DNA of 60,367 nucleotides from Methanobacteriota archaeon (GTDB taxonomy: Archaea; Halobacteriota; Methanosarcinia; Methanosarcinales; Methanosarcinaceae). The stretch's first letter is position 1. Each line of letters opens with the position of its first letter. Positions 1-60,367 of the stretch are shown here, piece after piece. Both the position numbers and the translations under genes were made by a program. The notes beneath the pieces were generated by a model. It had not been told where the DNA came from. It made no database searches and worked only from the letters and a program-made list of their open reading frames with translations. Location: NCBI GenBank assembly GCA_016841265.1, contig JAENZL010000020.1:1-60367 (forward strand). The letters run 5' to 3'.

Positions 1-145
1 TTTTAGTTTACCGTTTTTCAATTGCAATTTTTAGTTTGCCGTTTTTCAATTGCAACTTTCAGTGTACCGTTTTTCAATTGCAATTTTTAGTGTACCGTTT
101 TTCAATTGCAATTTTCAGTGTACCGTTTTTCAATTGCAATTCTGG
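1..145. repeat. 28-bp tandem repeat array downstream of mttC
   Basis: Five copies of a 28-bp unit with an exact period: the CCG trinucleotide recurs at 11, 39, 67, 95 and 123. Each unit contains the 10-bp palindrome AATTGCAATT. The array runs off the left edge and lies 3' of mttC on the transcribed (minus) strand. The palindrome gives every copy a small symmetrical site, which could be a protein-binding site or RNA structure; no function is known from the sequence. Confidence 0.9.
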
Positions 146-289
146 AAATTCCCGTAGAGCTTTTGGTATGACCTGCAAGAGCGTTTTTTATAACCACGGT
201 TATAGGCTCCGCAAAGACTGCATAAAATAAAAAGTTGCACAGAAAAGATGCACCATAGAGATGCACCATCTGTGCTTCGAAACCGTTTT

Positions 290-937
290 TCAGGCTACAA
301 GTGCCTTGATCTTGTTGACAACATCTGTGGCGTTTTCGCCGTAGATGTCAGCACCGATCTGGTCTGCCCAGTCCTGGGTGACCGGAGCGCCGCCGACCAT
401 GGTTTTGATCTGGTCGCGGATTCCAGCTTCCTTGAGCTGTTCTTCGATCTGGATCTGGGTGACCATGGTGGTGGTCATAAGGGCGGAGGATGCAACAACA
501 GTAGGTTTGATTTCCTTTGCTTTTTCGATGAAGGCGGAAACTGCAACGTCCCTGCCGAGGTCCACTACTTTGAAACCTGCAATGTTGAGCATGGAGGCAA
601 CAATGTCCTTGCCGATGGAGTGGATGTCACCTTCGATGGTTCCGATGACAACAGATCCGAGGCTCTTGGTCTCGGATTTGCGCCTCTCCATTTCTGGCTT
701 GATAACTTCCATACCTACGCTCATTGCTTCTGCGGCTGCAAGCACGTGGGGGAGGAAAAGGGTACCCTGTTCGAACTGTGCCCCTACTTCTTCCATCCCT
801 GCGGTAAAGCCCTTCTCAATGAGCTCTACAGGGTCCATGTTGGCTGCAAGAGATTCCCTTGCTGCTTCCTCAGCCATTTCTTCATCGAATTCGGTGATTG
901 ATTCTTTTGCCTTAGCAATAATCGCTTCGTTTGCCAT
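290..937 (-). CDS. mttC: Trimethylamine corrinoid protein MttC
   Basis: A 215-residue cytoplasmic corrinoid protein that carries the methyl group from trimethylamine (via MttB) to the CoM methyltransferase MtbA. It has an N-terminal helical methionine-synthase-like cap of about 90 residues, then the B12-binding Rossmann domain with the DxHxxG motif seen as GDIHSIGKDIV, whose His is the lower cobalt ligand, followed by the VGGAPVT segment. Length and composition match the MtbC/MttC/MtmC family. The ATG start follows a GGAG site. It is the third gene of a minus-strand operon mtbC-mttB-mttC, 32 bp after mttB. Assignment as MttC rather than MtbC rests on its position after mttB, the order known from Methanosarcina barkeri. 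The mttP permease and mtbB gene that often follow are outside the window. Confidence 0.93.
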   Translation of the reverse strand: MANEAIIAKAKESITEFDEEMAEEAARESLAANMDPVELIEKGFTAGMEEVGAQFEQGTLFLPHVLAAAEAMSVGMEVIKPEMERRKSETKSLGSVVIGTIEGDIHSIGKDIVASMLNIAGFKVVDLGRDVAVSAFIEKAKEIKPTVVASSALMTTTMVTQIQIEEQLKEAGIRDQIKTMVGGAPVTQDWADQIGADIYGENATDVVNKIKALVA

Positions 938-969
938 TTTTAGATCTCCTGAATATCTTGAATTTAGAA

Positions 970-2460
970 TTACTCGCCTCTGAAGGCTTTGTCAGCCCTG
1001 TCCACAACTGCCTGCATTGCTGCGAGGACTTCGGCATCGAGTTCCGGAATTACATGGTTCTTGAGAACGTCTACAACGATTTCGTGTGCGACAGATGCAA
1101 GGTCCTTGGAACCTGCGGCTTCCCAGTCTCCGAACATCTGCCTGTCAATGAGCATCGGGTCGGAGGGGTAGTTCACAAGCTGCCTGGTCTGCTTGAGAGC
1201 AAGGAAGTTGTTTCCGATACCAACTTTCTGGATGGAATCAACTGCCAGGGTCTCGGTGTTGACGGGGATTCCCTGCATTGCCTTTTTGGTCATCCTGATG
1301 ATGTCGTTGTCAATTACCAGCTGTTCCATAGAGAAGGTCATACCAAGCTCAAGCATTCCGGCACCGTAGAGGGTGTTTGCACCAGAGAGGGCAGGAAGAA
1401 GACAGGTCATTGTCTTTTCGTGGCCAGCCTGGTCATCCGGAACCTTGGCGTCAGACTAAGTTCCTGCAACGAAGGAAGGTAGACCGTAGAACTGTGCGAG
1501 TTTTGCAACACCGGCGCTGATAAGGCCGAGTTCAGGAGATCCGACAGGTGCCGTACCCTTCTTCAGATCGAAGGTGGTGGTGGAACTGCCGTACATACAG
1601 GAAGCGCCTGGGCAAGCAAGCTGAGCGAGCACGATACCGGAGAGAACTTCGGCGTTGTGGGTTACGAGGGTTCCTGCGAGGTAGACCGGGGAGGATCCGC
1701 CGGACATTGCCATACTCAAGACGTTAAGAGGAATACCGAGGCGGGCACCCTTAATGATAACCTGACAGGCATTGACACTGAGCTCGAGTGGGCTGGTTGG
1801 GCAGAGCAGCATGGAGAAAAGGGGTCTCTTTCTTGCCATTTCTGCGTCGCCGCCGTAGAATGCGACTGCGAGGTCCCAGTAGTACTCGACGTTCTCACCG
1901 ACAGGGTCGATGTGGTGGAAGTGCTTCTGGGTGTTGGTCAGGGAAGTGAAGGTTTCGTGGACGTCCTGTGCGCCCTTGCCTGCCCAGTCCCTTGCGGAAA
2001 CAGGGAGGGAGAAGTAGTCAATGTTTTCTGCCCAGTCACAGAGTCTTGCGATTTCTGCGATGTCGTTGTCAACGGAGTCGATGGTGGAGTACTTGCCAGG
2101 AGCTTCGTACTTGCACATCTTGACACCGGTACCGAAGCAGGTCCAGTGTACCTTTCCGCCGCACTCCATAAGGGTGTTGTACTTCTTTTCGCGGCCCCAG
2201 AGGGTGAACCTTGAGGGGGCAAGCTGGAGAGCCTTTCTTACAAGGTATTCAGGGATCTTTACGACCTGGGTTTCTTCGTCGACTTCGCAACCGTTTTCCT
2301 TGAAAATCTGCCTTGCTTCTGCATCAGAGACCTGGATACCAGGGTTCTGCATGACTTCCATTGTGGAGTAGTGGATTGCCTTGAGTTCGTCGTTGGTGAA
2401 AAGATTAAGTTCTACGCCGTTAAGGGCGTTCATGCCAGCAACTGCATTGTTCTGTGCCAT
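970..2460 (-). CDS. mttB: Trimethylamine methyltransferase MttB (pyrrolysine protein, UAG read through)
   Basis: Transfers a methyl group from trimethylamine to the corrinoid of MttC. Reading is open from ATG at 2460 to a TAG at 1458-1456, then continues in the same frame to the stop at 970, giving 496 residues if TAG is read as pyrrolysine (residue 335). The sequence around the amber is FVAGT[18 protein letters not shown], which agrees with known Methanosarcina MttB, as does the total length of about 495. A GGAGG site sits 5-7 nt before the ATG. The second part has no good start of its own, so two separate genes are unlikely. It lies between mtbC and mttC. Translation needs pylT/pylS and pylBCD, which are not in this window. 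Confidence 0.96.
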
Positions 2461-2508
2461 TTTTTAACCTCCAATAAGAATGGGAAAATTCAGAAAAAAA
2501 ATTCTTAT

Positions 2509-3165
2509 TTACAGTAACAGTTCTTTTGCTTTGGAAACAGCTTCGCTTGCATTTTCAGCATAGCAGTCTGCGCCAATCTTGTCAGCCCATGCCTGGGTTG
2601 CAGGTGCCCCGCCAATCATGACTTTGACGTTGTCCCTCATGCCCTCTTCCTTCAGGAGTTCAATAACTCCCTTCTGCCCGGGGAGGGTGGTGGTCATAAG
2701 AGCGGACAGTCCGACCATGTTTGCGGAAACTTCCTTTGCCTTGTCGATGAAGTTCTTGATAGGCACGTCTCTTCCAATGTCGTGCACTTCAAAACCTGCG
2801 GACTGGAGCATAGTGGATACAATGGATTTCCCGATGTCGTGGACATCTCCTTCCACAGTTCCGTTCACAATGACGCCCATCTTTGATCCCTCTGAGCCTT
2901 CAGGCATCAGGTCTTTAAGGGCTTCGACCCCTGCGGTCATTGCGTCTGCAGCCATCATTACGTGGGGCAGGAAAAGTTTACCTCTTTCAAAAAGAGTACC
3001 TACATTATTCATACCTGCTGCGAGTCCGTTGTCGATAATTACGGAAGGCTCCAGTACGCCCTTTGCCTTTTCTACGGCAGCGAGCACTACGTCCTTCTTA
3101 CAAGAGACGATCGCATCAGATAATTCCTGAAGCAATTCTTCGTTGCTAATAATTGCATCCTCCAT
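2509..3165 (-). CDS. mtbC: Dimethylamine corrinoid protein MtbC
   Basis: A 218-residue corrinoid protein related to MttC, expected to accept methyl groups from dimethylamine via MtbB and pass them to MtbA. It shows the helical cap (residues about 1-90) and a B12-binding domain with GDVHDIGKSIV; the His is the cobalt ligand. It ends 48 bp before mttB and starts the operon. The start ATG at 3165 has only an A-rich stretch before it. The partner dimethylamine methyltransferase gene (mtbB) is not in the window. The name is based on the conserved order mtbC-mttB-mttC; by sequence alone MtbC and MttC are hard to tell apart. Confidence 0.9.
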   Translation of the reverse strand: MEDAIISNEELLQELSDAIVSCKKDVVLAAVEKAKGVLEPSVIIDNGLAAGMNNVGTLFERGKLFLPHVMMAADAMTAGVEALKDLMPEGSEGSKMGVIVNGTVEGDVHDIGKSIVSTMLQSAGFEVHDIGRDVPIKNFIDKAKEVSANMVGLSALMTTTLPGQKGVIELLKEEGMRDNVKVMIGGAPATQAWADKIGADCYAENASEAVSKAKELLL

Positions 3166-3620
3166 TTTTATTTTTAAGAAGTATTTTCAGAGACGACCCA
3201 AAAAACCAAAAAAATCACGATTAATCATGATGATTAAGGCGCTTAACTCATGCTTCATATGGTGGGAAAGGTCCGCACGAGAAAATCTTATGGTCATCAC
3301 AGGTGGGAGTCCGTGATCACCACATGTGGGGAAATCATGACAGAAAAGTCATGACCATCACATTTTTGGGGTTCACAAGTTTTTAGCTGAGGGAATTTAT
3401 TTCAATTGCCATTTATCTTCCCGGCTTAGAACTCAGTTATACAAATATCTCCAAAGCAGATGTTCTTTTTACTAGTATAAATATTTTGTCAGAACGGAAA
3501 TCCAAAAATAGCAGATACATAAATAGTTTGTGGTAGAGAGGTTTCAACGGAAATTTTTCGGCTGGTACAATCGAATATAAAACACAAAATATAAATATGA
3601 GAATGCAAACGCGGACGTTT
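3166..3620 (-). promoter_or_regulatory. Structured leader/promoter region of the methylamine operon
   Basis: About 1 kb without a convincing gene separates mtbC from the HdrD-like gene. The part nearest mtbC holds inverted repeats. A perfect 7-bp stem, TCATGAC with GTCATGA, lies at 3335-3341 and 3348-3354 with a 6-nt loop. GGTCATCAC at 3292-3300 is opposite GTGATCACC at 3313-3321 with one mismatch. AT-rich TATA-like stretches lie near 3475-3490 and 3580-3600. Methylotrophy operons in Methanosarcina typically have long leaders, so these hairpins are likely in the 5' UTR. No start site could be fixed. Confidence 0.5.
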
Positions 3621-4173
3621 CTCACGAGACGAACAGTGCACGAGAATTGAAATGAATTAACAGGAATTTGGAATTGTAAGCCAGATTAGGAGCTGGCAAA
3701 TCCATCCACCTTAAAATCACCATAAAGATGTGACATCCCTAGATACTGTTTTTTCAAATATTTATACATTTTCCGAAAGAAAAAAGAAAAAAAGTTAATT
3801 TTCAATCGACCTTTCAACCCTCGGTAGAAAAAATATGATGTGCCTCACCATACCAAACACAAAAACAAAAAGATTATATATTAGAAATAGTCGGTTAGAG
3901 AGCAGGCGATTCAAACAAAAAAATAAGTATGTCTGTAGAAAATAGATCTTGACGATAAGACTATGAAATAAATGAAAACAGAACCGGGCAAAAAAAGATA
4001 AAAAAATAGTTATTGCAGAGGAGAAAGGAGGAGTTTTATAAAAAAGGACAGGGGGAAGGATCACCTCAGATTCCTGCGCAAAACATATCGAAATATATGG
4101 TACATTCACCGACTTGAGATCGAATATATAGTTCACGAAAAATTGCTTGTGCGTACTTTATCAGGAAAATCAT
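3621..4173. other. AT-rich intergenic stretch, no gene recognised
   Basis: Very AT-rich sequence between the mtbC leader and the 3' end of the HdrD-like gene. The only open frame, 3795-4136 minus, encodes a Phe/Leu/Ile-rich chain without start-site signals and looks like chance translation of AT-rich DNA. No repeat or RNA gene was seen. Confidence 0.5.
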
Positions 4174-5331
4174 TTAGGGAGAATCATTTCCACCGTAACC
4201 TGAAACACAGAGCCTGTAAGCCCTGTTGACAACTTCCAGCAGTTCCTCATCATCACGTTCGATTTCAATTCCGAAACTAAGAGCCAGGTATTCGGCAAGA
4301 TCAAAAACTTCTATTTTCCCGGATTCCCCGGCCAGCCCGGCTTCCACAAGGTTTTGCATGCAGCCGGCACAGTTGGTTATGATTAGATCACAGCCCAATT
4401 CCCCCGCAACCCTGTAACGGTCCGATGCCACGGCCATGGATTCGGAGGGGTAGTTGATCCGCACCCCACCGCCAAACCCGCAGCATGCCGAGTTTTCAGG
4501 CGTTTTGTTTGCAAGAACCGTTCCCGGAATACATTCCAGCAGTTCCCTGGCTTCCCGGTACACGCCCATTCCCCGGGTAAGGTGGCAGGGATCGTGATAA
4601 AATACCCTGTTTTCGAGGACCTTTTCGGGCTTGAGTTTGCCTTCCCGGACCAGGCGTTCGAGGTACTGGGAAATCTGCAGGACTTCAAAACCCGGATCCC
4701 CAAACAGCCTGGGATACATTTCTTTGAAAGCCTTGAAACAGCCGGGACAGGCAGTTACCAGGATTTTTCCTCCCCTTTTCCGCACTTCTTCGATATTCTT
4801 CTGCCCATTCCGGCGGAGAGGCCCCGGGTTACCCGCACCTGCGGAAACCGCCCCGCAGCAGTACTCCACCCCGCTCAGGACCGTGTAATCAACCCCGGCT
4901 TTTTCAAACAGGGCGACGGCAGCTTTTGCCATATTGGTGTTGATGTAGCCTCCGGCACAACCAGGGAAATATACCACGGAACCTTTCCCATCCCGGAATT
5001 TGGGAACCTCGCTCATTTCAGCAATCTTTTTCACCAGATTATTATCAGCATCCGGGTCCATCAATGTCTGCCGGCCCGTAAGGCCGTGTTCATTCACCCA
5101 CTTCTGCCGGGAAGGGGAAATCAGCATTTTAATTCCCAGGTCCTCGGGACAGGCCTCGCCGCAGAGTCCGCAGGTAAGGCAGCCGAGGAGGGAATCGGGG
5201 TCAATTTCAGAGTCCCCTTCCAGATATCCATATAAGCGTTCAAGCAAATCGATGTCATCGTAACGAGGGCAAACGTCCAGGCACTGCCCACACTGTGTGC
5301 ACTTTGCCCTGTGATTGTCTACAAGATCCAT
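4174..5331 (-). CDS. hdrD: HdrD-like heterodisulfide reductase subunit (iron-sulfur, CCG-domain protein)
   Basis: A 385-residue protein with the layout of the HdrD subunit of CoM-S-S-CoB heterodisulfide reductase. Near the N-terminus are two [4Fe-4S] ferredoxin motifs (CTQCGQCLDVCP and CLTCGLCGEACP). Two cysteine-rich CCG domains follow: first GC...CCG with CPGC, second HDPCH...CCGFGGG with CAGC. These bind the unusual active-site [4Fe-4S] cluster. No membrane segment is present, and no gene for the cytochrome b subunit HdrE is adjacent, so this is a paralog and not necessarily the respiratory HdrDE enzyme. It lies upstream of the methylamine operon on the same strand, which suggests a role during methylamine growth. 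A glycolate-oxidase or lactate-utilisation type iron-sulfur subunit is an alternative. Confidence 0.8.
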   Translation of the reverse strand: MDLVDNHRAKCTQCGQCLDVCPRYDDIDLLERLYGYLEGDSEIDPDSLLGCLTCGLCGEACPEDLGIKMLISPSRQKWVNEHGLTGRQTLMDPDADNNLVKKIAEMSEVPKFRDGKGSVVYFPGCAGGYINTNMAKAAVALFEKAGVDYTVLSGVEYCCGAVSAGAGNPGPLRRNGQKNIEEVRKRGGKILVTACPGCFKAFKEMYPRLFGDPGFEVLQISQYLERLVREGKLKPEKVLENRVFYHDPCHLTRGMGVYREARELLECIPGTVLANKTPENSACCGFGGGVRINYPSESMAVASDRYRVAGELGCDLIITNCAGCMQNLVEAGLAGESGKIEVFDLAEYLALSFGIEIERDDEELLEVVNRAYRLCVSGYGGNDSP

Positions 5332-5384
5332 TTTTTCATCTCCATGTCATTTCAGAATGACGAAACTTCAGAATTTCGAAATTA

Positions 5385-5440
5385 AAGGACTTCGAAATTA
5401 AAGGACTTCGAAATTAAAGGACTTCGGAACGGCAAAACTT
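5385..5440. repeat. 16-bp tandem repeat, three copies, upstream of the HdrD-like gene
   Basis: The unit TTCGAAATTAAAGGAC starts at 5385, 5401 and 5417 with an exact 16-bp period. A fourth degenerate copy follows, then shorter CAGAATTATAGAAAT-type repeats up to about 5475. It lies in the 5' region of the HdrD-like gene. Confidence 0.85.
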
Positions 5441-5604
5441 CAGAAATTCAGAATTATAGAAATTCAGAATATAAGAATCTACTTTTTCAGACAAAGCCAC
5501 CCTTCAAAAGTTTATCGGAGACCCGGAGAGATTATTTAAAGACCTTGCAGCTCTACCAATCGTCCCAAAAAAGATAAGGCAAATCTCCAAAAGTGCAATA
5601 TCCA

Positions 5605-5613
5605 GTATATATA
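5605..5613 (+). promoter_or_regulatory. TATA box of the CDP-alcohol phosphatidyltransferase gene
   Basis: TATATATAG at 5605-5613 is a good archaeal TATA element. It predicts transcription from about 5635, with a leader of about 65 nt to the start at 5699. Confidence 0.5.
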
Positions 5614-5698
5614 GATTAAGATCCATATAGACATTCAGGAGTTAATATTAATATCGAGATTGGAGATTCGAGATTGGAGATTAAAGGGAGGGATTGGA

Positions 5699-6307
5699 AT
5701 ACTCAATGAGCTGAAAAACAGCGCAAGAGATAAGATAACTCCTCTAGCCCGTTTAATCCCCCTTTCCCCGAACACCCTGACCCTGCTGGGGTTTGCGGTG
5801 AGCGTGGTCGCAGGGGCGGCATTTGCCCTTGGCAGGCCTTTTGAAGGGGGACTTTTGATTCTTTTTAGTGGAGTTTTCGATGCTCTTGACGGGGGAGTCG
5901 CAAGAGCAAAAGGCACCACCACTCCCTTTGGAGGAGTGCTTGACTCGGTTTGCGACCGCTACTCCGACGGGTTGATGTTCCTCGGGATCATAGCCGGGGC
6001 TGTAAATGGAAAACTCGCACTTCCACCCATTCTGGGGATTGAAAGCTGGCTCTGGGCAGGCTTTGCCCTGATAGGCTCTTTCCTGGTAAGCTACACCCGC
6101 GCCAGGGCAGAATCCGCAGGCTGCCGGAAGCTCAGTGTTGGGTTAGCCGAACGCACGGAAAGGATGCTCATCCTCGCCTTCGGAGCCCTGACAGGACTGC
6201 TGGGCTGGGCAATTGTGCTTATAGCCGTATTTTCCCACATAACCATAATCCAGAGGGTTCTCCGGGCAAAAACGCTCCTGAATGGCCCTTCAGGCCCCGG
6301 TTTTTGA
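5699..6307 (+). CDS. CDP-alcohol phosphatidyltransferase, probably archaetidylinositol-phosphate synthase
   Basis: A membrane enzyme that joins a CDP-activated archaeal lipid to a polar alcohol (probably inositol phosphate) in phospholipid synthesis. The family signature DGx2ARx8Gx3Dx3D is complete (DGGVARAK...GGVLDSVCD), with hydrophobic segments on either side; about 202 residues, normal for the family. The start is odd. A GGGAGGG site at 5686-5692 is followed 6 nt later by ATA CTC AAT GAG at 5699, where homologs would have ATG. The only standard start in frame is a TTG at 5660 inside a repetitive stretch with no ribosome site. I prefer ATA (see findings), but the N-terminus is uncertain. 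The alcohol substrate is inferred. Confidence 0.85.
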   Translation: MLNELKNSARDKITPLARLIPLSPNTLTLLGFAVSVVAGAAFALGRPFEGGLLILFSGVFDALDGGVARAKGTTTPFGGVLDSVCDRYSDGLMFLGIIAGAVNGKLALPPILGIESWLWAGFALIGSFLVSYTRARAESAGCRKLSVGLAERTERMLILAFGALTGLLGWAIVLIAVFSHITIIQRVLRAKTLLNGPSGPGF

Positions 6308-6507
6308 GAATAAAGAGCGAGGAAAGAAAGGCAAATAAAAAAATGAAGATAACTGTCCCTCACAGCCCACCACCTAATAAAAAAGATAAGATTGAGTCCG
6401 GATTCCCTTTCCCAACCGATATACATTTATACTACATATTTGATTACAATAGTTTACGATGGCAAGCAAACCAAGAATTGTCATCTAAGAAGCAAATTCT
6501 ACTCTGC

Positions 6508-6582
6508 GGGGCCGTAGGGTAGCCTGGTCCATCCTGCAAGGCTGGGGGTCTTGCGACTTGAGTTCAAATCTCAGCGGCCCCA
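6508..6582 (+). tRNA. tRNA-Pro (anticodon GGG)
   Basis: The acceptor stem GGGGCCG (6508-6514) pairs perfectly with CGGCCCC (6575-6581), discriminator A at 6582, no encoded CCA. The anticodon stem CAAGG/TCTTG has one G-U pair around the loop CTGGGGG, so the anticodon is GGG. The T arm is TTGAG-TTCAAAT-CTCAG. No intron is visible. A TATA-like stretch lies near 6425-6437. Confidence 0.96.
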
Positions 6583-6593
6583 TCAAACACTTA

Positions 6594-6708
6594 TTTTCTA
6601 ATTGTTTTTCTCACAGAGAGTTCTGACTTTCGTTTTCTAATTGTTTTTCTCACAGAGAGTTCTGACTTTCGTTTTCTAATTGTTTTTCTCACAGAGAGTT
6701 CTGACTTT
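6594..6708. repeat. 39-bp direct repeat, three tandem copies behind tRNA-Pro
   Basis: Three nearly identical 39-bp copies start at 6594, 6633 and 6672. Each contains CTCACAGAGAGTTCTGAC. They begin about 11 bp after the tRNA-Pro gene. No function is evident. Confidence 0.92.
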
Positions 6709-6874
6709 AGGATTTCGGTTTTTAAAAAATAATCACGTTTTAAGAGTAGGATTTCGGTTTTTAAGAATAGGAGTTCACTGAATTTTGATAAGGAATATCA
6801 GAAACAGCCCCCGAAAAAAAGAAAATGAAAACCGATCAGGATTTAATCGGCCAACATGCATTTTTTAAAAAACA

Positions 6875-7270
6875 TCAGATAGACATAATAAAGGTTATAA
6901 AGTCAGGGCTGAGTTTGGTCTCCAACTTAACCTTTCCAATAATATCCTTATCTGAAAGCCCTTCGGACTTTAGTTCCTTTATGCGATCAAAAACATGTGG
7001 GGAAACTTCCGAATATTCATTGATGTCTTTCCTGTGGCCCCATACATCACCTTCAAGTAAGGCAATGTCCTGCATTGAGAGGTACATCTGGGCAGAGCTG
7101 GAAATGGTTTTCTTGTATGAAGAAGGGACATGGATCGCTTTTACATTCGGGCACCTTATAATAAGTTTGAATATATCTTTGTTGGAAGGCCTGAATGCAA
7201 AGTGAATGAGTTCTTCACTTTCATTTAATGTATCGATTTCTTCTTTTGAACTTACAACGCGAAGCTTCAT
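6875..7270 (-). CDS. DUF1699 family protein
   Basis: A 131-residue soluble protein of a family I know only from Methanosarcina-type archaea; function unknown. The conserved segments HFAFRPSNKDIFKLI, CPNVKAIHVPSSYKKT and LLEGDVWGHRKDINEY are present. The C-terminal half (PHVFDRIKELKSEGLSDKDI) looks like a small helix-turn-helix, so a regulatory role is possible. I chose the ATG at 7270 (MKLRVVSS) over an upstream in-frame GTG because family members begin here. No clear Shine-Dalgarno. It stands alone. Confidence 0.8.
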   Translation of the reverse strand: MKLRVVSSKEEIDTLNESEELIHFAFRPSNKDIFKLIIRCPNVKAIHVPSSYKKTISSSAQMYLSMQDIALLEGDVWGHRKDINEYSEVSPHVFDRIKELKSEGLSDKDIIGKVKLETKLSPDFITFIMSI

Positions 7271-7556
7271 ATATATCACATTTTAAGGGGTTTTTTAAAA
7301 ATAACTGTACAGAGGGGAGAATAACTTGCCAACAATTGCAAGTAAGAGAGCCCTTAGTTAAAAAAGTTGGCTTTTATTACACCACTTGTTAATTTTTTAG
7401 AGAAGCATGCAAAATATTAGAGGAAGATGAGACTACAAACAAAAAATCCCCAAATCGAGATCTAATCGAGATCTACTACTTAAGCATGTGAACTCCCACC
7501 TTTTTCGAATTGATCGTTAAAACCCGGTTCCAGTTTTTAAGTCCGGATTTCAGGTC

Positions 7557-7594
7557 CCGGGGCACTCACCGACTGCGAAGCAGGCGGCTTTTCC
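7557..7594 (-). repeat. Inverted hairpin element, copy 1
   Basis: Read on the minus strand, a GAAAAGCCGCC block is followed by a hairpin (CCG-C-CTGC, loop TTC, GCAG-T-CGG) and then GGTGAG-GCCCCGG. It is the reverse-oriented counterpart of the element at 7778-7816 and is much richer in GC than its surroundings. It could be a terminal inverted repeat of a small non-autonomous element or a repeated structured RNA motif. Confidence 0.65.
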
Positions 7595-7777
7595 AGGAAA
7601 AATTGAAAAAAAAGAAAATAAATAAAAATACACGAGCTGTGACATTCCAAATACGATATATTGTATCTTGCCAGCATATTTGTTAGACTTGTTTTTCATG
7701 GTTCCATATTTCAGGAGTTCATATTCGTACAGTGTACGCTCAGGGATGGCATTTCTTCATTTCCCATGCAATTTATC

Positions 7778-7816
7778 GGAAAAAGCCGCCCGCTAAGACG
7801 GTCGGTGAGAGCCCCG
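7778..7816 (+). repeat. Inverted hairpin element, copy 2
   Basis: Plus-strand copy of the element at 7557-7594. It has the same GAAAAAGCCGCC block, the hairpin CCG-C-CCG, loop CTAAGA, CGG-T-CGG, then GGTGAGAGCCCCG. Bases inside the stem differ from copy 1 but still pair, so the fold rather than the sequence seems to be kept. Confidence 0.65.
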
Positions 7817-8126
7817 TTTATCCAAAAACTAATTCAAAAACCTTGCAGCGTGGTAGAAATGATTCAAAAAAGATTAAAGATGTAGAATTACAAATGTTAC
7901 TTTCTCTTTTTCCTGTAAAATAAATAGAAAATGCAGAAGATACAGAGTAAAAAAAATAAAAGATATGCAAGGAGATGTTCCCCCGATATGAACAGAATAG
8001 AGGAACTTGTAATAGTGCTCATGATGTCCTAAAAGACAGAAACAGTTAAAAATATTTCTATACACATATTAGTTCTGAATGAGTATCTCAAATTAGATTT
8101 TTGAAGAACATCTGCGGAAAACTCGG

Positions 8127-8624
8127 CTATTTGAATGATTCAAGAAGATTATCTCTTTGATACCAAGCCTCTGTGTATTTAGGAGTGATTTCCAGAGCTT
8201 TATCATAACAAGCCAATGCATCATTATTCAGACCCAGTTTTTGAAGTACACGACCTTTATTAAACCAGGTTTCAGCAAGATCCGGGTTTGTTTCTAATGC
8301 CTTATCATAAGCTTTTAGGGAATCTTCATATTTTTTAAGCTTAAAGAGGACAAAACCCTTATTTCCCCATGCTTCCCCAGAATTTTCATTCAATTTTAAT
8401 GCCTTATCATAGGCTTTGAGTGATTCTTCATATCTTTCAAGTGAGATAAGAACAAGACCTATATTGATCCACGCATCGTAAGTTCCGGGTTTAACTCCCA
8501 GTGATTTCAAATGCTCATTGAGTGCCCTTTCATGTTTATTTTCTTTGTTCAAATGCTCATTGGGGGCACTTTCATGCCCATTTTCTTTAAAAAGCAATGA
8601 GATAATTTTTTTAAACAGGTTCAT
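8127..8624 (-). CDS. Tetratricopeptide repeat protein
   Basis: A 165-residue protein with an N-terminal basic, partly hydrophobic stretch (MNLFKKIISLLFKENG), a short imperfect duplication (ENGHESAPNEHLNK / ENKHERALNEHLKS), then three TPR units of 34 residues. They recur as AWxNxGxVLxxLxxYxxSLxAYDKAL, a pattern common in Methanosarcina. TPR proteins mediate protein-protein contacts; the partner is unknown. ATG at 8624 with no strong ribosome site. No operon partner. Confidence 0.85.
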   Translation of the reverse strand: MNLFKKIISLLFKENGHESAPNEHLNKENKHERALNEHLKSLGVKPGTYDAWINIGLVLISLERYEESLKAYDKALKLNENSGEAWGNKGFVLFKLKKYEDSLKAYDKALETNPDLAETWFNKGRVLQKLGLNNDALACYDKALEITPKYTEAWYQRDNLLESFK

Positions 8625-8796
8625 AAATATGGATATAAGTCAAAAATGTATAAACTTACTTCTTTCCGATTGTGTCTCTCAAATCATTATGGCATGAACC
8701 TATAAATCCCAGTATTAACAGCTTTTGTAAATGTTAAGCTCCAAGACATCATACAAAAATTAAAAGCATGTCAGACCGAGAAAATTACTAAATATT

Positions 8797-8997
8797 TTAT
8801 TCTTCCCCCTTCCCCTTTTCACGCTTATACTTTTCCCGGATTTTTTCAACCATTTCCTCATTCCCCTCTACAATGAAAGCTCCCATATACCCGCATTCCT
8901 TGCAGTGGTAGACTTTGCCGGCATACCCGCCGACCTCGTAGTAGAGACCCGAATTCCCGCAGACAGGGCAGACCTCAATCAATTTTTCCCGGTTCAG
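8797..8997 (-). CDS. Small zinc-ribbon protein
   Basis: A 66-residue protein with two CxxC knuckles (CPVCG and CKECG, 21 residues apart) forming a zinc ribbon, then a charged Lys/Glu-rich tail. Function unknown; such ribbons occur in RNA-polymerase or ribosome-associated proteins. The minus strand has AAAGGAGG, then 8 nt, then CTG AAC CGG GAA AAA. I take the CTG at 8997 as start, giving (M)NREKLIEVCPVCG. The alternative TTG at 8982 lacks a spaced Shine-Dalgarno. Confidence 0.75.
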   Translation of the reverse strand: MNREKLIEVCPVCGNSGLYYEVGGYAGKVYHCKECGYMGAFIVEGNEEMVEKIREKYKREKGKGEE

Positions 8998-9214
8998 AAC
9001 AGGTTCCTCCTTTGATTGACTTACAATTCCGAATTGTTAAATTATATATAAGAAGCAGGATTCACATAAAGGAATAGCATTCAAAAAGCATAAAATTCAA
9101 GCTGCAGCAATTCGGCAATAGCTAACACCGGCTGGGCTGCGGCAGCAGATTTAAGCTAATTTACCGGGGATAATTTACCGGGATAATTCGACCCTACTAA
9201 CTGCACTCGACTTT

Positions 9215-9222
9215 CTATTTTA
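9215..9222 (+). promoter_or_regulatory. TATA box of mutS
   Basis: TTTTATAC at 9215-9222 lies 38 nt before the mutS ATG, predicting a leader of 10-15 nt. Confidence 0.45.
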
Positions 9223-9259
9223 TACCAAATCGACTTAACAGCTTACAGTGGAATAAAAA

Positions 9260-12013
9260 ATGAATGACCAGATGACCCCTGCAATGCGCCAGTACTACGA
9301 AGCAAAGCAAGCATACCCTGATGCCCTCATCTTCTTCCGGATGGGCGATTTCTACGAGTCTTTCGGGGAAGACGCAAAGACAATCGCAAGGGAACTGGAA
9401 ATTACCCTTACCGCCCGGGGGAAGGATAAGGCAGGGGAAAAGATGCCTCTTGCGGGAATCCCATACCATGCCATTGACACCTACCTCCCGAGGCTGATCA
9501 ACAAAGGGTACAACGTGGCAATCTGCGAGCAGCTCGAAAACCCGAAACAGGCAAAGGGAGTCGTAAAAAGGGGTGTTGTCCGGGTGGTGACCCCGGGGAC
9601 AGCCATAGATTCCTCCATGTTTTCCGACGCCTCGAATAACTACCTGATGGCAGTAGCAGGCCGGGAAAGCGGCAAAGGCGGCAAAGGCGAGAAAGGAGAT
9701 AAAGCCGGGAAAAGCGGCAAAGGCGGCAAAAGCGACAAAAACCCCGGGGAAATGGAACTCGGTGTCTCTTTTCTGGACATATCCACAGGGGAGTTTTTAA
9801 CCACCCAGTTCAGGGACTCTGAGGGTTTTGAAAAGCTTATGAGCGAACTTGCCCGCATGCACCCGGCAGAGTGTATCCTGCCCCCTTCCCTTTACGGAAA
9901 CCCCGAACTTGCAGGCAGGCTCAGGGACCAGACCATTGTCCACGAATTCGCCCCCGAACTTTCCGGGCCCGGAGAAGCGGGAGAGATGCTTAAGAAACAC
10001 TTCGGGGTTTCGACCCTGGAAGGGATGGGCTGTGAAGGCCTGGAATTTGCGGTATATTCGGCATGGGCGGCCCTGGAATACGCAAAGACCACCCAGATGC
10101 GGGACCTTGCCCACATAAACACCCTGCGAACCTACTCGAACTCCGAGTTCATGGTGCTCGACGCAATAACCCTGCGCAACCTGGAAATCGTGAAAAACGT
10201 GCGGGACGGCGGGAATGAAAACTCGCTTTTCAAGGTGCTGGACAGCACAAAGACCCCCATGGGAAGCCGGGCTCTGAAAAAATGGCTCCTGAAACCGCTC
10301 CTTTCTGTCGAACTTATCAACCGGCGGCTGGACGCCGTGGAAGAACTGGCAGGAGACGCCCTGCTCCGCTATGACATCCGGGACTGGCTCTCCGAGGTCC
10401 GGGATATCGAACGCCTGGTTGGCCGCATCGTGTACGGGAACTCCAACGCAAGGGACCTTGTCGCCCTGAAAAAATCCCTGACAGCCGTTGTGCCCGTAAG
10501 GGACTGCCTGCTCGAAAAAACCAGCTCGAAACTCCTGGGAGAGATAGGAAAGGAACTCGCAGCATTCCCGGAACTCGAAACCCTGGCGGAACTGATCGAA
10601 AAGGGAATCGCGGACGAAGCACCTCTAACGGTCAGGGAAGGCGGGATGATCAAAAAGGGCTACAATGAAGAGCTGGACGAACTGAGGGACATTGCAAGCA
10701 ACAGCAAGAAGTGGATTGCCGCTTTCCAGCAAAAAGAGAGGGAAAAATCCGGGATCAAGTCCCTGAAAGTCGGGTACAATAAGGTCTTTGGATACTACAT
10801 CGAAGTTACCAACGCTAACAGCGCCCAGGTGCCCGAAGACTACATCAGAAAGCAGACCATGACCAATGCCGAGCGCTTCTTCACGCCGGAACTGAAGGAA
10901 AAAGAAAGCCTGATCCTCTCTGCAAACGAAAAAGCCGTGGCGCTGGAATACGAGATCTTCACAAAAATCACGAAAACCGTTGCAGGCTACTCAAGGGAAC
11001 TGCAGCAGACAGCGGAAAGCACCGGGACCCTGGACGTGCTCGCAAACCTTGCAGAAGCTTCCGAAAACAACAACTACGTCCGCCCCCAGCTGACCGAGGA
11101 CTGCAAGATCCTGATCAGAGACGGAAGACACCCTGTTGTGGAAAATACCGTCCCCGGGGGGTTTGTCCCCAATGACACCGAAATGGACTGCAAGGAAAAG
11201 CAGTTTTTACTGGTAACGGGCCCGAACATGGCAGGAAAGTCCACCTACATGCGCCAAGCTGCCCTGATTGCCATCATGGCCCAGGCAGGCTCCTTTGTCC
11301 CGGCGTCCCATGCCTCCATCGGGACCGTGGACCAGGTCTTTACGAGGATAGGGGCCTTTGACGACCTGGCAAGCGGGCAGAGTACTTTCATGGTGGAGAT
11401 GGTTGAACTTGCAAACATCCTGAACAACGCAAGCCCCAAAAGCCTGGTCCTCCTGGACGAGATAGGGAGAGGGACAAGCACCTACGATGGGTACAGCATC
11501 GCAAAAGCCGTGGTCGAGTACCTGCACAACCGGGGAAAGGTCGGGGTAAGAGCCCTTTTTGCCACGCATTACCACCAGTTGACAGCTCTTGAAGAAAAAT
11601 TAAAGCGGGTCAAAAACTACCACATAGCGGTAAAAGAAGAAGGCCACGAACTGGTATTCCTGCGGAAAATCGTCCCGGGGGCAACGGACCGGAGTTACGG
11701 GATCCAGGTTGCAAGGCTTGCAGGAGTCCCGGAAAAGGTGATAGACAGGGCAAACGAGATCCTGAAGGAATTGGAACGGGAAAACCTGCTTGAAGAAGCC
11801 GAAGAAGGGGAAAACGGGAAAAGGAAAAAAGGCAAGGCAGCCACGCGCTACACCCAGATGCTGCTTTTCGACCCAGGCAGCGGAGGCGGGACCCAGGCGC
11901 AGGCAAACAGGCAAAGTCCCGTGGAAGTTGCCCTGAAAAGGCTGAATGTAGACGATATGACTCCCCTTGAAGCCATGAACAAGCTTCACGAACTGAAAAA
12001 GTTGCTGGGTTAA
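9260..12013 (+). CDS. mutS: DNA mismatch repair protein MutS
   Basis: Recognises mispaired bases and recruits MutL. At 917 residues it has the full MutS layout. The mismatch-binding domain begins with FRMGDFYESF (the F-x-E motif, F31 and E33). Connector, lever and clamp follow, and the C-terminal ATPase has Walker A GPNMAGKST (about residue 654), Walker B LLDEIGRGTS (about 732) and the FATHYH motif. Between about residues 134 and 156 there is an insertion of Gly/Lys/Ser repeats (GKGGKGEKGD...), coded by a short tandem repeat and unusual for MutS. The last codons (LHELKKLLG) are the first unit of a 31-bp repeat that fills the gap to mutL. mutL follows on the same strand. Confidence 0.98.
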   Translation: MNDQMTPAMRQYYEAKQAYPDALIFFRMGDFYESFGEDAKTIARELEITLTARGKDKAGEKMPLAGIPYHAIDTYLPRLINKGYNVAICEQLENPKQAKGVVKRGVVRVVTPGTAIDSSMFSDASNNYLMAVAGRESGKGGKGEKGDKAGKSGKGGKSDKNPGEMELGVSFLDISTGEFLTTQFRDSEGFEKLMSELARMHPAECILPPSLYGNPELAGRLRDQTIVHEFAPELSGPGEAGEMLKKHFGVSTLEGMGCEGLEFAVYSAWAALEYAKTTQMRDLAHINTLRTYSNSEFMVLDAITLRNLEIVKNVRDGGNENSLFKVLDSTKTPMGSRALKKWLLKPLLSVELINRRLDAVEELAGDALLRYDIRDWLSEVRDIERLVGRIVYGNSNARDLVALKKSLTAVVPVRDCLLEKTSSKLLGEIGKELAAFPELETLAELIEKGIADEAPLTVREGGMIKKGYNEELDELRDIASNSKKWIAAFQQKEREKSGIKSLKVGYNKVFGYYIEVTNANSAQVPEDYIRKQTMTNAERFFTPELKEKESLILSANEKAVALEYEIFTKITKTVAGYSRELQQTAESTGTLDVLANLAEASENNNYVRPQLTEDCKILIRDGRHPVVENTVPGGFVPNDTEMDCKEKQFLLVTGPNMAGKSTYMRQAALIAIMAQAGSFVPASHASIGTVDQVFTRIGAFDDLASGQSTFMVEMVELANILNNASPKSLVLLDEIGRGTSTYDGYSIAKAVVEYLHNRGKVGVRALFATHYHQLTALEEKLKRVKNYHIAVKEEGHELVFLRKIVPGATDRSYGIQVARLAGVPEKVIDRANEILKELERENLLEEAEEGENGKRKKGKAATRYTQMLLFDPGSGGGTQAQANRQSPVEVALKRLNVDDMTPLEAMNKLHELKKLLG

Positions 12014-12127
12014 GTTTCACTAACGGAAAAAAATATTGAGTTAAATTTCATTAACGGAAAAAGATGCCTGGTTAAGTATCACGAACTGAAAGAGCTAGCA
12101 AATTACATCTCACGAAATGAAAAAAGG
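11983..12127 (+). repeat. 31-bp degenerate tandem repeat running from the end of mutS to the mutL ribosome site
   Basis: Units start at 11983, 12014, 12045, 12076 and 12106 (spacing 31, 31, 31, 30). The first unit is the last ten codons of mutS plus its TAA stop. Later units share TTCACGAACTGAAA and GGTTAA with substitutions. The fifth ends in the AAAAAAGG that serves mutL. The whole intergenic gap therefore appears to be built from copies of the mutS tail. Confidence 0.85.
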
Positions 12128-12137
12128 AGAACGAGGC

Positions 12138-14372
12138 ATGGAAGGGCAGGGAAATAAAATCAGGATCCTTGATAAGGATACAATAAATAAGATCGCAGCC
12201 GGGGAGGTGATCGAACGTCCCGCATCCGCCATAAAGGAACTGGTAGACAACGCAATCGATGCCGGAGCCACCGAGGTCCGGATCGAGGTAGAGAGGGGAG
12301 GCAAGAAATCGATTCTGGTCCGGGACAACGGCTGCGGGATGAGCCGGGCAGATGCCCTGCTCGCATATGAAAAACACGCAACAAGCAAGCTTACGAAAAT
12401 CGAAGACCTGGACAGTATGGCCACCATGGGTTTCCGGGGAGAAGCCCTCTCCTCCATTACTGCTATCGCGAAAGTGGAAATCCTGACCCGCCCCCCCGAA
12501 GAACTCGCAGGCACGAAGGTGGTCATCCACGGAGGACAGGTACTGGAAAGCTCGAATGCCGGCACGGCTCCGGGAACGGCTGTACACGTAAAAGACCTCT
12601 TTTACAACACCCCGGCAAGGCAAAAATACCTGAAAAGCGACAGGACCGAACTTGCCCATATCACGGACATTGTCATGAAACTCGCCCTGGCAAACCCTGA
12701 GATTTCATTCACGCTCCTCAGCGACGGAAAACCCGTCCTCAGAAACCCCGCCTCAAGCGAGCTCCTTAATAGTGTCGTAAACCTGCTCGGCCCTGAAACT
12801 GCCAGGTCCATGCTTCCCGTGGAATCCCTGACAGGAGACGTTGTTATCCGGGGTTGCATCTCAAAACCCGAACTTACGCGGGGGACCGGAGACCAGCTCT
12901 TCCTCTTTGTAAACACCCGCCCTGTGACCTCAAAAGCCGTAAACGCAGCCATCCGCCAGGGCTACTATACGAAAATTCCAAAAGGACGTTACCCTGTAGC
13001 TGTGCTCTCCCTCACCCTCAACCCGCAGGAAGTGGACGTAAACGTGCACCCGCGAAAAGCGGAGGTCCGCTTCAGCAGGGAAGAGAAAATCAGCAATGCA
13101 GTGACTGCAGCTGTGGAAAAGACTCTTTCGGAACACGGGCTTGCTCCCGAGATAAGGGAAAAGGAAGGCAAAACCCACCAGAAAACCCTGGAAGTCCGGG
13201 AACCGGAGAGCAGGGTGCAGTTCCCTGAAAAAACGGATGCTTCGGAAAAGCCCGGAAATGGTTCCGGAAAAGACATAGAGAAAGACGTGGAAGTTCCGGC
13301 AGGCGGAAGCAAACTCTTCAGGGAAAAGCCCGAAACCTACAGTTATCCGGTAAAGGATACCGAAAGAAGGCTGAAAAGGTCGGAGCGGCTTTTGGGTTCT
13401 ACCAGCGAGAATGAAATGAAAGAAGCCGGAAAAGAAAAGGAAGAGGAAAAGGCGACAGGAAAAGAAAGGACTGAAAAAGGGATAGAGAAGGGAACTGAGA
13501 AAGGGACAGAGAAGGGGACTGAAAAAGGGATAGAGAAGGGAACTGAGAAAGGGACAGAGAAGGGAACTGAAAAAGGGATAGAGAAGGGAACTGAGAAAGG
13601 GACAGAGAAGGAAACTGAAAAAGGGACAGAGAAGGGAACTGAAAAAGGGACAGAGAAGGGAACTGAGAAAGGGACAGAGAAGGGAACTGAGAAAGGGACA
13701 GAGAAGGAAACTGAAAAAGGGATAGAAAAGGGGACAGAAAAAGAGGCAGAAAGGGCATACCCGGCGCAAAAGGCAAATAAAAAAGCTAATACTGACCCCC
13801 TTGAAAACCTCCGGATCATCGGTCAGGTCTCAAAGATCTATATCCTTGCCGAAAAGGGGGAGGACCTTGTGATCATCGACCAGCACGCCGCCCACGAGCG
13901 TGTCCTCTACGAACAGATCCTGAAGATGAAAAAGAACAGGGTCCAGGAACTGATCACCCCGATTACAATAGACCTGACCCCGAAAGAAAAGGTGCTCATG
14001 GAAGAATACATCCCCTACCTTGAAGAACACGGTTTTGGAATCTCGGAATTTGGGGACAACACCTATGTGGTGACTTTCGTGCCGGACGTTTTCGGGCGTC
14101 TGGAAGACCCGGGGATTATCCACGACCTCATCTCGGAGCTGCTTGCGGGCGGAAAGATCAAAAAGGACACGGGAGTTTCCGAACAGGTCTGCAAGACCAT
14201 GGCCTGCAGGGCGGCAATCAAAGGGGGAGCAGCCTGCAGTTTGCGGCAGATGGAAGAACTGGTGGAGCAGCTAAAACAAGCGGAGAATCCCTACTCCTGC
14301 CCCCACGGCCGGCCAACGGTCCTCACCTTTACAAGAGGGGAACTTGACCGGATGTTTGCCAGAATCCAGTGA
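12138..14372 (+). CDS. mutL: DNA mismatch repair protein MutL with endonuclease motif
   Basis: Partner of MutS. The N-terminal GHKL ATPase shows IAAGEVIERPASAIKELVDNA, DNGCGM and GFRGEAL. The C-terminal domain holds the metal-binding nicking motif DQHAx2Ex4E (DQHAAHERVLYE, about residue 580) plus ACRAAIKGG and CPHGRPT. This is the nuclease-competent MutL type found where MutH is absent. The two domains are joined by an extraordinary linker of about 90 residues of KGTEKGIE-type repeats (13466-13747). I start at ATG 12138, 10 nt after AAAAGGAG, giving 744 residues; an ATG at 12117 lies before that site. Likely cotranscribed with mutS. Confidence 0.95.
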   Translation: MEGQGNKIRILDKDTINKIAAGEVIERPASAIKELVDNAIDAGATEVRIEVERGGKKSILVRDNGCGMSRADALLAYEKHATSKLTKIEDLDSMATMGFRGEALSSITAIAKVEILTRPPEELAGTKVVIHGGQVLESSNAGTAPGTAVHVKDLFYNTPARQKYLKSDRTELAHITDIVMKLALANPEISFTLLSDGKPVLRNPASSELLNSVVNLLGPETARSMLPVESLTGDVVIRGCISKPELTRGTGDQLFLFVNTRPVTSKAVNAAIRQGYYTKIPKGRYPVAVLSLTLNPQEVDVNVHPRKAEVRFSREEKISNAVTAAVEKTLSEHGLAPEIREKEGKTHQKTLEVREPESRVQFPEKTDASEKPGNGSGKDIEKDVEVPAGGSKLFREKPETYSYPVKDTERRLKRSERLLGSTSENEMKEAGKEKEEEKATGKERTEKGIEKGTEKGTEKGTEKGIEKGTEKGTEKGTEKGIEKGTEKGTEKETEKGTEKGTEKGTEKGTEKGTEKGTEKGTEKETEKGIEKGTEKEAERAYPAQKANKKANTDPLENLRIIGQVSKIYILAEKGEDLVIIDQHAAHERVLYEQILKMKKNRVQELITPITIDLTPKEKVLMEEYIPYLEEHGFGISEFGDNTYVVTFVPDVFGRLEDPGIIHDLISELLAGGKIKKDTGVSEQVCKTMACRAAIKGGAACSLRQMEELVEQLKQAENPYSCPHGRPTVLTFTRGELDRMFARIQ
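13466..13747 (+). repeat. In-frame 12/24-bp tandem repeats inside mutL
   Basis: Over 20 copies of a 12-bp unit (GGGACAGAGAAG or GGAACTGAAAAA variants) encode alternating Gly-Thr-Glu-Lys and Gly-Ile-Glu-Lys. The unit length keeps the mutL frame open whatever the copy number. The opposite strand is open by the same regularity and should not be taken as a gene. Confidence 0.95.
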
Positions 14373-14929
14373 ACCCGCAGGGCTGCGCACCCCAACATAA
14401 ACCAAATAATTAAACTCTCAGGGACAAGAGCTTATTTTGCCAGGATTGAAAAACACGATCAAAGGGAATATATACCGGATATATAGACTAACAATTACTA
14501 CCCATGTCAACAATTGACACACTTAAAAAAAACAGAAGTATTTGCTAAACATATATATAATAGAACTGAAAAGTTAGGAACAGGTGTCAGGAATAGAACT
14601 GGCATCTGTATAGGCACCATTCCGGGCTATTTTTCACACACCAACCCCCATCAGAGAATGGAAAACCCCCCATTCCCAAAACCTGGATACCCCCCATTTC
14701 CAGAAAAAACGAATGAAATATCCCCAACACCCCTGAATGGTGCCACCCCTTTTCTTAAAACTGTTTTCGGACTTCTTTTGTTGCTCAGGATGTTTTCTGT
14801 CAGTGTAAATTCCGAATAGGTCCAGGCAGAATAGAATCCAGGGCATTTTCAATTCAGGCAGGAGAAATTCAGGCCATTTCCAAATTTTCACATCAATATA
14901 TTTATACAAAAAACCCCTGAATATCTTCC
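14373..14929 (+). promoter_or_regulatory. mutL-cbiD intergenic region with cbiD TATA box
   Basis: No gene is convincing here; an open frame at 14514-14819 is rich in Pro/Asn without a ribosome site. The useful signal is the TATA element TATATTTATAC at about 14896-14906. It lies some 24 nt before the cbiD ATG, so the cbiD transcript should be leaderless or nearly so. Confidence 0.5.
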
Positions 14930-15949
14930 ATGATAGATCCCGTTAACAATTTTGACATCCCGGAAGAATGGATAGCCCACACCGGGATGCCCAGGGAAGA
15001 AGTGGAAGAAAAAGTGGCATCCGGAATGATCGTCGTCCTGAGCGACGGGTCTGTTCTGAAACGCGGGTACACAACCGGGACCACTGCCACTGCCGCAGCA
15101 AAAGCCGCGGTCCTCTCCCTTAAAAAAACAGTTGACCACGTTTCCGTCCCGACCCCTGCCGGGCTCAGGGCATACCTTGAAGTAAGCGAATCGGGTTCAG
15201 GGCGTGCCGTTGTGAGAAAGATCCGGAACGACCACGAATCCGACATCACCCGCGGCCTTGACTTCGTGGGGGAAGCCAGGGAAGCTGACGGGATCCGTAT
15301 CCTTGGCGGAAAGGGCATAGGGGTTGTAAAGAGGGACGGGCTCCAGGTCCCAAAGGGCCAGCCTGCAATCAACCCAAACCCCATGAGGCAGATCAAAGCC
15401 GCGGTGCAGGAAGCCGTGGAAGAACTGGGCCTGCGGGGAGCGGAAGTCACGATTTCGATTCCTGAGGGAGAAAGGGTAGGCAAAGAAACCCTGAACAGCA
15501 GGATAGGAGTCGAAGGCGGGATTTCAGTCCTCGGAAGCACTGGCTTTGTCGAGCCCTGGAACGACCACCTTGGCGAGATGAAAGGGGACCTGATCCGCTG
15601 TACCGACAAAGTGGTCCTGACCACCGGGCGCATAGGGATGCGCTATTCCCACATGCTTTTCCCTGACTATACCGTGGTTATGGTAGGGAGCAGGATCTCC
15701 GAAGGGCTCGGGGCGGCCTCGGGAGATATTGTGATCTGCGGCCTTCCTGGCCTTGTCCTGAAATGGGGCAACCCGCAGATGCTCGAAGGAAGCGGCTATG
15801 CAACAGTCGTAGAGATGCTTGAAAAAGCCCCGGAACATGAGCGCCTGAAAGAAGCCTTCAAGATGGCAATCGAAAAAGGGAATGGCGCAAGGATTGTTGT
15901 CATCGAACGGGACGGCTCGGTCCTGATGGACAGCGAGAGTGAGAATTGA
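14930..15949 (+). CDS. cbiD: Cobalt-precorrin-5B (C1)-methyltransferase CbiD
   Basis: Methylates C1 of the corrin ring with S-adenosylmethionine in the anaerobic cobalamin pathway. The 339-residue protein has the CbiD hallmarks [16 protein letters not shown] near residue 45, the NPNPMRQI segment and [12 protein letters not shown] in the middle. Corrinoid supply is central to this organism because methyl transfer by MtaC, MtbC and MttC depends on it. The gene starts about 24 nt after a TATA box, so it is probably translated without a Shine-Dalgarno leader. cbiE follows after about 100 bp on the same strand. The stop codon lies within a 10-bp repeat tract. Confidence 0.96.
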
Positions 15950-16024
15950 GTAGAATTGAGTAGAATCGAGTAAAATTGAGTAGAATTAGAATCGAGTAGA
16001 ATTGAGTAGAATTGAGTGAGAATT
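15941..16024 (+). repeat. 10-bp repeat tract covering the cbiD stop codon
   Basis: TAGAATTGAG-type units repeat about eight times, with small variants and one shortened unit. They begin within the last codons of cbiD (its TGA is at 15947-15949) and fill most of the cbiD-cbiE gap. Confidence 0.88.
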
Positions 16025-16055
16025 AAAATACAAAAGCGGACAGAGGTAAAAAAAC

Positions 16056-16643
16056 ATGATAGTGGTAGGAGTCGGGGTCGGCCCCGGCATGCTCACGGAA
16101 GAAGGGATCGAGGCGATTCGGAATGCATCGATCATTTACGGCGCAAAACGGGCTCTTGAACTTGCACAGAAATACATCGCCTGCAAGACAAGCACGATAA
16201 AGGACTACAAGTCCCTCCACCTCCTGCCCGACGACGCCGTGGTCCTGTCCACGGGAGACCCCATGTTTTCCGGCCTCGGGAAGTTTGCAGGAGAAAAGGA
16301 TACTATAATCCCGGGGATCTCATCAATGCAGGTAGCCTGTGCCCGCACAAGAGTGAACTTTACAAACCTCACAGCAATTACTGCCCACGGCAGGGACTTC
16401 GAGCCCGCAAAAGCCGAACTGGTCCGGGAACTGAAAAACGGGAGGAATGTCTTTTTGCTTCCCGACGCGAAATTCGGCTCAAGGGAAGTTGCCGAAGTCC
16501 TTCTGGAAATGGGCCTTTCCGCGGAACTCTACACCTGCGAAAACCTCGGCTACCCGGAAGAGAGGATTGAAAAAGGAACCCCTGAAAATCCCCCGATTGC
16601 AGAAACTATCCTTTACGGGCTTATGGTCGTACAAAAAAGGTAA
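16056..16643 (+). CDS. cbiE: Cobalt-precorrin-7 (C5)-methyltransferase CbiE
   Basis: Methylates C5 of the corrin ring. The 195-residue protein is a tetrapyrrole methylase: N-terminal VGVGVGPGMLT, a STGDPMFSGLG nucleotide-binding loop and IPGISSMQVACAR. Length fits stand-alone archaeal CbiE, separate from the decarboxylating CbiT. ATG at 16056 follows an AGAGGT site by about 8 nt. It is probably cotranscribed with cbiD. Confidence 0.95.
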   Translation: MIVVGVGVGPGMLTEEGIEAIRNASIIYGAKRALELAQKYIACKTSTIKDYKSLHLLPDDAVVLSTGDPMFSGLGKFAGEKDTIIPGISSMQVACARTRVNFTNLTAITAHGRDFEPAKAELVRELKNGRNVFLLPDAKFGSREVAEVLLEMGLSAELYTCENLGYPEERIEKGTPENPPIAETILYGLMVVQKR

Positions 16644-16706
16644 AAAGAAAAAATAGAAAGAAACTGCCGGATCGGGGATTGGCATGAACCGGCACCTTCC
16701 AGACCT

Positions 16707-17471
16707 TCACCCAAGCATCAAGCGCATGATTATGTAAAACAGGAGGTCTCCGAACACAACTGCGGCAATAAAACCCGCTGTAATCGAAAGCATGAACGGG
16801 AGACCCGGGGTCACCCATACATCGTTTCCAATCAAACCTTTTTTCAGGTATTCTTCAAGTTCGGGCTTCAGGTTTGCATCGAAGTTAAGCCCTGCCCTGG
16901 CAAAGCTCCTTTTCAATTCTCCGGCTTCATCCATCTCAAACTTCTCGAGCAGGCCGAGGTGCTCTTTATTCTTCAGGGAAGAAATCGCGGTCCTGTACCC
17001 TATGAACATGTAGAAGGGCTTTTTGAGCATCTCGGGAGAAAAGTGCAGGAGGTTGTAGCAAAACATCCCCAGGGGCACGATGATTGTGAGGAGCAGGGCA
17101 TTTCCGAGCACCGTGAACGTAAAGAGCCCGATGGGAGGAAGGCCGAGCAGGGGATAAAATTCGCCGCCCAGCCGGAAGACCGGGTAAGTGGGAATGAGAA
17201 TGGAAAGCACGATCAACCCTTTTGCGTCCCCGCCTCCGAAAGCTCCGAACTGAAAAAGGATGTAAACGATAACAAACACGATTACCCCGGAAATGAGAAG
17301 GGCTTTGAGATAGGGAACCCCGCCCGCAGCAAGTTCATAGAGGACAAAGACCGAGCCCGAAGCTAGCATGTATTTCCAGACCTTATTGGAGACCCGCCGG
17401 GCCTTCAGGTCGGAGTAACATGAATAGAGAAGAAAGGGCATGCAGAAGAGGATTTTCAGTATTTCGATCAT
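16707..17471 (-). CDS. Archaeal prepilin peptidase (A24 aspartyl protease, FlaK/PibD-like)
   Basis: An integral membrane protease expected to cut the class III signal peptides of archaeal pilins or archaellins. It carries both catalytic Asp motifs: SDLKARRVSN (Asp21) and FGGGDAKG (GxGD type, near residue 80). There are about six hydrophobic segments, with a soluble insertion of about 60 residues before the last (EMDEAGELKR... to LKPELEEYLKKG). 254 residues is typical of the archaeal A24 group. ATG at 17471. No pilin genes are nearby. It is convergent with cbiE. Confidence 0.88.
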   Translation of the reverse strand: MIEILKILFCMPFLLYSCYSDLKARRVSNKVWKYMLASGSVFVLYELAAGGVPYLKALLISGVIVFVIVYILFQFGAFGGGDAKGLIVLSILIPTYPVFRLGGEFYPLLGLPPIGLFTFTVLGNALLLTIIVPLGMFCYNLLHFSPEMLKKPFYMFIGYRTAISSLKNKEHLGLLEKFEMDEAGELKRSFARAGLNFDANLKPELEEYLKKGLIGNDVWVTPGLPFMLSITAGFIAAVVFGDLLFYIIMRLMLG

Positions 17472-17786
17472 GTAAACCGGGATGAAGCTTTTTTGCGGTA
17501 TAAAGGAAAATGTATCGTATAAAGGAAAATTTATGCCGTATACAGTAAAATATCAGTGTAATGATATTACCACTGTAAAGATATCAAAGAACGGTTATAT
17601 AACCTGCGGTCTGGCTGAGCCGGGAGACCTGGAAAAAGAGAGAACTCGCAAGAAATCCGGCTTCACCATAAAAGAGCAGTATAACCGGTCAGGGAAAGCC
17701 CGAAACCGACAAACAGGCGATAAGCTTATACGTAAGAAGTTCTATTTTATGGTTGCTCAACCCTCAGGGGTTTCCTTATACACCAT

Positions 17787-17860
17787 GGGCTCGTGGTCTA
17801 GTCGGTTATGACGTCGCCTTCACACGGCGGAGGTCCTGAGTTCGAATCTCAGCGGGCCCA
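17787..17860 (+). tRNA. tRNA-Val (anticodon CAC), integration target
   Basis: Acceptor stem GGGCTCG (17787-17793) pairs with CGGGCCC (17853-17859), with one G-U. The anticodon stem TCGCC/GGCGG surrounds loop TTCACAC, so the anticodon is CAC. The T arm is CTGAG-TTCGAAT-CTCAG, discriminator A at 17860. A T-rich terminator follows at once. Its 3' 46 bp are repeated at 20362-20407, marking it as an attachment site. Confidence 0.97.
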
Positions 17861-17960
17861 CTTTTCTTTTTTTGCGATTTTAAGAGTTTTAAAAGCTTCT
17901 TTTCTACAACCTCAAGCCTTGATTAGAGGTCAGAATTACTTTTGAGTTGTACAACCACAG
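17861..17960 (-). pseudogene. Integrase N-terminal remnant, int(N), next to tRNA-Val
   Basis: On the minus strand the codons ending at the tRNA read SRLEVVEKKLLKLLKSQ and a Lys-rich run. They then pass without a frame break into the tRNA 3' half, which reads as GPAEIRTQDLRR. A short coiled coil followed by a tRNA-derived GPxxIRTxDL linker is the N-terminal plan of SSV/pNOB8-type integrases, whose gene contains the attachment site and is split on integration. An in-frame TAA upstream of SRLEV shows it is decayed. Confidence 0.6.
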
Positions 17961-18374
17961 AAAAACGTATGCTTGATCCCCTGCGAGTTGTGCGCACAAC
18001 CGAGGTAATCGTAACTGCTCATTATTTAGAAGCGTCATCATTTGACTACATCATTAAGTAAAGGTAGACATTACAATCATTCTAATTTATGGCAATATAG
18101 ACAGCAAGAAAGCAGATATTATAAATAGATAAATGTTGGCAATTTACTTAAATAAACAATTTCTCGCCATCATTAGCCATACTTCTAAAACATGAAAAGT
18201 TACTTCTTTAGGAGTTACGCACTTGAAATGTAAAATCAAGAACATGAGAGCTTGCTAAGAATAGTATTTATTGGACAGTTTGATGCTTCTGCTACTGGTT
18301 TTTTTCAACTGCGTAAGTCCTATTCTTTTTTTATATTATAGTTCACAAATAGATCCAGATATGTTCGATTGCAA
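17961..18374. other. Gene-free left part of the integrative element
   Basis: About 410 bp of AT-rich sequence between the int(N) remnant and the DUF3467-like gene. No open frame, RNA gene or repeat is convincing. Confidence 0.4.
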
Positions 18375-18719
18375 TTAAGAATCTTCCATTAAATCTGGGT
18401 TTTCAGAAACTATTTGTTCTAGAGTCTTGATTTCCCCATAGAGTTTTTCATACTGTTCGATGAGTTTACCAAACAATTTGTATGTTTTAACTATTTGTTG
18501 AGGTGAAACTTTGACTTGTACCTCATCAACATAATATTCTTCCTCTCGTTCTTCTTGTTTATTAGTATCAAGTGGTTCATTTTGAATCATATAAATAAAA
18601 TAGCCTTCCCTGAATCCAGCATAAATTCTATCTTGCGTAATCTCCCTGTAATTTTCAGATCTTGTTGTTTTTACTTTTTGTGGAGTGTTGCTGAATTTAA
18701 TTCTTACATCTGGTTCCAT
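18375..18719 (-). CDS. DUF3467-like small protein
   Basis: A 114-residue acidic protein. The C-terminal part (VQVKVSPQQIVKTYKLFGKL then YEKLYGEIKTLE) resembles DUF3467, whose members share a VxxSPQxAKxL segment followed by a helix ending in YExxFG. Function unknown. ATG at 18719 follows AGGTGAAATC, a good ribosome site. It lies 52 bp downstream of the winged-helix gene on the same strand and may be cotranscribed with it. Low GC, like the rest of the element. Confidence 0.6.
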   Translation of the reverse strand: MEPDVRIKFSNTPQKVKTTRSENYREITQDRIYAGFREGYFIYMIQNEPLDTNKQEEREEEYYVDEVQVKVSPQQIVKTYKLFGKLIEQYEKLYGEIKTLEQIVSENPDLMEDS

Positions 18720-18771
18720 GATTTCACCTCAAGACAAAATAGAGTTATTTATCATGTTATGCACTAGATAT

Positions 18772-19299
18772 TTAGGATGTTGTAGATGCCACAGTATATT
18801 TAAATTGATCCGGAATTTTGAAGCATCCATCAGAGGGATATGCATTGGCTATAGTAATGTTATCTTCTTGGTTGCTTTCTAATTTTGAACGCATTCTTGT
18901 CATTGAACTTGTAGATTTTTCATCCAATTTTGACATGTGAAGATCAGTTAGCTGAGGCACACTAATTGTATTCATCAAATTGTTGATTATTCCTTCTCCG
19001 AATTCTGTGATATCATAAAAAGAATAACTGTCTACGTTTTCTTTTTTGATATATTCGTTTTTAACTAATGCACTTTTTTGAAGCTTTTTGATGTGATATG
19101 CTAATTTACTGCTGTAATTTGATGGAATTTCTAATTCACTCCTTATTTGTGAAAAAGACAATTCGCCATATTTGAAAAGGACAAAAAAAGCAGCTAATCC
19201 TATATCACTACTTAAGGCATCCATTGCTAGCCTAAGTTCATAAGGCATTTCATTCGCATACTCTTTTATTTTTTCATTTTCGTATGTAGCCATAATCAT
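18772..19299 (-). CDS. Winged-helix (ArsR-like) transcriptional regulator of the element
   Basis: A 175-residue protein. Residues about 20-105 fold as a winged helix: DIGLAAFFVLFKYGELSFSQ, then a recognition region (LEIPSNYSSKLAYHIKKLQK) and a wing with YSFYDITEFG. The C-terminal 70 residues are polar, of unknown role. It is divergent from the Rossmann-like gene, whose earliest ATG is only 15 bp away, so it probably controls that gene and itself from the shared region. ATG at 19299; an ATG two codons later is equally possible. Confidence 0.75.
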   Translation of the reverse strand: MIMATYENEKIKEYANEMPYELRLAMDALSSDIGLAAFFVLFKYGELSFSQIRSELEIPSNYSSKLAYHIKKLQKSALVKNEYIKKENVDSYSFYDITEFGEGIINNLMNTISVPQLTDLHMSKLDEKSTSSMTRMRSKLESNQEDNITIANAYPSDGCFKIPDQFKYTVASTTS

Positions 19300-19416
19300 C
19301 CCCTGTACTAGATTATGTGGTTACATTTAGATTGTCAGTTTGCGTATAATTTGATTTACCATAGTATAATTGATTTTACTACTACTTATTTATATTGTAA
19401 AATTTACTTCGAGTGT

Positions 19417-19971
19417 GTGATCTCCCAAAATGTTTCAGAGAGATGGAATAATTTTCAAAAACAAAAAGAAGAATCTATTCTTTCTCTCAAAAGTAAGATT
19501 CTTATTATCATCTATGGTGCATATAACCCACCATCGGACGGAGAGTATTTGGGAGAAAAAGATCGTTTGATCAAACTTAGGGACTATTTGAAAGGTAAAG
19601 GTTATATTGATACTCATATTGTTGAAGATTTCCCCTCTAATGAAAAATCAGTTAGCCCAAACCTTGAAAAGAGTTATGATTGTTTAGAGCTCGCTGATTT
19701 GAACATACTTGTTTTCACTTGTAGGGGTAATACCGATAGTGTTGCCAGTGAATTAAAACATGCAATTGAGAATAATTTACTATTTAAGTGTAAAGTATTT
19801 GAGGAGAAGCATAATGGCATTCCTGCTATGGGTACTTTATTGAAAGAAGAATTAATACCCGAAAGATATGCAGTTGTGCAGGTTGAAAGTAAAAATGATA
19901 CTGATTTACATGAACATGTTTTAGGTGATGTGTTAGCTTTCTTAAAAAAGAACTTCAGAACTTTGAGATGA
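19417..19971 (+). CDS. Uncharacterised Rossmann-like protein, possible nucleotide-processing (deoxyribosyltransferase/TIR-like) domain
   Basis: Not recognised as a named family. The frame is open from an ATG at 19315, but the first 35 residues are AT-rich and unconvincing; a GTG at 19417 giving 184 residues is more plausible. The core begins with a strand SKILIIIYGAYNPP and continues with helices around EKDRLIKLRDYLK. It then has SYDCLELADLNILVF and a GNTDSVASEL helix with a Glu. This S...AD..I.V...G..SV..E pattern recalls nucleoside 2-deoxyribosyltransferase-like and TIR-like enzymes, so NAD or nucleotide cleavage is conceivable but unproven. It is divergent from a winged-helix regulator inside an integrative element. 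Confidence 0.5.
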   Translation: MISQNVSERWNNFQKQKEESILSLKSKILIIIYGAYNPPSDGEYLGEKDRLIKLRDYLKGKGYIDTHIVEDFPSNEKSVSPNLEKSYDCLELADLNILVFTCRGNTDSVASELKHAIENNLLFKCKVFEEKHNGIPAMGTLLKEELIPERYAVVQVESKNDTDLHEHVLGDVLAFLKKNFRTLR

Positions 19972-20027
19972 ATCTATTTTTATGTCTGGTTTTCAGTTCT
20001 GAGATTTATATAATCGATTTCTATGCA

Positions 20028-20500
20028 TCAGAGTTCTCCCGATTTTTTAATCTTGATGAAAAGTCTCCACTTCTCTATACTGCACCCACATACATTATCA
20101 ATCTCTTCATCCTCACAATAGTTAATCAGGTTGCTTAGGCCACGAGATTCTTTATCTTTCAATTGCAAACCCCTGAATTCATTTGGTTTGTGAATCACAT
20201 TATTCTCAAAGAATCGGATCAATAAACTCAAATAGCTCCGCTTAGTACGCTCAGAGAGATCTTTGAGTTTCAACCATGCATTGAACCTATTTTCATGGGC
20301 TTTCCAAAAATCATTAAGGTTAGTGATTATTGGCTTATTAGAACTAGAATCGCTATGCTTAGCCTTCACACGGTGGAGGTCCTGAGTTCGAATCTCAGCG
20401 GGCCCACTCTCTGTATTTTATTTCTTTTCGGATATAGAGGTTTTATAGACTTCCTTTTCTAATGCTTCAAGTCTTGCTTCAAGGGATAAGACCTAATTTT
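20028..20500 (-). pseudogene. Decayed tyrosine integrase: coiled coil, att-derived linker and core-binding domain
   Basis: Reading leftwards on the minus strand in one frame: LSLEARLEALEKEVYK coiled coil (near 20495-20440), one in-frame TAA (near 20425), then GPAEIRTQDLHRVKAKHS across the tRNA fragment. The core-binding SAM-like domain follows (LSERTKRSYLSLLIRFFENN, near 20300-20210) to IKKSGEL and a stop at 20028. Family integrases continue from here into the catalytic domain with its Arg-His-Arg-Tyr residues, which is absent. A GTG at 20369 leaves a 113-residue fragment at most. Because the N-terminal part lies outside the first element, this is likely a hybrid of two elements joined at the att site. 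Confidence 0.7.
20362..20407 (+). repeat. Duplicated 3' half of tRNA-Val (attachment site copy)
   Basis: 46 bp identical to the 3' part of tRNA-Val(CAC), from the anticodon stem through the discriminator base, except for one C-to-T change in the anticodon stem. It lacks the 5' half and cannot make a tRNA. It is the direct repeat expected from site-specific integration into the tRNA 3' end. Confidence 0.95.
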
Positions 20501-20650
20501 TTTAAAACAGAAATTAATTTTCCAGTTGACTCAGAAGAAAATATAACTCAGATCAAATATCCTTGATACTAAAACAATAAGAATAATTACAATTCAAACC
20601 AGTATTCCACTGAATATAACCAGTATTCTTGAAAAATTATTTCTGTGGCA

Positions 20651-20869
20651 TTAGGATCTGATTTCTGGCTCTCTTTTAGAATCAGAATCTTTTTTAATTT
20701 TTCTAATCACCAGCCAGGCAATTAGGGCAATTATTCCAATTATAGGTGCTATAATAATCAATAGTAAGGCAGCAGTAGCCCCTGGAGAAATCATGTCTGC
20801 ACGAACGACTGATGGTAAAATGGATACGCTTAGGCACAATGATATTATGATAATATTTGCTTTTTTCAT
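20651..20869 (-). CDS. Small membrane protein
   Basis: About 72 residues. An N-terminal signal-like segment (NIIIISLCLSVSILPSVV) and a second long hydrophobic segment (AALLLIIIAPIIGIIALIAW) are followed by a basic tail RKIKKDSDSKREPE. Orientation is probably tail inside. Start taken at MKKANI; an in-frame ATG twelve codons upstream overlaps the MFS gene. It is the last gene of a three-gene membrane operon. Function unknown. Confidence 0.65.
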   Translation of the reverse strand: MKKANIIIISLCLSVSILPSVVRADMISPGATAALLLIIIAPIIGIIALIAWLVIRKIKKDSDSKREPEIRS

Positions 20870-20898
20870 TTTTGTACCTTCTAACTTTCTTTTCTTTT

Positions 20899-21939
20899 TT
20901 AGCAATTTAGTTTTCTGCTATATAAAAATAGTGCATAATACAGGACTATTGCTGAACTAATGATTATCGCGAATACTGAAGGACTTTGTGACAGGGAACT
21001 GCCTGCGCCTGCGTATGTTGGAAGAACTCCGATTATTAATGCCAGTGTCGTCAAGCCAAATGAGAAGCCTGGTCTTCCTGGAAGTGTATTTGAGATTGCT
21101 ACCAGAGTAATCGGCATTGTAAAATTGAAGAGGAAAATTCCGAGTATTGCTGCCTCTGGTATTGCTGCTCCAAATGCGAGTAGTGGAGCAGATATTAAAA
21201 GAGATATGACTCCTACCTTTTGCCAGCCGTATTTATCTCCCATAATTCCACCGAAAGCTTTTCCCAGGACTATACCTGAGGTTAGTGTTACTAATAGAAA
21301 GATGTCTGATTTCCAGGGCAAAACGACCACTGAGCCGAGTAATGATCTTGCTATGATTGTCATAAGAAGCAAGAGTATGATTGATTCAAAATAGTTTGTG
21401 TTTATTTTCTCGTCTGTTTTGTAATTTATTTCCGGATATTTTGTATAATACATGAGGGCACAGAGAATAGCAATTATTATTAGCAACGGCCAGGTTGTAA
21501 AGGATCCGCTTTTTCCGTAAAGCGTTCCTATTAAAAGTCCTAATGCTCCGGGAGCTACAAATATCCCTGGTGCTGCTGCCTTATTTTTTGTCAGGTTGAG
21601 ACTTATTGTCCCGCCGCCTACATGAAATAGGGCATTTCCGATGCCTGCAAGGATTATTGCATACAGGGGCGATAGAAAAGAGACAGGTATTGCTGATGCT
21701 GTTATAATAGAACCGGAAATTGCTGAGAGTTTTGGACATCTATACTTATCTACCAGAAGGCCGACTAAAGTCTGGGAGCCGAAAGCAATAACATTATACA
21801 TGATGACTAGCTGGATAAAGTATTCATTAGTTATTGATTTTGAAGATAATAATGAAAATGCCACTGCAGCACAACTTGCATCGATTGCTGCGTGGGATAA
21901 TCCGTAAACTGTGAGATTTTTTGTAAAGTCAGAAGGCAT
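20899..21939 (-). CDS. Major facilitator superfamily transporter
   Basis: 346 residues with about ten hydrophobic segments, slightly short for a 12-helix MFS protein. The MFS loop motif appears twice: GLLVDKYRCPK after helix 2 and GGIMGDKYGWQK in the second half. A glycine-rich helix (GIGNALFHVGGGTISL) resembles the FsrA-like efflux group. Substrate unknown. It follows a 115-residue membrane protein and precedes a small one, all on the minus strand. Placed just right of the tRNA-Val element, in AT-rich sequence; it may be cargo of a second element. Confidence 0.8.
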   Translation of the reverse strand: MPSDFTKNLTVYGLSHAAIDASCAAVAFSLLSSKSITNEYFIQLVIMYNVIAFGSQTLVGLLVDKYRCPKLSAISGSIITASAIPVSFLSPLYAIILAGIGNALFHVGGGTISLNLTKNKAAAPGIFVAPGALGLLIGTLYGKSGSFTTWPLLIIIAILCALMYYTKYPEINYKTDEKINTNYFESIILLLLMTIIARSLLGSVVVLPWKSDIFLLVTLTSGIVLGKAFGGIMGDKYGWQKVGVISLLISAPLLAFGAAIPEAAILGIFLFNFTMPITLVAISNTLPGRPGFSFGLTTLALIIGVLPTYAGAGSSLSQSPSVFAIIISSAIVLYYALFLYSRKLNC

Positions 21940-21970
21940 AAGCTATTTTGCTTGATTTTGATATATAATT

Positions 21971-22318
21971 CTATGGCAGGCCGAATAGTATTATGCCTGT
22001 TAAAAAAGAAGCGAGGTTCATTATTATTGAAAGGATTAAATAGGATTGTTTTTCCTGATTTGGAAGAGCGTATTCCAGTATTTTCCACTCAATGTAAACA
22101 ATCAAGACTTCAAGAATGATTACCAATGAAATATCAGGCTTTATGATATTGAAAATATTGTTTGCCATTACAATGAAATTTGCAATTGGATTTGTTATTA
22201 CATTGACTAAAGAGACTACTAAGAATGTGTTTTTATTTCTGTAACCGAGAAGAAAAATAACAGTCTCTTCTATTAATATTGTTAAAATCAATGCTGTTAA
22301 GAAGCTAATAATTATCAT
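21971..22318 (-). CDS. Uncharacterised integral membrane protein
   Basis: 115 residues with three or four hydrophobic helices and very few charges. Conserved-looking polar points sit inside helices: EETVIFLLGYRNKNT, NVITNPIANF and YIEWKILEYAL. I do not recognise the family. It ends 31 bp before the MFS transporter on the same strand and probably forms an operon with it. Confidence 0.65.
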   Translation of the reverse strand: MIIISFLTALILTILIEETVIFLLGYRNKNTFLVVSLVNVITNPIANFIVMANNIFNIIKPDISLVIILEVLIVYIEWKILEYALPNQEKQSYLILSIIMNLASFLTGIILFGLP

Positions 22319-22399
22319 TTAATCACATATTTTACTTAATGGTTGTACAACTACCGAATCTGCACTAAATTCGTCACCAGGAGAAGCTAAAACAATGGT

Positions 22400-22918
22400 T
22401 TATTCCAGTACAATGTCATAGATGTTTAAAAGGGAGATAACTTCAGGGATGGAAAATATTGTCTTTTTTAGAAAATTGTTATTTGGATTTATATCATAAT
22501 TTTTTGCATTCTTGAACGATGTAAAGCTAAGGTTCGAATTTTTAAAGAGACTATTCTTAAGATCGGAATTATTAAAATTCGCATTTGTAAGATTGGTATT
22601 CACAAAATCACAGTCATATATCTGGCAATTGGTAAAATCGGTATTTTCTAAATTCATGTTGGAAAATACTGACAGGGAAAGAAAAGAATCTTCAAATCCG
22701 AAAGCGAGTATAAAGTCATTGCATTTTGAAAAATCCAATCCCAGAATTTTGCAGCTCTTGAATCTTGTATTCTGAAATTTGGTGTTATCCAGATCGACGT
22801 TTGATAAGTTGCAGTTTTCAAAATCACAATCAATAAACCTTGAATTTTTGAAAGATACATCTGTAAGATCAATATCTTTAAAGGTTTCCGCTTCAAACTC
22901 TTCGTTCTGGTATTCCAT
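22400..22918 (-). CDS. Pentapeptide-repeat protein (Qnr/McbG-like)
   Basis: 172 residues made largely of A(D/N)LxX-type pentapeptides (DLTDVSFKNSRFIDCDFENC, NTDFTNCQIYDCDF, NLTNANFNNSDLKNSLF), which fold as a right-handed beta helix. The repeats are interrupted near residue 65-85, and the chain ends in FSIPEVISLLNIYDIVLE, like the C-terminal helix of DNA-mimic Qnr/McbG proteins that protect DNA gyrase. That role is inference only. ATG at 22918. Low GC like its left neighbours. Confidence 0.85.
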   Translation of the reverse strand: MEYQNEEFEAETFKDIDLTDVSFKNSRFIDCDFENCNLSNVDLDNTKFQNTRFKSCKILGLDFSKCNDFILAFGFEDSFLSLSVFSNMNLENTDFTNCQIYDCDFVNTNLTNANFNNSDLKNSLFKNSNLSFTSFKNAKNYDINPNNNFLKKTIFSIPEVISLLNIYDIVLE

Positions 22919-23065
22919 TATTTAGAGATGTTGTTGCTGTTTTATATGATTTCTTCTCACATGGAGGGAATGAAACCGTGATTCCAGAAGCAAAAAGATG
23001 GAGAATTTGTGGCGATGCAGAGTATTAAATAAATCTGATGCCGAAAACAAATTCAGAAAACAAAT

Positions 23066-23716
23066 TCAGTACTTCCTCTCCCCGAATATGGCAGAACCCA
23101 CGCGCACCATCGTGGCTCCTTCCTCGATGGCAATCCTGTAGTCATTGGACATGCCCATTGAAAGTTCCCTGAGATCTATGTTGTCCCGGTTTTCCTGCTT
23201 CATTTCATCAAAAAGGGCCTTCATTTTCCTGAAATAGGGACGGGTTTGTTCAGAGGGTAGAAAAGGAGGAATGCACATGAGGCCTTCCAGACGGATATTC
23301 CCGAGAGAGTGAATTTCATCTATTGCTTTTTTAATCTCATCCGGTCCGAATCCGTATTTTTGTGACTCGTTGCCTATGTTAACCTGAAGGAAGACCTTCT
23401 GTATTTTGTCGATATCTCCGGCTCTCCTGTTAATATTCCGTATTACCTTCAGGGAGTCAACCGACTGGATAAGATCAAAGAGATCTACGGCTTTTTTGAC
23501 TTTATTTGTCTGTAGATGGCCTATAAGATGTGTCTCGCAGGGCAGTATATCGGTACACTTGTCCTCATACTCCTGAACCCGGTTCTCTCCGATGATAGTG
23601 GCTCCGGCTCTGATAGCTTCGTTTATCCTTGCAGGTTTAATCGTCTTGGTGACACAAACTAGCTTTGTGTTTCCGATCTCCTCAAGAATCAACTTCATAT
23701 TTTCATAGACTGGCAT
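23066..23716 (-). CDS. YggS/PROSC-family pyridoxal-phosphate homeostasis protein
   Basis: A PLP-binding, single-domain TIM-barrel protein that buffers vitamin B6 and affects amino acid balance. The PLP lysine is in LVCVTKTIKP (about residue 24). Other family segments are GENRVQEYEDK, HLIGHLQTNKVKK, VNIGNESQKYGF, MGMSNDYRIAIEEGATMVRVGSAIFGER. 216 residues is slightly shorter than bacterial YggS at the N-terminus. ATG at 23716. Stand-alone. Confidence 0.93.
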   Translation of the reverse strand: MPVYENMKLILEEIGNTKLVCVTKTIKPARINEAIRAGATIIGENRVQEYEDKCTDILPCETHLIGHLQTNKVKKAVDLFDLIQSVDSLKVIRNINRRAGDIDKIQKVFLQVNIGNESQKYGFGPDEIKKAIDEIHSLGNIRLEGLMCIPPFLPSEQTRPYFRKMKALFDEMKQENRDNIDLRELSMGMSNDYRIAIEEGATMVRVGSAIFGERKY

Positions 23717-23859
23717 TGCGGTCCCTAAAACTGTTTTTATTCAAAAGTAGTATTTAAATGGTTCTAATTGTATTTTAATGGAGTGAGCATATAAAAATAT
23801 TAAAAATGAAAAATTAACTGATAATAAGACTGCCTATATCACTTATAGAAGATTATACA

Positions 23860-24360
23860 TTACTTATTATTATGTTCAATATACCGGGATTTAGCTTCCT
23901 GGATTATATTGACTGCTGCTTCGAGACCATCCCAACCAATAACCTTCACGTGTTTATGCTCTAGATTCTTATAAGTTTCAAAGAAGTGAGTGATTTCTTT
24001 TAAGAGGTGAGGAGGGACCTGGTCGATTGATTCTATATAATTCCATAAGGGGTCACCCTTTGGAACACAGAGTATTTTGTCATCTACTCCTTTATCATCT
24101 TCCATGGCAAATAATGCAATAGGATGTACATCTATCACACATCCCGGAAATGTAGGTTCCCACATTAAAACCAGGACATCTAAAGGGTCACCGTCAAGGG
24201 CCAGAGTATCAGGAAAAAAACCATAATCACAGGGATACATCATTGAAGAAAAAAGCATTCTGTCGAATTTAATCACATTCCTTTCTTTATCGTACTCATA
24301 TTTGTTCCGACTTCCTTTTGGAATTTCGACAACCACGCTTTCGACTTGCCTTTCAGTCAT
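23860..24360 (-). CDS. ppa: Inorganic pyrophosphatase, family I
   Basis: Hydrolyses pyrophosphate to drive biosynthesis. 166 residues of the soluble Mg-dependent family: VEIPKGSRNKYEYDKE, MMYPCDYGFFPDTLALDGDPLDVLVL with the signature Asp residues (DGDPLD), and KGDPLWNYI. I start at MTERQV (24360); an in-frame GTG four codons earlier is possible. Active as a hexamer in relatives. Confidence 0.96.
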   Translation of the reverse strand: MTERQVESVVVEIPKGSRNKYEYDKERNVIKFDRMLFSSMMYPCDYGFFPDTLALDGDPLDVLVLMWEPTFPGCVIDVHPIALFAMEDDKGVDDKILCVPKGDPLWNYIESIDQVPPHLLKEITHFFETYKNLEHKHVKVIGWDGLEAAVNIIQEAKSRYIEHNNK

Positions 24361-24423
24361 ATCAATCCACACTTCCTATTTGGTAAATAAAAAGAAAAAC
24401 TCTGCATTCGGGACATCCCCTGT

Positions 24424-25080
24424 TCAATCCAGCAAAACCAGTGTATAAGGGGATGGAGCCGTATCGTCCATTGGAAACTTCTGGAGCTGGGTTCCCAGTT
24501 TTTCAAGCGTTTTGTCCATTCTAACCCCGAGCCCCATAAGGCAGGGTCTGCGGAGGGTGGGGTGGTGGCAGGGACCGGCTGCGCCTGCGCACTTTACATC
24601 CGAATAGTCGCTTGTGGCGCACCAGGCGCACATGCCGGGGAAGGTGGCAAAGGCAGTGTTGTAGCCAAGAGTCCAGGCGAGTTTTTCGATTTCGAGAACT
24701 CCGGGCTGGATTGTTTCTTTGCGGTCTTTTAACACGTTTTTCAGGTTTTCAAAAAACTGGCGTTTCGTTTCTTCGTTTTCGGGGAGTTCAACACTGAATT
24801 TTATGAAGTTTTCGCTGACTTCCCGGGTGAAGACGTTTTCGGATTTCCATTCAACGAGGAGAGCCCAGTCATAGTCGGCAAGCATTTTCTTAAACTCGTC
24901 CACGGTTGGGATGTAAGGGGGACAGACCCGGCTTCCGTAGCCGTTACAGCCGAATATGCACTTTAAGATCGTCCGGTCCTCGACAATGATGGTTTCTGCA
25001 GGGATCAGCCTGACGGCTTTTGCACCAAGGGTTTTTGCTTTTTCTTCAAGGAGTCGGTAGTTATCGGCGTCAATCATCAT
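24424..25080 (-). CDS. DUF2284 cysteine-rich metal-binding protein
   Basis: 218 residues with two cysteine clusters: CIFGCNGYGSRVCPPYIP at about residues 40-57 and CAWCATSDYSDVKC...PCHHPTLRRPC near 150-183, the pattern of predicted metal-binding DUF2284 proteins common in methanogens and anaerobes. Function unknown; iron-sulfur binding is likely. ATG pair at 25080. No obvious operon partner. Confidence 0.88.
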   Translation of the reverse strand: MMIDADNYRLLEEKAKTLGAKAVRLIPAETIIVEDRTILKCIFGCNGYGSRVCPPYIPTVDEFKKMLADYDWALLVEWKSENVFTREVSENFIKFSVELPENEETKRQFFENLKNVLKDRKETIQPGVLEIEKLAWTLGYNTAFATFPGMCAWCATSDYSDVKCAGAAGPCHHPTLRRPCLMGLGVRMDKTLEKLGTQLQKFPMDDTAPSPYTLVLLD

Positions 25081-25188
25081 TATAAGTGTAACGTGGTATC
25101 AAATAAAAATAGTTTTGTGCAGCGGAATGACCTTCTGTATACGAAATTCCGGCAATTATAATGTGTCTGCATAAGCAGACACCCCTAT

Positions 25189-26697
25189 TCAATTACCGTT
25201 CTCATTCACGTCCCCGTTTCCATTAATTGTGAGCATAATCTCCTTGAAACTTGCCAGCGAAGCCTCCATATTCTCAATAATCTCGTTTGCAAGAATATCA
25301 GGGTCCGGAAGGTTGTCCAGATCAGCGAGACTTTTGTCCTTGAGCCAGAATATATCCAGGTTCGTTTTATCCCTTGCCACGATTTCCTCATAGCTGAATT
25401 TACGGAACCTACCTTCGGGAGATTCCTCACTCCAGGTATCTGTACGGCTGAGGCAGTTTTCAGGGTTGTAGCATTTGATAAAGTCTTCGAGATCCGAAAA
25501 CTTCATCGGGTTCTTCTTCAGGGTGTGGTGCACGTTGGTGCGGTAATCGTAGATCCACACTTCTTTTGTCCAGGGCTCTTTAGCTGCGGGTTTTGCCTCA
25601 AAGAAAAGCACGTTTGCCTTTACGCCATTCGCATAAAAGATCCCGGTCGGCAGGCGCAGGATTGTGTGCAGGTCGGTGGTCTCAAGAAGCTTTTTGCGGA
25701 CGGTTTCTCCTGCTCCGCCTTCAAACAGTACATTATCCGGCAATACCACTGCTGCCTGCCCGCCGGTTTTGAGGATCGTATGGATATGCTGCACAAAGTT
25801 GAGCTGCTTGTTGCTTGTGGTTGTCCAGAAGTCCTGACGGTTGTAGGTGAGCTCTTCTTTTTCCTGTTCGCCTTCTTCGTTGGTGAAGGTCATGCTGCTC
25901 TTCTTTCCAAAGGGCGGGTTGGTGAGGATGTAATCGTAACGGTAGCCGGGGTCGGCGATGAGAGCGTCGGAATTGGAGATCATGGGCTCCCCGTCGATTT
26001 CCCCGATATTGTGCAGGAACATGTTCATCAGGGCAAGCCTGCGGGTCCCTGCTACGATCTCGTTCCCGCCAAAGGTTTTGTTTTTCAAAAAGCGGCTCTG
26101 TTCCCGGTCCGGCTGGTGCTCTGAGGTCAGGAAGTCATAAGCTGCTAAAAAGAACCCGCCTGTGCCGCAGCAGGGGTCGCCTATGGTTTTCAAAGGTTCG
26201 GGCTGCAGGCAGCGGACCATGACCTTGATGAGCGGCCTGGGGGTGAAGTATTGGCCGGCTCCGCTTTTTGTATCCTCTGCGTTCTTCTGCAAGAGCCCTT
26301 CATAGATCTCGCCCTTGGTATCCACGCCCATCATGACCCAGCTTTCCTTGTCGACCATATCAATGACCTTGTAGAGCATGGCAGGGTCGCTGATCTTGTT
26401 CTGCGCCTTGAGGAAAATCTGCCCCAGCATCCCCGGCTTTTTCCCCAGCTCTTCCAAAAGCCCCTTGTAGTGCGTATCGAGTTCCGCTCCACGCTGCTGT
26501 TTCAAATTATCCCAGGTATATTCCTCCGGGATGCCAATATCCCTGTTATACGGTGCCTTCCTGTACTCTTGAGCCATTTTCAGGAATATGAGATAGGTCA
26601 ACTGTTCCAGATAATCGCCATAGCTCACGCCCCCGTCCCTCAGGACGTTGCAGAAGCTCCAGACTTTGGAAACGATGGATGAGGTATTTTCAGACAT
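25189..26697 (-). CDS. hsdM: Type I restriction-modification DNA methyltransferase subunit HsdM
   Basis: Adenine-N6 methyltransferase subunit of a type I system. The N-terminal HsdM helical domain (SKVWSFCNVLRDGG...YLEQLTYLIFLKMAQEY) is followed by the AdoMet motif DPCCGTGGFFLAAYDF and the catalytic motif NPPFGKK (NPPF class). 502 residues, normal. Its first 8 bp overlap the end of the AlbA_2 gene, so translation is coupled. Transcribed as hsdS, AlbA_2 gene, hsdM. Confidence 0.96.
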   Translation of the reverse strand: MSENTSSIVSKVWSFCNVLRDGGVSYGDYLEQLTYLIFLKMAQEYRKAPYNRDIGIPEEYTWDNLKQQRGAELDTHYKGLLEELGKKPGMLGQIFLKAQNKISDPAMLYKVIDMVDKESWVMMGVDTKGEIYEGLLQKNAEDTKSGAGQYFTPRPLIKVMVRCLQPEPLKTIGDPCCGTGGFFLAAYDFLTSEHQPDREQSRFLKNKTFGGNEIVAGTRRLALMNMFLHNIGEIDGEPMISNSDALIADPGYRYDYILTNPPFGKKSSMTFTNEEGEQEKEELTYNRQDFWTTTSNKQLNFVQHIHTILKTGGQAAVVLPDNVLFEGGAGETVRKKLLETTDLHTILRLPTGIFYANGVKANVLFFEAKPAAKEPWTKEVWIYDYRTNVHHTLKKNPMKFSDLEDFIKCYNPENCLSRTDTWSEESPEGRFRKFSYEEIVARDKTNLDIFWLKDKSLADLDNLPDPDILANEIIENMEASLASFKEIMLTINGNGDVNENGN

Positions 26698-28147
26698 GGT
26701 TTGAATCCTTGAGATAAGAGTAATATTTTTGATTCGGGCTGCTTGGTTTTTCAGGAATGGTGAGGAAGAGTTTTCCTTCTTGAATAAGTGGATTTAAGAT
26801 TTCTACTCTGAAATGCTTCCTGTCTTTTAATCCCATAAACTCTTGAATTTCTTCTCTGCTTCTTGGTTCAATACAATACTCTAATAATGCGTTGATCTTG
26901 TCGTTTTCAGCTTGGGGGGTAGCTTGGGGGGTAGCTTTGGGGGTAGCCTGGGGGGTAGCCTGGGGGGTAGCTTGGGGGGTAACAGGAACAATGATCTTAA
27001 AAATGTCTCCTTCAAGAAGTTGTGGGTCAACTCCACCGGAATAAATCCGTGTGTAGTTGTAGAGATTCCTGACACCTGAGCCTAACTCATCTGCCCTTCC
27101 GATTTCTTTGAAAAAGCGAGCAATTACCGGATTTTTAGGGTATGGTGTGAAATTGGAAGGATTTATTCTGCCATGCCCATGCGGACGGTTTGCATTCTCC
27201 GCAACAACCTGATTAGTTCCAATTATGAATTTTGCAGGAAAACCGTTTATGTACTCCCTGTGGATGAGTATATTTGTAACAACTTCTCTGAAGATATGAT
27301 CTCTCAAACTGATTCTCTGGTCCTTTTCCAGATAGAACGGGTCAGGCAGGTGTTTTGCAACAAAAGCCATCAGCCTGTCATAACTTTCGATCAGGTTGGT
27401 GCGGATATCGTCCCTGTCGTCATACCGGTCAAGATTTACTCTGCGAAGGATTGCATCAGTCTTGAAATGGGGCAGGACGCTCTGGATAACTTCGTCTTTG
27501 CCCAGCAAAAGAATGGCAGCGAGAGTGTAACCTTCTTTGCCGGTCTGGTAATCATGCTGATACAAACGGGCACTGTTCAGAAGTTCCACATCAGTCATTG
27601 TTGCCCACGGATGATTGGGATTCTCTGCCCGAACCATTTTCCGTACTCTCTGGATAAGGTCACTCCTGAGGTCTTCCAATCTGACATAGGGATAAATGCG
27701 GTTCTCTGAAAATGAACTCTGTTTTCGAATATAGAGGTGAGCCACAGCATCAGGATGATTGGTAACATCCAGATCCCCATCTTCATTCCTGTCAAATATT
27801 TTTCCTTTACAGCGGTGAACCTGCGAACTTTCAGGAATATTGAGATAGAGAAGGATTTTTCCTTCAATCATCACGGTTTCCGGCAATATGTACAGAGGAG
27901 GATTGATTATCTGAGGGTTATTCAGGGCAGTAACAAGATCCTTTTTGATCTGTGGCAGAGCATCCGCATCAATTCCTGTGATATTTCCATTGTCATCAAC
28001 TCCAAGAACAATATGTCCCCCATTGCGATTTAAAAAAGCACAGACACTATCATACACATCACGATTCAGCTTTGTCCTGCACTCCTTAAATTCGATGGTA
28101 AGGCCTTCACCATCCCTTATGATGCTCTTCAATTGCTCTGAAATCAT
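26690..28147 (-). CDS. Schlafen/AlbA_2 domain ATPase-like protein with winged helix, inside the RM operon
   Basis: 485 residues. An N-terminal Schlafen AlbA_2 domain (GEGLTIEFKECRTK, FLNRNGGHIVLGVDDNG) precedes a RecG-like HATPase segment (FREVVTNILIHREY, then GRADELGSGVRNLYNY). A linker of six Ala-Thr-Pro-Gln/Lys repeats and a C-terminal winged helix (IEPRSREEIQEFMGLKDRKH) follow. It overlaps hsdS by 4 bp (ATGA) and hsdM by 8 bp, so all three are translated together. Such proteins are often found within type I RM and phage-defence loci; the role could be regulation or an added nucleic-acid-targeting activity. The linker DNA is a 12-bp tandem repeat that stays in frame on expansion. Confidence 0.85.
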   Translation of the reverse strand: MISEQLKSIIRDGEGLTIEFKECRTKLNRDVYDSVCAFLNRNGGHIVLGVDDNGNITGIDADALPQIKKDLVTALNNPQIINPPLYILPETVMIEGKILLYLNIPESSQVHRCKGKIFDRNEDGDLDVTNHPDAVAHLYIRKQSSFSENRIYPYVRLEDLRSDLIQRVRKMVRAENPNHPWATMTDVELLNSARLYQHDYQTGKEGYTLAAILLLGKDEVIQSVLPHFKTDAILRRVNLDRYDDRDDIRTNLIESYDRLMAFVAKHLPDPFYLEKDQRISLRDHIFREVVTNILIHREYINGFPAKFIIGTNQVVAENANRPHGHGRINPSNFTPYPKNPVIARFFKEIGRADELGSGVRNLYNYTRIYSGGVDPQLLEGDIFKIIVPVTPQATPQATPQATPKATPQATPQAENDKINALLEYCIEPRSREEIQEFMGLKDRKHFRVEILNPLIQEGKLFLTIPEKPSSPNQKYYSYLKDSNHV

Positions 28148-29706
28148 GCTCTGCCCTTCTTCCCATTGATTGTCTTTTCGGCCTGTACCCTATCAAGCAA
28201 AACCTCAGCCGGCTCCCAATCCTCTGCCCCTCGAACCTCTGCCAGCTCTTTTTCGTTAAGCAACTTCCCCTCAAACGCTTTTTTCAAAATACTCTGCCGC
28301 AGTGCTTCGGCTTTTTCCAGATTCTCTTTTATATCCTGCTCTATCTTATCGCAGACTGAAAGGCGTGTTTCGATTTCCTGAACGATGGCTTGTTGTTCAT
28401 CTATAGAACAAATAGCAACTGTAGCTTTCTTGACATCCTCTAAGTTAAGCGTTTTTCTTGCAACTTCATGTGCTTGGGATGTTAATTCATGAATTTTCTC
28501 TGATCTACGAAAGAAATACTCTATATAATAAGGGTTTAAGAGTTTTGATATTGGAACTACCCCAACAGCCCTTGCAACATTTGCACCCTTAATATTAATT
28601 GGTGCAATTGCTGTTCTTCCAATTGCACCAACTAGAGATATCAAAAGCTCGCCCCCCTCTAAGAATGTTCTTTTGTATTTATTGGCGATATCAGAAGAAA
28701 TTTGTTTCAACTTACTTGTATTAACTTTTCCGTTGACTATATCTCCAACACGTACTAAAGGAATTCCTTCAGGTAAATCATCACCGGGTTGCAAAACTCC
28801 ATAGGCACATTCTCGATTAGGCTGTAATATCTCATCAGCTATTGTCCATTTCCATCCTTCTGGCAGTTTTGGTAATTTTGCAAGTTCCGCTTCTGTAAGA
28901 GATTTATTTTCCTTCGATTTTTTGGGTTTAGTGGGCTTTTTACCTTCTTTTCCTTTTGCTTCCCATTCTTTTACCTTTTTTTTCCACTCTTCCAGTTTTT
29001 GATAATAACTTTCTTCCCGCTCTACTCGAATCTGCTCCAACAAATCCCCCGTATCCGGCAAATCAGTCTGCTGCTCCCGCCATTTTTTCGTAAGCTCTCC
29101 CTCAAAAGCTTTCTTCAGCACCGCCTGCCGATACACCTTGAGCTGTTCCTGTGCCAGTTTGAGGTTGGCAATGCCGTTGTCCAGTTCGCTGAAAAGCTGC
29201 TCGATTTTGGAGACTATGGCGCGTTGTTCGGGGAGTGGAGGCAAAATAATTTCAAATTTTTTGAGTTTTCTTTGATTTATTGAAGATTGATTTACAGCTC
29301 TTTGAGCTACCTCTATGAATTTTCCTTGTATTCGTAGGAATTTAAATTGGTAGTTTAAAAAATCTGCATTTATGAGACAACTCGGACGCAATAGAAGTAA
29401 ATTAATTCCGTGAATTAATATTTTGCACTGATTCTTAAAAATAGCTGTTTTCCCTAAATGCGCATCACTATTTATATGACTCAATAGAATGTCGCCATAT
29501 TTTAATGAATATTTCTCAATAAAATCTGTATCGTTTTCAACAATATACTTTACCCTATTCAAATCAATAGTTTCATTCCATATTGTTTCAATTCTTGTAA
29601 TTGGAAATCCGATTTTTTCATTGAATTGCTTAGAAGAGCTTCCATTTTTCATCTCAATGATGACTTCATCTAAAAGACAATCAACCCATCCAATTCTTTC
29701 TTCCAT
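28144..29706 (-). CDS. hsdS: Type I restriction-modification specificity subunit HsdS
   Basis: 520 residues with two target-recognition domains, each followed by a conserved coiled coil. The first repeat ends with LPPLPEQRAIVSKIEQLFSELDNG, and the second contains LPEGWKWTIADE and ends with SIDEQQAIVQEIETRL. Each TRD reads one half of a bipartite target. A Lys-rich tract (GKEGKKPTKPKKSKENK) separates the halves. ATG at 29706 is only 2 nt after the stop of a short vestigial frame. It heads the hsdS, AlbA_2, hsdM operon. Confidence 0.95.
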   Translation of the reverse strand: MEERIGWVDCLLDEVIIEMKNGSSSKQFNEKIGFPITRIETIWNETIDLNRVKYIVENDTDFIEKYSLKYGDILLSHINSDAHLGKTAIFKNQCKILIHGINLLLLRPSCLINADFLNYQFKFLRIQGKFIEVAQRAVNQSSINQRKLKKFEIILPPLPEQRAIVSKIEQLFSELDNGIANLKLAQEQLKVYRQAVLKKAFEGELTKKWREQQTDLPDTGDLLEQIRVEREESYYQKLEEWKKKVKEWEAKGKEGKKPTKPKKSKENKSLTEAELAKLPKLPEGWKWTIADEILQPNRECAYGVLQPGDDLPEGIPLVRVGDIVNGKVNTSKLKQISSDIANKYKRTFLEGGELLISLVGAIGRTAIAPINIKGANVARAVGVVPISKLLNPYYIEYFFRRSEKIHELTSQAHEVARKTLNLEDVKKATVAICSIDEQQAIVQEIETRLSVCDKIEQDIKENLEKAEALRQSILKKAFEGKLLNEKELAEVRGAEDWEPAEVLLDRVQAEKTINGKKGRA

Positions 29707-29708
29707 TT

Positions 29709-29747
29709 TTACGCCGCCAGAGCCTCACATAATTCTGTATTCGAACG
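29709..29747 (-). pseudogene. Possible vestige of an hsdR 3' end in front of hsdS
   Basis: The minus strand just before hsdS reads SNTELCEALAA then TAA, ending 2 nt before the hsdS ATG. The hsdR gene in this window ends SELNEALAA-stop with nearly the same bases (GAGGC-CTGGCGGCGT). This suggests an hsdR gene once lay directly upstream of hsdS. The match is short. Confidence 0.4.
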
Positions 29748-30195
29748 TTATCAATTTTGAAGTACTTTTAAGATGGCAGTTGATTAAATAATTGTCTACT
29801 TATGCCTTTCAGCAATATAATAAGAAATTTAAACTGTATAAAGGCATATATGCCTGTATTAGAGTCACAAACAAAGAAAAAGCATCTCGAAAATAGTGTA
29901 CCATTGAAAATTAACCGGGGATGAGTGGGATTGCGAATGTTAAGAATTATTCTGACAATCTCAGTGTTTCACTAATTTTCATCCTTCTAAAGTGAAAATA
30001 TTTTTCTTATTACTGTGGAAGTGTCTGTCGGCAAGAATTCTGTTCATTTTGTCTCAAAACAGTATAATGACGTTGCTTGTTAAATATCTAAAACGAAAAG
30101 TTGAGAAAAACAGTAAAAAAAGAGGAAACAACATCTATACGCTTTAACTTTGATTAAAAGAGTGAATAAGGGGTTCACAAGGTTTGGTCTGCAAC
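29748..30195. promoter_or_regulatory. Probable promoter region of the hsdS operon
   Basis: AT-rich, without a gene. Transcription of hsdS-AlbA_2-hsdM should start here. Candidate TATA-like stretches on the minus strand lie near 29815-29850, but none is clear. Confidence 0.3.
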
Positions 30196-30735
30196 AATGA
30201 AGTTTATTGCAGGATCAGATTTTACTCCGACCTGAATTTGCTCCATTTTAAGCTTACACGTCAATGAAGTAGATTACGGGATCAGCTTTCAGACTACCCT
30301 GAATTTGCTTCATCTCGCAGTTTACGCCATAATGAAGTATATTACGGGATCAGATTTTACTCTGTCCTGAATTTGCTCCAACTTATAGCTACGCGTCAAT
30401 GAAGTATTAATTACGGGGTCAGTTATCAGGCGGTCCTGAATTTGCCTCATTTTAAGCTTACGCGTCAATGAAATAGATTTCGAGATCGGTTTTCAAGCCG
30501 TCCTGAATTTGCTTCATCTCGCAGTTTACGCCATAATGAAGTATATTACGGGATCAGATTTTACTCTGTCCTGAATTTGCTCCAACTTATAGCTACGCGC
30601 CAATGAAGTAGATTTCGAGTCGGTTTTCAAGCCGTCCTGAATTTGCTCTATTTTACAGCTTACGCGTCAATGAAGTAGATTTCGAGATCAGGTTTTACTC
30701 TGTCCTCAATTTGCTTCATTTTACAGCTTAGTTCC
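30196..30735. repeat. Array of eight approximately 68-bp tandem repeats
   Basis: Units begin (AATGAAG) at 30196, 30263, 30331, 30398, 30467, 30535, 30602 and 30669, spacing 67-69. Units diverge by 10-30 percent. The block from 30263 and the block from 30467 are near copies, giving a 204-bp higher-order repeat. Each unit starts AATGAAGTA and contains TTGCTTCAT about 40 nt later, so each can fold into an imperfect hairpin. It lies between the PRC-barrel gene and the hsdS operon. Confidence 0.93.
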
Positions 30736-31171
30736 TTGTGAACAATATATTATATGTAAGTTAAAGTACAAAATACTGTCGGTTATAAAATACTGACGCT
30801 TATATTACCCAGCGTAATATAAGCAGTTCGTTATTTTGCTGAATCTGCCTGTAAATAATCAGTAAGATACTCTGTAGATCAGTGTGCACATCAAATGCTT
30901 TACTAATTTTCACATTCTTAAAAAAAAGCCTTATGGCCCCCATACATGGCTAAAAAGCCATTATATGAACCTCATTTAGAAGGAAAACAGATAAAACAGG
31001 TTTTTAAGGAAATAAGGCACATAAATTTGACTGAAATAAATTATTCAATGGAAAAGGGCATATCTTCAAAAATAGTAAGGTTTCCGGGAACCTCAAGTCT
31101 TTCCTGTCTTCTTCGGTAAGAAAATCGGATCGGAAACAACAATTATCATATCATCAACCGAAAATGAGCTT
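30736..31171. other. Intergenic, no gene recognised
   Basis: AT-rich sequence between the repeat array and the PRC-barrel gene. A short inverted repeat TGACGCTTATATTAC / GTAATATAAGC is visible near 30793-30823. No coding region is convincing. Confidence 0.4.
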
Positions 31172-31543
31172 TTAAACTTCCCAGTAAGGAGGAACATTAT
31201 ACTGTTCATACACTTTAACCAAATCGCTACGATTTAAAGTCCACACATCTTTATCCAGGCCTTCTGCCGTTTTGAATGCTTCCTTATCAACTTTAAGGGT
31301 ATAAGCTCCTCGACTTGCTTCAAGAGCTCCCCAGGGAATGGCAAAGAATTTACACTTCATACCAAGAAAACAATCACAAGCAAATACTAAGTATGCGATT
31401 CTTCCCCATTCAGAGTCAATCATGACTTCTTTAATCGTTCCGAGTTCTTCATCTTTAATAGTAAGGATCTTAGATCCTTTTATTTCCGTTGCCGCCACAA
31501 AAGTCCTGTTCCTTGGAACTTGCGTTTCTTCAGCTATTCCCAT
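31172..31543 (-). CDS. PRC-barrel domain protein
   Basis: 123 residues forming a PRC-barrel-type beta fold. TFVAATEIKGSKILTIKDEELGTIKEVMID is the typical opening strand pair, followed by IAYLVFACDCFLGMKCKFFAIPWGAL and a C-terminal TLNRSDLVKVYEQYNVPPYWEV. Family members occur as stress or RNA-processing accessories; function here unknown. ATG at 31543 (MGIAEE) follows a GGGAG/GAGG ribosome site. It interrupts the RM locus between hsdR and hsdS. Confidence 0.88.
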   Translation of the reverse strand: MGIAEETQVPRNRTFVAATEIKGSKILTIKDEELGTIKEVMIDSEWGRIAYLVFACDCFLGMKCKFFAIPWGALEASRGAYTLKVDKEAFKTAEGLDKDVWTLNRSDLVKVYEQYNVPPYWEV

Positions 31544-31749
31544 ACACCTCAACTCCCAATATATTATTCACTTGTTGTCTTTATTTATTTCTTCCAAAAG
31601 TAAAGAGAAGCGTTCCATGCTCTTCGCCTGCCCATCATAACGCCCCATTAATAATAACAATTCATTAATAATATACATTCCTTACGTACTTGAGGTCATG
31701 TCCACCAGTAAATGAAAACTGTGATCAAAAGAAAGTCTATGAACTTCCT

Positions 31750-32000
31750 CAGAATGCTAGTTTTCACCCCACTTTTCACCCCACTTTTCACCCCACTTTT
31801 CTCCCAACTTATCTCCCAACCTATTCTCCTCTTTTAGGATCAATTTTCCACCGCAAGATGCTTATTTATTTGCTTTTATCCGATTATTTTCCCCCAACTT
31901 TCCACCCCACTTTTCACACCACTTTTCACCACAGTTTCACCACAGTTTCATCACAGTTTTCTCCCAACTTTTCACCACAGTTTCACCACAGTTTTCTCCG
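31750..32000. repeat. TTTTCACCCCA/TTTCACCACAG short tandem repeats beyond the hsdR 3' end
   Basis: Two clusters of 11-12-bp repeats. CTTTTCACCCCA-like units occur near 31756-31830, and CAGTTTCACCACAG/TTTTCTCCCAAC units near 31890-31997, running to within a few bases of the hsdR stop codon. An open frame crosses them but encodes only FHPTFHPTF-type repeats. Confidence 0.85.
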
Positions 32001-32003
32001 AAC

Positions 32004-34769
32004 TCACGCCGCCAGCGCCTCATTCAATTCGCTAATAACCATATTCATCTCGTCCCCGAAAAGCTGGTACATTCTGCCCCGCCCGCCAAGGGCATCGAAG
32101 GGAGTGTAATCGAGGTCGTCTATTTCCAGGTGGAAGCTGGTAGCAACATAATCTTTTATCATTCGGAGCCAGTTCATCTGGTCGTCATTGAATTTCAGGG
32201 TTCCTGCCTGTTTTTTGAATACCCAGTCCTGGAAGTTCCGGTTTACGGTCTGGTCGTAGGCTGTTAGAACGGGATCGATTTCGGTTATCCTGCGGATGAG
32301 GGATACCAGGGCGATAAGCTCTTTTTTCGGGGAATTGCCGTTTACCTTTTCCAGCTGCTCGTAAGCTTGCCAGACCCTGAAGGGAGCGAAATGGGGCTTT
32401 TCGAGTTTCAGCTTTTCCAGGACTTCTTTTAGCATCTTGAAGGTGACTTCCCTGCGCTGGTAGGGCTGGTTGTAGAAGATTCTCAGGGCTGCGATCTCGT
32501 CTTTGTTAGCTTCCATATATGCCTTAAAATCAATGATCAGTTCATCCGCTTTTGCCACAGCGTCTTTGTCCCATTCGGCCCTGAGCACGGTGTCGGTGTT
32601 CAAGGTATCGATGATCTGCTCATGGACCCTGCGGACATTTTCGATGTACTCGTTCAGCTCTCCGGAAAAGGTAGACCTGGCAAGATCAATCAGGTTTTCC
32701 TGTGCCTTTTTCTGAGCATCGGCGTCCTGAATTTCCGGTTGGTGTTGTTTAACCTCAACTGCTTTGGAATCAATGATATCAGGGTTATATGCACTGAGCA
32801 GGTCCTTAACAGTCTGGTTGATAGTTTTTCCGTTTGCTTTCTCAGCAAAAGTGGCTCTTTCGTCCTCACTTATCTGCCTGTTCAGCCTTGCCAGACGGTT
32901 CGCCAGGGAAACATAAAGGTCTTCATCCTGAGCGCCAAAAGTTACTGCTGCCAGCAGGTCTTTCAGTGAGGTGGCCCTCTTGCGTTCCAGAGGCCTGCTG
33001 TCGGTCTTCAGGGTCTTTGTAACGCCCACGGCATCCACAATTACAAAATGCGTCTTGGCAGAAACAGCCGAGGTTGTCACCTTTTTCAGGTCATCATAGC
33101 CCAGGGTCCGTGTACCCCGGCCTTTCATCTGCTCAAAATAATTAAGGCTCTTAACATCCCTCATGAAAAGTAGGCATTCCAGCGGCTTGACGTCCGTACC
33201 TGTTGCAATCATGTCCACCGTAACCGCGATTCTGGGATTGTACTCATTGCGAAAAGCTGACAACACCGATTTGGGGTCTTCTTCCGCTTTGTAGGTTACT
33301 TTCTTGCAAAAGGCATTGCCTTCGTTGAATTCTTCCCGCAGTATATTGATGATATCATCGGCATGGCTGTCGGTCTTGGCAAAGACCAGGGTTTTTGGAA
33401 CTTCCTCTCTGCCAGGGAAGATCTCAGGCAGCTTTTCCTTAAATGTCCGTATTACGTGCCGGATCTGGCTGGGGTTGACAACATCCCTGTCCAGCTTCTT
33501 AGCAGTATAGGTGACAGCTTCGTCCAGTTGTTCCCAGCGTTTTTTACGGGTAAGTTTCTCCCGTTTGTCCACGTACTCCTTCGCAGCGATCTTTGCCCCG
33601 TTTTTGCTGATCTCGGTCTCGATGGTGTACACATCATAGCCCACATTCACGCCGTCTGCTACAGCTTCTTCATGGCTGTACTCGCTCACCACATTCTCAT
33701 TGAAAAACGCGAATGTGCGTTTATCCGGCGTAGCTGTCAAACCTATCAAAAAAGCATCGAAATAGTCCAGCACCTGCTGCCAGAGGTTGTATATGGAACG
33801 GTGGCACTCGTCTATGACCACAAAATCAAACTCTTCAAGGGGAACCTTCTCATTATACACAACCGGAAGCGGTTCCTTTGGCTGCCACCCTTTCTCAGCC
33901 GGGTTTTCTTCCTCGATTTTTTCGTCAAGCTCCTCGTCCTTCAAAATAGAGTACAGCCGCTGGATTGTGGAAATGCAGACCTGGCTGTCCGAGGAGATAT
34001 AACTGGAACGCAGGCGCTGCACATTGTACAGCTCGGTAAATTTGCGGTTATCGTCATTGGGCACATAAGCCATGAATTCCTGCTCTGCCTGTTCGCCCAG
34101 GTTTTTGGTATCGACAAGGAAGAGCACCTTTTTTGCATCCGCAAATTTTAGTAAGCGGTAGATGAAGGTTATGGCAGTATAGGTTTTTCCGGAACCTGTT
34201 GCCATCTGGACCAGAGCCCTCGGGCGGTTGTCCTTAAAGGATTTTTCAAGCCTTAAGATAGCGGTAATCTGGCAGTCCCGCAGCCCTTCGGTCCGCAATT
34301 CGGGTATATCCAGGAACCTTTCCCTCAAAGGTTTCTTTTTGATATATTCATCAAATGTCTCGGGGCGGAGAAAAGAAAAAACAGGTCTTGACCTGGGTTT
34401 CGGGTCACGGAAGTCTGTGAATCGTGTAAGTGCCCCGGTGCTCTCGTACACAAAAGGAAGCGGGTCATTGTTCAGGTACTTTAGCGTGCTTGCAGCATAC
34501 TCGGAGGATTGTTCCTCGACAACAGTTAAGCGGTGGCCTTCATCGTCCCTTTTAGCCTCAATAATTCCAGCGGGCCTTTTGTCAACAAAGAGTACATAAT
34601 CAGCCGGCCCCACATCAGTCAGGTACTCCTTAACCGCAATGCCCCTGGAAGCATTCCAATCGATCCTGGTCTTATCCTGCACTATCCAGCCGGAATCGTT
34701 CAGTTTTCTATCGATATCATCCCTGGCTTTCTGCTCCGGATTCTGGTTATGAGTCTGCTTATTGCTCAT
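32004..34769 (-). CDS. hsdR: Type I restriction enzyme subunit HsdR
   Basis: DNA-translocating nuclease subunit, 921 residues. The N-terminal PD-(D/E)xK nuclease shows ADYVLFVDKRPAGIIEAKR (Asp and EAK) near residues 55-74. The SF2 helicase follows with QMATGSGKT, VVIDECHRS, a LTATP motif and the second RecA domain (IATGTDVKPL, MKGRGTR). The helical C-terminus contacts HsdM. Apparently intact. ATG at 34769 overlaps the stop of a tiny upstream frame. hsdR is separated from hsdS by 2.3 kb and presumably has its own promoter. Confidence 0.96.
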   Translation of the reverse strand: MSNKQTHNQNPEQKARDDIDRKLNDSGWIVQDKTRIDWNASRGIAVKEYLTDVGPADYVLFVDKRPAGIIEAKRDDEGHRLTVVEEQSSEYAASTLKYLNNDPLPFVYESTGALTRFTDFRDPKPRSRPVFSFLRPETFDEYIKKKPLRERFLDIPELRTEGLRDCQITAILRLEKSFKDNRPRALVQMATGSGKTYTAITFIYRLLKFADAKKVLFLVDTKNLGEQAEQEFMAYVPNDDNRKFTELYNVQRLRSSYISSDSQVCISTIQRLYSILKDEELDEKIEEENPAEKGWQPKEPLPVVYNEKVPLEEFDFVVIDECHRSIYNLWQQVLDYFDAFLIGLTATPDKRTFAFFNENVVSEYSHEEAVADGVNVGYDVYTIETEISKNGAKIAAKEYVDKREKLTRKKRWEQLDEAVTYTAKKLDRDVVNPSQIRHVIRTFKEKLPEIFPGREEVPKTLVFAKTDSHADDIINILREEFNEGNAFCKKVTYKAEEDPKSVLSAFRNEYNPRIAVTVDMIATGTDVKPLECLLFMRDVKSLNYFEQMKGRGTRTLGYDDLKKVTTSAVSAKTHFVIVDAVGVTKTLKTDSRPLERKRATSLKDLLAAVTFGAQDEDLYVSLANRLARLNRQISEDERATFAEKANGKTINQTVKDLLSAYNPDIIDSKAVEVKQHQPEIQDADAQKKAQENLIDLARSTFSGELNEYIENVRRVHEQIIDTLNTDTVLRAEWDKDAVAKADELIIDFKAYMEANKDEIAALRIFYNQPYQRREVTFKMLKEVLEKLKLEKPHFAPFRVWQAYEQLEKVNGNSPKKELIALVSLIRRITEIDPVLTAYDQTVNRNFQDWVFKKQAGTLKFNDDQMNWLRMIKDYVATSFHLEIDDLDYTPFDALGGRGRMYQLFGDEMNMVISELNEALAA

Positions 34770-35034
34770 ATGTCTTTACCCATCAGATTCGTGTTCATCC
34801 ATCTTTTCCCGGACTGAGCTGTAGAGGCTGTCGAGGCGGTCACCCTATAATTATAAACAAAGTGAGGATTCACAATTAATACAAATAGTTTTCCATGTTC
34901 ACTACGCCCTGGACGTAATTACGCAAGGGCAGGTATTACAGTCCCCGTAATGTAGGACAGTGGTGACAGCCAGAACACCTTTTCAAAGAAGAACCACATG
35001 CATGAAACTCAATAAAATAACAATTTTTCGCAAT
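34770..35034 (-). promoter_or_regulatory. hsdR promoter/leader
   Basis: A TATA-like TTTATAATTATA on the minus strand near 34847-34858 lies about 80 nt upstream of hsdR. Between them two short frames are open: one reads DRLDSLYSSVREKMDEHE and looks like the tail of a lost protein, the other begins GTG and stops at the hsdR ATG. Confidence 0.4.
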
Positions 35035-37917
35035 TTATTCGCTGCTGTGAGAATGAATTTTATTGAATTGTGAGACAAGTTCATCTAATTCGGGACCGGA
35101 ATTCAAAGGGACCGCTTTTTCCTCATTTGCCTCCTGAACCAATTTAAGAGAAAGAGCCAGGTCCTTTTCAGCTCTTTCTTTACAGGAGATTACCCGTTTT
35201 ACCCCGGGCTTGAGCTCGAGAGAGCAAAGGTATGAAGAGATTGCTTTTTCATGATCCCCCGAATAATGGAAAATGACCCCCCTGTAATACCAGGTCTTGG
35301 GGTTATTCATGTTCAGGTGGATGGCTTTTTCAATTGCATCGACCGCAGCCCCATGGTTCCCTAATTTTGCAAGGATATACGCTTTTTTGGTAAGGGCTTT
35401 TACATTGCCCGGATTATATTCAAGGCTCTTTTCGATCCATTCCAGGGCGTTATCGAGTTTGCCTTCTTTCTGGAAGATATATCCCTTCGCAAAAAGGGAA
35501 TCCGGGTGGTAAGGGACATGCCTTAAAGCTTCTTCTACGCATTCCATTGCTTCAGAGAGCCGGTTCTGTTTGGTAAGGACCGAACTCATTCTGGAAAGAG
35601 CAGTCCAGTCCGTGGGGACCAGGGCCAGACTCATATCGTATGCCTCTATGGATTCCTCGAACTTTTCCAGCTGGTCCAGTACAAACGCCTTTTGTTTCCA
35701 GGCATCCTGATAGTCAGGCCGGAGCCTTACGACCTCATTGAAATCTTCCAGGGCACTTTCATACATCCCCTGGCGCTGGTAAGCAACCCCTCTGGCATAA
35801 CTGGCATGGTAATACAGGGGATTTTTTACAAGGACTTTTTTAAAACATTCAACAGCTTCGACATATGCCCCCGTTTTCAGGTATGCAATACCCTGCCCGT
35901 AAAGAGAACTCGACATCCCCGACTTTGCATGATTAAAGGCATCCAGAGCTTCTTGACACATGCCCAACTTAAGCATAAGATCGGCTTTATGCCTCCATTC
36001 AGCCTCATTTTTAGGTTCAAAATTAATTTTGTTTTTGTCAAGATTTGTCATGTACTTTTCTTCGTATAACTTCTCCCACCTTTCGTTCAAATTTCCGGCT
36101 TCGAAGTTATCAGGATCGTAATCGAGTACGGTTTTTAATTCGAGGATTGCATGAGGGTAATCCTTTTCCCGGGCAAATTGCCTGGCCAGAGCAATGATGT
36201 TATCCAGTAATTCCGTGGAAAAGACGATATAAGCCGTATTGGGAGTGGCCACATCTTCCAGGTTACTGGCTCTGGATTTGAATAATACGGGAAACTGGTT
36301 GTCCTCAGTAGCACTATCAATATACCCTGCGTTTCCCAAAACGTCCTCGTATTTGAAATGATATTCCCTCCCGTCCCCGTCTCTCAAAAAACCATACCTG
36401 CCCGGAGGAATCGTCCGGTAAATATGCCCGCTTTTCAGGCCTGTAGAGTAATGCTCTGATAATGAAATTCCATCCTCATCCTTGCCTGAAAACTCCGGGC
36501 TTTCCTCGTTTGAACCCTCCGGACCCCCCCTATTTGCAAACTCGAAGCTTCCTTTACTTGCAAACCCGGGGCTCTCCGGAGACATAAAACCCGGTACAAG
36601 GAGACCTGAGGGAGAAACGTACATTTCAAGGGGAGGTTCAAGGTTCTCTGGATTTGCGCATCCATCCCCCACGCCATCCCCGGAATTAACAAGCTCGGGA
36701 CCGAAACCCGGACCACATTTCCAATCTTCGCAGTTCAAGAGCAGGGCCATCCGATCAAAAGAATCATTGAGCTTACAGAAGCCGGGAACGTCCGTTAATT
36801 CATCAAAAAGATCCATATAGAGCTTAACCTGCTCGCAGCCCGGGTCCCAGTTGTTATTTTTAATTAAGCGAAGGAGGGGGATTAGTTTCTCCTGTAAAAG
36901 ATTTACGTCCTTAAATACATAAACAACCGACTGGAGCAGCAGCTTCAACAAATCGGCGGATTCTTCATCGGGGGAGCAGAATTTGATAAAACCCTCATGC
37001 AGGACATTTTTGAAAACATAGTAGTCCCCGGTCTCTTTGACAATATCACAGAATTTATACCACATTTTTATGTCTGAGAGGGGGTTCTCAATACAGAAAT
37101 ATATCCCAAGACTGACAAGGGCTTTCGGCTTGTTTTCTTCATGAAGGTAGGCGAAGGCAGCGTTATAAATATACTCACTTTTTTTATCGAGCTTAAACGC
37201 CCTCTCAAACAATTGGCCCGCATCAGGATAGTTGTAGCACTTCAACTTAAAACAGGCAGCGTTATAGTAAAAGACCCCCGACCCCGGGTATCTGCCCCCC
37301 AGAAAAATCATTTCTTCAGATAACAATTCCAGATTTTCCGGGTTGTTATTTACCTCAGCATTCTGATAACGGCTTAGAATGCTATCCCACATATTCCGAT
37401 CAGTATCCTTCCCCTCCTTATGGAGAAAATCAGGCGGTGTGGGGACGTGCTTATTTGGTTCTATGTCAGAAAGAACTGCATTATAAGGGGAAAAGCCGGC
37501 CAGGAAAACTTCAACGTCGTCTTCGTGCAGACCTTCAGGCAGACCTTCAGGCAGACCTTCAATTAGACCTTCGTTTAGACTTTCAGGTAGACTTTCAGGT
37601 AGACCTTCATTTAGACTTTCATTTAGACTTTCATGCAGACCTTCAGGCAGACAGGAATCATTTATCTCATTCTCAGCGTAAATGGGAGCTGCTTTCGGAG
37701 TGAGAGGGTCATCGGGCTTATTAGTATATTTAAGGCCTAATTGCCATACTCCGACCATCTTGAAAGAAATGCCCGACAATACATCATTGTTTATAACGAG
37801 TACGCCCTCGTCGTTAATGTCAATGACATCCCCTTCTATAGTTTCGCCATTAATTAGCGTAATTCGCAAACGCATATCTTCTCTTGCCTTCGAGGCCAGT
37901 ACAGAGATGAAATTCAT
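35035..37917 (-). CDS. Large TPR protein with Sm-like N-terminal domain
   Basis: About 960 residues. Residues about 10-65 (MRLRITLINGETIEGDVIDI...GVLVINNDVLSG) resemble a small Sm/LSm-like barrel. A repetitive linker of GLHESLNE/GLPESLPE units follows, then a helical TPR-like region, a poorly conserved middle and a C-terminal block of about eight regular TPRs (ALEDFNEVVRLRPDYQDAW style). Soluble, no membrane segment. A scaffold, possibly RNA-linked, is only a guess. Start ATG 37917 follows GGGAGTGG; an in-frame GTG lies three codons earlier. Stands alone. Confidence 0.85.
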   Translation of the reverse strand: MNFISVLASKAREDMRLRITLINGETIEGDVIDINDEGVLVINNDVLSGISFKMVGVWQLGLKYTNKPDDPLTPKAAPIYAENEINDSCLPEGLHESLNESLNEGLPESLPESLNEGLIEGLPEGLPEGLHEDDVEVFLAGFSPYNAVLSDIEPNKHVPTPPDFLHKEGKDTDRNMWDSILSRYQNAEVNNNPENLELLSEEMIFLGGRYPGSGVFYYNAACFKLKCYNYPDAGQLFERAFKLDKKSEYIYNAAFAYLHEENKPKALVSLGIYFCIENPLSDIKMWYKFCDIVKETGDYYVFKNVLHEGFIKFCSPDEESADLLKLLLQSVVYVFKDVNLLQEKLIPLLRLIKNNNWDPGCEQVKLYMDLFDELTDVPGFCKLNDSFDRMALLLNCEDWKCGPGFGPELVNSGDGVGDGCANPENLEPPLEMYVSPSGLLVPGFMSPESPGFASKGSFEFANRGGPEGSNEESPEFSGKDEDGISLSEHYSTGLKSGHIYRTIPPGRYGFLRDGDGREYHFKYEDVLGNAGYIDSATEDNQFPVLFKSRASNLEDVATPNTAYIVFSTELLDNIIALARQFAREKDYPHAILELKTVLDYDPDNFEAGNLNERWEKLYEEKYMTNLDKNKINFEPKNEAEWRHKADLMLKLGMCQEALDAFNHAKSGMSSSLYGQGIAYLKTGAYVEAVECFKKVLVKNPLYYHASYARGVAYQRQGMYESALEDFNEVVRLRPDYQDAWKQKAFVLDQLEKFEESIEAYDMSLALVPTDWTALSRMSSVLTKQNRLSEAMECVEEALRHVPYHPDSLFAKGYIFQKEGKLDNALEWIEKSLEYNPGNVKALTKKAYILAKLGNHGAAVDAIEKAIHLNMNNPKTWYYRGVIFHYSGDHEKAISSYLCSLELKPGVKRVISCKERAEKDLALSLKLVQEANEEKAVPLNSGPELDELVSQFNKIHSHSSE

Positions 37918-38172
37918 TCCTACCACTCCCTAAAATCTTGACAACTAAATGTTGCCACCATGTGAACAAACCTGACAGATAACAAGATCAAAGAATATAA
38001 AGGGTATATGTAACTACATATATTAAAACAGTATCGAATTCCCGCATTCGAGAAAGCTCAGACAGGAAAGTGTTTGGCAGGTACTTTGAAAATTCACCGG
38101 AGAAACGCTGAACCCTGGGCAGTTATCCCTCCCAGCTGCTCTTTTTTATAATATAGATGGAAATACCTTACT

Positions 38173-38724
38173 ATGCCATTGGAAAGCAAAAATCCCGACC
38201 CCTTCCAGGCCTTCAAATGGAGCGACTTCCAGACCTGGGCAGGAGATAAAGCCACCGCAAAAGGAATGAAGTACCAGGACGAAGGCCGGATAGAAGAAAT
38301 AAAACGTACTCAGGAAGGAGGGCTGCTTGCCCGGGTGCAGGGAACGAAAACATATTTCACGGAAGTTTCCCTGGAAAACGGGAAACTGAGTTCCACCTGT
38401 ACCTGTCCGGTTGAACATGACTGCAAACACGGGGTTGCAGCCGTACTTGAATACCTTGAACTTGTAGAGATAGGAGAGGAAATTCCCGTTGTTGCCGAAG
38501 GGGGCACGCTGCTTATAATGGCCAGACAGGGATCTGCCTTGAAAGTAGGGGAGACCCGGAATTCGTATCAGGTTTGTCGGACAGAGTTAAAGGAGTACCT
38601 GGAGCGGATGGAAAAATCAGAACTTATTGACCTTTTGATGAATTTATCAAAAAAAGATTCCCTGCTTTCCAAACAGCTGTGGGACATGTTAAACCTTCCA
38701 TCGGAGGATACGGAGGGACGGTAA
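38173..38724 (+). CDS. SWIM zinc-finger protein
   Basis: 183 residues. The SWIM motif CxCx(n)CxH is TCTCPVEHDCKHGVAAVLEYL (about residues 77-97), preceded by the usual beta strands (VQGTKTYFTEVSLENGKLSS). The C-terminus is helical (ELKEYLERMEKSELIDLLMNL). SWIM domains bind DNA or proteins. Other SWIM proteins are considerably longer, so it may be truncated; a 31-codon frame at 38726-38821 follows at once. ATG at 38173 without a clear ribosome site. Confidence 0.85.
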   Translation: MPLESKNPDPFQAFKWSDFQTWAGDKATAKGMKYQDEGRIEEIKRTQEGGLLARVQGTKTYFTEVSLENGKLSSTCTCPVEHDCKHGVAAVLEYLELVEIGEEIPVVAEGGTLLIMARQGSALKVGETRNSYQVCRTELKEYLERMEKSELIDLLMNLSKKDSLLSKQLWDMLNLPSEDTEGR

Positions 38725-38725
38725 G

Positions 38726-38821
38726 GTGACAGGGACGGTGAAGGGCATATACTCCGAACTGGAAAAGCTCCCGGAGGAAGCCAGAGGCTATGACTACAGA
38801 TTAAGATTCCACATCCCCTGA
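38726..38821 (+). pseudogene. Short frame after the SWIM gene, possible gene remnant
   Basis: From GTG at 38726, two bases after the SWIM stop and in another frame, 31 codons read VTGTVKGIYSELEKLPEEAR... to TGA. The composition looks protein-like. It may be a tail cut off by a frameshift or an unrelated remnant. Confidence 0.25.
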
Positions 38822-38885
38822 CAAAGGATTTTTATAAGTACAAGAACTTTAAAATTTTTTTGAATAAATAATAGGAAGGGAAGCC

Positions 38886-41800
38886 TCAGCTTCTCCTCCT
38901 TACAACCAGGAATGCACAGGCAAGCAGCCCCACTACGAATTTGAAATCCAGGCCTGCCACATTTCCTTCTCCGGATTCGGGCTGTTCAACGTCCTCGCCG
39001 GATTCAGACTGTCCCCGGGGCTCGACCGAAGCATCGGTCTGATTTTTCATAGGGAAAATTTCCAGACTGCTAACCTCTACGCCAGGCTCTTCCTGTGTGC
39101 CACCTGTTATGGCAAAAGGTGAGAAGCCAGGGGTCTCGGCCTCGAAGTAGACATATTCATCGTCTTCGTTGACCTTTTCCGGGGGGAGTAAATTCCACAC
39201 ATTATCATTATACCTCCACAGTTTGATAGAGGATTCTGAAATATCATTTATCTCCAGCCAGGCTTTCTCCACCCTGAACCCTATGACAGGGTTGTCGATA
39301 TTTACCGGGGTTGCCACACCCCCGTTTCCAACCCAGATATTAAGGTGCTTGTAGACATCTCCATCAGGTTCGGCAGGAGTCAGGAAGGATTTTCCCTTCA
39401 GTTCTTCTATAATGGTTGTGGTTTTTCCAAAACTTCTTCTGGCATCGAATTCCACATAAACTACAGGAGTAACTTCCTGCGTGAACGCGAACCTTATACG
39501 GTTCCCATTTGTCACGAACTGCTGGGAAAGTTCCTTGATCTCAACATTACTCGCAGGTTCGGGGGATCCACCCCCTCCGCCACCGCCACTGCTTCCACTA
39601 CTGCTCCCACTGCTTCCGCCACTATCTGTTGAAAGTGAGGTTCTTGTGACGTTTATGAAAGTTTTGTTAGTGCTCCCGCGAGCATCTGTGGCATTTGCAG
39701 ATATTGTGTTTATGCCCAGCGATAGGGGTACTGTTTGTGAGAATGTGCCATTAAAACCTTCAAGGAAAAGGTCTGCATCGACCCCGTTTACGGTAACCGA
39801 GGGTAATGATCCTGTGCCGTTTACAGTTCCACTAACCGTTACTGAACCGGATGTTGTTGAATAGCCGTCTACCGGGGAGTTTATGTTGATTTTTGGAGCA
39901 GGGAAGAAATCAATGGTTATGATAACAGTGTCCTGCTCGCCATAGTTTCCGACAGTATCGTTGTATTGAATGGTGTAGTTAAAATCCCCAATCCCGATGT
40001 CGGTATTCACCGGGATTGAGAGCTGCGTATCATTTGCCCACTGCGCAGGGGGTACAATCTCTTCCCCATCGCATAATACCCGGTAGTATCCCGGATACAG
40101 GTCAAAGAGTTTCCAGCCTGTGAAGTACGTGGTGCTGTTTGCTGAAAATTCCGTATCATCCGGAGTATTTGAGAGAGGGGATTTTGTATCCACGAAGAAT
40201 GACCAGGTGTGGGAAACATAGTTGTCTGCAGCATCCGATGCATTTAAACAAACCGTGACTTCACCGTCCCCATATGGCACGGAAGGGGTGTTTTTGACCC
40301 TGTAACCTTTGTTTATTTCTGTTTTTGTCACTGCGGCAGCTTCCCCGGAAACCGTCATGCAAATTGACGAAGGGTCTACGTCGATCAAATACGTTATATT
40401 GGCGGCTATGGGTGTTGTGTTGCTGGAAATATATGAGCCGCCAAAAGGAGATTTCCCTGAAACTTCCGGAGCGACGGAATCGAAGAATTCCGTGTCTATT
40501 CCGTGGTTTACATAGAATGCTTTGCAGATAGCATTGATATGAGGCGTCCCGTCACTCAGGTCGGCGTTATCATCATCAACTATCAGTATATCTTCAAGGT
40601 ATTCCCGGAAGTCCTGAGGCTCGAGTTTCATGCCCCTGAGGATCAGTTCGTCAGCAAGCTCAGCGCCCAGAAGCTCCCGGAGGTCCCACATGGTGCCCGA
40701 TATAATCCGGCTGTCAGCATGAACTTCAGGAGGATCAGACATATCATCGGGATACCGATAGGTATTGTTTATGTTTCTCAGGCCACCGCTGCTAACATAG
40801 AATCCCTCCGCGACTATGGAATTATTGTTAATCGTACATGCAAAATAGTCCGCCCAGCCTTCGTTAAGGGCTCCGGATTCACCTATATACGGCAGATCTG
40901 TCGGATAATAAACATGGTCAACAACGCTGTGTGTATATTCGTGGTAGATAACATCGCTAAGGACGGCCGTGGATTCATACCCGTTTCCTGCCGCAAATAA
41001 ATAGATATCAGTCCCGTCCGAAAATGCGTTCCCGCTTTCCGACCCGTACTCTACGGTGGCAGTTGCCTGATAGTCCATGGAATGTATGTCAAAGGGACTT
41101 CCCTTTGTGAAATAGTCATGGATGACATTCACATGGTAGAATACATTGGACTCTTCCCTTTCATAGGACGTATCCAGGTCAGTCCAGTCCCAGTCGTGTG
41201 TTGGAGAGCTCAGGTTAAATTCAACAAAGGTATTCGTTTTGTCCTCATTGATAACCTTCACATAGGGGCCGCTGAACTCCGAATATATGTAAAAGTCCTC
41301 TTCCAGACCTGTGATGTTATAGTAGCCGTTCCCATCCGTGGTTGTTATTGGATTGAAGCCCATCAATTTCAGACTGAATATATTAAAGTCCCAGTTTTCA
41401 TCACCGTTTTCCAGGTCATCAGCAAACACTACCCCATTATCACTGGAGACTGTGATGTTGTCTGCGTAGAAGCCTTCACCGAGAACGTATTCATCGGTGA
41501 CATAAAAAAACCCGATCCAGACCTGCTTCCCGTCATAATTTGATATGTCTATGGACTCATCTGTCCAGGAATCCTGGCTTCCGGTAAAGTTTCCTATGAA
41601 ATAGAATAAATTCCCGTCTTCGGAAATAGCCGCATGTGCATAATCATACTCTGATTCTATATCGTATCTGGTGCTGAAATTCAATCTGGAATTGACCGCA
41701 CCGGTCAGGTCGATAGGATTGGAAGTTACTGCATACCCTGTGGCATCGTTAAATCTTTCAGAAAAGAGAACTTTATTTGACTCATTAAATACCGATACTA

Positions 41801-42719
41801 TCTGGTTCCGGAAAGGAACGTTTATAGGGGTATCGGCAGGGCATTCGGGGTACACTGTGCCGGTCACGTTCCCGTTAATACTGAGGGGAATCATCCGGTC
41901 GTACCTGTACAGGACCTGCCCGTCATTTGCATCCACAAAATAAACCCAAGCGCTTAGAGGCTTCTTGAGGGGTGCCAGTTCTATTTCATAGGCAAGGTGA
42001 TATTCATAGCCTCCTTCGTTTTCCACAGGATAGATCACAAGGGAAACCTGCTCTGCTTTGGTAACTTTTTTCTCGGAGGCATGCCCGGAATCCGGTCTGG
42101 AAAATTCGTCCAGCGAGACCGAACTCAGGGGTGTAACAGGTGCTGCAATATCAATACCAAGATCTCTGCCTGCGGCAGAAAGAGCCTGCATTTCATCTAT
42201 TGAAGCTTCCGTTGGGGCTGTTATATCGGGGAAGTAGCTGGAATCCACCGCCACGAGTTTTCCGTCGTTTACAGTGGCTCCGACTCTGGAGGAATATACG
42301 GGGATCCCCTTATACGACTGCCTGTAGACAAGGTTGCTTATACCACTGCCTTTTCCATATAGCGAAGGGTCATGGTCCTCTTTTATAAGCTCCAGTTCTG
42401 CGGAATCCAGACTGAAGACCTGGCTGTTATCAGCAATGAATTTCCGGACTTCAGGCTCTGCCCCTTCGGGAACTCCTGTAAGCTCGATACTGCTTCCCAA
42501 CATTCTCCTCGGCAGGTTTGAGTCCGCATCTATCGAAACTTTCCAGTCAGGTCCGTATTTTGCTGCGAATAGGGCTTCTTTGTTCACGGCCCCTTGCCCG
42601 GTGTTCACCTGTGCCTCAGAAATAGCTTCACTGCTCGAATGAAATTCATCAGAGACTGCGCTTCCGGTTGTGGATAATAAGAATATAAATAATAAGAAGA
42701 TACAGATTCCCGTTTTTAT
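38886..42719 (-). CDS. Secreted thermolysin-like metalloprotease with PGF-pre-PGF domain and C-terminal anchor
   Basis: About 1277 residues. Signal peptide (KTGICIFLLFIFLLSTTGSA), an FTP/PepSY-type propeptide, then the catalytic domain with HEYTHSVVDH (HExxH zinc site) and the third ligand in NEGWADYFA, a thermolysin/M36-type gluzincin. After it come Ig-like repeats, a Ser/Gly-rich linker (SGSSSGSSGGGGGGGS), a PGF-pre-PGF domain (residues about 1070-1230) and a C-terminal segment LDFKFVVGLLACAFLVVRRRS that anchors it to the envelope. The frame is open further upstream to 42905 across the neighbour gene, but the signal peptide fixes the start near 42719. There the codon is ATA, 5 nt after AAGAAGGTG. 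The lipoprotein gene ends 13 nt upstream. Confidence 0.88.
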   Translation of the reverse strand: MKTGICIFLLFIFLLSTTGSAVSDEFHSSSEAISEAQVNTGQGAVNKEALFAAKYGPDWKVSIDADSNLPRRMLGSSIELTGVPEGAEPEVRKFIADNSQVFSLDSAELELIKEDHDPSLYGKGSGISNLVYRQSYKGIPVYSSRVGATVNDGKLVAVDSSYFPDITAPTEASIDEMQALSAAGRDLGIDIAAPVTPLSSVSLDEFSRPDSGHASEKKVTKAEQVSLVIYPVENEGGYEYHLAYEIELAPLKKPLSAWVYFVDANDGQVLYRYDRMIPLSINGNVTGTVYPECPADTPINVPFRNQIVSVFNESNKVLFSERFNDATGYAVTSNPIDLTGAVNSRLNFSTRYDIESEYDYAHAAISEDGNLFYFIGNFTGSQDSWTDESIDISNYDGKQVWIGFFYVTDEYVLGEGFYADNITVSSDNGVVFADDLENGDENWDFNIFSLKLMGFNPITTTDGNGYYNITGLEEDFYIYSEFSGPYVKVINEDKTNTFVEFNLSSPTHDWDWTDLDTSYEREESNVFYHVNVIHDYFTKGSPFDIHSMDYQATATVEYGSESGNAFSDGTDIYLFAAGNGYESTAVLSDVIYHEYTHSVVDHVYYPTDLPYIGESGALNEGWADYFACTINNNSIVAEGFYVSSGGLRNINNTYRYPDDMSDPPEVHADSRIISGTMWDLRELLGAELADELILRGMKLEPQDFREYLEDILIVDDDNADLSDGTPHINAICKAFYVNHGIDTEFFDSVAPEVSGKSPFGGSYISSNTTPIAANITYLIDVDPSSICMTVSGEAAAVTKTEINKGYRVKNTPSVPYGDGEVTVCLNASDAADNYVSHTWSFFVDTKSPLSNTPDDTEFSANSTTYFTGWKLFDLYPGYYRVLCDGEEIVPPAQWANDTQLSIPVNTDIGIGDFNYTIQYNDTVGNYGEQDTVIITIDFFPAPKININSPVDGYSTTSGSVTVSGTVNGTGSLPSVTVNGVDADLFLEGFNGTFSQTVPLSLGINTISANATDARGSTNKTFINVTRTSLSTDSGGSSGSSSGSSGGGGGGGSPEPASNVEIKELSQQFVTNGNRIRFAFTQEVTPVVYVEFDARRSFGKTTTIIEELKGKSFLTPAEPDGDVYKHLNIWVGNGGVATPVNIDNPVIGFRVEKAWLEINDISESSIKLWRYNDNVWNLLPPEKVNEDDEYVYFEAETPGFSPFAITGGTQEEPGVEVSSLEIFPMKNQTDASVEPRGQSESGEDVEQPESGEGNVAGLDFKFVVGLLACAFLVVRRRS

Positions 42720-42732
42720 ATTAACACCTTCT

Positions 42733-43110
42733 TTATGTCCTGAATAATTGGATTTCTTCAAGGATCGACTCGCCGGTACTGTTGAGGTGTATCTCCCATT
42801 GCATACCGGACCCGACTGTTGCGATCCATATGACCTCACCGTTCGATTCGGACTTTTCAATATTACGAATATCTTTTTTGGATATGTTGTAAGACCTGGG
42901 CTCACCGGCTATGTCATAGTATACAATTTGGTGTCCGACCAGCGTATTCTCTATATTTTCACTTATGTTGGTCCCGGAATCGTTTTGATCCTCCGGAAGA
43001 GTATCAGAAACATTTTGAGAGGGCTCATCTTCAATGCAGCCGATTGCAGAGGTAGTAAATATTATAATAAGGAAGTAAATTGAGGAATGGTGCATTATCC
43101 TCCTGGCCAT
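42733..43110 (-). CDS. Small lipoprotein
   Basis: 125 residues. An N-terminal hydrophobic segment ends in a lipobox-like TTSAIGC, so the Cys is probably lipid-modified and the protein held outside the membrane. The mature part is acidic and has no named domain (VGHQIVYYDIAGEPRSYNIS, then GMQWEIHLNSTG). ATG at 43110 follows GGAGGGG; an ATG five codons on is an alternative. It sits 13 nt upstream of the protease gene on the same strand and may act with it. Confidence 0.7.
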   Translation of the reverse strand: MARRIMHHSSIYFLIIIFTTSAIGCIEDEPSQNVSDTLPEDQNDSGTNISENIENTLVGHQIVYYDIAGEPRSYNISKKDIRNIEKSESNGEVIWIATVGSGMQWEIHLNSTGESILEEIQLFRT

Positions 43111-43146
43111 GCCCCTCCATCTTTGGTCTTTTGTGGATATGTCCAT

Positions 43147-43639
43147 GTAATGTCCCGAGTATTGATTTTCAATTTTATGAAAAGTTATTAGACATTTGTA
43201 GCAGAGTTTACATTCTTTTTATTTTATGAAGTCGCATGGAAAGTTAGTAACATTTTACATAAATACTTTGTTAAAATTATATATAGAATGTTTATTGCCT
43301 GAAGGAAGTAAATGATCCGGATGATTTAGAATTGGATTTAGAATTGAATTGACAGTTTAACATTCATCTCGAAAGATATTTTCACCATTAAGAACAATTG
43401 AACAGGGAATTTAGTATGACAATTTTTGGCATGTTTATTTTGATTATAGTTGACAGTGGGGAGAAAAGAAAGTAAAAAATAAAAATATGTGTACAAAAAA
43501 TTTACCCCGATATTCTAAAAATGGGACAAAAGCGGGAGAGAACATTCCTAAAAAGGATTTCCGAAAAAAGGGACGAATTTGAAGCTCAGGCGAGGAAGCC
43601 CATCAACAGGAAAAATAACAAAGAGGAGCTGGCACATAG
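43147..43639. other. Intergenic, no gene recognised
   Basis: AT-rich; contains the divergent promoters of the lipoprotein and ferredoxin genes. No repeat or RNA gene was seen. Confidence 0.4.
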
Positions 43640-43648
43640 ATATATAAA
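43640..43648 (+). promoter_or_regulatory. TATA box of the ferredoxin gene
   Basis: ATATATAAA at 43640-43648 predicts transcription from about 43670, leaving a leader of about 43 nt that includes the AAAGGAG ribosome site at 43696-43702. Confidence 0.55.
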
Positions 43649-43712
43649 GGGAATAAAATAAATATGAAAAGAACCATATTATCCTTAAACGAAGCAAAGG
43701 AGTTGAAAGAAA

Positions 43713-43892
43713 ACGCCAGCAAAAGTCGATAAAGAAGAATGCACCGGCTGTGGGACCTGTATGGAAGAGTGCCCTGTAGAAGCAATTATTCTTGATGAGG
43801 AAGAGGGCTTTGCCGTTGTGGATGAAGAAGAATGTGTGGACTGCGGGGCCTGTGAAGAGACCTGCACTTCAGAAGCCATTGAGGTCGAATAA
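43713..43892 (+). CDS. 2[4Fe-4S] ferredoxin, apparent ACG start
   Basis: A 59-residue electron carrier with two complete cluster motifs: [12 protein letters not shown] and [11 protein letters not shown]. It is acidic, as usual for clostridial-type ferredoxins of methanogens. The frame is closed upstream by TGA at 43704, and the only sense codons between are AAG AAA ACG. Homologs begin MPAKV; here the codons are ACG CCA GCA AAA GTC, 10 nt after AAAGGAG, so ACG takes the place of ATG. A 22-codon frame starting with ATG at 43663 overlaps in another frame. Either ACG initiates translation, or the gene is silent or mis-sequenced. Monocistronic with its own TATA box. Confidence 0.85.
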
Positions 43893-43977
43893 CTAAGCTG
43901 CCAGAAAATACGAGGGAAAAGGAGTTACGTTCCTTAATTACCATTTATTACCATATGTTACGATTAATACCCCGCCA

Positions 43978-44463
43978 TTACAAATTGCTGCTCTTGAAAA
44001 CAGTTTTCCACTCCTGAATTCTCTTTTTCGAATACCTCCGGTTTGCCCCACTTGAGGAGGGGAGAACTTTTGTCTCGTAACCCAATTTCCTGAGGAGGGG
44101 CTCGTATTCTCCCGCTTTTTTGCCGTTGAAACAGACCAACCTGAGCTCGGGAGCCCGTTCCTTCAGTTTTGAAAAGTCGTTCATTTCTTCATCCCTGATC
44201 CCCGCATCAAGGCTCCCTTCCCGCCGGCTGGCTTTGAACACGTCCCACAAACCGACCCCATGTTTTTTCAGGCTCTCAAGCCGCCTTTCATACTCCATTT
44301 CCTGCAGAGCTTCACCAAGTGCTCCCCCGAGCAGCCTCCAGAAATCATTGCCCGGGTTTCCGTAGTACTGCTGTTTTCTGATGGACTCGTCACTCGGAAG
44401 GGAGCCGAGCACCATAATTTCGGTATTTTCGTCCAGGACAGGAGAAAAGCCTCTTTTTTTCAT
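43978..44463 (-). CDS. Hypoxanthine/uracil-DNA glycosylase (UDG superfamily family 6, HDG-like)
   Basis: Removes deaminated bases from DNA. 161 residues with the family signature LGSLPSDESIRKQQYYGNPGNDFWRLLG, a GVGLWDVFKASRREGS segment and the C-terminal LPSSSGANRRYS loop. This family was first characterised from Methanosarcina barkeri as a hypoxanthine-DNA glycosylase, so deoxyinosine is the likely main substrate. ATG at 44463. Stands alone, downstream of a 40-bp repeat tract. Confidence 0.9.
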   Translation of the reverse strand: MKKRGFSPVLDENTEIMVLGSLPSDESIRKQQYYGNPGNDFWRLLGGALGEALQEMEYERRLESLKKHGVGLWDVFKASRREGSLDAGIRDEEMNDFSKLKERAPELRLVCFNGKKAGEYEPLLRKLGYETKVLPSSSGANRRYSKKRIQEWKTVFKSSNL

Positions 44464-44525
44464 AGATTCTGGAACTGTTTTAGGATTAGTTTAAACTTTG
44501 GGAACAAAAAAGGACAAAAAAATAG

Positions 44526-44681
44526 GCATTGAAGTAACCATAAAGGTCACTCCCATAATGAAAGGGTATTGAAGTAACTATAAAGGTCACTCCCATAATA
44601 AAAGGGCATTGAAGTAACTGTAAAAATTATTCCAATAATAAAAGGGCATTGAAGTAACTGTAAAAGTTATTCCAATAATTG
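44526..44681. repeat. 40-bp tandem repeat, four copies
   Basis: ATTGAAGTAAC recurs at 44528, 44568, 44608 and 44648 with an exact 40-bp period. Copies 1 and 2, and copies 3 and 4, form two closer pairs (CACTCCCATAAT versus TTATTCCAATAAT). It lies 3' of the FilR1 regulator and 5' of the glycosylase gene. Confidence 0.93.
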
Positions 44682-44694
44682 GAGCTCAATATAA

Positions 44695-45486
44695 TTAGAG
44701 CCCGGTAATCTGTTTCGACATATCCCTGTAGTAACCGAAAAGTTCCTGTCCCCAGGCAAAGGCGCTTTCTTCAAAGCTTACCATTTCGTGGTTATAGTAT
44801 CTCCCGTCTTTGGAAACCAGGGAGATGGAAGTGAAACGGTCCGTTACAAGGCTGGAAGCAAGTTCGATTTTATGCTCGCAGACATAGAGGCTTGCATTTT
44901 CCATGCTTATGAAAGCTTCCACATCAGCCCTGTACTCCGAGACCAGTTTTTTGAATATGGGCCGGTCAAGGACAATTGAGACTTCGGAGCCTTTCCGGAC
45001 AAGGTCCAGATAAAGCCCCGGGTAGCCCGGGCGGAAAAAGGAAGATATTTCCATGATTGTTTGTGCCCTGTACAGGTTGTTCATAATCTCAGGAGGATAA
45101 TCGAAGATATGAGTCCTATCAGGCACGATTTCCCGGCATGACCCCAGCTCTCCGAGCCTTTCCCGGAGGTGCTGCGGAAGGGTGTACAGGTCCTGGCTTG
45201 CCCAGTATTCATGGTTCTCATCAAAAACCCGGAAGGTGGAAAGTAGAGGCTGCATCCTGGGGGCAATTAACTTTCCTTTGACTGAAAGTTCGTAGCGGTT
45301 CTCTTTCTGCACCAGAAGCCCGTCCTTTAGCAGGACCCGGATCTGGGCCATGATAGGGCTGGAACTGACGTCGAGTTCCTTCTTGATCTCGTCGATAGTT
45401 TTAGGCCCCTCCATCAGGAACATGAGAAGGTTCTTTCTTTTTTCCGAAAAGAAAATCGTATCAATCAACTGCAGGTCCATGGTCAT
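44695..45486 (-). CDS. FilR1/DUF1724 winged-helix regulator (Msr-type) near mtaCB
   Basis: 263 residues. An N-terminal winged helix (KRKNLLMFLMEGPKTIDEIKKELDVSSSPIMAQIRVLLKDGLL) is followed by a FilR1 (formerly DUF1724) domain with SSFFRPGYPGLYLDLVRKGSEVSIVL. This is the architecture of the Msr regulators that control methyltransferase genes in Methanosarcina acetivorans. I chose ATG 45486, 9 nt after GGAGG. With its paralog immediately upstream it forms a regulator pair beside mtaCB, divergent from it; control of mtaCB is inferred. No obvious redox-sensing cysteines beyond SLYVCEHKIEL. Confidence 0.87.
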   Translation of the reverse strand: MTMDLQLIDTIFFSEKRKNLLMFLMEGPKTIDEIKKELDVSSSPIMAQIRVLLKDGLLVQKENRYELSVKGKLIAPRMQPLLSTFRVFDENHEYWASQDLYTLPQHLRERLGELGSCREIVPDRTHIFDYPPEIMNNLYRAQTIMEISSFFRPGYPGLYLDLVRKGSEVSIVLDRPIFKKLVSEYRADVEAFISMENASLYVCEHKIELASSLVTDRFTSISLVSKDGRYYNHEMVSFEESAFAWGQELFGYYRDMSKQITGL

Positions 45487-45587
45487 TCGAATCAACCTCC
45501 GGAAATAGCATAGTGTATTTTGAAAAACCGGGAGTCAGGAGAGAGACAAAACTGTCTCCTGAGCCATTTTAGAAACTTTCGTACCCG

Positions 45588-46442
45588 TTACTGCAAACTG
45601 AACAGAGGAGATTCGGACAGGAAGTCGGTTCCGGAAGTGCAGGAAAACCGTTCCATTCCCCTTGAGTTCTCGATTAACCCGGAAAGGGATTTATAGAACT
45701 CAAAAAGTTCCCGGGTCCATTCAAGAGCCTGAGAGCCGGAACAGACCACATAATCGTGGTGGAACCTGCCGTTGCTGGCAAAGAGGGAGACCAGCGCCCC
45801 CTGGTCAGATACGATAAGTTCGGCAAGCTTAACCCCGTCATTACAGACGAAAAGTTCGGTATTGGGCATATCTGTAAATTTTTTAAGCTTCCGTTCATAA
45901 TTATGCAGGGTTTTTTCAAGTACCGACTCAGTTAAGATCAGGGAAACTTTTGCACCCTTCCTGCCGAGCTTGGAATAAATAGGCAGGAACTCGGGCCTGA
46001 AAAAAGAAGAGAAAACCATCAAATGACTTGAAGCCGAAATGAAATTTACGATTTCCGTTCGGGGTTCAAAAATCTGGCAGGGGTCAGGTTCGATCAGGCG
46101 GAAGTCTTTGAGGTCTCCGAGCCGGTCCTGCAGATATTGGGGAATTCCGCTAAGGTCGTGCTCCAGCCAGTAGTCGTTTCGCTCGAGCAGGGTCAGAACA
46201 TCGACAAGGGGTCGGACTTTCTTGACAACCTCTTCACCCAGGCCAGTCAATTCATAATACCCTTCCCTCTGAACCACAAGGCTGCTGTCTGTAAGCCTTT
46301 TGATCTGAGGCAAGATGGCTGTGGGAGAAACGTCAAGAATGGTTTTTATTTCTTCGATTGTTCTGGCTTTCTCTCCCAGGAGCAAAAGCAGGTCACTTCT
46401 TTTTCTGGAACGAAATACGACATCTAATAACTCAAATTGCAT
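45588..46442 (-). CDS. FilR1/DUF1724 winged-helix regulator (second Msr-type paralog)
   Basis: 284 residues, about one third identical in appearance to its neighbour, with the same plan: winged helix (RKRSDLLLLLGEKARTIEEIKTILDVSPTAILPQIKRLTDSSL) and FilR1 domain (SSFFRPEFLPIYSKLGRKGAKVSLILTESVLEK). ELFVCNDGVKLAELIVS parallels ELFVC/SLYVC in the other. Start at MQFELL (46442), although the frame is open to 46511. About 100 bp separate it from the downstream paralog, so they are likely one operon. Tandem Msr pairs are known to act jointly on mta operons. Confidence 0.87.
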   Translation of the reverse strand: MQFELLDVVFRSRKRSDLLLLLGEKARTIEEIKTILDVSPTAILPQIKRLTDSSLVVQREGYYELTGLGEEVVKKVRPLVDVLTLLERNDYWLEHDLSGIPQYLQDRLGDLKDFRLIEPDPCQIFEPRTEIVNFISASSHLMVFSSFFRPEFLPIYSKLGRKGAKVSLILTESVLEKTLHNYERKLKKFTDMPNTELFVCNDGVKLAELIVSDQGALVSLFASNGRFHHDYVVCSGSQALEWTRELFEFYKSLSGLIENSRGMERFSCTSGTDFLSESPLFSLQ

Positions 46443-46599
46443 AAAAACCACTTTGATTTCACGTTGTTTTTTAGGATTGGGGGTTTTCAGGGTAATAATA
46501 CGCTTCATCATCTGAGTGCCTTACTACACAGGATTTAGGGTCCTCCCGAAGGCAAACAGAAAATTCGGATGTCTCCCTCTCATGTATGACTAAAAGCAG

Positions 46600-47982
46600 G
46601 GAGTGTAGAAATTTATCACAGACAGGAATAATCCACATCACATTTATATAAAAAAATATGGATGAATAATTTAAGAAGCAAACTATCAGCAAAAATAAAA
46701 GAATAAAGAGAGAGGAAAACCCGGAAGATACAAGAGAAAAAAAGCATCAAGAGCCATAAAAAGACAATTAGAACAACGAAAACAGATACAATTAATATAT
46801 AATGTGTAGACAGAAATCTAAACAGGGAGATCAAAATTTTTAATTGGGTTTATTTCAGCAAATGGGTTAATGAAAACTGAAACTTTAAAATTTTTAAGGT
46901 AGCTGTTCTAAAAATTTTTTTCCAAAAAAGATCACAGAGCAGACTTATCCCCTGAAACAGGCACAGAGACCCTTTAGTGTTAGTATGAAATCATTTCAGA
47001 CCCGATCTCACCATACATCATATTTATCTTCTCCCTATTTATTTTTTATCATATATGCACCCATTTATCACTGCCCGGAAGAATTTAGAATTTCCACCAG
47101 ATTATCCCATTTTAGACTAATTTTGACCAGGTGTACCCAAGCATTCCCAGATAATACAAAATGTAATCAAGTGTCACTAATGTTGCGGACTTAGATTTGT
47201 AATGTTACAGACTTAGATATTATATATTCTATAGTCCCAAACGTAAATATTTACACTTACATTATAACCACGGAAGACATGGAAGACGCGGAAAGCACGA
47301 AAGGATTGTGCCCTATTTCCTTTATCCCATGTTTTCCAGGTTTTTTGTGGTAAAACTGTCGCTTGAGATTGGGGAAGGAATTTGAGTCCTTAATTACAAC
47401 CTGCACATTCTAATCTGCACCCATATCTGCACACTCTTCAGGCTTATATCTGCACATGCAGGGATACAAAATATATTTTATGAGTATCCCCCCACACAAT
47501 ACAAAGGTCTTCTCACATAGAGTTGAAAAGTAACCCATAAATTTTTGAGCATGGTGACCCGGAGCCATGCCCCCTGAATATAATGCCCCCGGAAGTCACA
47601 TACCCGGTTCAAAATTTTTAGACCCGTGTGTCTCCGTCGAAACCCGGAAAAAATTCCCGTCGTTTATGGTATATTTGATGATGCTACGTTATGCTGTGCA
47701 TTACATGTCCGGATATGGGCATGGAAGGTTCGAAAAAAGGAAAAAATCCGGAGCATCAAGTGGAGGAAAAGTCTTTCACAGGTATGTACAGCAGGAAGTC
47801 CTAAAATACACCTGTTTTTAACAGAAGTCTCTGTGGGCTTTCCAGGAGTACGCACCACAGAAAGGCACAAATGCCCCTACAGCTTAACGGAAACTCCCGG
47901 TGCCCGATGGGATCCGCACACCCCATTTACGGCTACGATAACGGGACCTTTTTTTGCTGAAATTAGAATGGAGGTTAAAAAT
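46600..47982 (+). promoter_or_regulatory. Long promoter and leader region of mtaCB
   Basis: About 1.5 kb between the divergent FilR1 gene and mtaC contain no convincing gene. TATA-like ATTATATATTC lies at about 47219-47229, immediately before a dispersed repeat at 47231-47398. If used, it would give a leader of over 700 nt; long leaders are known for mta operons. A GGAGGT ribosome site at 47970-47975 serves mtaC. Open frames at 47567-47870 cross this leader without coding character. Confidence 0.5.
47231..47398 (+). repeat. Dispersed repeat, copy 1 (mtaCB leader)
   Basis: About 168 bp that align with 53409-53574 over their whole length: CCCAAAC-AAATATT, ACACTTACATTATAACCA, GGAAGACA, GAAAGCAC, a TTTCC-rich middle and CACTTGAGAT-like/GGGGAAGGAATTTG at the end. 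Identity is roughly 75-80 percent by eye, with small indels. Confidence 0.85.
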
Positions 47983-48756
47983 ATGCTGGACTTTACAGAA
48001 GAAAGCTTAAAAAAAGTTTTAACCAGATACAATGTGGCTCTGGAAAAGGAAATGACTCCTGAAGAAGCCGCAGAAGAACTCTATCCGAAAGACGAACTCA
48101 TCTACCCAATCGCAAAAGCCATCTTTGAGGGTGAAGAAGACGACGTCGTAGAGGGACTCCAGGCAGCAATCGATGCAGGCAAGGAAGCAATCACTCTTAT
48201 TGACGATGCACTTATGGTCGGAATGGCTGTTGTCACCAAGCTCTACGACGACGGTGTCATCTTCCTCCCCAACGTTATGATGTCCGCCGACGCAATGCTC
48301 GATGGAATCGAATTCTGTAAGGAAAACTCCGACACTGCCCCTGAAACCAAGGGAACCGTTGTCTGCCACGTAGCAGAAGGTGACGTTCACGACATCGGAA
48401 AGAACATCGTAACCGCACTCCTCAGGGCAAACGGTTTCGACGTTGTTGACCTCGGAAGGGACTGCCCTGTTGACGAAGTCGTCGCAGCAGTGGAAGAGAA
48501 CAAGCCTATCATGGTCACCGGAACCGCACTCATGACCACCACCATGTACGCCTTCAAGGAAGTCAACGACAAGCTGGTCGAGAAAGGCCTCAATGTCCCA
48601 TTCGCATGTGGCGGCGGCGCAGTGAACCAGGACTTCGTTGCACAGTATGAACTCGGTGTTTACGGAGAAGAAGCCGCAGACGCACCCAAGATCGCTGATG
48701 CAATCATTGCAGGTTCCAACATTGCAGCATTAAGAGAAGCATTCCACAAGCACTAA
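47983..48756 (+). CDS. mtaC: Methanol corrinoid protein MtaC
   Basis: Carries the methyl group from methanol (via MtaB) to MtaA. 257 residues: N-terminal cap (LDFTEESLKKVLTRYNVALEKEMTPEEAAEEL...), then B12 domain with EGDVHDIGKNIV, His being the lower cobalt ligand, and GGGAVNQDF. ATG 47983 lies 7 nt after GGAGGT. The frame is open further upstream to 47626, but that part is leader and not MtaC-like. Codon use is strongly biased to GAC, AAG and CTC, as in very highly expressed genes. mtaB follows after 14 bp. Confidence 0.97.
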   Translation: MLDFTEESLKKVLTRYNVALEKEMTPEEAAEELYPKDELIYPIAKAIFEGEEDDVVEGLQAAIDAGKEAITLIDDALMVGMAVVTKLYDDGVIFLPNVMMSADAMLDGIEFCKENSDTAPETKGTVVCHVAEGDVHDIGKNIVTALLRANGFDVVDLGRDCPVDEVVAAVEENKPIMVTGTALMTTTMYAFKEVNDKLVEKGLNVPFACGGGAVNQDFVAQYELGVYGEEAADAPKIADAIIAGSNIAALREAFHKH

Positions 48757-48770
48757 TCGAGGCGAGATAG

Positions 48771-50156
48771 ATGGTAGCAAACAGATACACTTCAATGGCA
48801 TACGAAAGCGCAGATGAGATGAGCTTCGGAAAGACCAAGCACCCAGTAAAAACAGGTCTCGGCCTCGAGATCGGTGCTGGCTACACAATTCCTGAAGTTA
48901 ACTACGCCCCCAGACCTGAAGCCGGTGCATCCAAGGAAAAACTCATCAAGGAATATGAGAGGATCACCACCGACATCATGCAGAGAATGGTCCAGGTCGG
49001 TTTCCCCGCAGTTATCCTCGAAACCGAACACGTCCAGCAGATGTCCAACAACCCCGACTGGGGAGCAGAAGTCGCACACGCCCAGAAGACCATCATGGAA
49101 GAATACCATGATGAATACGGCATCAAGTGCGCACTGCGCCACACCATCGGTGACATCCGTGAAAACAGGGACTTCCTCCAGCTCAGAGGAGACAAGTACT
49201 CCGTGTTCATGGAAGCTTTCGAGAAGTGCGCAGAAAACGGAGCTGACCTGCTTTCCGTGGAAAGCATGGGTGGTAAGGAAGTCTTCGACTACGCAATCCT
49301 CAGGAACGATATCGCAGGTATGCTTTACGGCATCGGCTGTCTCGGCACCCTTGACATGGACATGATCTGGTCCGACATCGCAGCAGTTGCAAAGAAGACC
49401 GGCACCATTGCAGCAGGGGACACAGACTGTGCCCAGGCAAACACCGCAATGTTCATTGCAGGCGGACTGCTCGACAAGAACCTCGCCCACACCCTCGCAA
49501 TCATCGCAAGGGCAATTTCCGCACCCAGGTCCCTCGCTGCATACGAAAACGGCGCAGTGGGTCCCGGTAAGGACTGTGGTTACGAAAACGTCATCGTCAA
49601 GTCCATCACCGGCATGCCAATGGCTCAGGAAGGCAAGACCTCCACCTGCGCCCACTCCGATGTCATGGGTAACCTCATCATGCAGTGCTGTGACGTCTGG
49701 TCCAACGAATCCGTTGAGTACCACGGCGAATTCGGCGGTACAAGTGTCCAGTGCTGGGGAGAATCCCTTGCATACGACTGTGCCCTCATGAACACCGCAC
49801 TTGAGACAGGAAACGAAAAGGTCCTCAGGGACATGTTCATGCTCTCTGACAGGTACAGAGACCCCCAGGGGTATGTGCTTGCATACGACAACGCATACAA
49901 GGTCGGAGAAGCAATCGTCAAGGACGGCGACAACATCTACCTCAGGGCAAAGAACGCAGCAATCGAATGCTGCAACATTGTCGAAGAAGGTGTTGCAGGC
50001 AAGCTCGCAATCTCCAGGTTCGAAGCAGGCGCACTCAAGGACGCAAAAGCAGCCCTCGATGCCCTCCCTGACGACATGGACCAGTTCATGGACGACTGCC
50101 TTACCAAGTACCAGAGCGAAGTCAAAGTATTCCTGCCTGAGAACTACGGCTTCTAA
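48771..50156 (+). CDS. mtaB: Methanol:corrinoid methyltransferase MtaB
   Basis: Zinc enzyme that activates methanol and methylates Co(I)-MtaC. 461 residues, matching known MtaB. The zinc ligands established in Methanosarcina barkeri fall at the same numbers here: Glu164 (in SVESMGGKE), Cys220 (DTDCAQAN) and Cys269 (GKDCGYEN). No signal peptide. Cotranscribed with mtaC (14-bp gap) and probably controlled by the adjacent FilR1 regulators. A T-rich terminator follows. Strong highly-expressed codon bias. Confidence 0.98.
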   Translation: MVANRYTSMAYESADEMSFGKTKHPVKTGLGLEIGAGYTIPEVNYAPRPEAGASKEKLIKEYERITTDIMQRMVQVGFPAVILETEHVQQMSNNPDWGAEVAHAQKTIMEEYHDEYGIKCALRHTIGDIRENRDFLQLRGDKYSVFMEAFEKCAENGADLLSVESMGGKEVFDYAILRNDIAGMLYGIGCLGTLDMDMIWSDIAAVAKKTGTIAAGDTDCAQANTAMFIAGGLLDKNLAHTLAIIARAISAPRSLAAYENGAVGPGKDCGYENVIVKSITGMPMAQEGKTSTCAHSDVMGNLIMQCCDVWSNESVEYHGEFGGTSVQCWGESLAYDCALMNTALETGNEKVLRDMFMLSDRYRDPQGYVLAYDNAYKVGEAIVKDGDNIYLRAKNAAIECCNIVEEGVAGKLAISRFEAGALKDAKAALDALPDDMDQFMDDCLTKYQSEVKVFLPENYGF

Positions 50157-50165
50157 GCCTCAAGT

Positions 50166-50187
50166 TCTCTTTTTTTTCTTTTTTTTC
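50166..50187 (+). terminator. T-rich terminator of mtaCB
   Basis: Ten bases after the mtaB stop comes a pyrimidine run with T stretches of 8 bases each (CTCT-T8-C-T8). Archaeal termination is driven by such T tracts. Imperfect GATTCCGATTT-type repeats continue to about 50345. Confidence 0.7.
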
Positions 50188-50345
50188 GATTCCAATTTCA
50201 TCTCATTTCACCCCACTCTACTTTTCCTTCGATTTCGATTCCAACTTCAGCTCATTTTTACTTCGATTCCGATTCTGATTTTACTCCAATTTGACCCCTA
50301 CTTTGACTCCGATTTAATCCTCACTTTGACTCCGATTTAGTCTTC
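50187..50345. repeat. Pyrimidine-rich degenerate repeats after mtaB
   Basis: Repeated CTTCGATTCCGATT, TTTGACTCCGATTTA and TTCATCTCATTTCACC motifs of about 22 bp, degenerate, in the mtaB-glycosyltransferase gap. No gene. Confidence 0.6.
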
Positions 50346-50528
50346 AATTCCATTTCCCAACCCCACCCGATTTTGCCCAATTTCACTTCTCCAGATAATG
50401 CTGCCTATGAATTCCACGGGTTTTAATCGAAACCACCCCCAAAATAGATATTTTTAAACAACGAATCAGTAAGAAAGAATTAAAGCAGAGAGAAGCCATG
50501 GGTTGGAGAAGAGAAGGAGCTACACCGA

Positions 50529-51737
50529 ATGAAAATTTTGCTGTTAATGTGTGGGGAAGGGCTGGGACACACAAGCCGCTGCCTTGCCCTTGGAAAAGAG
50601 TTCCTGTCCGCAGGGCATAACGTGTACTTCGGGGCATACGGCTACTCAAAGGACCTGGTCGAAAAAACAGGATACATGGCATGCGAAATCCCCCCGGAAC
50701 TGACTCTTGTGGGAAAGGCAGGCACCCTGAACATGAGAAAGTCCATTGCAAAAACCCTCAAAAATTCCAGCCCGGGAGATGTAAGGAAAATTTTGAAATT
50801 GCTAAAAGAACTCGAGCCGGATGTCGTACTTTCCGACGGGTATTACCTGGGCATTCTTGCGGCAAAATACAGGAAAATCCCTGTTTACTTTATCGGGCAC
50901 CAGTTCAATATGGCAGAGTTTTTCCGGAATAAAGGACCCTTTGTAGGGCTGGCCGGAAAGCTTGTAAAAAGCTTTTATGCCCGCATCTTCAGAAGCGTGG
51001 ACGGGATCATAGTCCCGGACTACCCGCTCCCCTACTCGGTCAACCGGCGAAACTTTGTGCTCTCAAGGGACATCAATGACACAATCTTTTTCAGCGGCCC
51101 CCTGATCCGGTGGAAATACGGGGAAGTGGAGGCAAAAACGCTCCCTCACCCAAACATTCTCTCTACCATCGGGGCTTTCGGTTACCGGGCAGCAATATTC
51201 CGGAGCGTGCTCGAAGCCGCAAAACTGGATCCAGGCATCAACTATACCTTCATAACGGGCCCCGGGATCGACCCCTCCCAGTTCCCGGAAATCCCGGAGA
51301 ACGTCAAGTTGACAGGCTTCACGGAAAATCCCTTTCCCTATTATAAAGGTTCGGACCTCGTAATCACTGCAGGAGGACACGGGACCCTTCTGGAGAGCCT
51401 GGCTTTCGGGCTCCCGGTCCTATCTTTCCCGGATGAAAAACACAACGAACAGGAAAATAACGCCAGTACGATTGAAGAAATGGGCTGCGGGAAGCGTCTG
51501 AGTTACCTCACCCGCCCTGAGACCATCCTTGCCTGCATCCGGGAGCTACTAGAAGAAGAGCAATATGCCAGAAAGACCCGGCGAGCAAAGGAACTTGCCG
51601 AAACGCTGGACGGCCCGGCAGCCGTGAGAAGACTTCTCGAAAGAGAAGTGAGGGAAAAATGCCCTGAAAAATTAGAGAAAAAGCATCCTGAAAAAGCTAT
51701 TTTCCAGGCCCCAGCAAAGCAAGGAGAGATAATTTAA
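50529..51737 (+). CDS. MurG/UGT-like glycosyltransferase (GT-B fold)
   Basis: 402 residues. The N-terminal acceptor domain begins KILLLMCGEGLGHTSRCLALGKEF, with the glycine loop and His of GT28/UGT enzymes. The C-terminal donor domain has SDLVITAGGHGTLLESLAFGLPVLSFPDEKHNEQENN, the nucleotide-sugar signature (GGHGT...P...EQ). Archaeal relatives modify lipids or envelope glycans; donor and acceptor unknown. ATG 50529 after AAGGAG. The last 40 residues are charged and variable. Its stop overlaps that of the convergent HAD gene. Confidence 0.88.
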   Translation: MKILLLMCGEGLGHTSRCLALGKEFLSAGHNVYFGAYGYSKDLVEKTGYMACEIPPELTLVGKAGTLNMRKSIAKTLKNSSPGDVRKILKLLKELEPDVVLSDGYYLGILAAKYRKIPVYFIGHQFNMAEFFRNKGPFVGLAGKLVKSFYARIFRSVDGIIVPDYPLPYSVNRRNFVLSRDINDTIFFSGPLIRWKYGEVEAKTLPHPNILSTIGAFGYRAAIFRSVLEAAKLDPGINYTFITGPGIDPSQFPEIPENVKLTGFTENPFPYYKGSDLVITAGGHGTLLESLAFGLPVLSFPDEKHNEQENNASTIEEMGCGKRLSYLTRPETILACIRELLEEEQYARKTRRAKELAETLDGPAAVRRLLEREVREKCPEKLEKKHPEKAIFQAPAKQGEII

Positions 51738-52378
51738 GAAGGAGTTAGATTTTTCAGGTATCTCAAAAGAGCCGGGTGATTCTCGAGCACCAGGTCAGAG
51801 TGCTGCAGCTTTTCAGGTCCCAGCGTACTGGGAACAGCCACGCAGTAAAGTCCGGCAGCTTTTGCTGCCTCCACGCCCAGAGGAGCATTTTCGATAACAA
51901 TGCATTCTTCCTTTTCGAACCCCAGCATTTCGACCGCTTTCAGGTAAGGGTCCGGGGCAGGTTTCCCGTTCTCGACATCAATCCCGGCAACTGTAACCTC
52001 GAATATACCGGGGAAAAAGTGCTCTATCATCTTTTCAACTATCTTGCGGTCGGAGCCTGAGACCAGTGCCAGGGTAAAGTACTTACTCAGGTCCTGCAGC
52101 ATGTCAACAATGCCTTCAAAAGGTTTTATCCGTTCGAAATCAAGAATCATCCTTTTTTTCAGGGGGATTTCTTTCAGGTGATGGGGTTCAGGAATTCTCC
52201 CTTCCTTTTTAAAGATGGATCTGACAATCCCCCACCCGTTCGAGCCCTCAATCTCGTAAATGTCCTCCCTTTTAATGGTAATGCCCACATCCCGGAAGGC
52301 TGCGATCCAGGCGTCGGTGTGGAACTGCATGGAATCCACAAGGACGCCGTCAACATCAAAAATGATTGCTTTCAACAT
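51734..52378 (-). CDS. HAD-family phosphatase (beta-phosphoglucomutase-like)
   Basis: 214 residues. HAD motif I FDVDGVLVDSM (nucleophile Asp), the helical cap, motif II LVSGS, motif III Lys in GKPAPDPYLKA and motif IV ECIVIENAPLGVEAA. This is the subfamily I pattern of beta-phosphoglucomutase and phosphoglycolate phosphatases; substrate unknown. Start at MLKAII (52378); an earlier in-frame start at 52429 adds a non-conserved 17 residues. Convergent overlap of 4 bp with the glycosyltransferase. Confidence 0.88.
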   Translation of the reverse strand: MLKAIIFDVDGVLVDSMQFHTDAWIAAFRDVGITIKREDIYEIEGSNGWGIVRSIFKKEGRIPEPHHLKEIPLKKRMILDFERIKPFEGIVDMLQDLSKYFTLALVSGSDRKIVEKMIEHFFPGIFEVTVAGIDVENGKPAPDPYLKAVEMLGFEKEECIVIENAPLGVEAAKAAGLYCVAVPSTLGPEKLQHSDLVLENHPALLRYLKNLTPS

Positions 52379-52521
52379 CTGTCCCGGAAATTGTCGCGAT
52401 CTATAATAAAGGATTTGCGAAAATGCCAATTATAGAGATTATAGAGAGCTAAGGAGCCCTAGCTTCAGAACCTACTCGCCCCCGGAAAATCCCATAAATT
52501 CCCGGAAGCTCCTATCAAAAG

Positions 52522-52710
52522 TCATTTCAGGTACCTGTCGTACAGGTAGCCGCCCAGCCAGTAACCAAGTAGAGAGAAAAGCAGGGTCCCTGGCACGAAG
52601 ATAGGAGAATCGCCCCCTCTAAGGCGGAAAAACAGGTTGAAAATAAGCAGGTAAAGAATAAAAAATACGAGAAAACCAGCCAGTTCCACCTGGGTTTTTC
52701 CGATTTTCAG
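52522..52710 (-). CDS. Small two-helix membrane protein, apparent CTG start
   Basis: About 62 residues with two hydrophobic helices (LAGFLVFFILYLLIFNLFF and FVPGTLLFSLLGYWLGGYL) joined by RLRGGDSP. Family not recognised. The minus strand has AGGGGGGTGA, 5 nt, then CTG AAA ATC GGA. I take this CTG as start; the only alternatives are a GTG inside the ribosome site and a TTG at 52740, which has none. Confidence 0.65.
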   Translation of the reverse strand: MKIGKTQVELAGFLVFFILYLLIFNLFFRLRGGDSPIFVPGTLLFSLLGYWLGGYLYDRYLK

Positions 52711-52752
52711 ATAACTCACCCCCCTATACAGGTTCTGCAATTCAAGCTCTCG

Positions 52753-52832
52753 CTTTCAGTTCATATTCAGCTTTCAGTTCATATTCAGCTTTCAGTTCAT
52801 ATTCAGCTTTCAGTTCATATTCAGCTTTCAGC
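52753..52832 (-). repeat. 18-bp tandem repeat covering the msrB stop codon
   Basis: The unit CTTTCAGTTCATATTCAG starts at 52753, 52771, 52789 and 52807, with a partial copy at 52825. The msrB stop TGA (52821-52823) and the last Glu-Ser codons lie inside the final copies, so the repeat grew out of the gene end. Confidence 0.93.
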
Positions 52833-53240
52833 ATTTTCTTCTTTTGCCTCTTTGAAATCCAGTGATACGGAATTTATACAGTAGCGTTTCCCTGTAGGTT
52901 TCGGCCCGTCGTCAAAGACATGCCCCAGATGCCCCCCACAGCGAGAACAAACAACCTCAACCCTGTGCATGAAAGAGCTATTATCTTCCAGGAGCCGAAC
53001 CCGGTCGCTGGAAATAACGTCCAGGAAACTTGGCCAGCCGGTCCCGGACTCGAACTTGGTATCAGAGGAAAAAAGATCCTGGCCGCAGGCGGAACAGGTG
53101 TAAACCCCTTTATTCTTGTTATAGTACAGCTTTCCGGTAAAGGGCCTTTCAGTACCCTTTTTCCTCAGGACGTAATACTGCTCGGGAGTGAGAACTGTCT
53201 TCCACTCATCATCCGCTTTCTCAGTTGTTTCCTGTAACAC
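52821..53240 (-). CDS. msrB: Peptide-methionine (R)-S-oxide reductase MsrB
   Basis: Repairs oxidised methionine. 139 residues: [21 protein letters not shown], zinc knuckles CSACG and [15 protein letters not shown], and the catalytic Cys in [13 protein letters not shown]. Start is GTG 53240 (no nearby ATG). The C-terminal [10 protein letters not shown] is variable and leads into an 18-bp repeat. Not related to the Msr methyltransferase regulators despite the shared name. Confidence 0.96.
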
Positions 53241-53972
53241 TCAATGACCCCCATGATCTTGTTATTTCAAATAATATTCAGCTTAGATTATATGATTTCC
53301 TGATGTTCAGCTTAATAATATCCAATATTAATTATATTCAGCATTATATATAGATGGTAATCCCCCCATCCCCCTTCAGATTCAATCGTAATTAGATTCA
53401 ATGGAAATTATAATCCCAAACACAAATATTCACACTTACATTATAACCATGGAAGACACAGAAAGCACGGAAGGATTGTACCCCTATTTCCTATTTCCTT
53501 TATTCGGTATTTTCTGTATATTCTGTTGTTAAACTTTCACTTGAGATCGGGGAAGGAATTTGCATCCTTGACCATACATTCAGTTTAGTTATATTCGGTA
53601 TTCTATGTACTCGGCTTTTCTTATACCTGATTATCCAGGAAATTTCTATGTACTCTTATTCAGTTGAAAATTCGGATTTGTGGTATCCTTTCGCACCCTG
53701 CTATTTAAAGCTCAAAAGTCAAATAAGGTATAGATAAAAAATTCAAAGTAAACAGTGCTATGACTGTGTTCTCCTCTACCATGCCCGAAACTCCAATACC
53801 CGGAAATCCGGGGCATTGAAAGGGATCATTAAGAGGGATTACTAAGAGGGATTACTAAAAGAGACCGAGATCAAAAGAGACAAAACTGTAAGTGGAAAAG
53901 AAATGGGGCTGGAAAAGATGCTTGAAAAGGAAGGAAAGAAAGGAAAGAAAGAAATACAGGTTGGATAGGAGA
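53241..53972. other. Intergenic region with dispersed repeat, no gene recognised
   Basis: About 730 bp. It contains the dispersed repeat copy 2 (53409-53574), several TATATTCAGC/TTATATTCGG short repeats near 53270-53345 and 53580-53640, and AAGGAAAGAAAG repeats at 53930-53955 before the GIN-domain gene. Confidence 0.5.
53409..53574 (+). repeat. Dispersed repeat, copy 2
   Basis: Second copy of the element at 47231-47398, same orientation, 6.2 kb away, in the gap upstream of the GIN-domain gene. Ends are well matched, the central T-rich part less so. Confidence 0.85.
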
Positions 53973-54718
53973 ATGGAAAAAAGCCTGTAGGAGTCTCATT
54001 CCTTTTTCTGGGAATTGTGTTACTGGCCGCAGTGCTGGCTGGAAGCGGGTGTGCGGCTTATGAATGTGAACCGGGATCAGGAAACGTGGAAGAGGAAAGC
54101 CGAAACGTTGAACCTTATCACAGCGTGGATTCCCAAATATCAGGAGATATTTTCGTAGAACAGGGTAATGGAAGCAGCCTTGTAATCGAAGCCGAAGACA
54201 ACCTTCTCCCCCTTCTGGAAACCAGTGTGGAAAATGGGATCCTGGTAATCAGGGCAGAAAAGTGCATTCGACCCCTGAAGCCAATTAAGGTCTATGCAGG
54301 GATGAACGAAGTCCGGAGCCTTTCCCTCAGCGGTTCAGGGGATATAACAGGAACTACGCCGATAGATTCCGAAAACCTGGAACTTGAAATTATAGGTTCC
54401 GGAGATATTGAAATGGAAGTAAACGCAAGTTCCCTGGCGAGCCAGGTTTCCGGCTCAGGAGACTTCCTCCTTGAAGGCGATGCCGCCACACATGAAATAG
54501 AAATAGACGGGTCCGGAAACATGGATGCCCTCGGGCTCAGGACTGAAGTAACCAGAGTCAGAATATACGGATCAGGGGATGCAAAGGTTTACACGGACAG
54601 GGAGCTGGACGTTGAGATCGCCGGGAGCGGGAGTGTGTTCTACTGGGGAAACCCGGAAAAATTCAACACTCAGGTTTCAGGCAGTGGCAAAATCGAGAAA
54701 ATAGACGATCGGAAATAA
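53973..54718 (+). CDS. GIN-domain (DUF2807) lipoprotein with a broken start frame
   Basis: An exported protein with the DUF2807 (GIN, adhesin-head) beta-helix fold: repeating SGSGDI, IGSGDIE, SGSGDF, DGSGNM, YGSGDA turns over about residues 90-230. The N-terminus is a signal or lipoprotein leader (VSFLFLGIVLLAAVLAGSGC). The expected start, ATG GAA AAA at 53973 after TAGGAG, is out of frame by one base: the run of six A at 53977-53982 would need seven. Without that base the first usable start is GTG 54017, inside the hydrophobic leader. Either a real frameshift, slippage during expression, or a sequencing error. Function unknown. Confidence 0.75.
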
Positions 54719-54757
54719 ACCAGTCGATTTTTGCCTGGATCAAGACCTGGCTGGATA

Positions 54758-55969
54758 TCACTCATAGCGCAGAGAGTCTACAGGTTTCATCTTTGCGGCT
54801 TTTCTTGCGGGATAGACGCCTGAGACAAAGCCTACGACTACAGCCACGAGGAAACCAGCTATTATCAGGCTGAAGGGGAAAACTACCGGCAGGTTCAGGA
54901 GGGTTTCCACACTGTAGGCACCGGCAATGCCCACCGCGCCTCCGATGATGCCTCCGAAAACACCCAGGAGGATGGACTCAACCATGAAGAGGAACAGGAT
55001 GTCAAAGCCAGTGAAGCCCAGGGACATGAGGATTCCGATTTCCCGGGTCCGCTCGGTCACGCTTACCAGCATGATGTTCATGATCCCTATGGAGCCGACC
55101 AGAAGAGAGATCAGGGCGACAGCGGTCAGGAAAGAACTGAGGGATTTTGCCATCATGTCGGTCTGCTCCAGGATTTCTGCCTGGTCGATAATGAAGTAGG
55201 GCCTTGAATCCTTGTCCTCAAGGTCCCTTTCGGAAATCCCGAAGTTCCGGGCCAGGCGCTCGTCCACCTCGTTTGAGGTCTCTTCAATGGTCGCGAGGTC
55301 CTCGGCCATGGCAAAGATCCCACCGTAGTCCGTTTCCCCCAGCATTTCGTTCATGGCGTCAACGGGGATCATTACGGCATCGTTGTCGTTGAAACCCTGG
55401 ACAAGCGCACTGTCCGGGTTCTCGATAATTCCCTTTACCTTGAAAGTTTTAGTGATTGTCTCCCCTTCCCCTACCCTGAAAGTAATGTCGATGGAATTCC
55501 TGACCCGGATATCCCGGTCAAATTTTTCGTGCGCCACGTCGTAGCCCACGATTGCCACGTATTTGTCATTGTCTGAGACGAAGTTCCCGGCTCTGAGGTG
55601 TGTAACTGCAACCTCTTCATATTCCTCCGAGACCCCATAGACCGGAACGTTTTTTGCCTGGGACATGAACCCGATCACCCCTGACTGCTGCTTGAGCACC
55701 GAAACCTCCTCGATTCCGGGCGTGTTTTCGATAATCTGCCTCTCATTTTCATAAAACAGGTTCGTTTCCATGCCCTCGATATAAATAAAGTTGGACCCGA
55801 TAGTAGAGACCTCATCTGTAAAATACTGATTAAAGCTTCCTCCAAGAGACACGTTTGCAATCACTGCGGCAACACCAATAACGATTCCGAGCACTGTAAG
55901 GGTCGAGCGCATTTTGGAATGAGAAATGCTGCTGAGGGCAATTTTTCCGGCACGGGAAAGAGGGATCAT
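54758..55969 (-). CDS. MacB/FtsX-type ABC transporter permease
   Basis: 403 residues: first membrane helix at about 22-45 (TLTVLGIVIGVAAVIANVSLGG), a periplasmic-type MacB core domain of about 220 residues, then three helices of the FtsX domain (SLLVGSIGIMNIMLVSVTERTREIGILMSLG signature). Such permeases act in mechanotransmission or efflux of peptides and lipoproteins. The usual ATPase subunit is not adjacent. Convergent with the GIN lipoprotein gene. ATG at 55969. Confidence 0.92.
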   Translation of the reverse strand: MIPLSRAGKIALSSISHSKMRSTLTVLGIVIGVAAVIANVSLGGSFNQYFTDEVSTIGSNFIYIEGMETNLFYENERQIIENTPGIEEVSVLKQQSGVIGFMSQAKNVPVYGVSEEYEEVAVTHLRAGNFVSDNDKYVAIVGYDVAHEKFDRDIRVRNSIDITFRVGEGETITKTFKVKGIIENPDSALVQGFNDNDAVMIPVDAMNEMLGETDYGGIFAMAEDLATIEETSNEVDERLARNFGISERDLEDKDSRPYFIIDQAEILEQTDMMAKSLSSFLTAVALISLLVGSIGIMNIMLVSVTERTREIGILMSLGFTGFDILFLFMVESILLGVFGGIIGGAVGIAGAYSVETLLNLPVVFPFSLIIAGFLVAVVVGFVSGVYPARKAAKMKPVDSLRYE

Positions 55970-56137
55970 TAGGTCAGGGCTCCGTTTTTAGTATCGTGAC
56001 AATTATACATTCCATATATAATAGGGTTATCTTGAAGCCGTCCACCTGGAGAATCCGGACCATTCCCAAACCATAATTCCCGAACCGTAATTTCGCATCA
56101 GAAAAAACATATACAATAGTTTGTAAGATAATAATGG

Positions 56138-56578
56138 ATGAACCATAAAGTACCCCTTCCTCGCCACAAAGACCCTCTTTTTTACACAGGCCTGATCTCA
56201 GCCATCACTTTCATGCTTATGGTTCTTAGCCCCATCATGGTCAGCAGGCTCAATAAGGGTTTGGAAGCCGCAGCAATCCTTTCCACCCTTTTCATGTTCT
56301 CCCTTTCCCTTACTATTTTCCTCCGCCGGCACAGGTGCCCGGACTGCAAGCGGCTTTTTACGAAAAAGTACCTGGGGATAGAAAGCCGTGAGTTTGTAAC
56401 CTCGGCTTTCGGAGGCCCTGAAGAAAACGTTGGGTACGTCCACTCAGAAGGCGACCGGAAAAACACTGCCATAAGCGGGGAATACAACGCATCCGAAAGG
56501 GTTGAAATCCGGAAACATGCTTTCCAGTGCAGGGAATGTCAGCACAGGTGGACTGTTGAGGAGGAGAAAGAATTTTGA
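56138..56578 (+). CDS. Membrane protein with split zinc ribbon
   Basis: 146 residues: two N-terminal helices (FYTGLISAITFMLMVLSPIMV and AAAILSTLFMFSLSLTIFL), then a cytoplasmic part with CPDC and, about 70 residues later, CREC, forming one zinc ribbon interrupted by a charged loop (VGYVHSEGDRKNTAISGEY). Function unknown. ATG at 56138 without a strong ribosome site; TATA-like ATATACAATAG near 56110. Confidence 0.7.
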   Translation: MNHKVPLPRHKDPLFYTGLISAITFMLMVLSPIMVSRLNKGLEAAAILSTLFMFSLSLTIFLRRHRCPDCKRLFTKKYLGIESREFVTSAFGGPEENVGYVHSEGDRKNTAISGEYNASERVEIRKHAFQCRECQHRWTVEEEKEF

Positions 56579-56895
56579 AAGGAGAATTTTGAAAGGGAAA
56601 ACGATTCTCCCGGTAAACCACTGCCCATTTTAAGTGTATTTTTGGTTCTTTTTTTGCAACTTGCCCTCACATATTAACGTGGATTCATATGGAAAACAGT
56701 TTTGAGATTGAAAAAGAAACATTAAAAATATTAAAACACTTATCAAAACAGAGTTAGAAAAACACAGGTAATTTAGAGCCTCTACCAGTTTGCTGGCAGT
56801 TCTCCCTAAAAAGAAAAATAACCGGGAAGATAGCATGAACCGAGATTTGTTAACAAAAATTTGCAATGAGGTAAACTCGTGCCCCGACTGGAAAA

Positions 56896-57105
56896 GCCTG
56901 CAGGAAACTTGGGTACGGTTCAGTAATTGTCCTCGGACACCCGGAGTATTATCCGAGATTCGGGTTTGAGCCGGCAAGCAAATGGGGGATCAAAGATCCT
57001 TTCGGGGCACCCGAAGAAGCATTCATGGCGCTGGAGTTGAAGGAAGGGGCGCTTGAAGGGGTAAGCGGGGTTGTGGAGTATCCTGAAGAGTTCAATGACG
57101 TATGA
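56896..57105 (+). pseudogene. Decayed GNAT acetyltransferase, C-terminal fragment
   Basis: The frame reads ACRKLGYGSVIVLGHPEYYP, then RFGFEPASKWGIKDPFGAPE and EAFMALELKEGALEGVSG to a TGA at 57103-57105. This is the C-terminal third of a GNAT-type N-acetyltransferase (GHPxYYxRFGF). Upstream, LVPRLEK in a neighbouring frame may be the preceding helix, so at least one frameshift plus loss of the N-terminal half has occurred. Confidence 0.75.
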
Positions 57106-57142
57106 CTTGTGAGTTCAAAATCTGAAAAAAAAGAAAAAAAGT

Positions 57143-57709
57143 TCAGAGTTTTCTTCCGATTTCTCTTGCGTTTTCGAGCACTTCGGACTGATGGGAGATA
57201 TCGTCGGGGTTTACTGTTCCCGAAGCCCAGATACATTCCTGGACATCGAAGCCCAGGTAACTGAAGAGCCCTTGCATGTACTTGAAGTACTGGTTGAAGT
57301 TGTTTGGGTTGGGATTTCCGTAGGTGTAGGCAAGGACGAGTTTTGTATTTAGTTTTATAAGTGGGGCGAATTCGGGTTTTGCACAGGGCTGCCAGCAGGT
57401 CAAAGCTATCAGGCGGTCGATAAATGCTTTTGTCTGGGTTGTGATTTCCCACATATAGATAGGGGAACCTATAACGAGGGCATCGGAGGACCGGACTTCC
57501 TCGTAGAGTTCCTGCATATCGTCGTCAATGACGCATTTTCCTTCGGCTCTGCAGGACATGCAGCCACTGCAGGCTTTCAGGTCCATTTTAGCGAGGTGGT
57601 AGACTTTTGTCTCTGCCCCGTTTTCGGCGGCACCTTCAAGTATTGCATTCACAAGGGTGGCGGTGTTTCCATTTTCGCGCGGGCTTCCTATCAATCCGAG
57701 TACTTTCAT
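57143..57709 (-). CDS. Iron-sulfur flavoprotein (Isf-like) paralog 1
   Basis: 188 residues, flavodoxin-like fold binding FMN (GSPRENGNT phosphate loop) with the compact cluster motif CSGCMSCRAEGKC (Cx2Cx2Cx5C) that binds a [4Fe-4S] centre in Methanosarcina Isf. Isf accepts electrons from ferredoxin and can reduce O2 or H2O2 in relatives. SPIYMWEITTQTKAFIDRL is conserved. ATG 57709 after a weak site. First of three paralogs in a row on the minus strand. Confidence 0.92.
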   Translation of the reverse strand: MKVLGLIGSPRENGNTATLVNAILEGAAENGAETKVYHLAKMDLKACSGCMSCRAEGKCVIDDDMQELYEEVRSSDALVIGSPIYMWEITTQTKAFIDRLIALTCWQPCAKPEFAPLIKLNTKLVLAYTYGNPNPNNFNQYFKYMQGLFSYLGFDVQECIWASGTVNPDDISHQSEVLENAREIGRKL

Positions 57710-57971
57710 CTGACTATCCTTCCCTGGAATATAGCAGTCTATCCTGGAAATTCAACCTTTTGTTTTGAAGAATTATGAGCAGGAAGCTAGTTAAGTGTTC
57801 GTCTCAGGAAAAGTTGCCAGAAACCTCGAAACTAAAAAAGAATGGAAAGGAGTGAAAAAAAGCAAGAAAAAAATTTGAAAAAAAAATAGTGGGAGACGGA
57901 ATTCCCACGGCTACCATAAAGATAGAATTATAATTCTTAAACGTTGCGGCTAAATGGGTTACTTTATGGGT

Positions 57972-58520
57972 TTACAGGTTCTTGCCCATTTCCTTTGCTT
58001 TGGCAAGGACGGCTTCCTGTGCGAGGACATCATCTTTTTCACGGGTCCCGGCTGCGACGATGCTACCCTGGACGTCGAACTGCAGGAAAGAGAAAAGGCC
58101 TTCCATGTAATCGAAGTATGGTTTGAAGGTGGTCGGATCAGGGTTCCCCTGGGTGTAGGCAAGGACGAACTTCTTGGGCATGTTGAGGCGGGTTGAGAAG
58201 TCCGGTTTGATGAAGGCTACCAGGCGGTCCACGAAGAGTTTGGTCTGGGCGGTGATTTCCCACATGTAGAGAGGAGACCCGAGCACAATTGCGTCTGCCG
58301 CCTGGACTTCCTCATAAAGTTCCTGCATGTCGTCGTCAATTACGCACTTTCCCTCGATTTTGCAGGTCATGCAACCCTTGCAAGGGTTGAGGTCAAGTTT
58401 GGAGAGGTTGTATATTTTTGTATCTGCACCGTTTTCCGCAGCTCCTTCCAGAATTGCATTTACAAGCTTTTCAGTATTAGCCCCTTCGCGAGGGCTTCCG
58501 ACTAATCCTAAGACTTTCAT
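57972..58520 (-). CDS. Iron-sulfur flavoprotein (Isf-like) paralog 2
   Basis: 182 residues with the same plan: GSPREGANTEKLVNAILEGAAENG, cluster motif CKGCMTCKIEGKC, SPLYMWEITAQTKLFVDRLVAF. Clearly a recent relative of paralog 1 (long shared N-terminal segment). ATG 58520. Its position about 260 bp upstream of paralog 1 with its own gap suggests separate transcription. Probable function as for paralog 1. Confidence 0.92.
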   Translation of the reverse strand: MKVLGLVGSPREGANTEKLVNAILEGAAENGADTKIYNLSKLDLNPCKGCMTCKIEGKCVIDDDMQELYEEVQAADAIVLGSPLYMWEITAQTKLFVDRLVAFIKPDFSTRLNMPKKFVLAYTQGNPDPTTFKPYFDYMEGLFSFLQFDVQGSIVAAGTREKDDVLAQEAVLAKAKEMGKNL

Positions 58521-58704
58521 CCGTAGTATTCTCCTGATATATGAACCGGTTTATAAACCGGATTGAAAACTGCATTAAGGAAATGAAGCAGACAGTAATA
58601 AAATATTCCCCAGAAAACAAGGAAATTTCTCTGGAAAGAAAAAGAGACGAAGAGAAAGAAAAAGGAAAAGGAAAAATCGTTTTGGAAAAACAATTACGGT
58701 AAAC

Positions 58705-59301
58705 TCAGGCGTTCTGGGCACCCAGGTTGGCTGCCGCAAAAGCCACTGTGAGGGAAGGAACCAGTTTTCTCCCACTCTCTCTTGCCCTTTTCAGCACTTC
58801 TGGCCTGCTTGAAATTTTAGATATATCAGTACCCGCCGCAACGACCGTATCCAGGACATCAAATCCGATGAAATAAAGAAGCCCTGCTGTGTATTCAAAA
58901 TAAGAACAGAAAGCGTCCCTGTTGGAGTTGCCCTGGGTAAAGGCAAGGATGAGCTTTTTCCCTTTAATTCGGCTTGAAAAGTCCGGCCTCAGAAAAGCCA
59001 TCAGGCGGTCAACAAATATTTTAGTCTGGCCGCTCATCTGCCACATATAGACAGGAGAACCCAGGACCACCGCATCCGAAGTCCGGATTTCCTCGTAAAG
59101 AATTTGCATATCGTCTTCAATTGCACATTTGCCGCTTTCCTGGCACCCACAGCAAGAATCACAGCCTTTTATATCAAGAGCTGCCAGGTTGTACATCTTT
59201 ATCTCTGCACCATATTCTGCGGCTCCGGCAAGAATTTCGTTCACAAGCCTTGCAGTATTTCCGTCAACGTTAGGACTACCTACCAATCCGATAACCTTAA
59301 T
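58705..59301 (-). CDS. Iron-sulfur flavoprotein (Isf-like) paralog 3, apparent ATT start
   Basis: About 198 residues, more diverged: GLVGSPNVDGNTARLVNEILAGAA, cluster motif CDSCCGCQESGKC (same spacing plus one extra Cys), SPVYMWQMSGQTKIFVDRLMAFLRPDF. Homologs begin M-K-V-(I/L)-G; here the codons are ATT AAG GTT ATC GGA, 6 nt after GAAGGGGGG, so ATT stands where ATG is expected. The frame stays open to a TTG at 59346, but that would put 15 odd residues before the conserved start. Confidence 0.88.
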   Translation of the reverse strand: MKVIGLVGSPNVDGNTARLVNEILAGAAEYGAEIKMYNLAALDIKGCDSCCGCQESGKCAIEDDMQILYEEIRTSDAVVLGSPVYMWQMSGQTKIFVDRLMAFLRPDFSSRIKGKKLILAFTQGNSNRDAFCSYFEYTAGLLYFIGFDVLDTVVAAGTDISKISSRPEVLKRARESGRKLVPSLTVAFAAANLGAQNA

Positions 59302-59521
59302 GCTAAACCCCCCTTCAGTAAGCAAACAGTACAAATAATGTAACAATTGCTACATAAACAGATGGTGAAAAAAGTATAAGTAATCACCCAGTATAAAAAT
59401 ATTAATACAGTTTGAGAGTAGATAAGCTACTGATACCTTTTTGAAGAAAAATAGATAAGAAATAAAAAAAGGAAATATGAAAATATGGAAAACCATATCG
59501 AAGCTTTAAAAACTGAAAGGA

Positions 59522-60232
59522 TTATTTGGCCCTCATTTTTCTGATGATCAGGACAGCCCCGAGTACTGCTACAGGGGCAAGAGCTCCCCATATAGGTGTC
59601 GTCTGTGCATCAGGGCTTTCGGAACTTGCCTTTGCATCAGCTTCAATGCCTTCTCCGGCTTCCAGTCCATTATCAACGTTTTCTTCAGATTCAGCTTCAT
59701 CGGGATTTTCTACCGAGGATTCGGAAACATTCTTACCGGATATCACAACTGCAGCACCTTTATTATCTCCATCATCGGAACCGTCGGAATCATCGGAAGA
59801 TTCAGAAGGTTGAGAAACCGAACCCTGGACATCCAATTCAACAATCGAGCCAGGGGCATCATTGTTTGCGACATCAGCTACCTCGCTTTCAGGGATTTCC
59901 AGATCGGCTGCGTTTCCATCAATGTAGAATTCCACGTCCCCGAGATTCTCATAATCATCAGTGGCAAGGTTCAGATTGAGAACGTATTCCCCTTCGTTTT
60001 TAACAGTACTCTTTGCAATCAATTTACCATCATAGTAAGCCTGGATCTCAGAACCAGCTACAACAGGTTCCCCATTTACATTCAGCTCACCTTTCAGGAT
60101 AAGCGGCAGTTCCGGCAGACTCTCGGATTCCTCAGACCCCTCGGGATCTGCAGCAAGCCCGACCACCGCACATGCTAGCAGTATCATCAGGCTTACGGAA
60201 AGTATTCCGAACTTTCGATATTTGATTAACAT
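59522..60232 (-). CDS. Surface protein with signal peptide and C-terminal membrane anchor (PGF-CTERM-like)
   Basis: About 236 residues. Signal peptide (FGILSVSLMILLACAVVGLAA), an acidic mature part beginning ADPEGSEESESLPEL, a small beta domain (LKGELNVNGEPVVAGSEIQAYYDG...EYVLNLNL) like those that decorate Methanosarcina surface proteins, a low-complexity Asp/Ser/Glu stretch, and a C-terminal helix GALAPVAVLGAVLIIRKMRAK that anchors it. Start at MLIKYRKF (60232) after GGGGGAA. Function unknown. Confidence 0.8.
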   Translation of the reverse strand: MLIKYRKFGILSVSLMILLACAVVGLAADPEGSEESESLPELPLILKGELNVNGEPVVAGSEIQAYYDGKLIAKSTVKNEGEYVLNLNLATDDYENLGDVEFYIDGNAADLEIPESEVADVANNDAPGSIVELDVQGSVSQPSESSDDSDGSDDGDNKGAAVVISGKNVSESSVENPDEAESEENVDNGLEAGEGIEADAKASSESPDAQTTPIWGALAPVAVLGAVLIIRKMRAK

Positions 60233-60283
60233 AAATTCCCCCCAACTCCTGTTAGTATCATAAATTAACATGGAACAGCAACA

Positions 60284-60367
60284 TTCACAGACATATTCAT
60301 AGACATATTCACAGACATATTCACAGACATATTCACAGACATATTCACAGACATATTCACAGACATA
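60284..60367. repeat. 12-bp tandem repeat at the right edge
   Basis: The unit ATATTCACAGAC repeats about seven times with one variant (CATAGAC), upstream of the surface-protein gene, and runs off the window. Confidence 0.9.

Follow-up and report, generated by a model that had tools for sequence, protein, structure and literature searches.

Suicidal integrases, their split into int(N) and int(C), tandem integration and the puzzle of excision were treated in a 2021 review of archaeal tyrosine recombinases (PMC8371274), which names the Methanosarcinales among the hosts of pT26-2-type integrases. An element of this type carries its attachment site (att) inside its own integrase gene, and its integration leaves int(N) beside the tRNA gene and int(C) at the far end. 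The elements described here lie in a 60,367-nucleotide stretch of DNA (the window) from a member of the Methanosarcinaceae. They resemble pT26-2, a plasmid of Thermococcus sp. 26/2, in an att that lies in and is translated with the integrase gene, in the tRNA target, in the int(N)/int(C) split and in the Phage_integr_3 domain. The intact int(C) of a relative (G108) was 33% identical to the pT26-2 integrase over 99% of its length. Unlike pT26-2, the window copies are fragments without the catalytic domain, and the Methanosarcinaceae proteins carry an N-terminal domain and a coiled coil. Elements of the SSV type (SSV1 and relatives) share the partition mechanism and tRNA targeting, but are distant in sequence: integrases of spindle-shaped viruses were weakly homologous (28–33%), and the elements of the window showed no structural genes of fuselloviruses.

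Tandem arrays, in which several elements are stacked at one site and re-use a single target, have been noted for archaea (PMC6563490, PMC8371274). The present locus is similar in this respect, but each inner junction here also joins parts of two integrase genes, because att lies inside the gene. How elements that split their own integrase leave again, and how integrases swap parts, is the puzzle set out in PMC8371274, where excision is put down to integrase supplied from outside and chimeric integrases to homologous recombination between inverted elements. In the literature examined, the scope of which left out key older papers, no description was found of tandem integration rebuilding a chimeric gene.

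At the 3′ end of tRNA-Val(CAC) in the window, two suicidal elements of the SSV/pT26-2 type are very probably stacked, the inner one having arrived later. Comparison with relatives showed the insertion and its boundaries, the order of events, how the domains of the integrase are arranged, and a third att in those relatives. The features of the locus are as follows.

16707-17471, minus strand: archaeal type IV prepilin (A24) peptidase, left chromosomal flank
17787-17861, plus strand: tRNA-Val(CAC), intact
17816-17860, plus strand: att copy 1, within the tRNA gene, bounding element 1 on the left
17816-20361: element 1, 2,546 bp from att to att, the later of the two insertions, missing at this site in G001
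17863-17922, minus strand: remains of int(N) of element 1, with coil SRLEVVEKKLLKLLKSQKKK leading into SGPAEIRTQDL
18375-18719, minus strand: cargo gene of element 1 (114 aa) with a weak, sub-threshold match to DUF3467, relative in G080
18772-19299, minus strand: cargo gene of element 1 for a winged-helix protein of 175 aa, related genes in G080 and in G021
19315-19971, plus strand: element 1 cargo, 218 aa, no family
20028-20408, minus strand: remains of int(C) of element 1, comprising att peptide and core-binding domain
20362-20406, plus strand: att copy 2, bounding element 1 on the right and element 2 on the left
20407-22987: element 2 remnant, older insertion
20421-20492, minus strand: remains of int(N) of element 2, with coil SLEARLEALEKEVYKTSISEKK, which TAA at 20418-20420 severs from the att peptide
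20651-20905: element 2, small membrane protein
20899-21939: element 2, MFS-like protein
21971-22318: element 2, protein of 115 aa
22400-22918: element 2, pentapeptide-repeat protein
22988-23060: deletion scar, about 77 bp in the window as against about 830 bp (one gene and the third att) in G003
23066-23716, minus strand: Ala_racemase_N (YggS-like) protein, followed by inorganic pyrophosphatase, right chromosomal flank

The preliminary description had reported a duplication of the 3′ half of tRNA-Val(CAC) at 20362-20407, and this was confirmed, with 45 of 46 bases the same and a single mismatch in the 45-base att core. The tRNA gene has been left intact, and its 3′ end is repeated on the far side of the insert. 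No further site within 12 mismatches of the core was detected in the window, and among 20 random sequences of the same 60-kb length, generated from a Markov model, the closest match had 20 mismatches. The GC content was about 0.50 to the left of the tRNA as compared with about 0.31–0.36 between and just past the att copies; the DNA between the copies (about 0.32) is therefore foreign in composition. The A24 prepilin peptidase adjoins tRNA-Val(CAC) in nearly all Methanosarcinaceae loci compared.

On the minus strand, the same frame at both att copies reads a coiled coil followed by the peptide SGPAEIRTQDL. At the left copy, a stop codon (17923-17925) precedes the coil SRLEVVEKKLLKLLKSQKKK and SGPAEIRTQDL, and the frame ends inside the tRNA; the N-terminal domain is lost and only about 20 residues of this int(N) remain. 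The frame at the right copy runs from SLEARLEALEKEVYKTSISEKK through a stop, NTE and SGPAEIRTQDL into the core-binding domain and ends in EL and a stop at 20028. This int(C), which was about 75% identical to the intact int(C) of G108, breaks off after KIKKSG (then EL), just before the catalytic domain, which is missing. Since Phage_integr_3 (PF16795) is absent from the shortened copy and present in intact relatives (L148, L147; E about 1e-39), the window int(C) is a remnant of a member of the suicidal integrases and not a working member. Relatives of the core-binding part were found in 35 of the 112 genomes of the family.

The TAA at 20418-20420 lies between LEARLEALEKEVYKTSISEKK and NTESGPAEIRTQDL in the frame of the right copy, i.e. 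between coil and att. It is a later change in the lineage of the window, because the same int(N) is open through to att in three related genomes (G001, G002 and G096). A working hybrid integrase in the window is ruled out by this stop together with the lack of a catalytic domain; no working integrase is present at the locus, and the hybrid is a pseudogene. Of the single frame that had been described from coil to att peptide at both copies, and on into the core-binding domain at the right copy, the order and the frame thus stood, but the right copy is broken by the TAA. Likewise, the proposed second tandem element, with its int(N) joined to the int(C) of the first, was upheld in structure and order, but not as an intact gene. 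Both elements are presumably now immobile, because both int(N) remnants carry stops, int(C) of element 1 lacks the catalytic domain and element 2 has lost its far end to a deletion.

The order of insertion was assessed with an empty-site join, in which window positions 16706-17860 were fused to 20407 onward and compared with G001, a genome of the same genus without the insert. With positions 17861-20406 removed, the alignment was gapless over 1,232 bp (93.8% identity) and ran straight across the junction; in G001, element 2 directly follows the tRNA. The slot between the tRNA and element 2 is thus absent from G001, and measures 1.5 kb in G002, 5.3 kb in G003 and 2.5 kb in the window, the DNA in G002 and G003 being different from element 1. 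These alignments indicate that element 2 is the older insertion and that element 1 was placed between the tRNA and int(N) of element 2, as the inner slot differs among genomes of the genus while element 2 is common to all.

The locus very probably arose in the following manner. Element 2 integrated first at tRNA-Val(CAC). Element 1 then recombined into the att linking the tRNA to int(N) of element 2, landing between them, and the two parts that meet at the middle att are therefore int(N) from element 2 and int(C) from element 1. The recombination was presumably carried out by the integrase. In accordance with the arrangement proposed in the preliminary description, int(N) of element 1 lies at the tRNA and its int(C) at the far end, and full-length integrases carry the coil N-terminally. 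The empty site that it had suggested looking for exists in G001, with other inner elements in G002 and G003, and the further att expected to the right was found in G001, G002, G003 and G096, the window's own copy being lost. These comparisons turned up no full-length integrase with a C-terminal coil, and no syntenic genome that had the same sequence but lacked an insertion.

For element 2, membership of the class is indicated by the int(N) coil and the att copies; no int(C) of its own was recognized beside the third att in G001, G002 and G003, or in any genome keeping the far att. This, together with the lack of a third att in a scan of the whole window and the int(N) scraps found beside this tRNA in many Methanosarcinaceae, would fit an explanation in which only element 1 was mobile and the coil past the right att is old chromosomal sequence or a scrap belonging to no element. 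However, of the 112 family genomes only five (all four of the genus, and G096 from another genus) hold the complete block behind the coil, always at this tRNA and in G096 directly against it. A third att, with 5–6 mismatches in 45 bases, lies at the far end of the block in G001, G002, G003 and G096, which largely refutes this explanation and makes it very unlikely. Comparison with G003 indicates that the window's third att was lost by deletion. A segmental duplication of the tRNA region, which the near-perfect 46-bp direct repeat would fit as well as integration, can be dismissed, as the similarity reaches no further than the tRNA end in one direction and the att core in the other, and the intervening DNA is foreign in composition and absent from G001, where the gapless empty-site alignment shows a clean join.

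Two stacked elements therefore remain the preferred reading of the locus. Element 2 was 94–97% identical in G001, G002 and G003 and 92% identical in G096, as compared with 81% for part of the chromosomal flank in G096, a difference that hints at passage of this element between genera. A small gene (AEKKPIIRVYF...) is located just inside the third att in the four genomes (L018, L019, L020, L082) and is duplicated in G096. The pentapeptide-repeat gene has close relatives in many genomes of the family that lack the rest of element 2, including DNA of 93% identity at the same locus in G074.

Among 24 tRNA-Val(CAC) loci, the window included, 18 had at least one further att, nine at least two and two had four, counted within the available stretch, which for several loci ends at a contig end. 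The frame next to the tRNA was read at 29 loci, many of which had an int(N) coil at this position. At the same tRNA, G002 and G003 have at least three directly repeated att copies, separated by differing DNA; the window keeps two. A complete element of about 15.8 kb was found at the same tRNA in G083, with a whole int(N) by the tRNA and a whole int(C) by an exact 48-bp repeat, and represents the undamaged form of what is left in the window.

An intact junction was detected in G060 (L173/L174), which belongs to a genus other than that of the window. Its unbroken protein of 436 residues comprises an N-terminal domain, the coil SDIESRLKSVEKQLSLLQKS, the tRNA-derived segment GPDEIRTHDPRRVK, the core-binding domain and a catalytic domain (Phage_integr_3, PF16795, E 1.6e-39). 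SGPAEIRTQDL lies in frame between coil and core-binding domain both in the unbroken relative and in the int(N) and int(C) pieces. The site is tRNA-Val(UAC), which is adjoined by one int(N) (1318335 onward); the next att, identical over 45 bases, is 16.8 kb away inside the unbroken gene. The two int(N) of G060 differ from each other (34% identity, tblastn match), and the second occurs in Methanolobus bombayensis (L182) at 93% identity, directly against the same tRNA. Because M. bombayensis keeps the same int(N) abutting the tRNA, tandem integration has given G060 an in-frame chimera of resident int(N) and newcomer int(C), M. bombayensis representing the state before entry of the 16.8-kb element and G060 the state after it. 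Among 186 genomes of the order searched, G060 alone covered residues 1-436; the remaining matches were to the N-terminal part, several of them ending at att, or to the C-terminal part. As no further att was found within 20 kb to the left of the chimera, the resident element of G060 may itself be a remnant. Another junction of this type, interrupted, is present in G031. Two junctions in G058 with open frames of 373 and 411 codons were rejected as intact hybrids, since upstream of att they had no match to the int(N) domain. A search of viral contigs for episomal forms gave none, and no excised or circular form is visible in the assemblies.

The type of integration at the window locus is already known, and the window is a decayed, worn-out example of it. 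At this locus and in its relatives, elements stacked at a single tRNA bring the front part of one integrase into frame with the back part of a different one, and at least one of these junctions is unbroken; this wider pattern, with one intact chimera, is the part worth following up. Judging from the sequence of G060, tandem integration can rebuild a chimeric full-length integrase gene. It is a tentative suggestion, which we hold to be possible rather than probable, that tandem integration is a way back for integrases that split themselves. Each newcomer entering the tRNA-proximal att would link its int(C) to the int(N) of the resident, and so could restore a full-length, chimeric and predicted active integrase on the chromosome, with no need for homologous recombination or for superinfection by another element. 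The window junction would, equally tentatively, be a decayed case of the rebuilding seen in G060.

With regard to cargo, relatives of the 218-aa gene of element 1 (67–72% identity) were found only in G080 and G021 among the 112 family genomes, beside the same winged-helix gene. The cassette (18375-19971) recurs in two other genera (L145, 7881-9536; L146, 7903-8919), and consists of the winged-helix gene divergent from the 218-aa gene, with the DUF3467-like gene in two of the three cases. No tRNA gene was found near the cassette in L145 or L146, and neither PADLOC nor PHROGs returned a firm match for the cargo. Two neighboring stretches of element 1 (18008-18330) match repeats in many family genomes at 70–86%, and also at G000:C13:37527-37653. 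The second has inverted ends resembling GGAGTTACGCA...TGCGTAAGTCC, suggesting that it is probably a small transposon-derived repeat. Positions 25189-34769 of the window encode the type I restriction-modification proteins HsdM, HsdS and HsdR, the genes for M and S being separated by a Schlafen AlbA_2/Fic-like_C gene. A relative of HsdM was located near the same tRNA in several relatives, and in G080 it directly follows an att copy.
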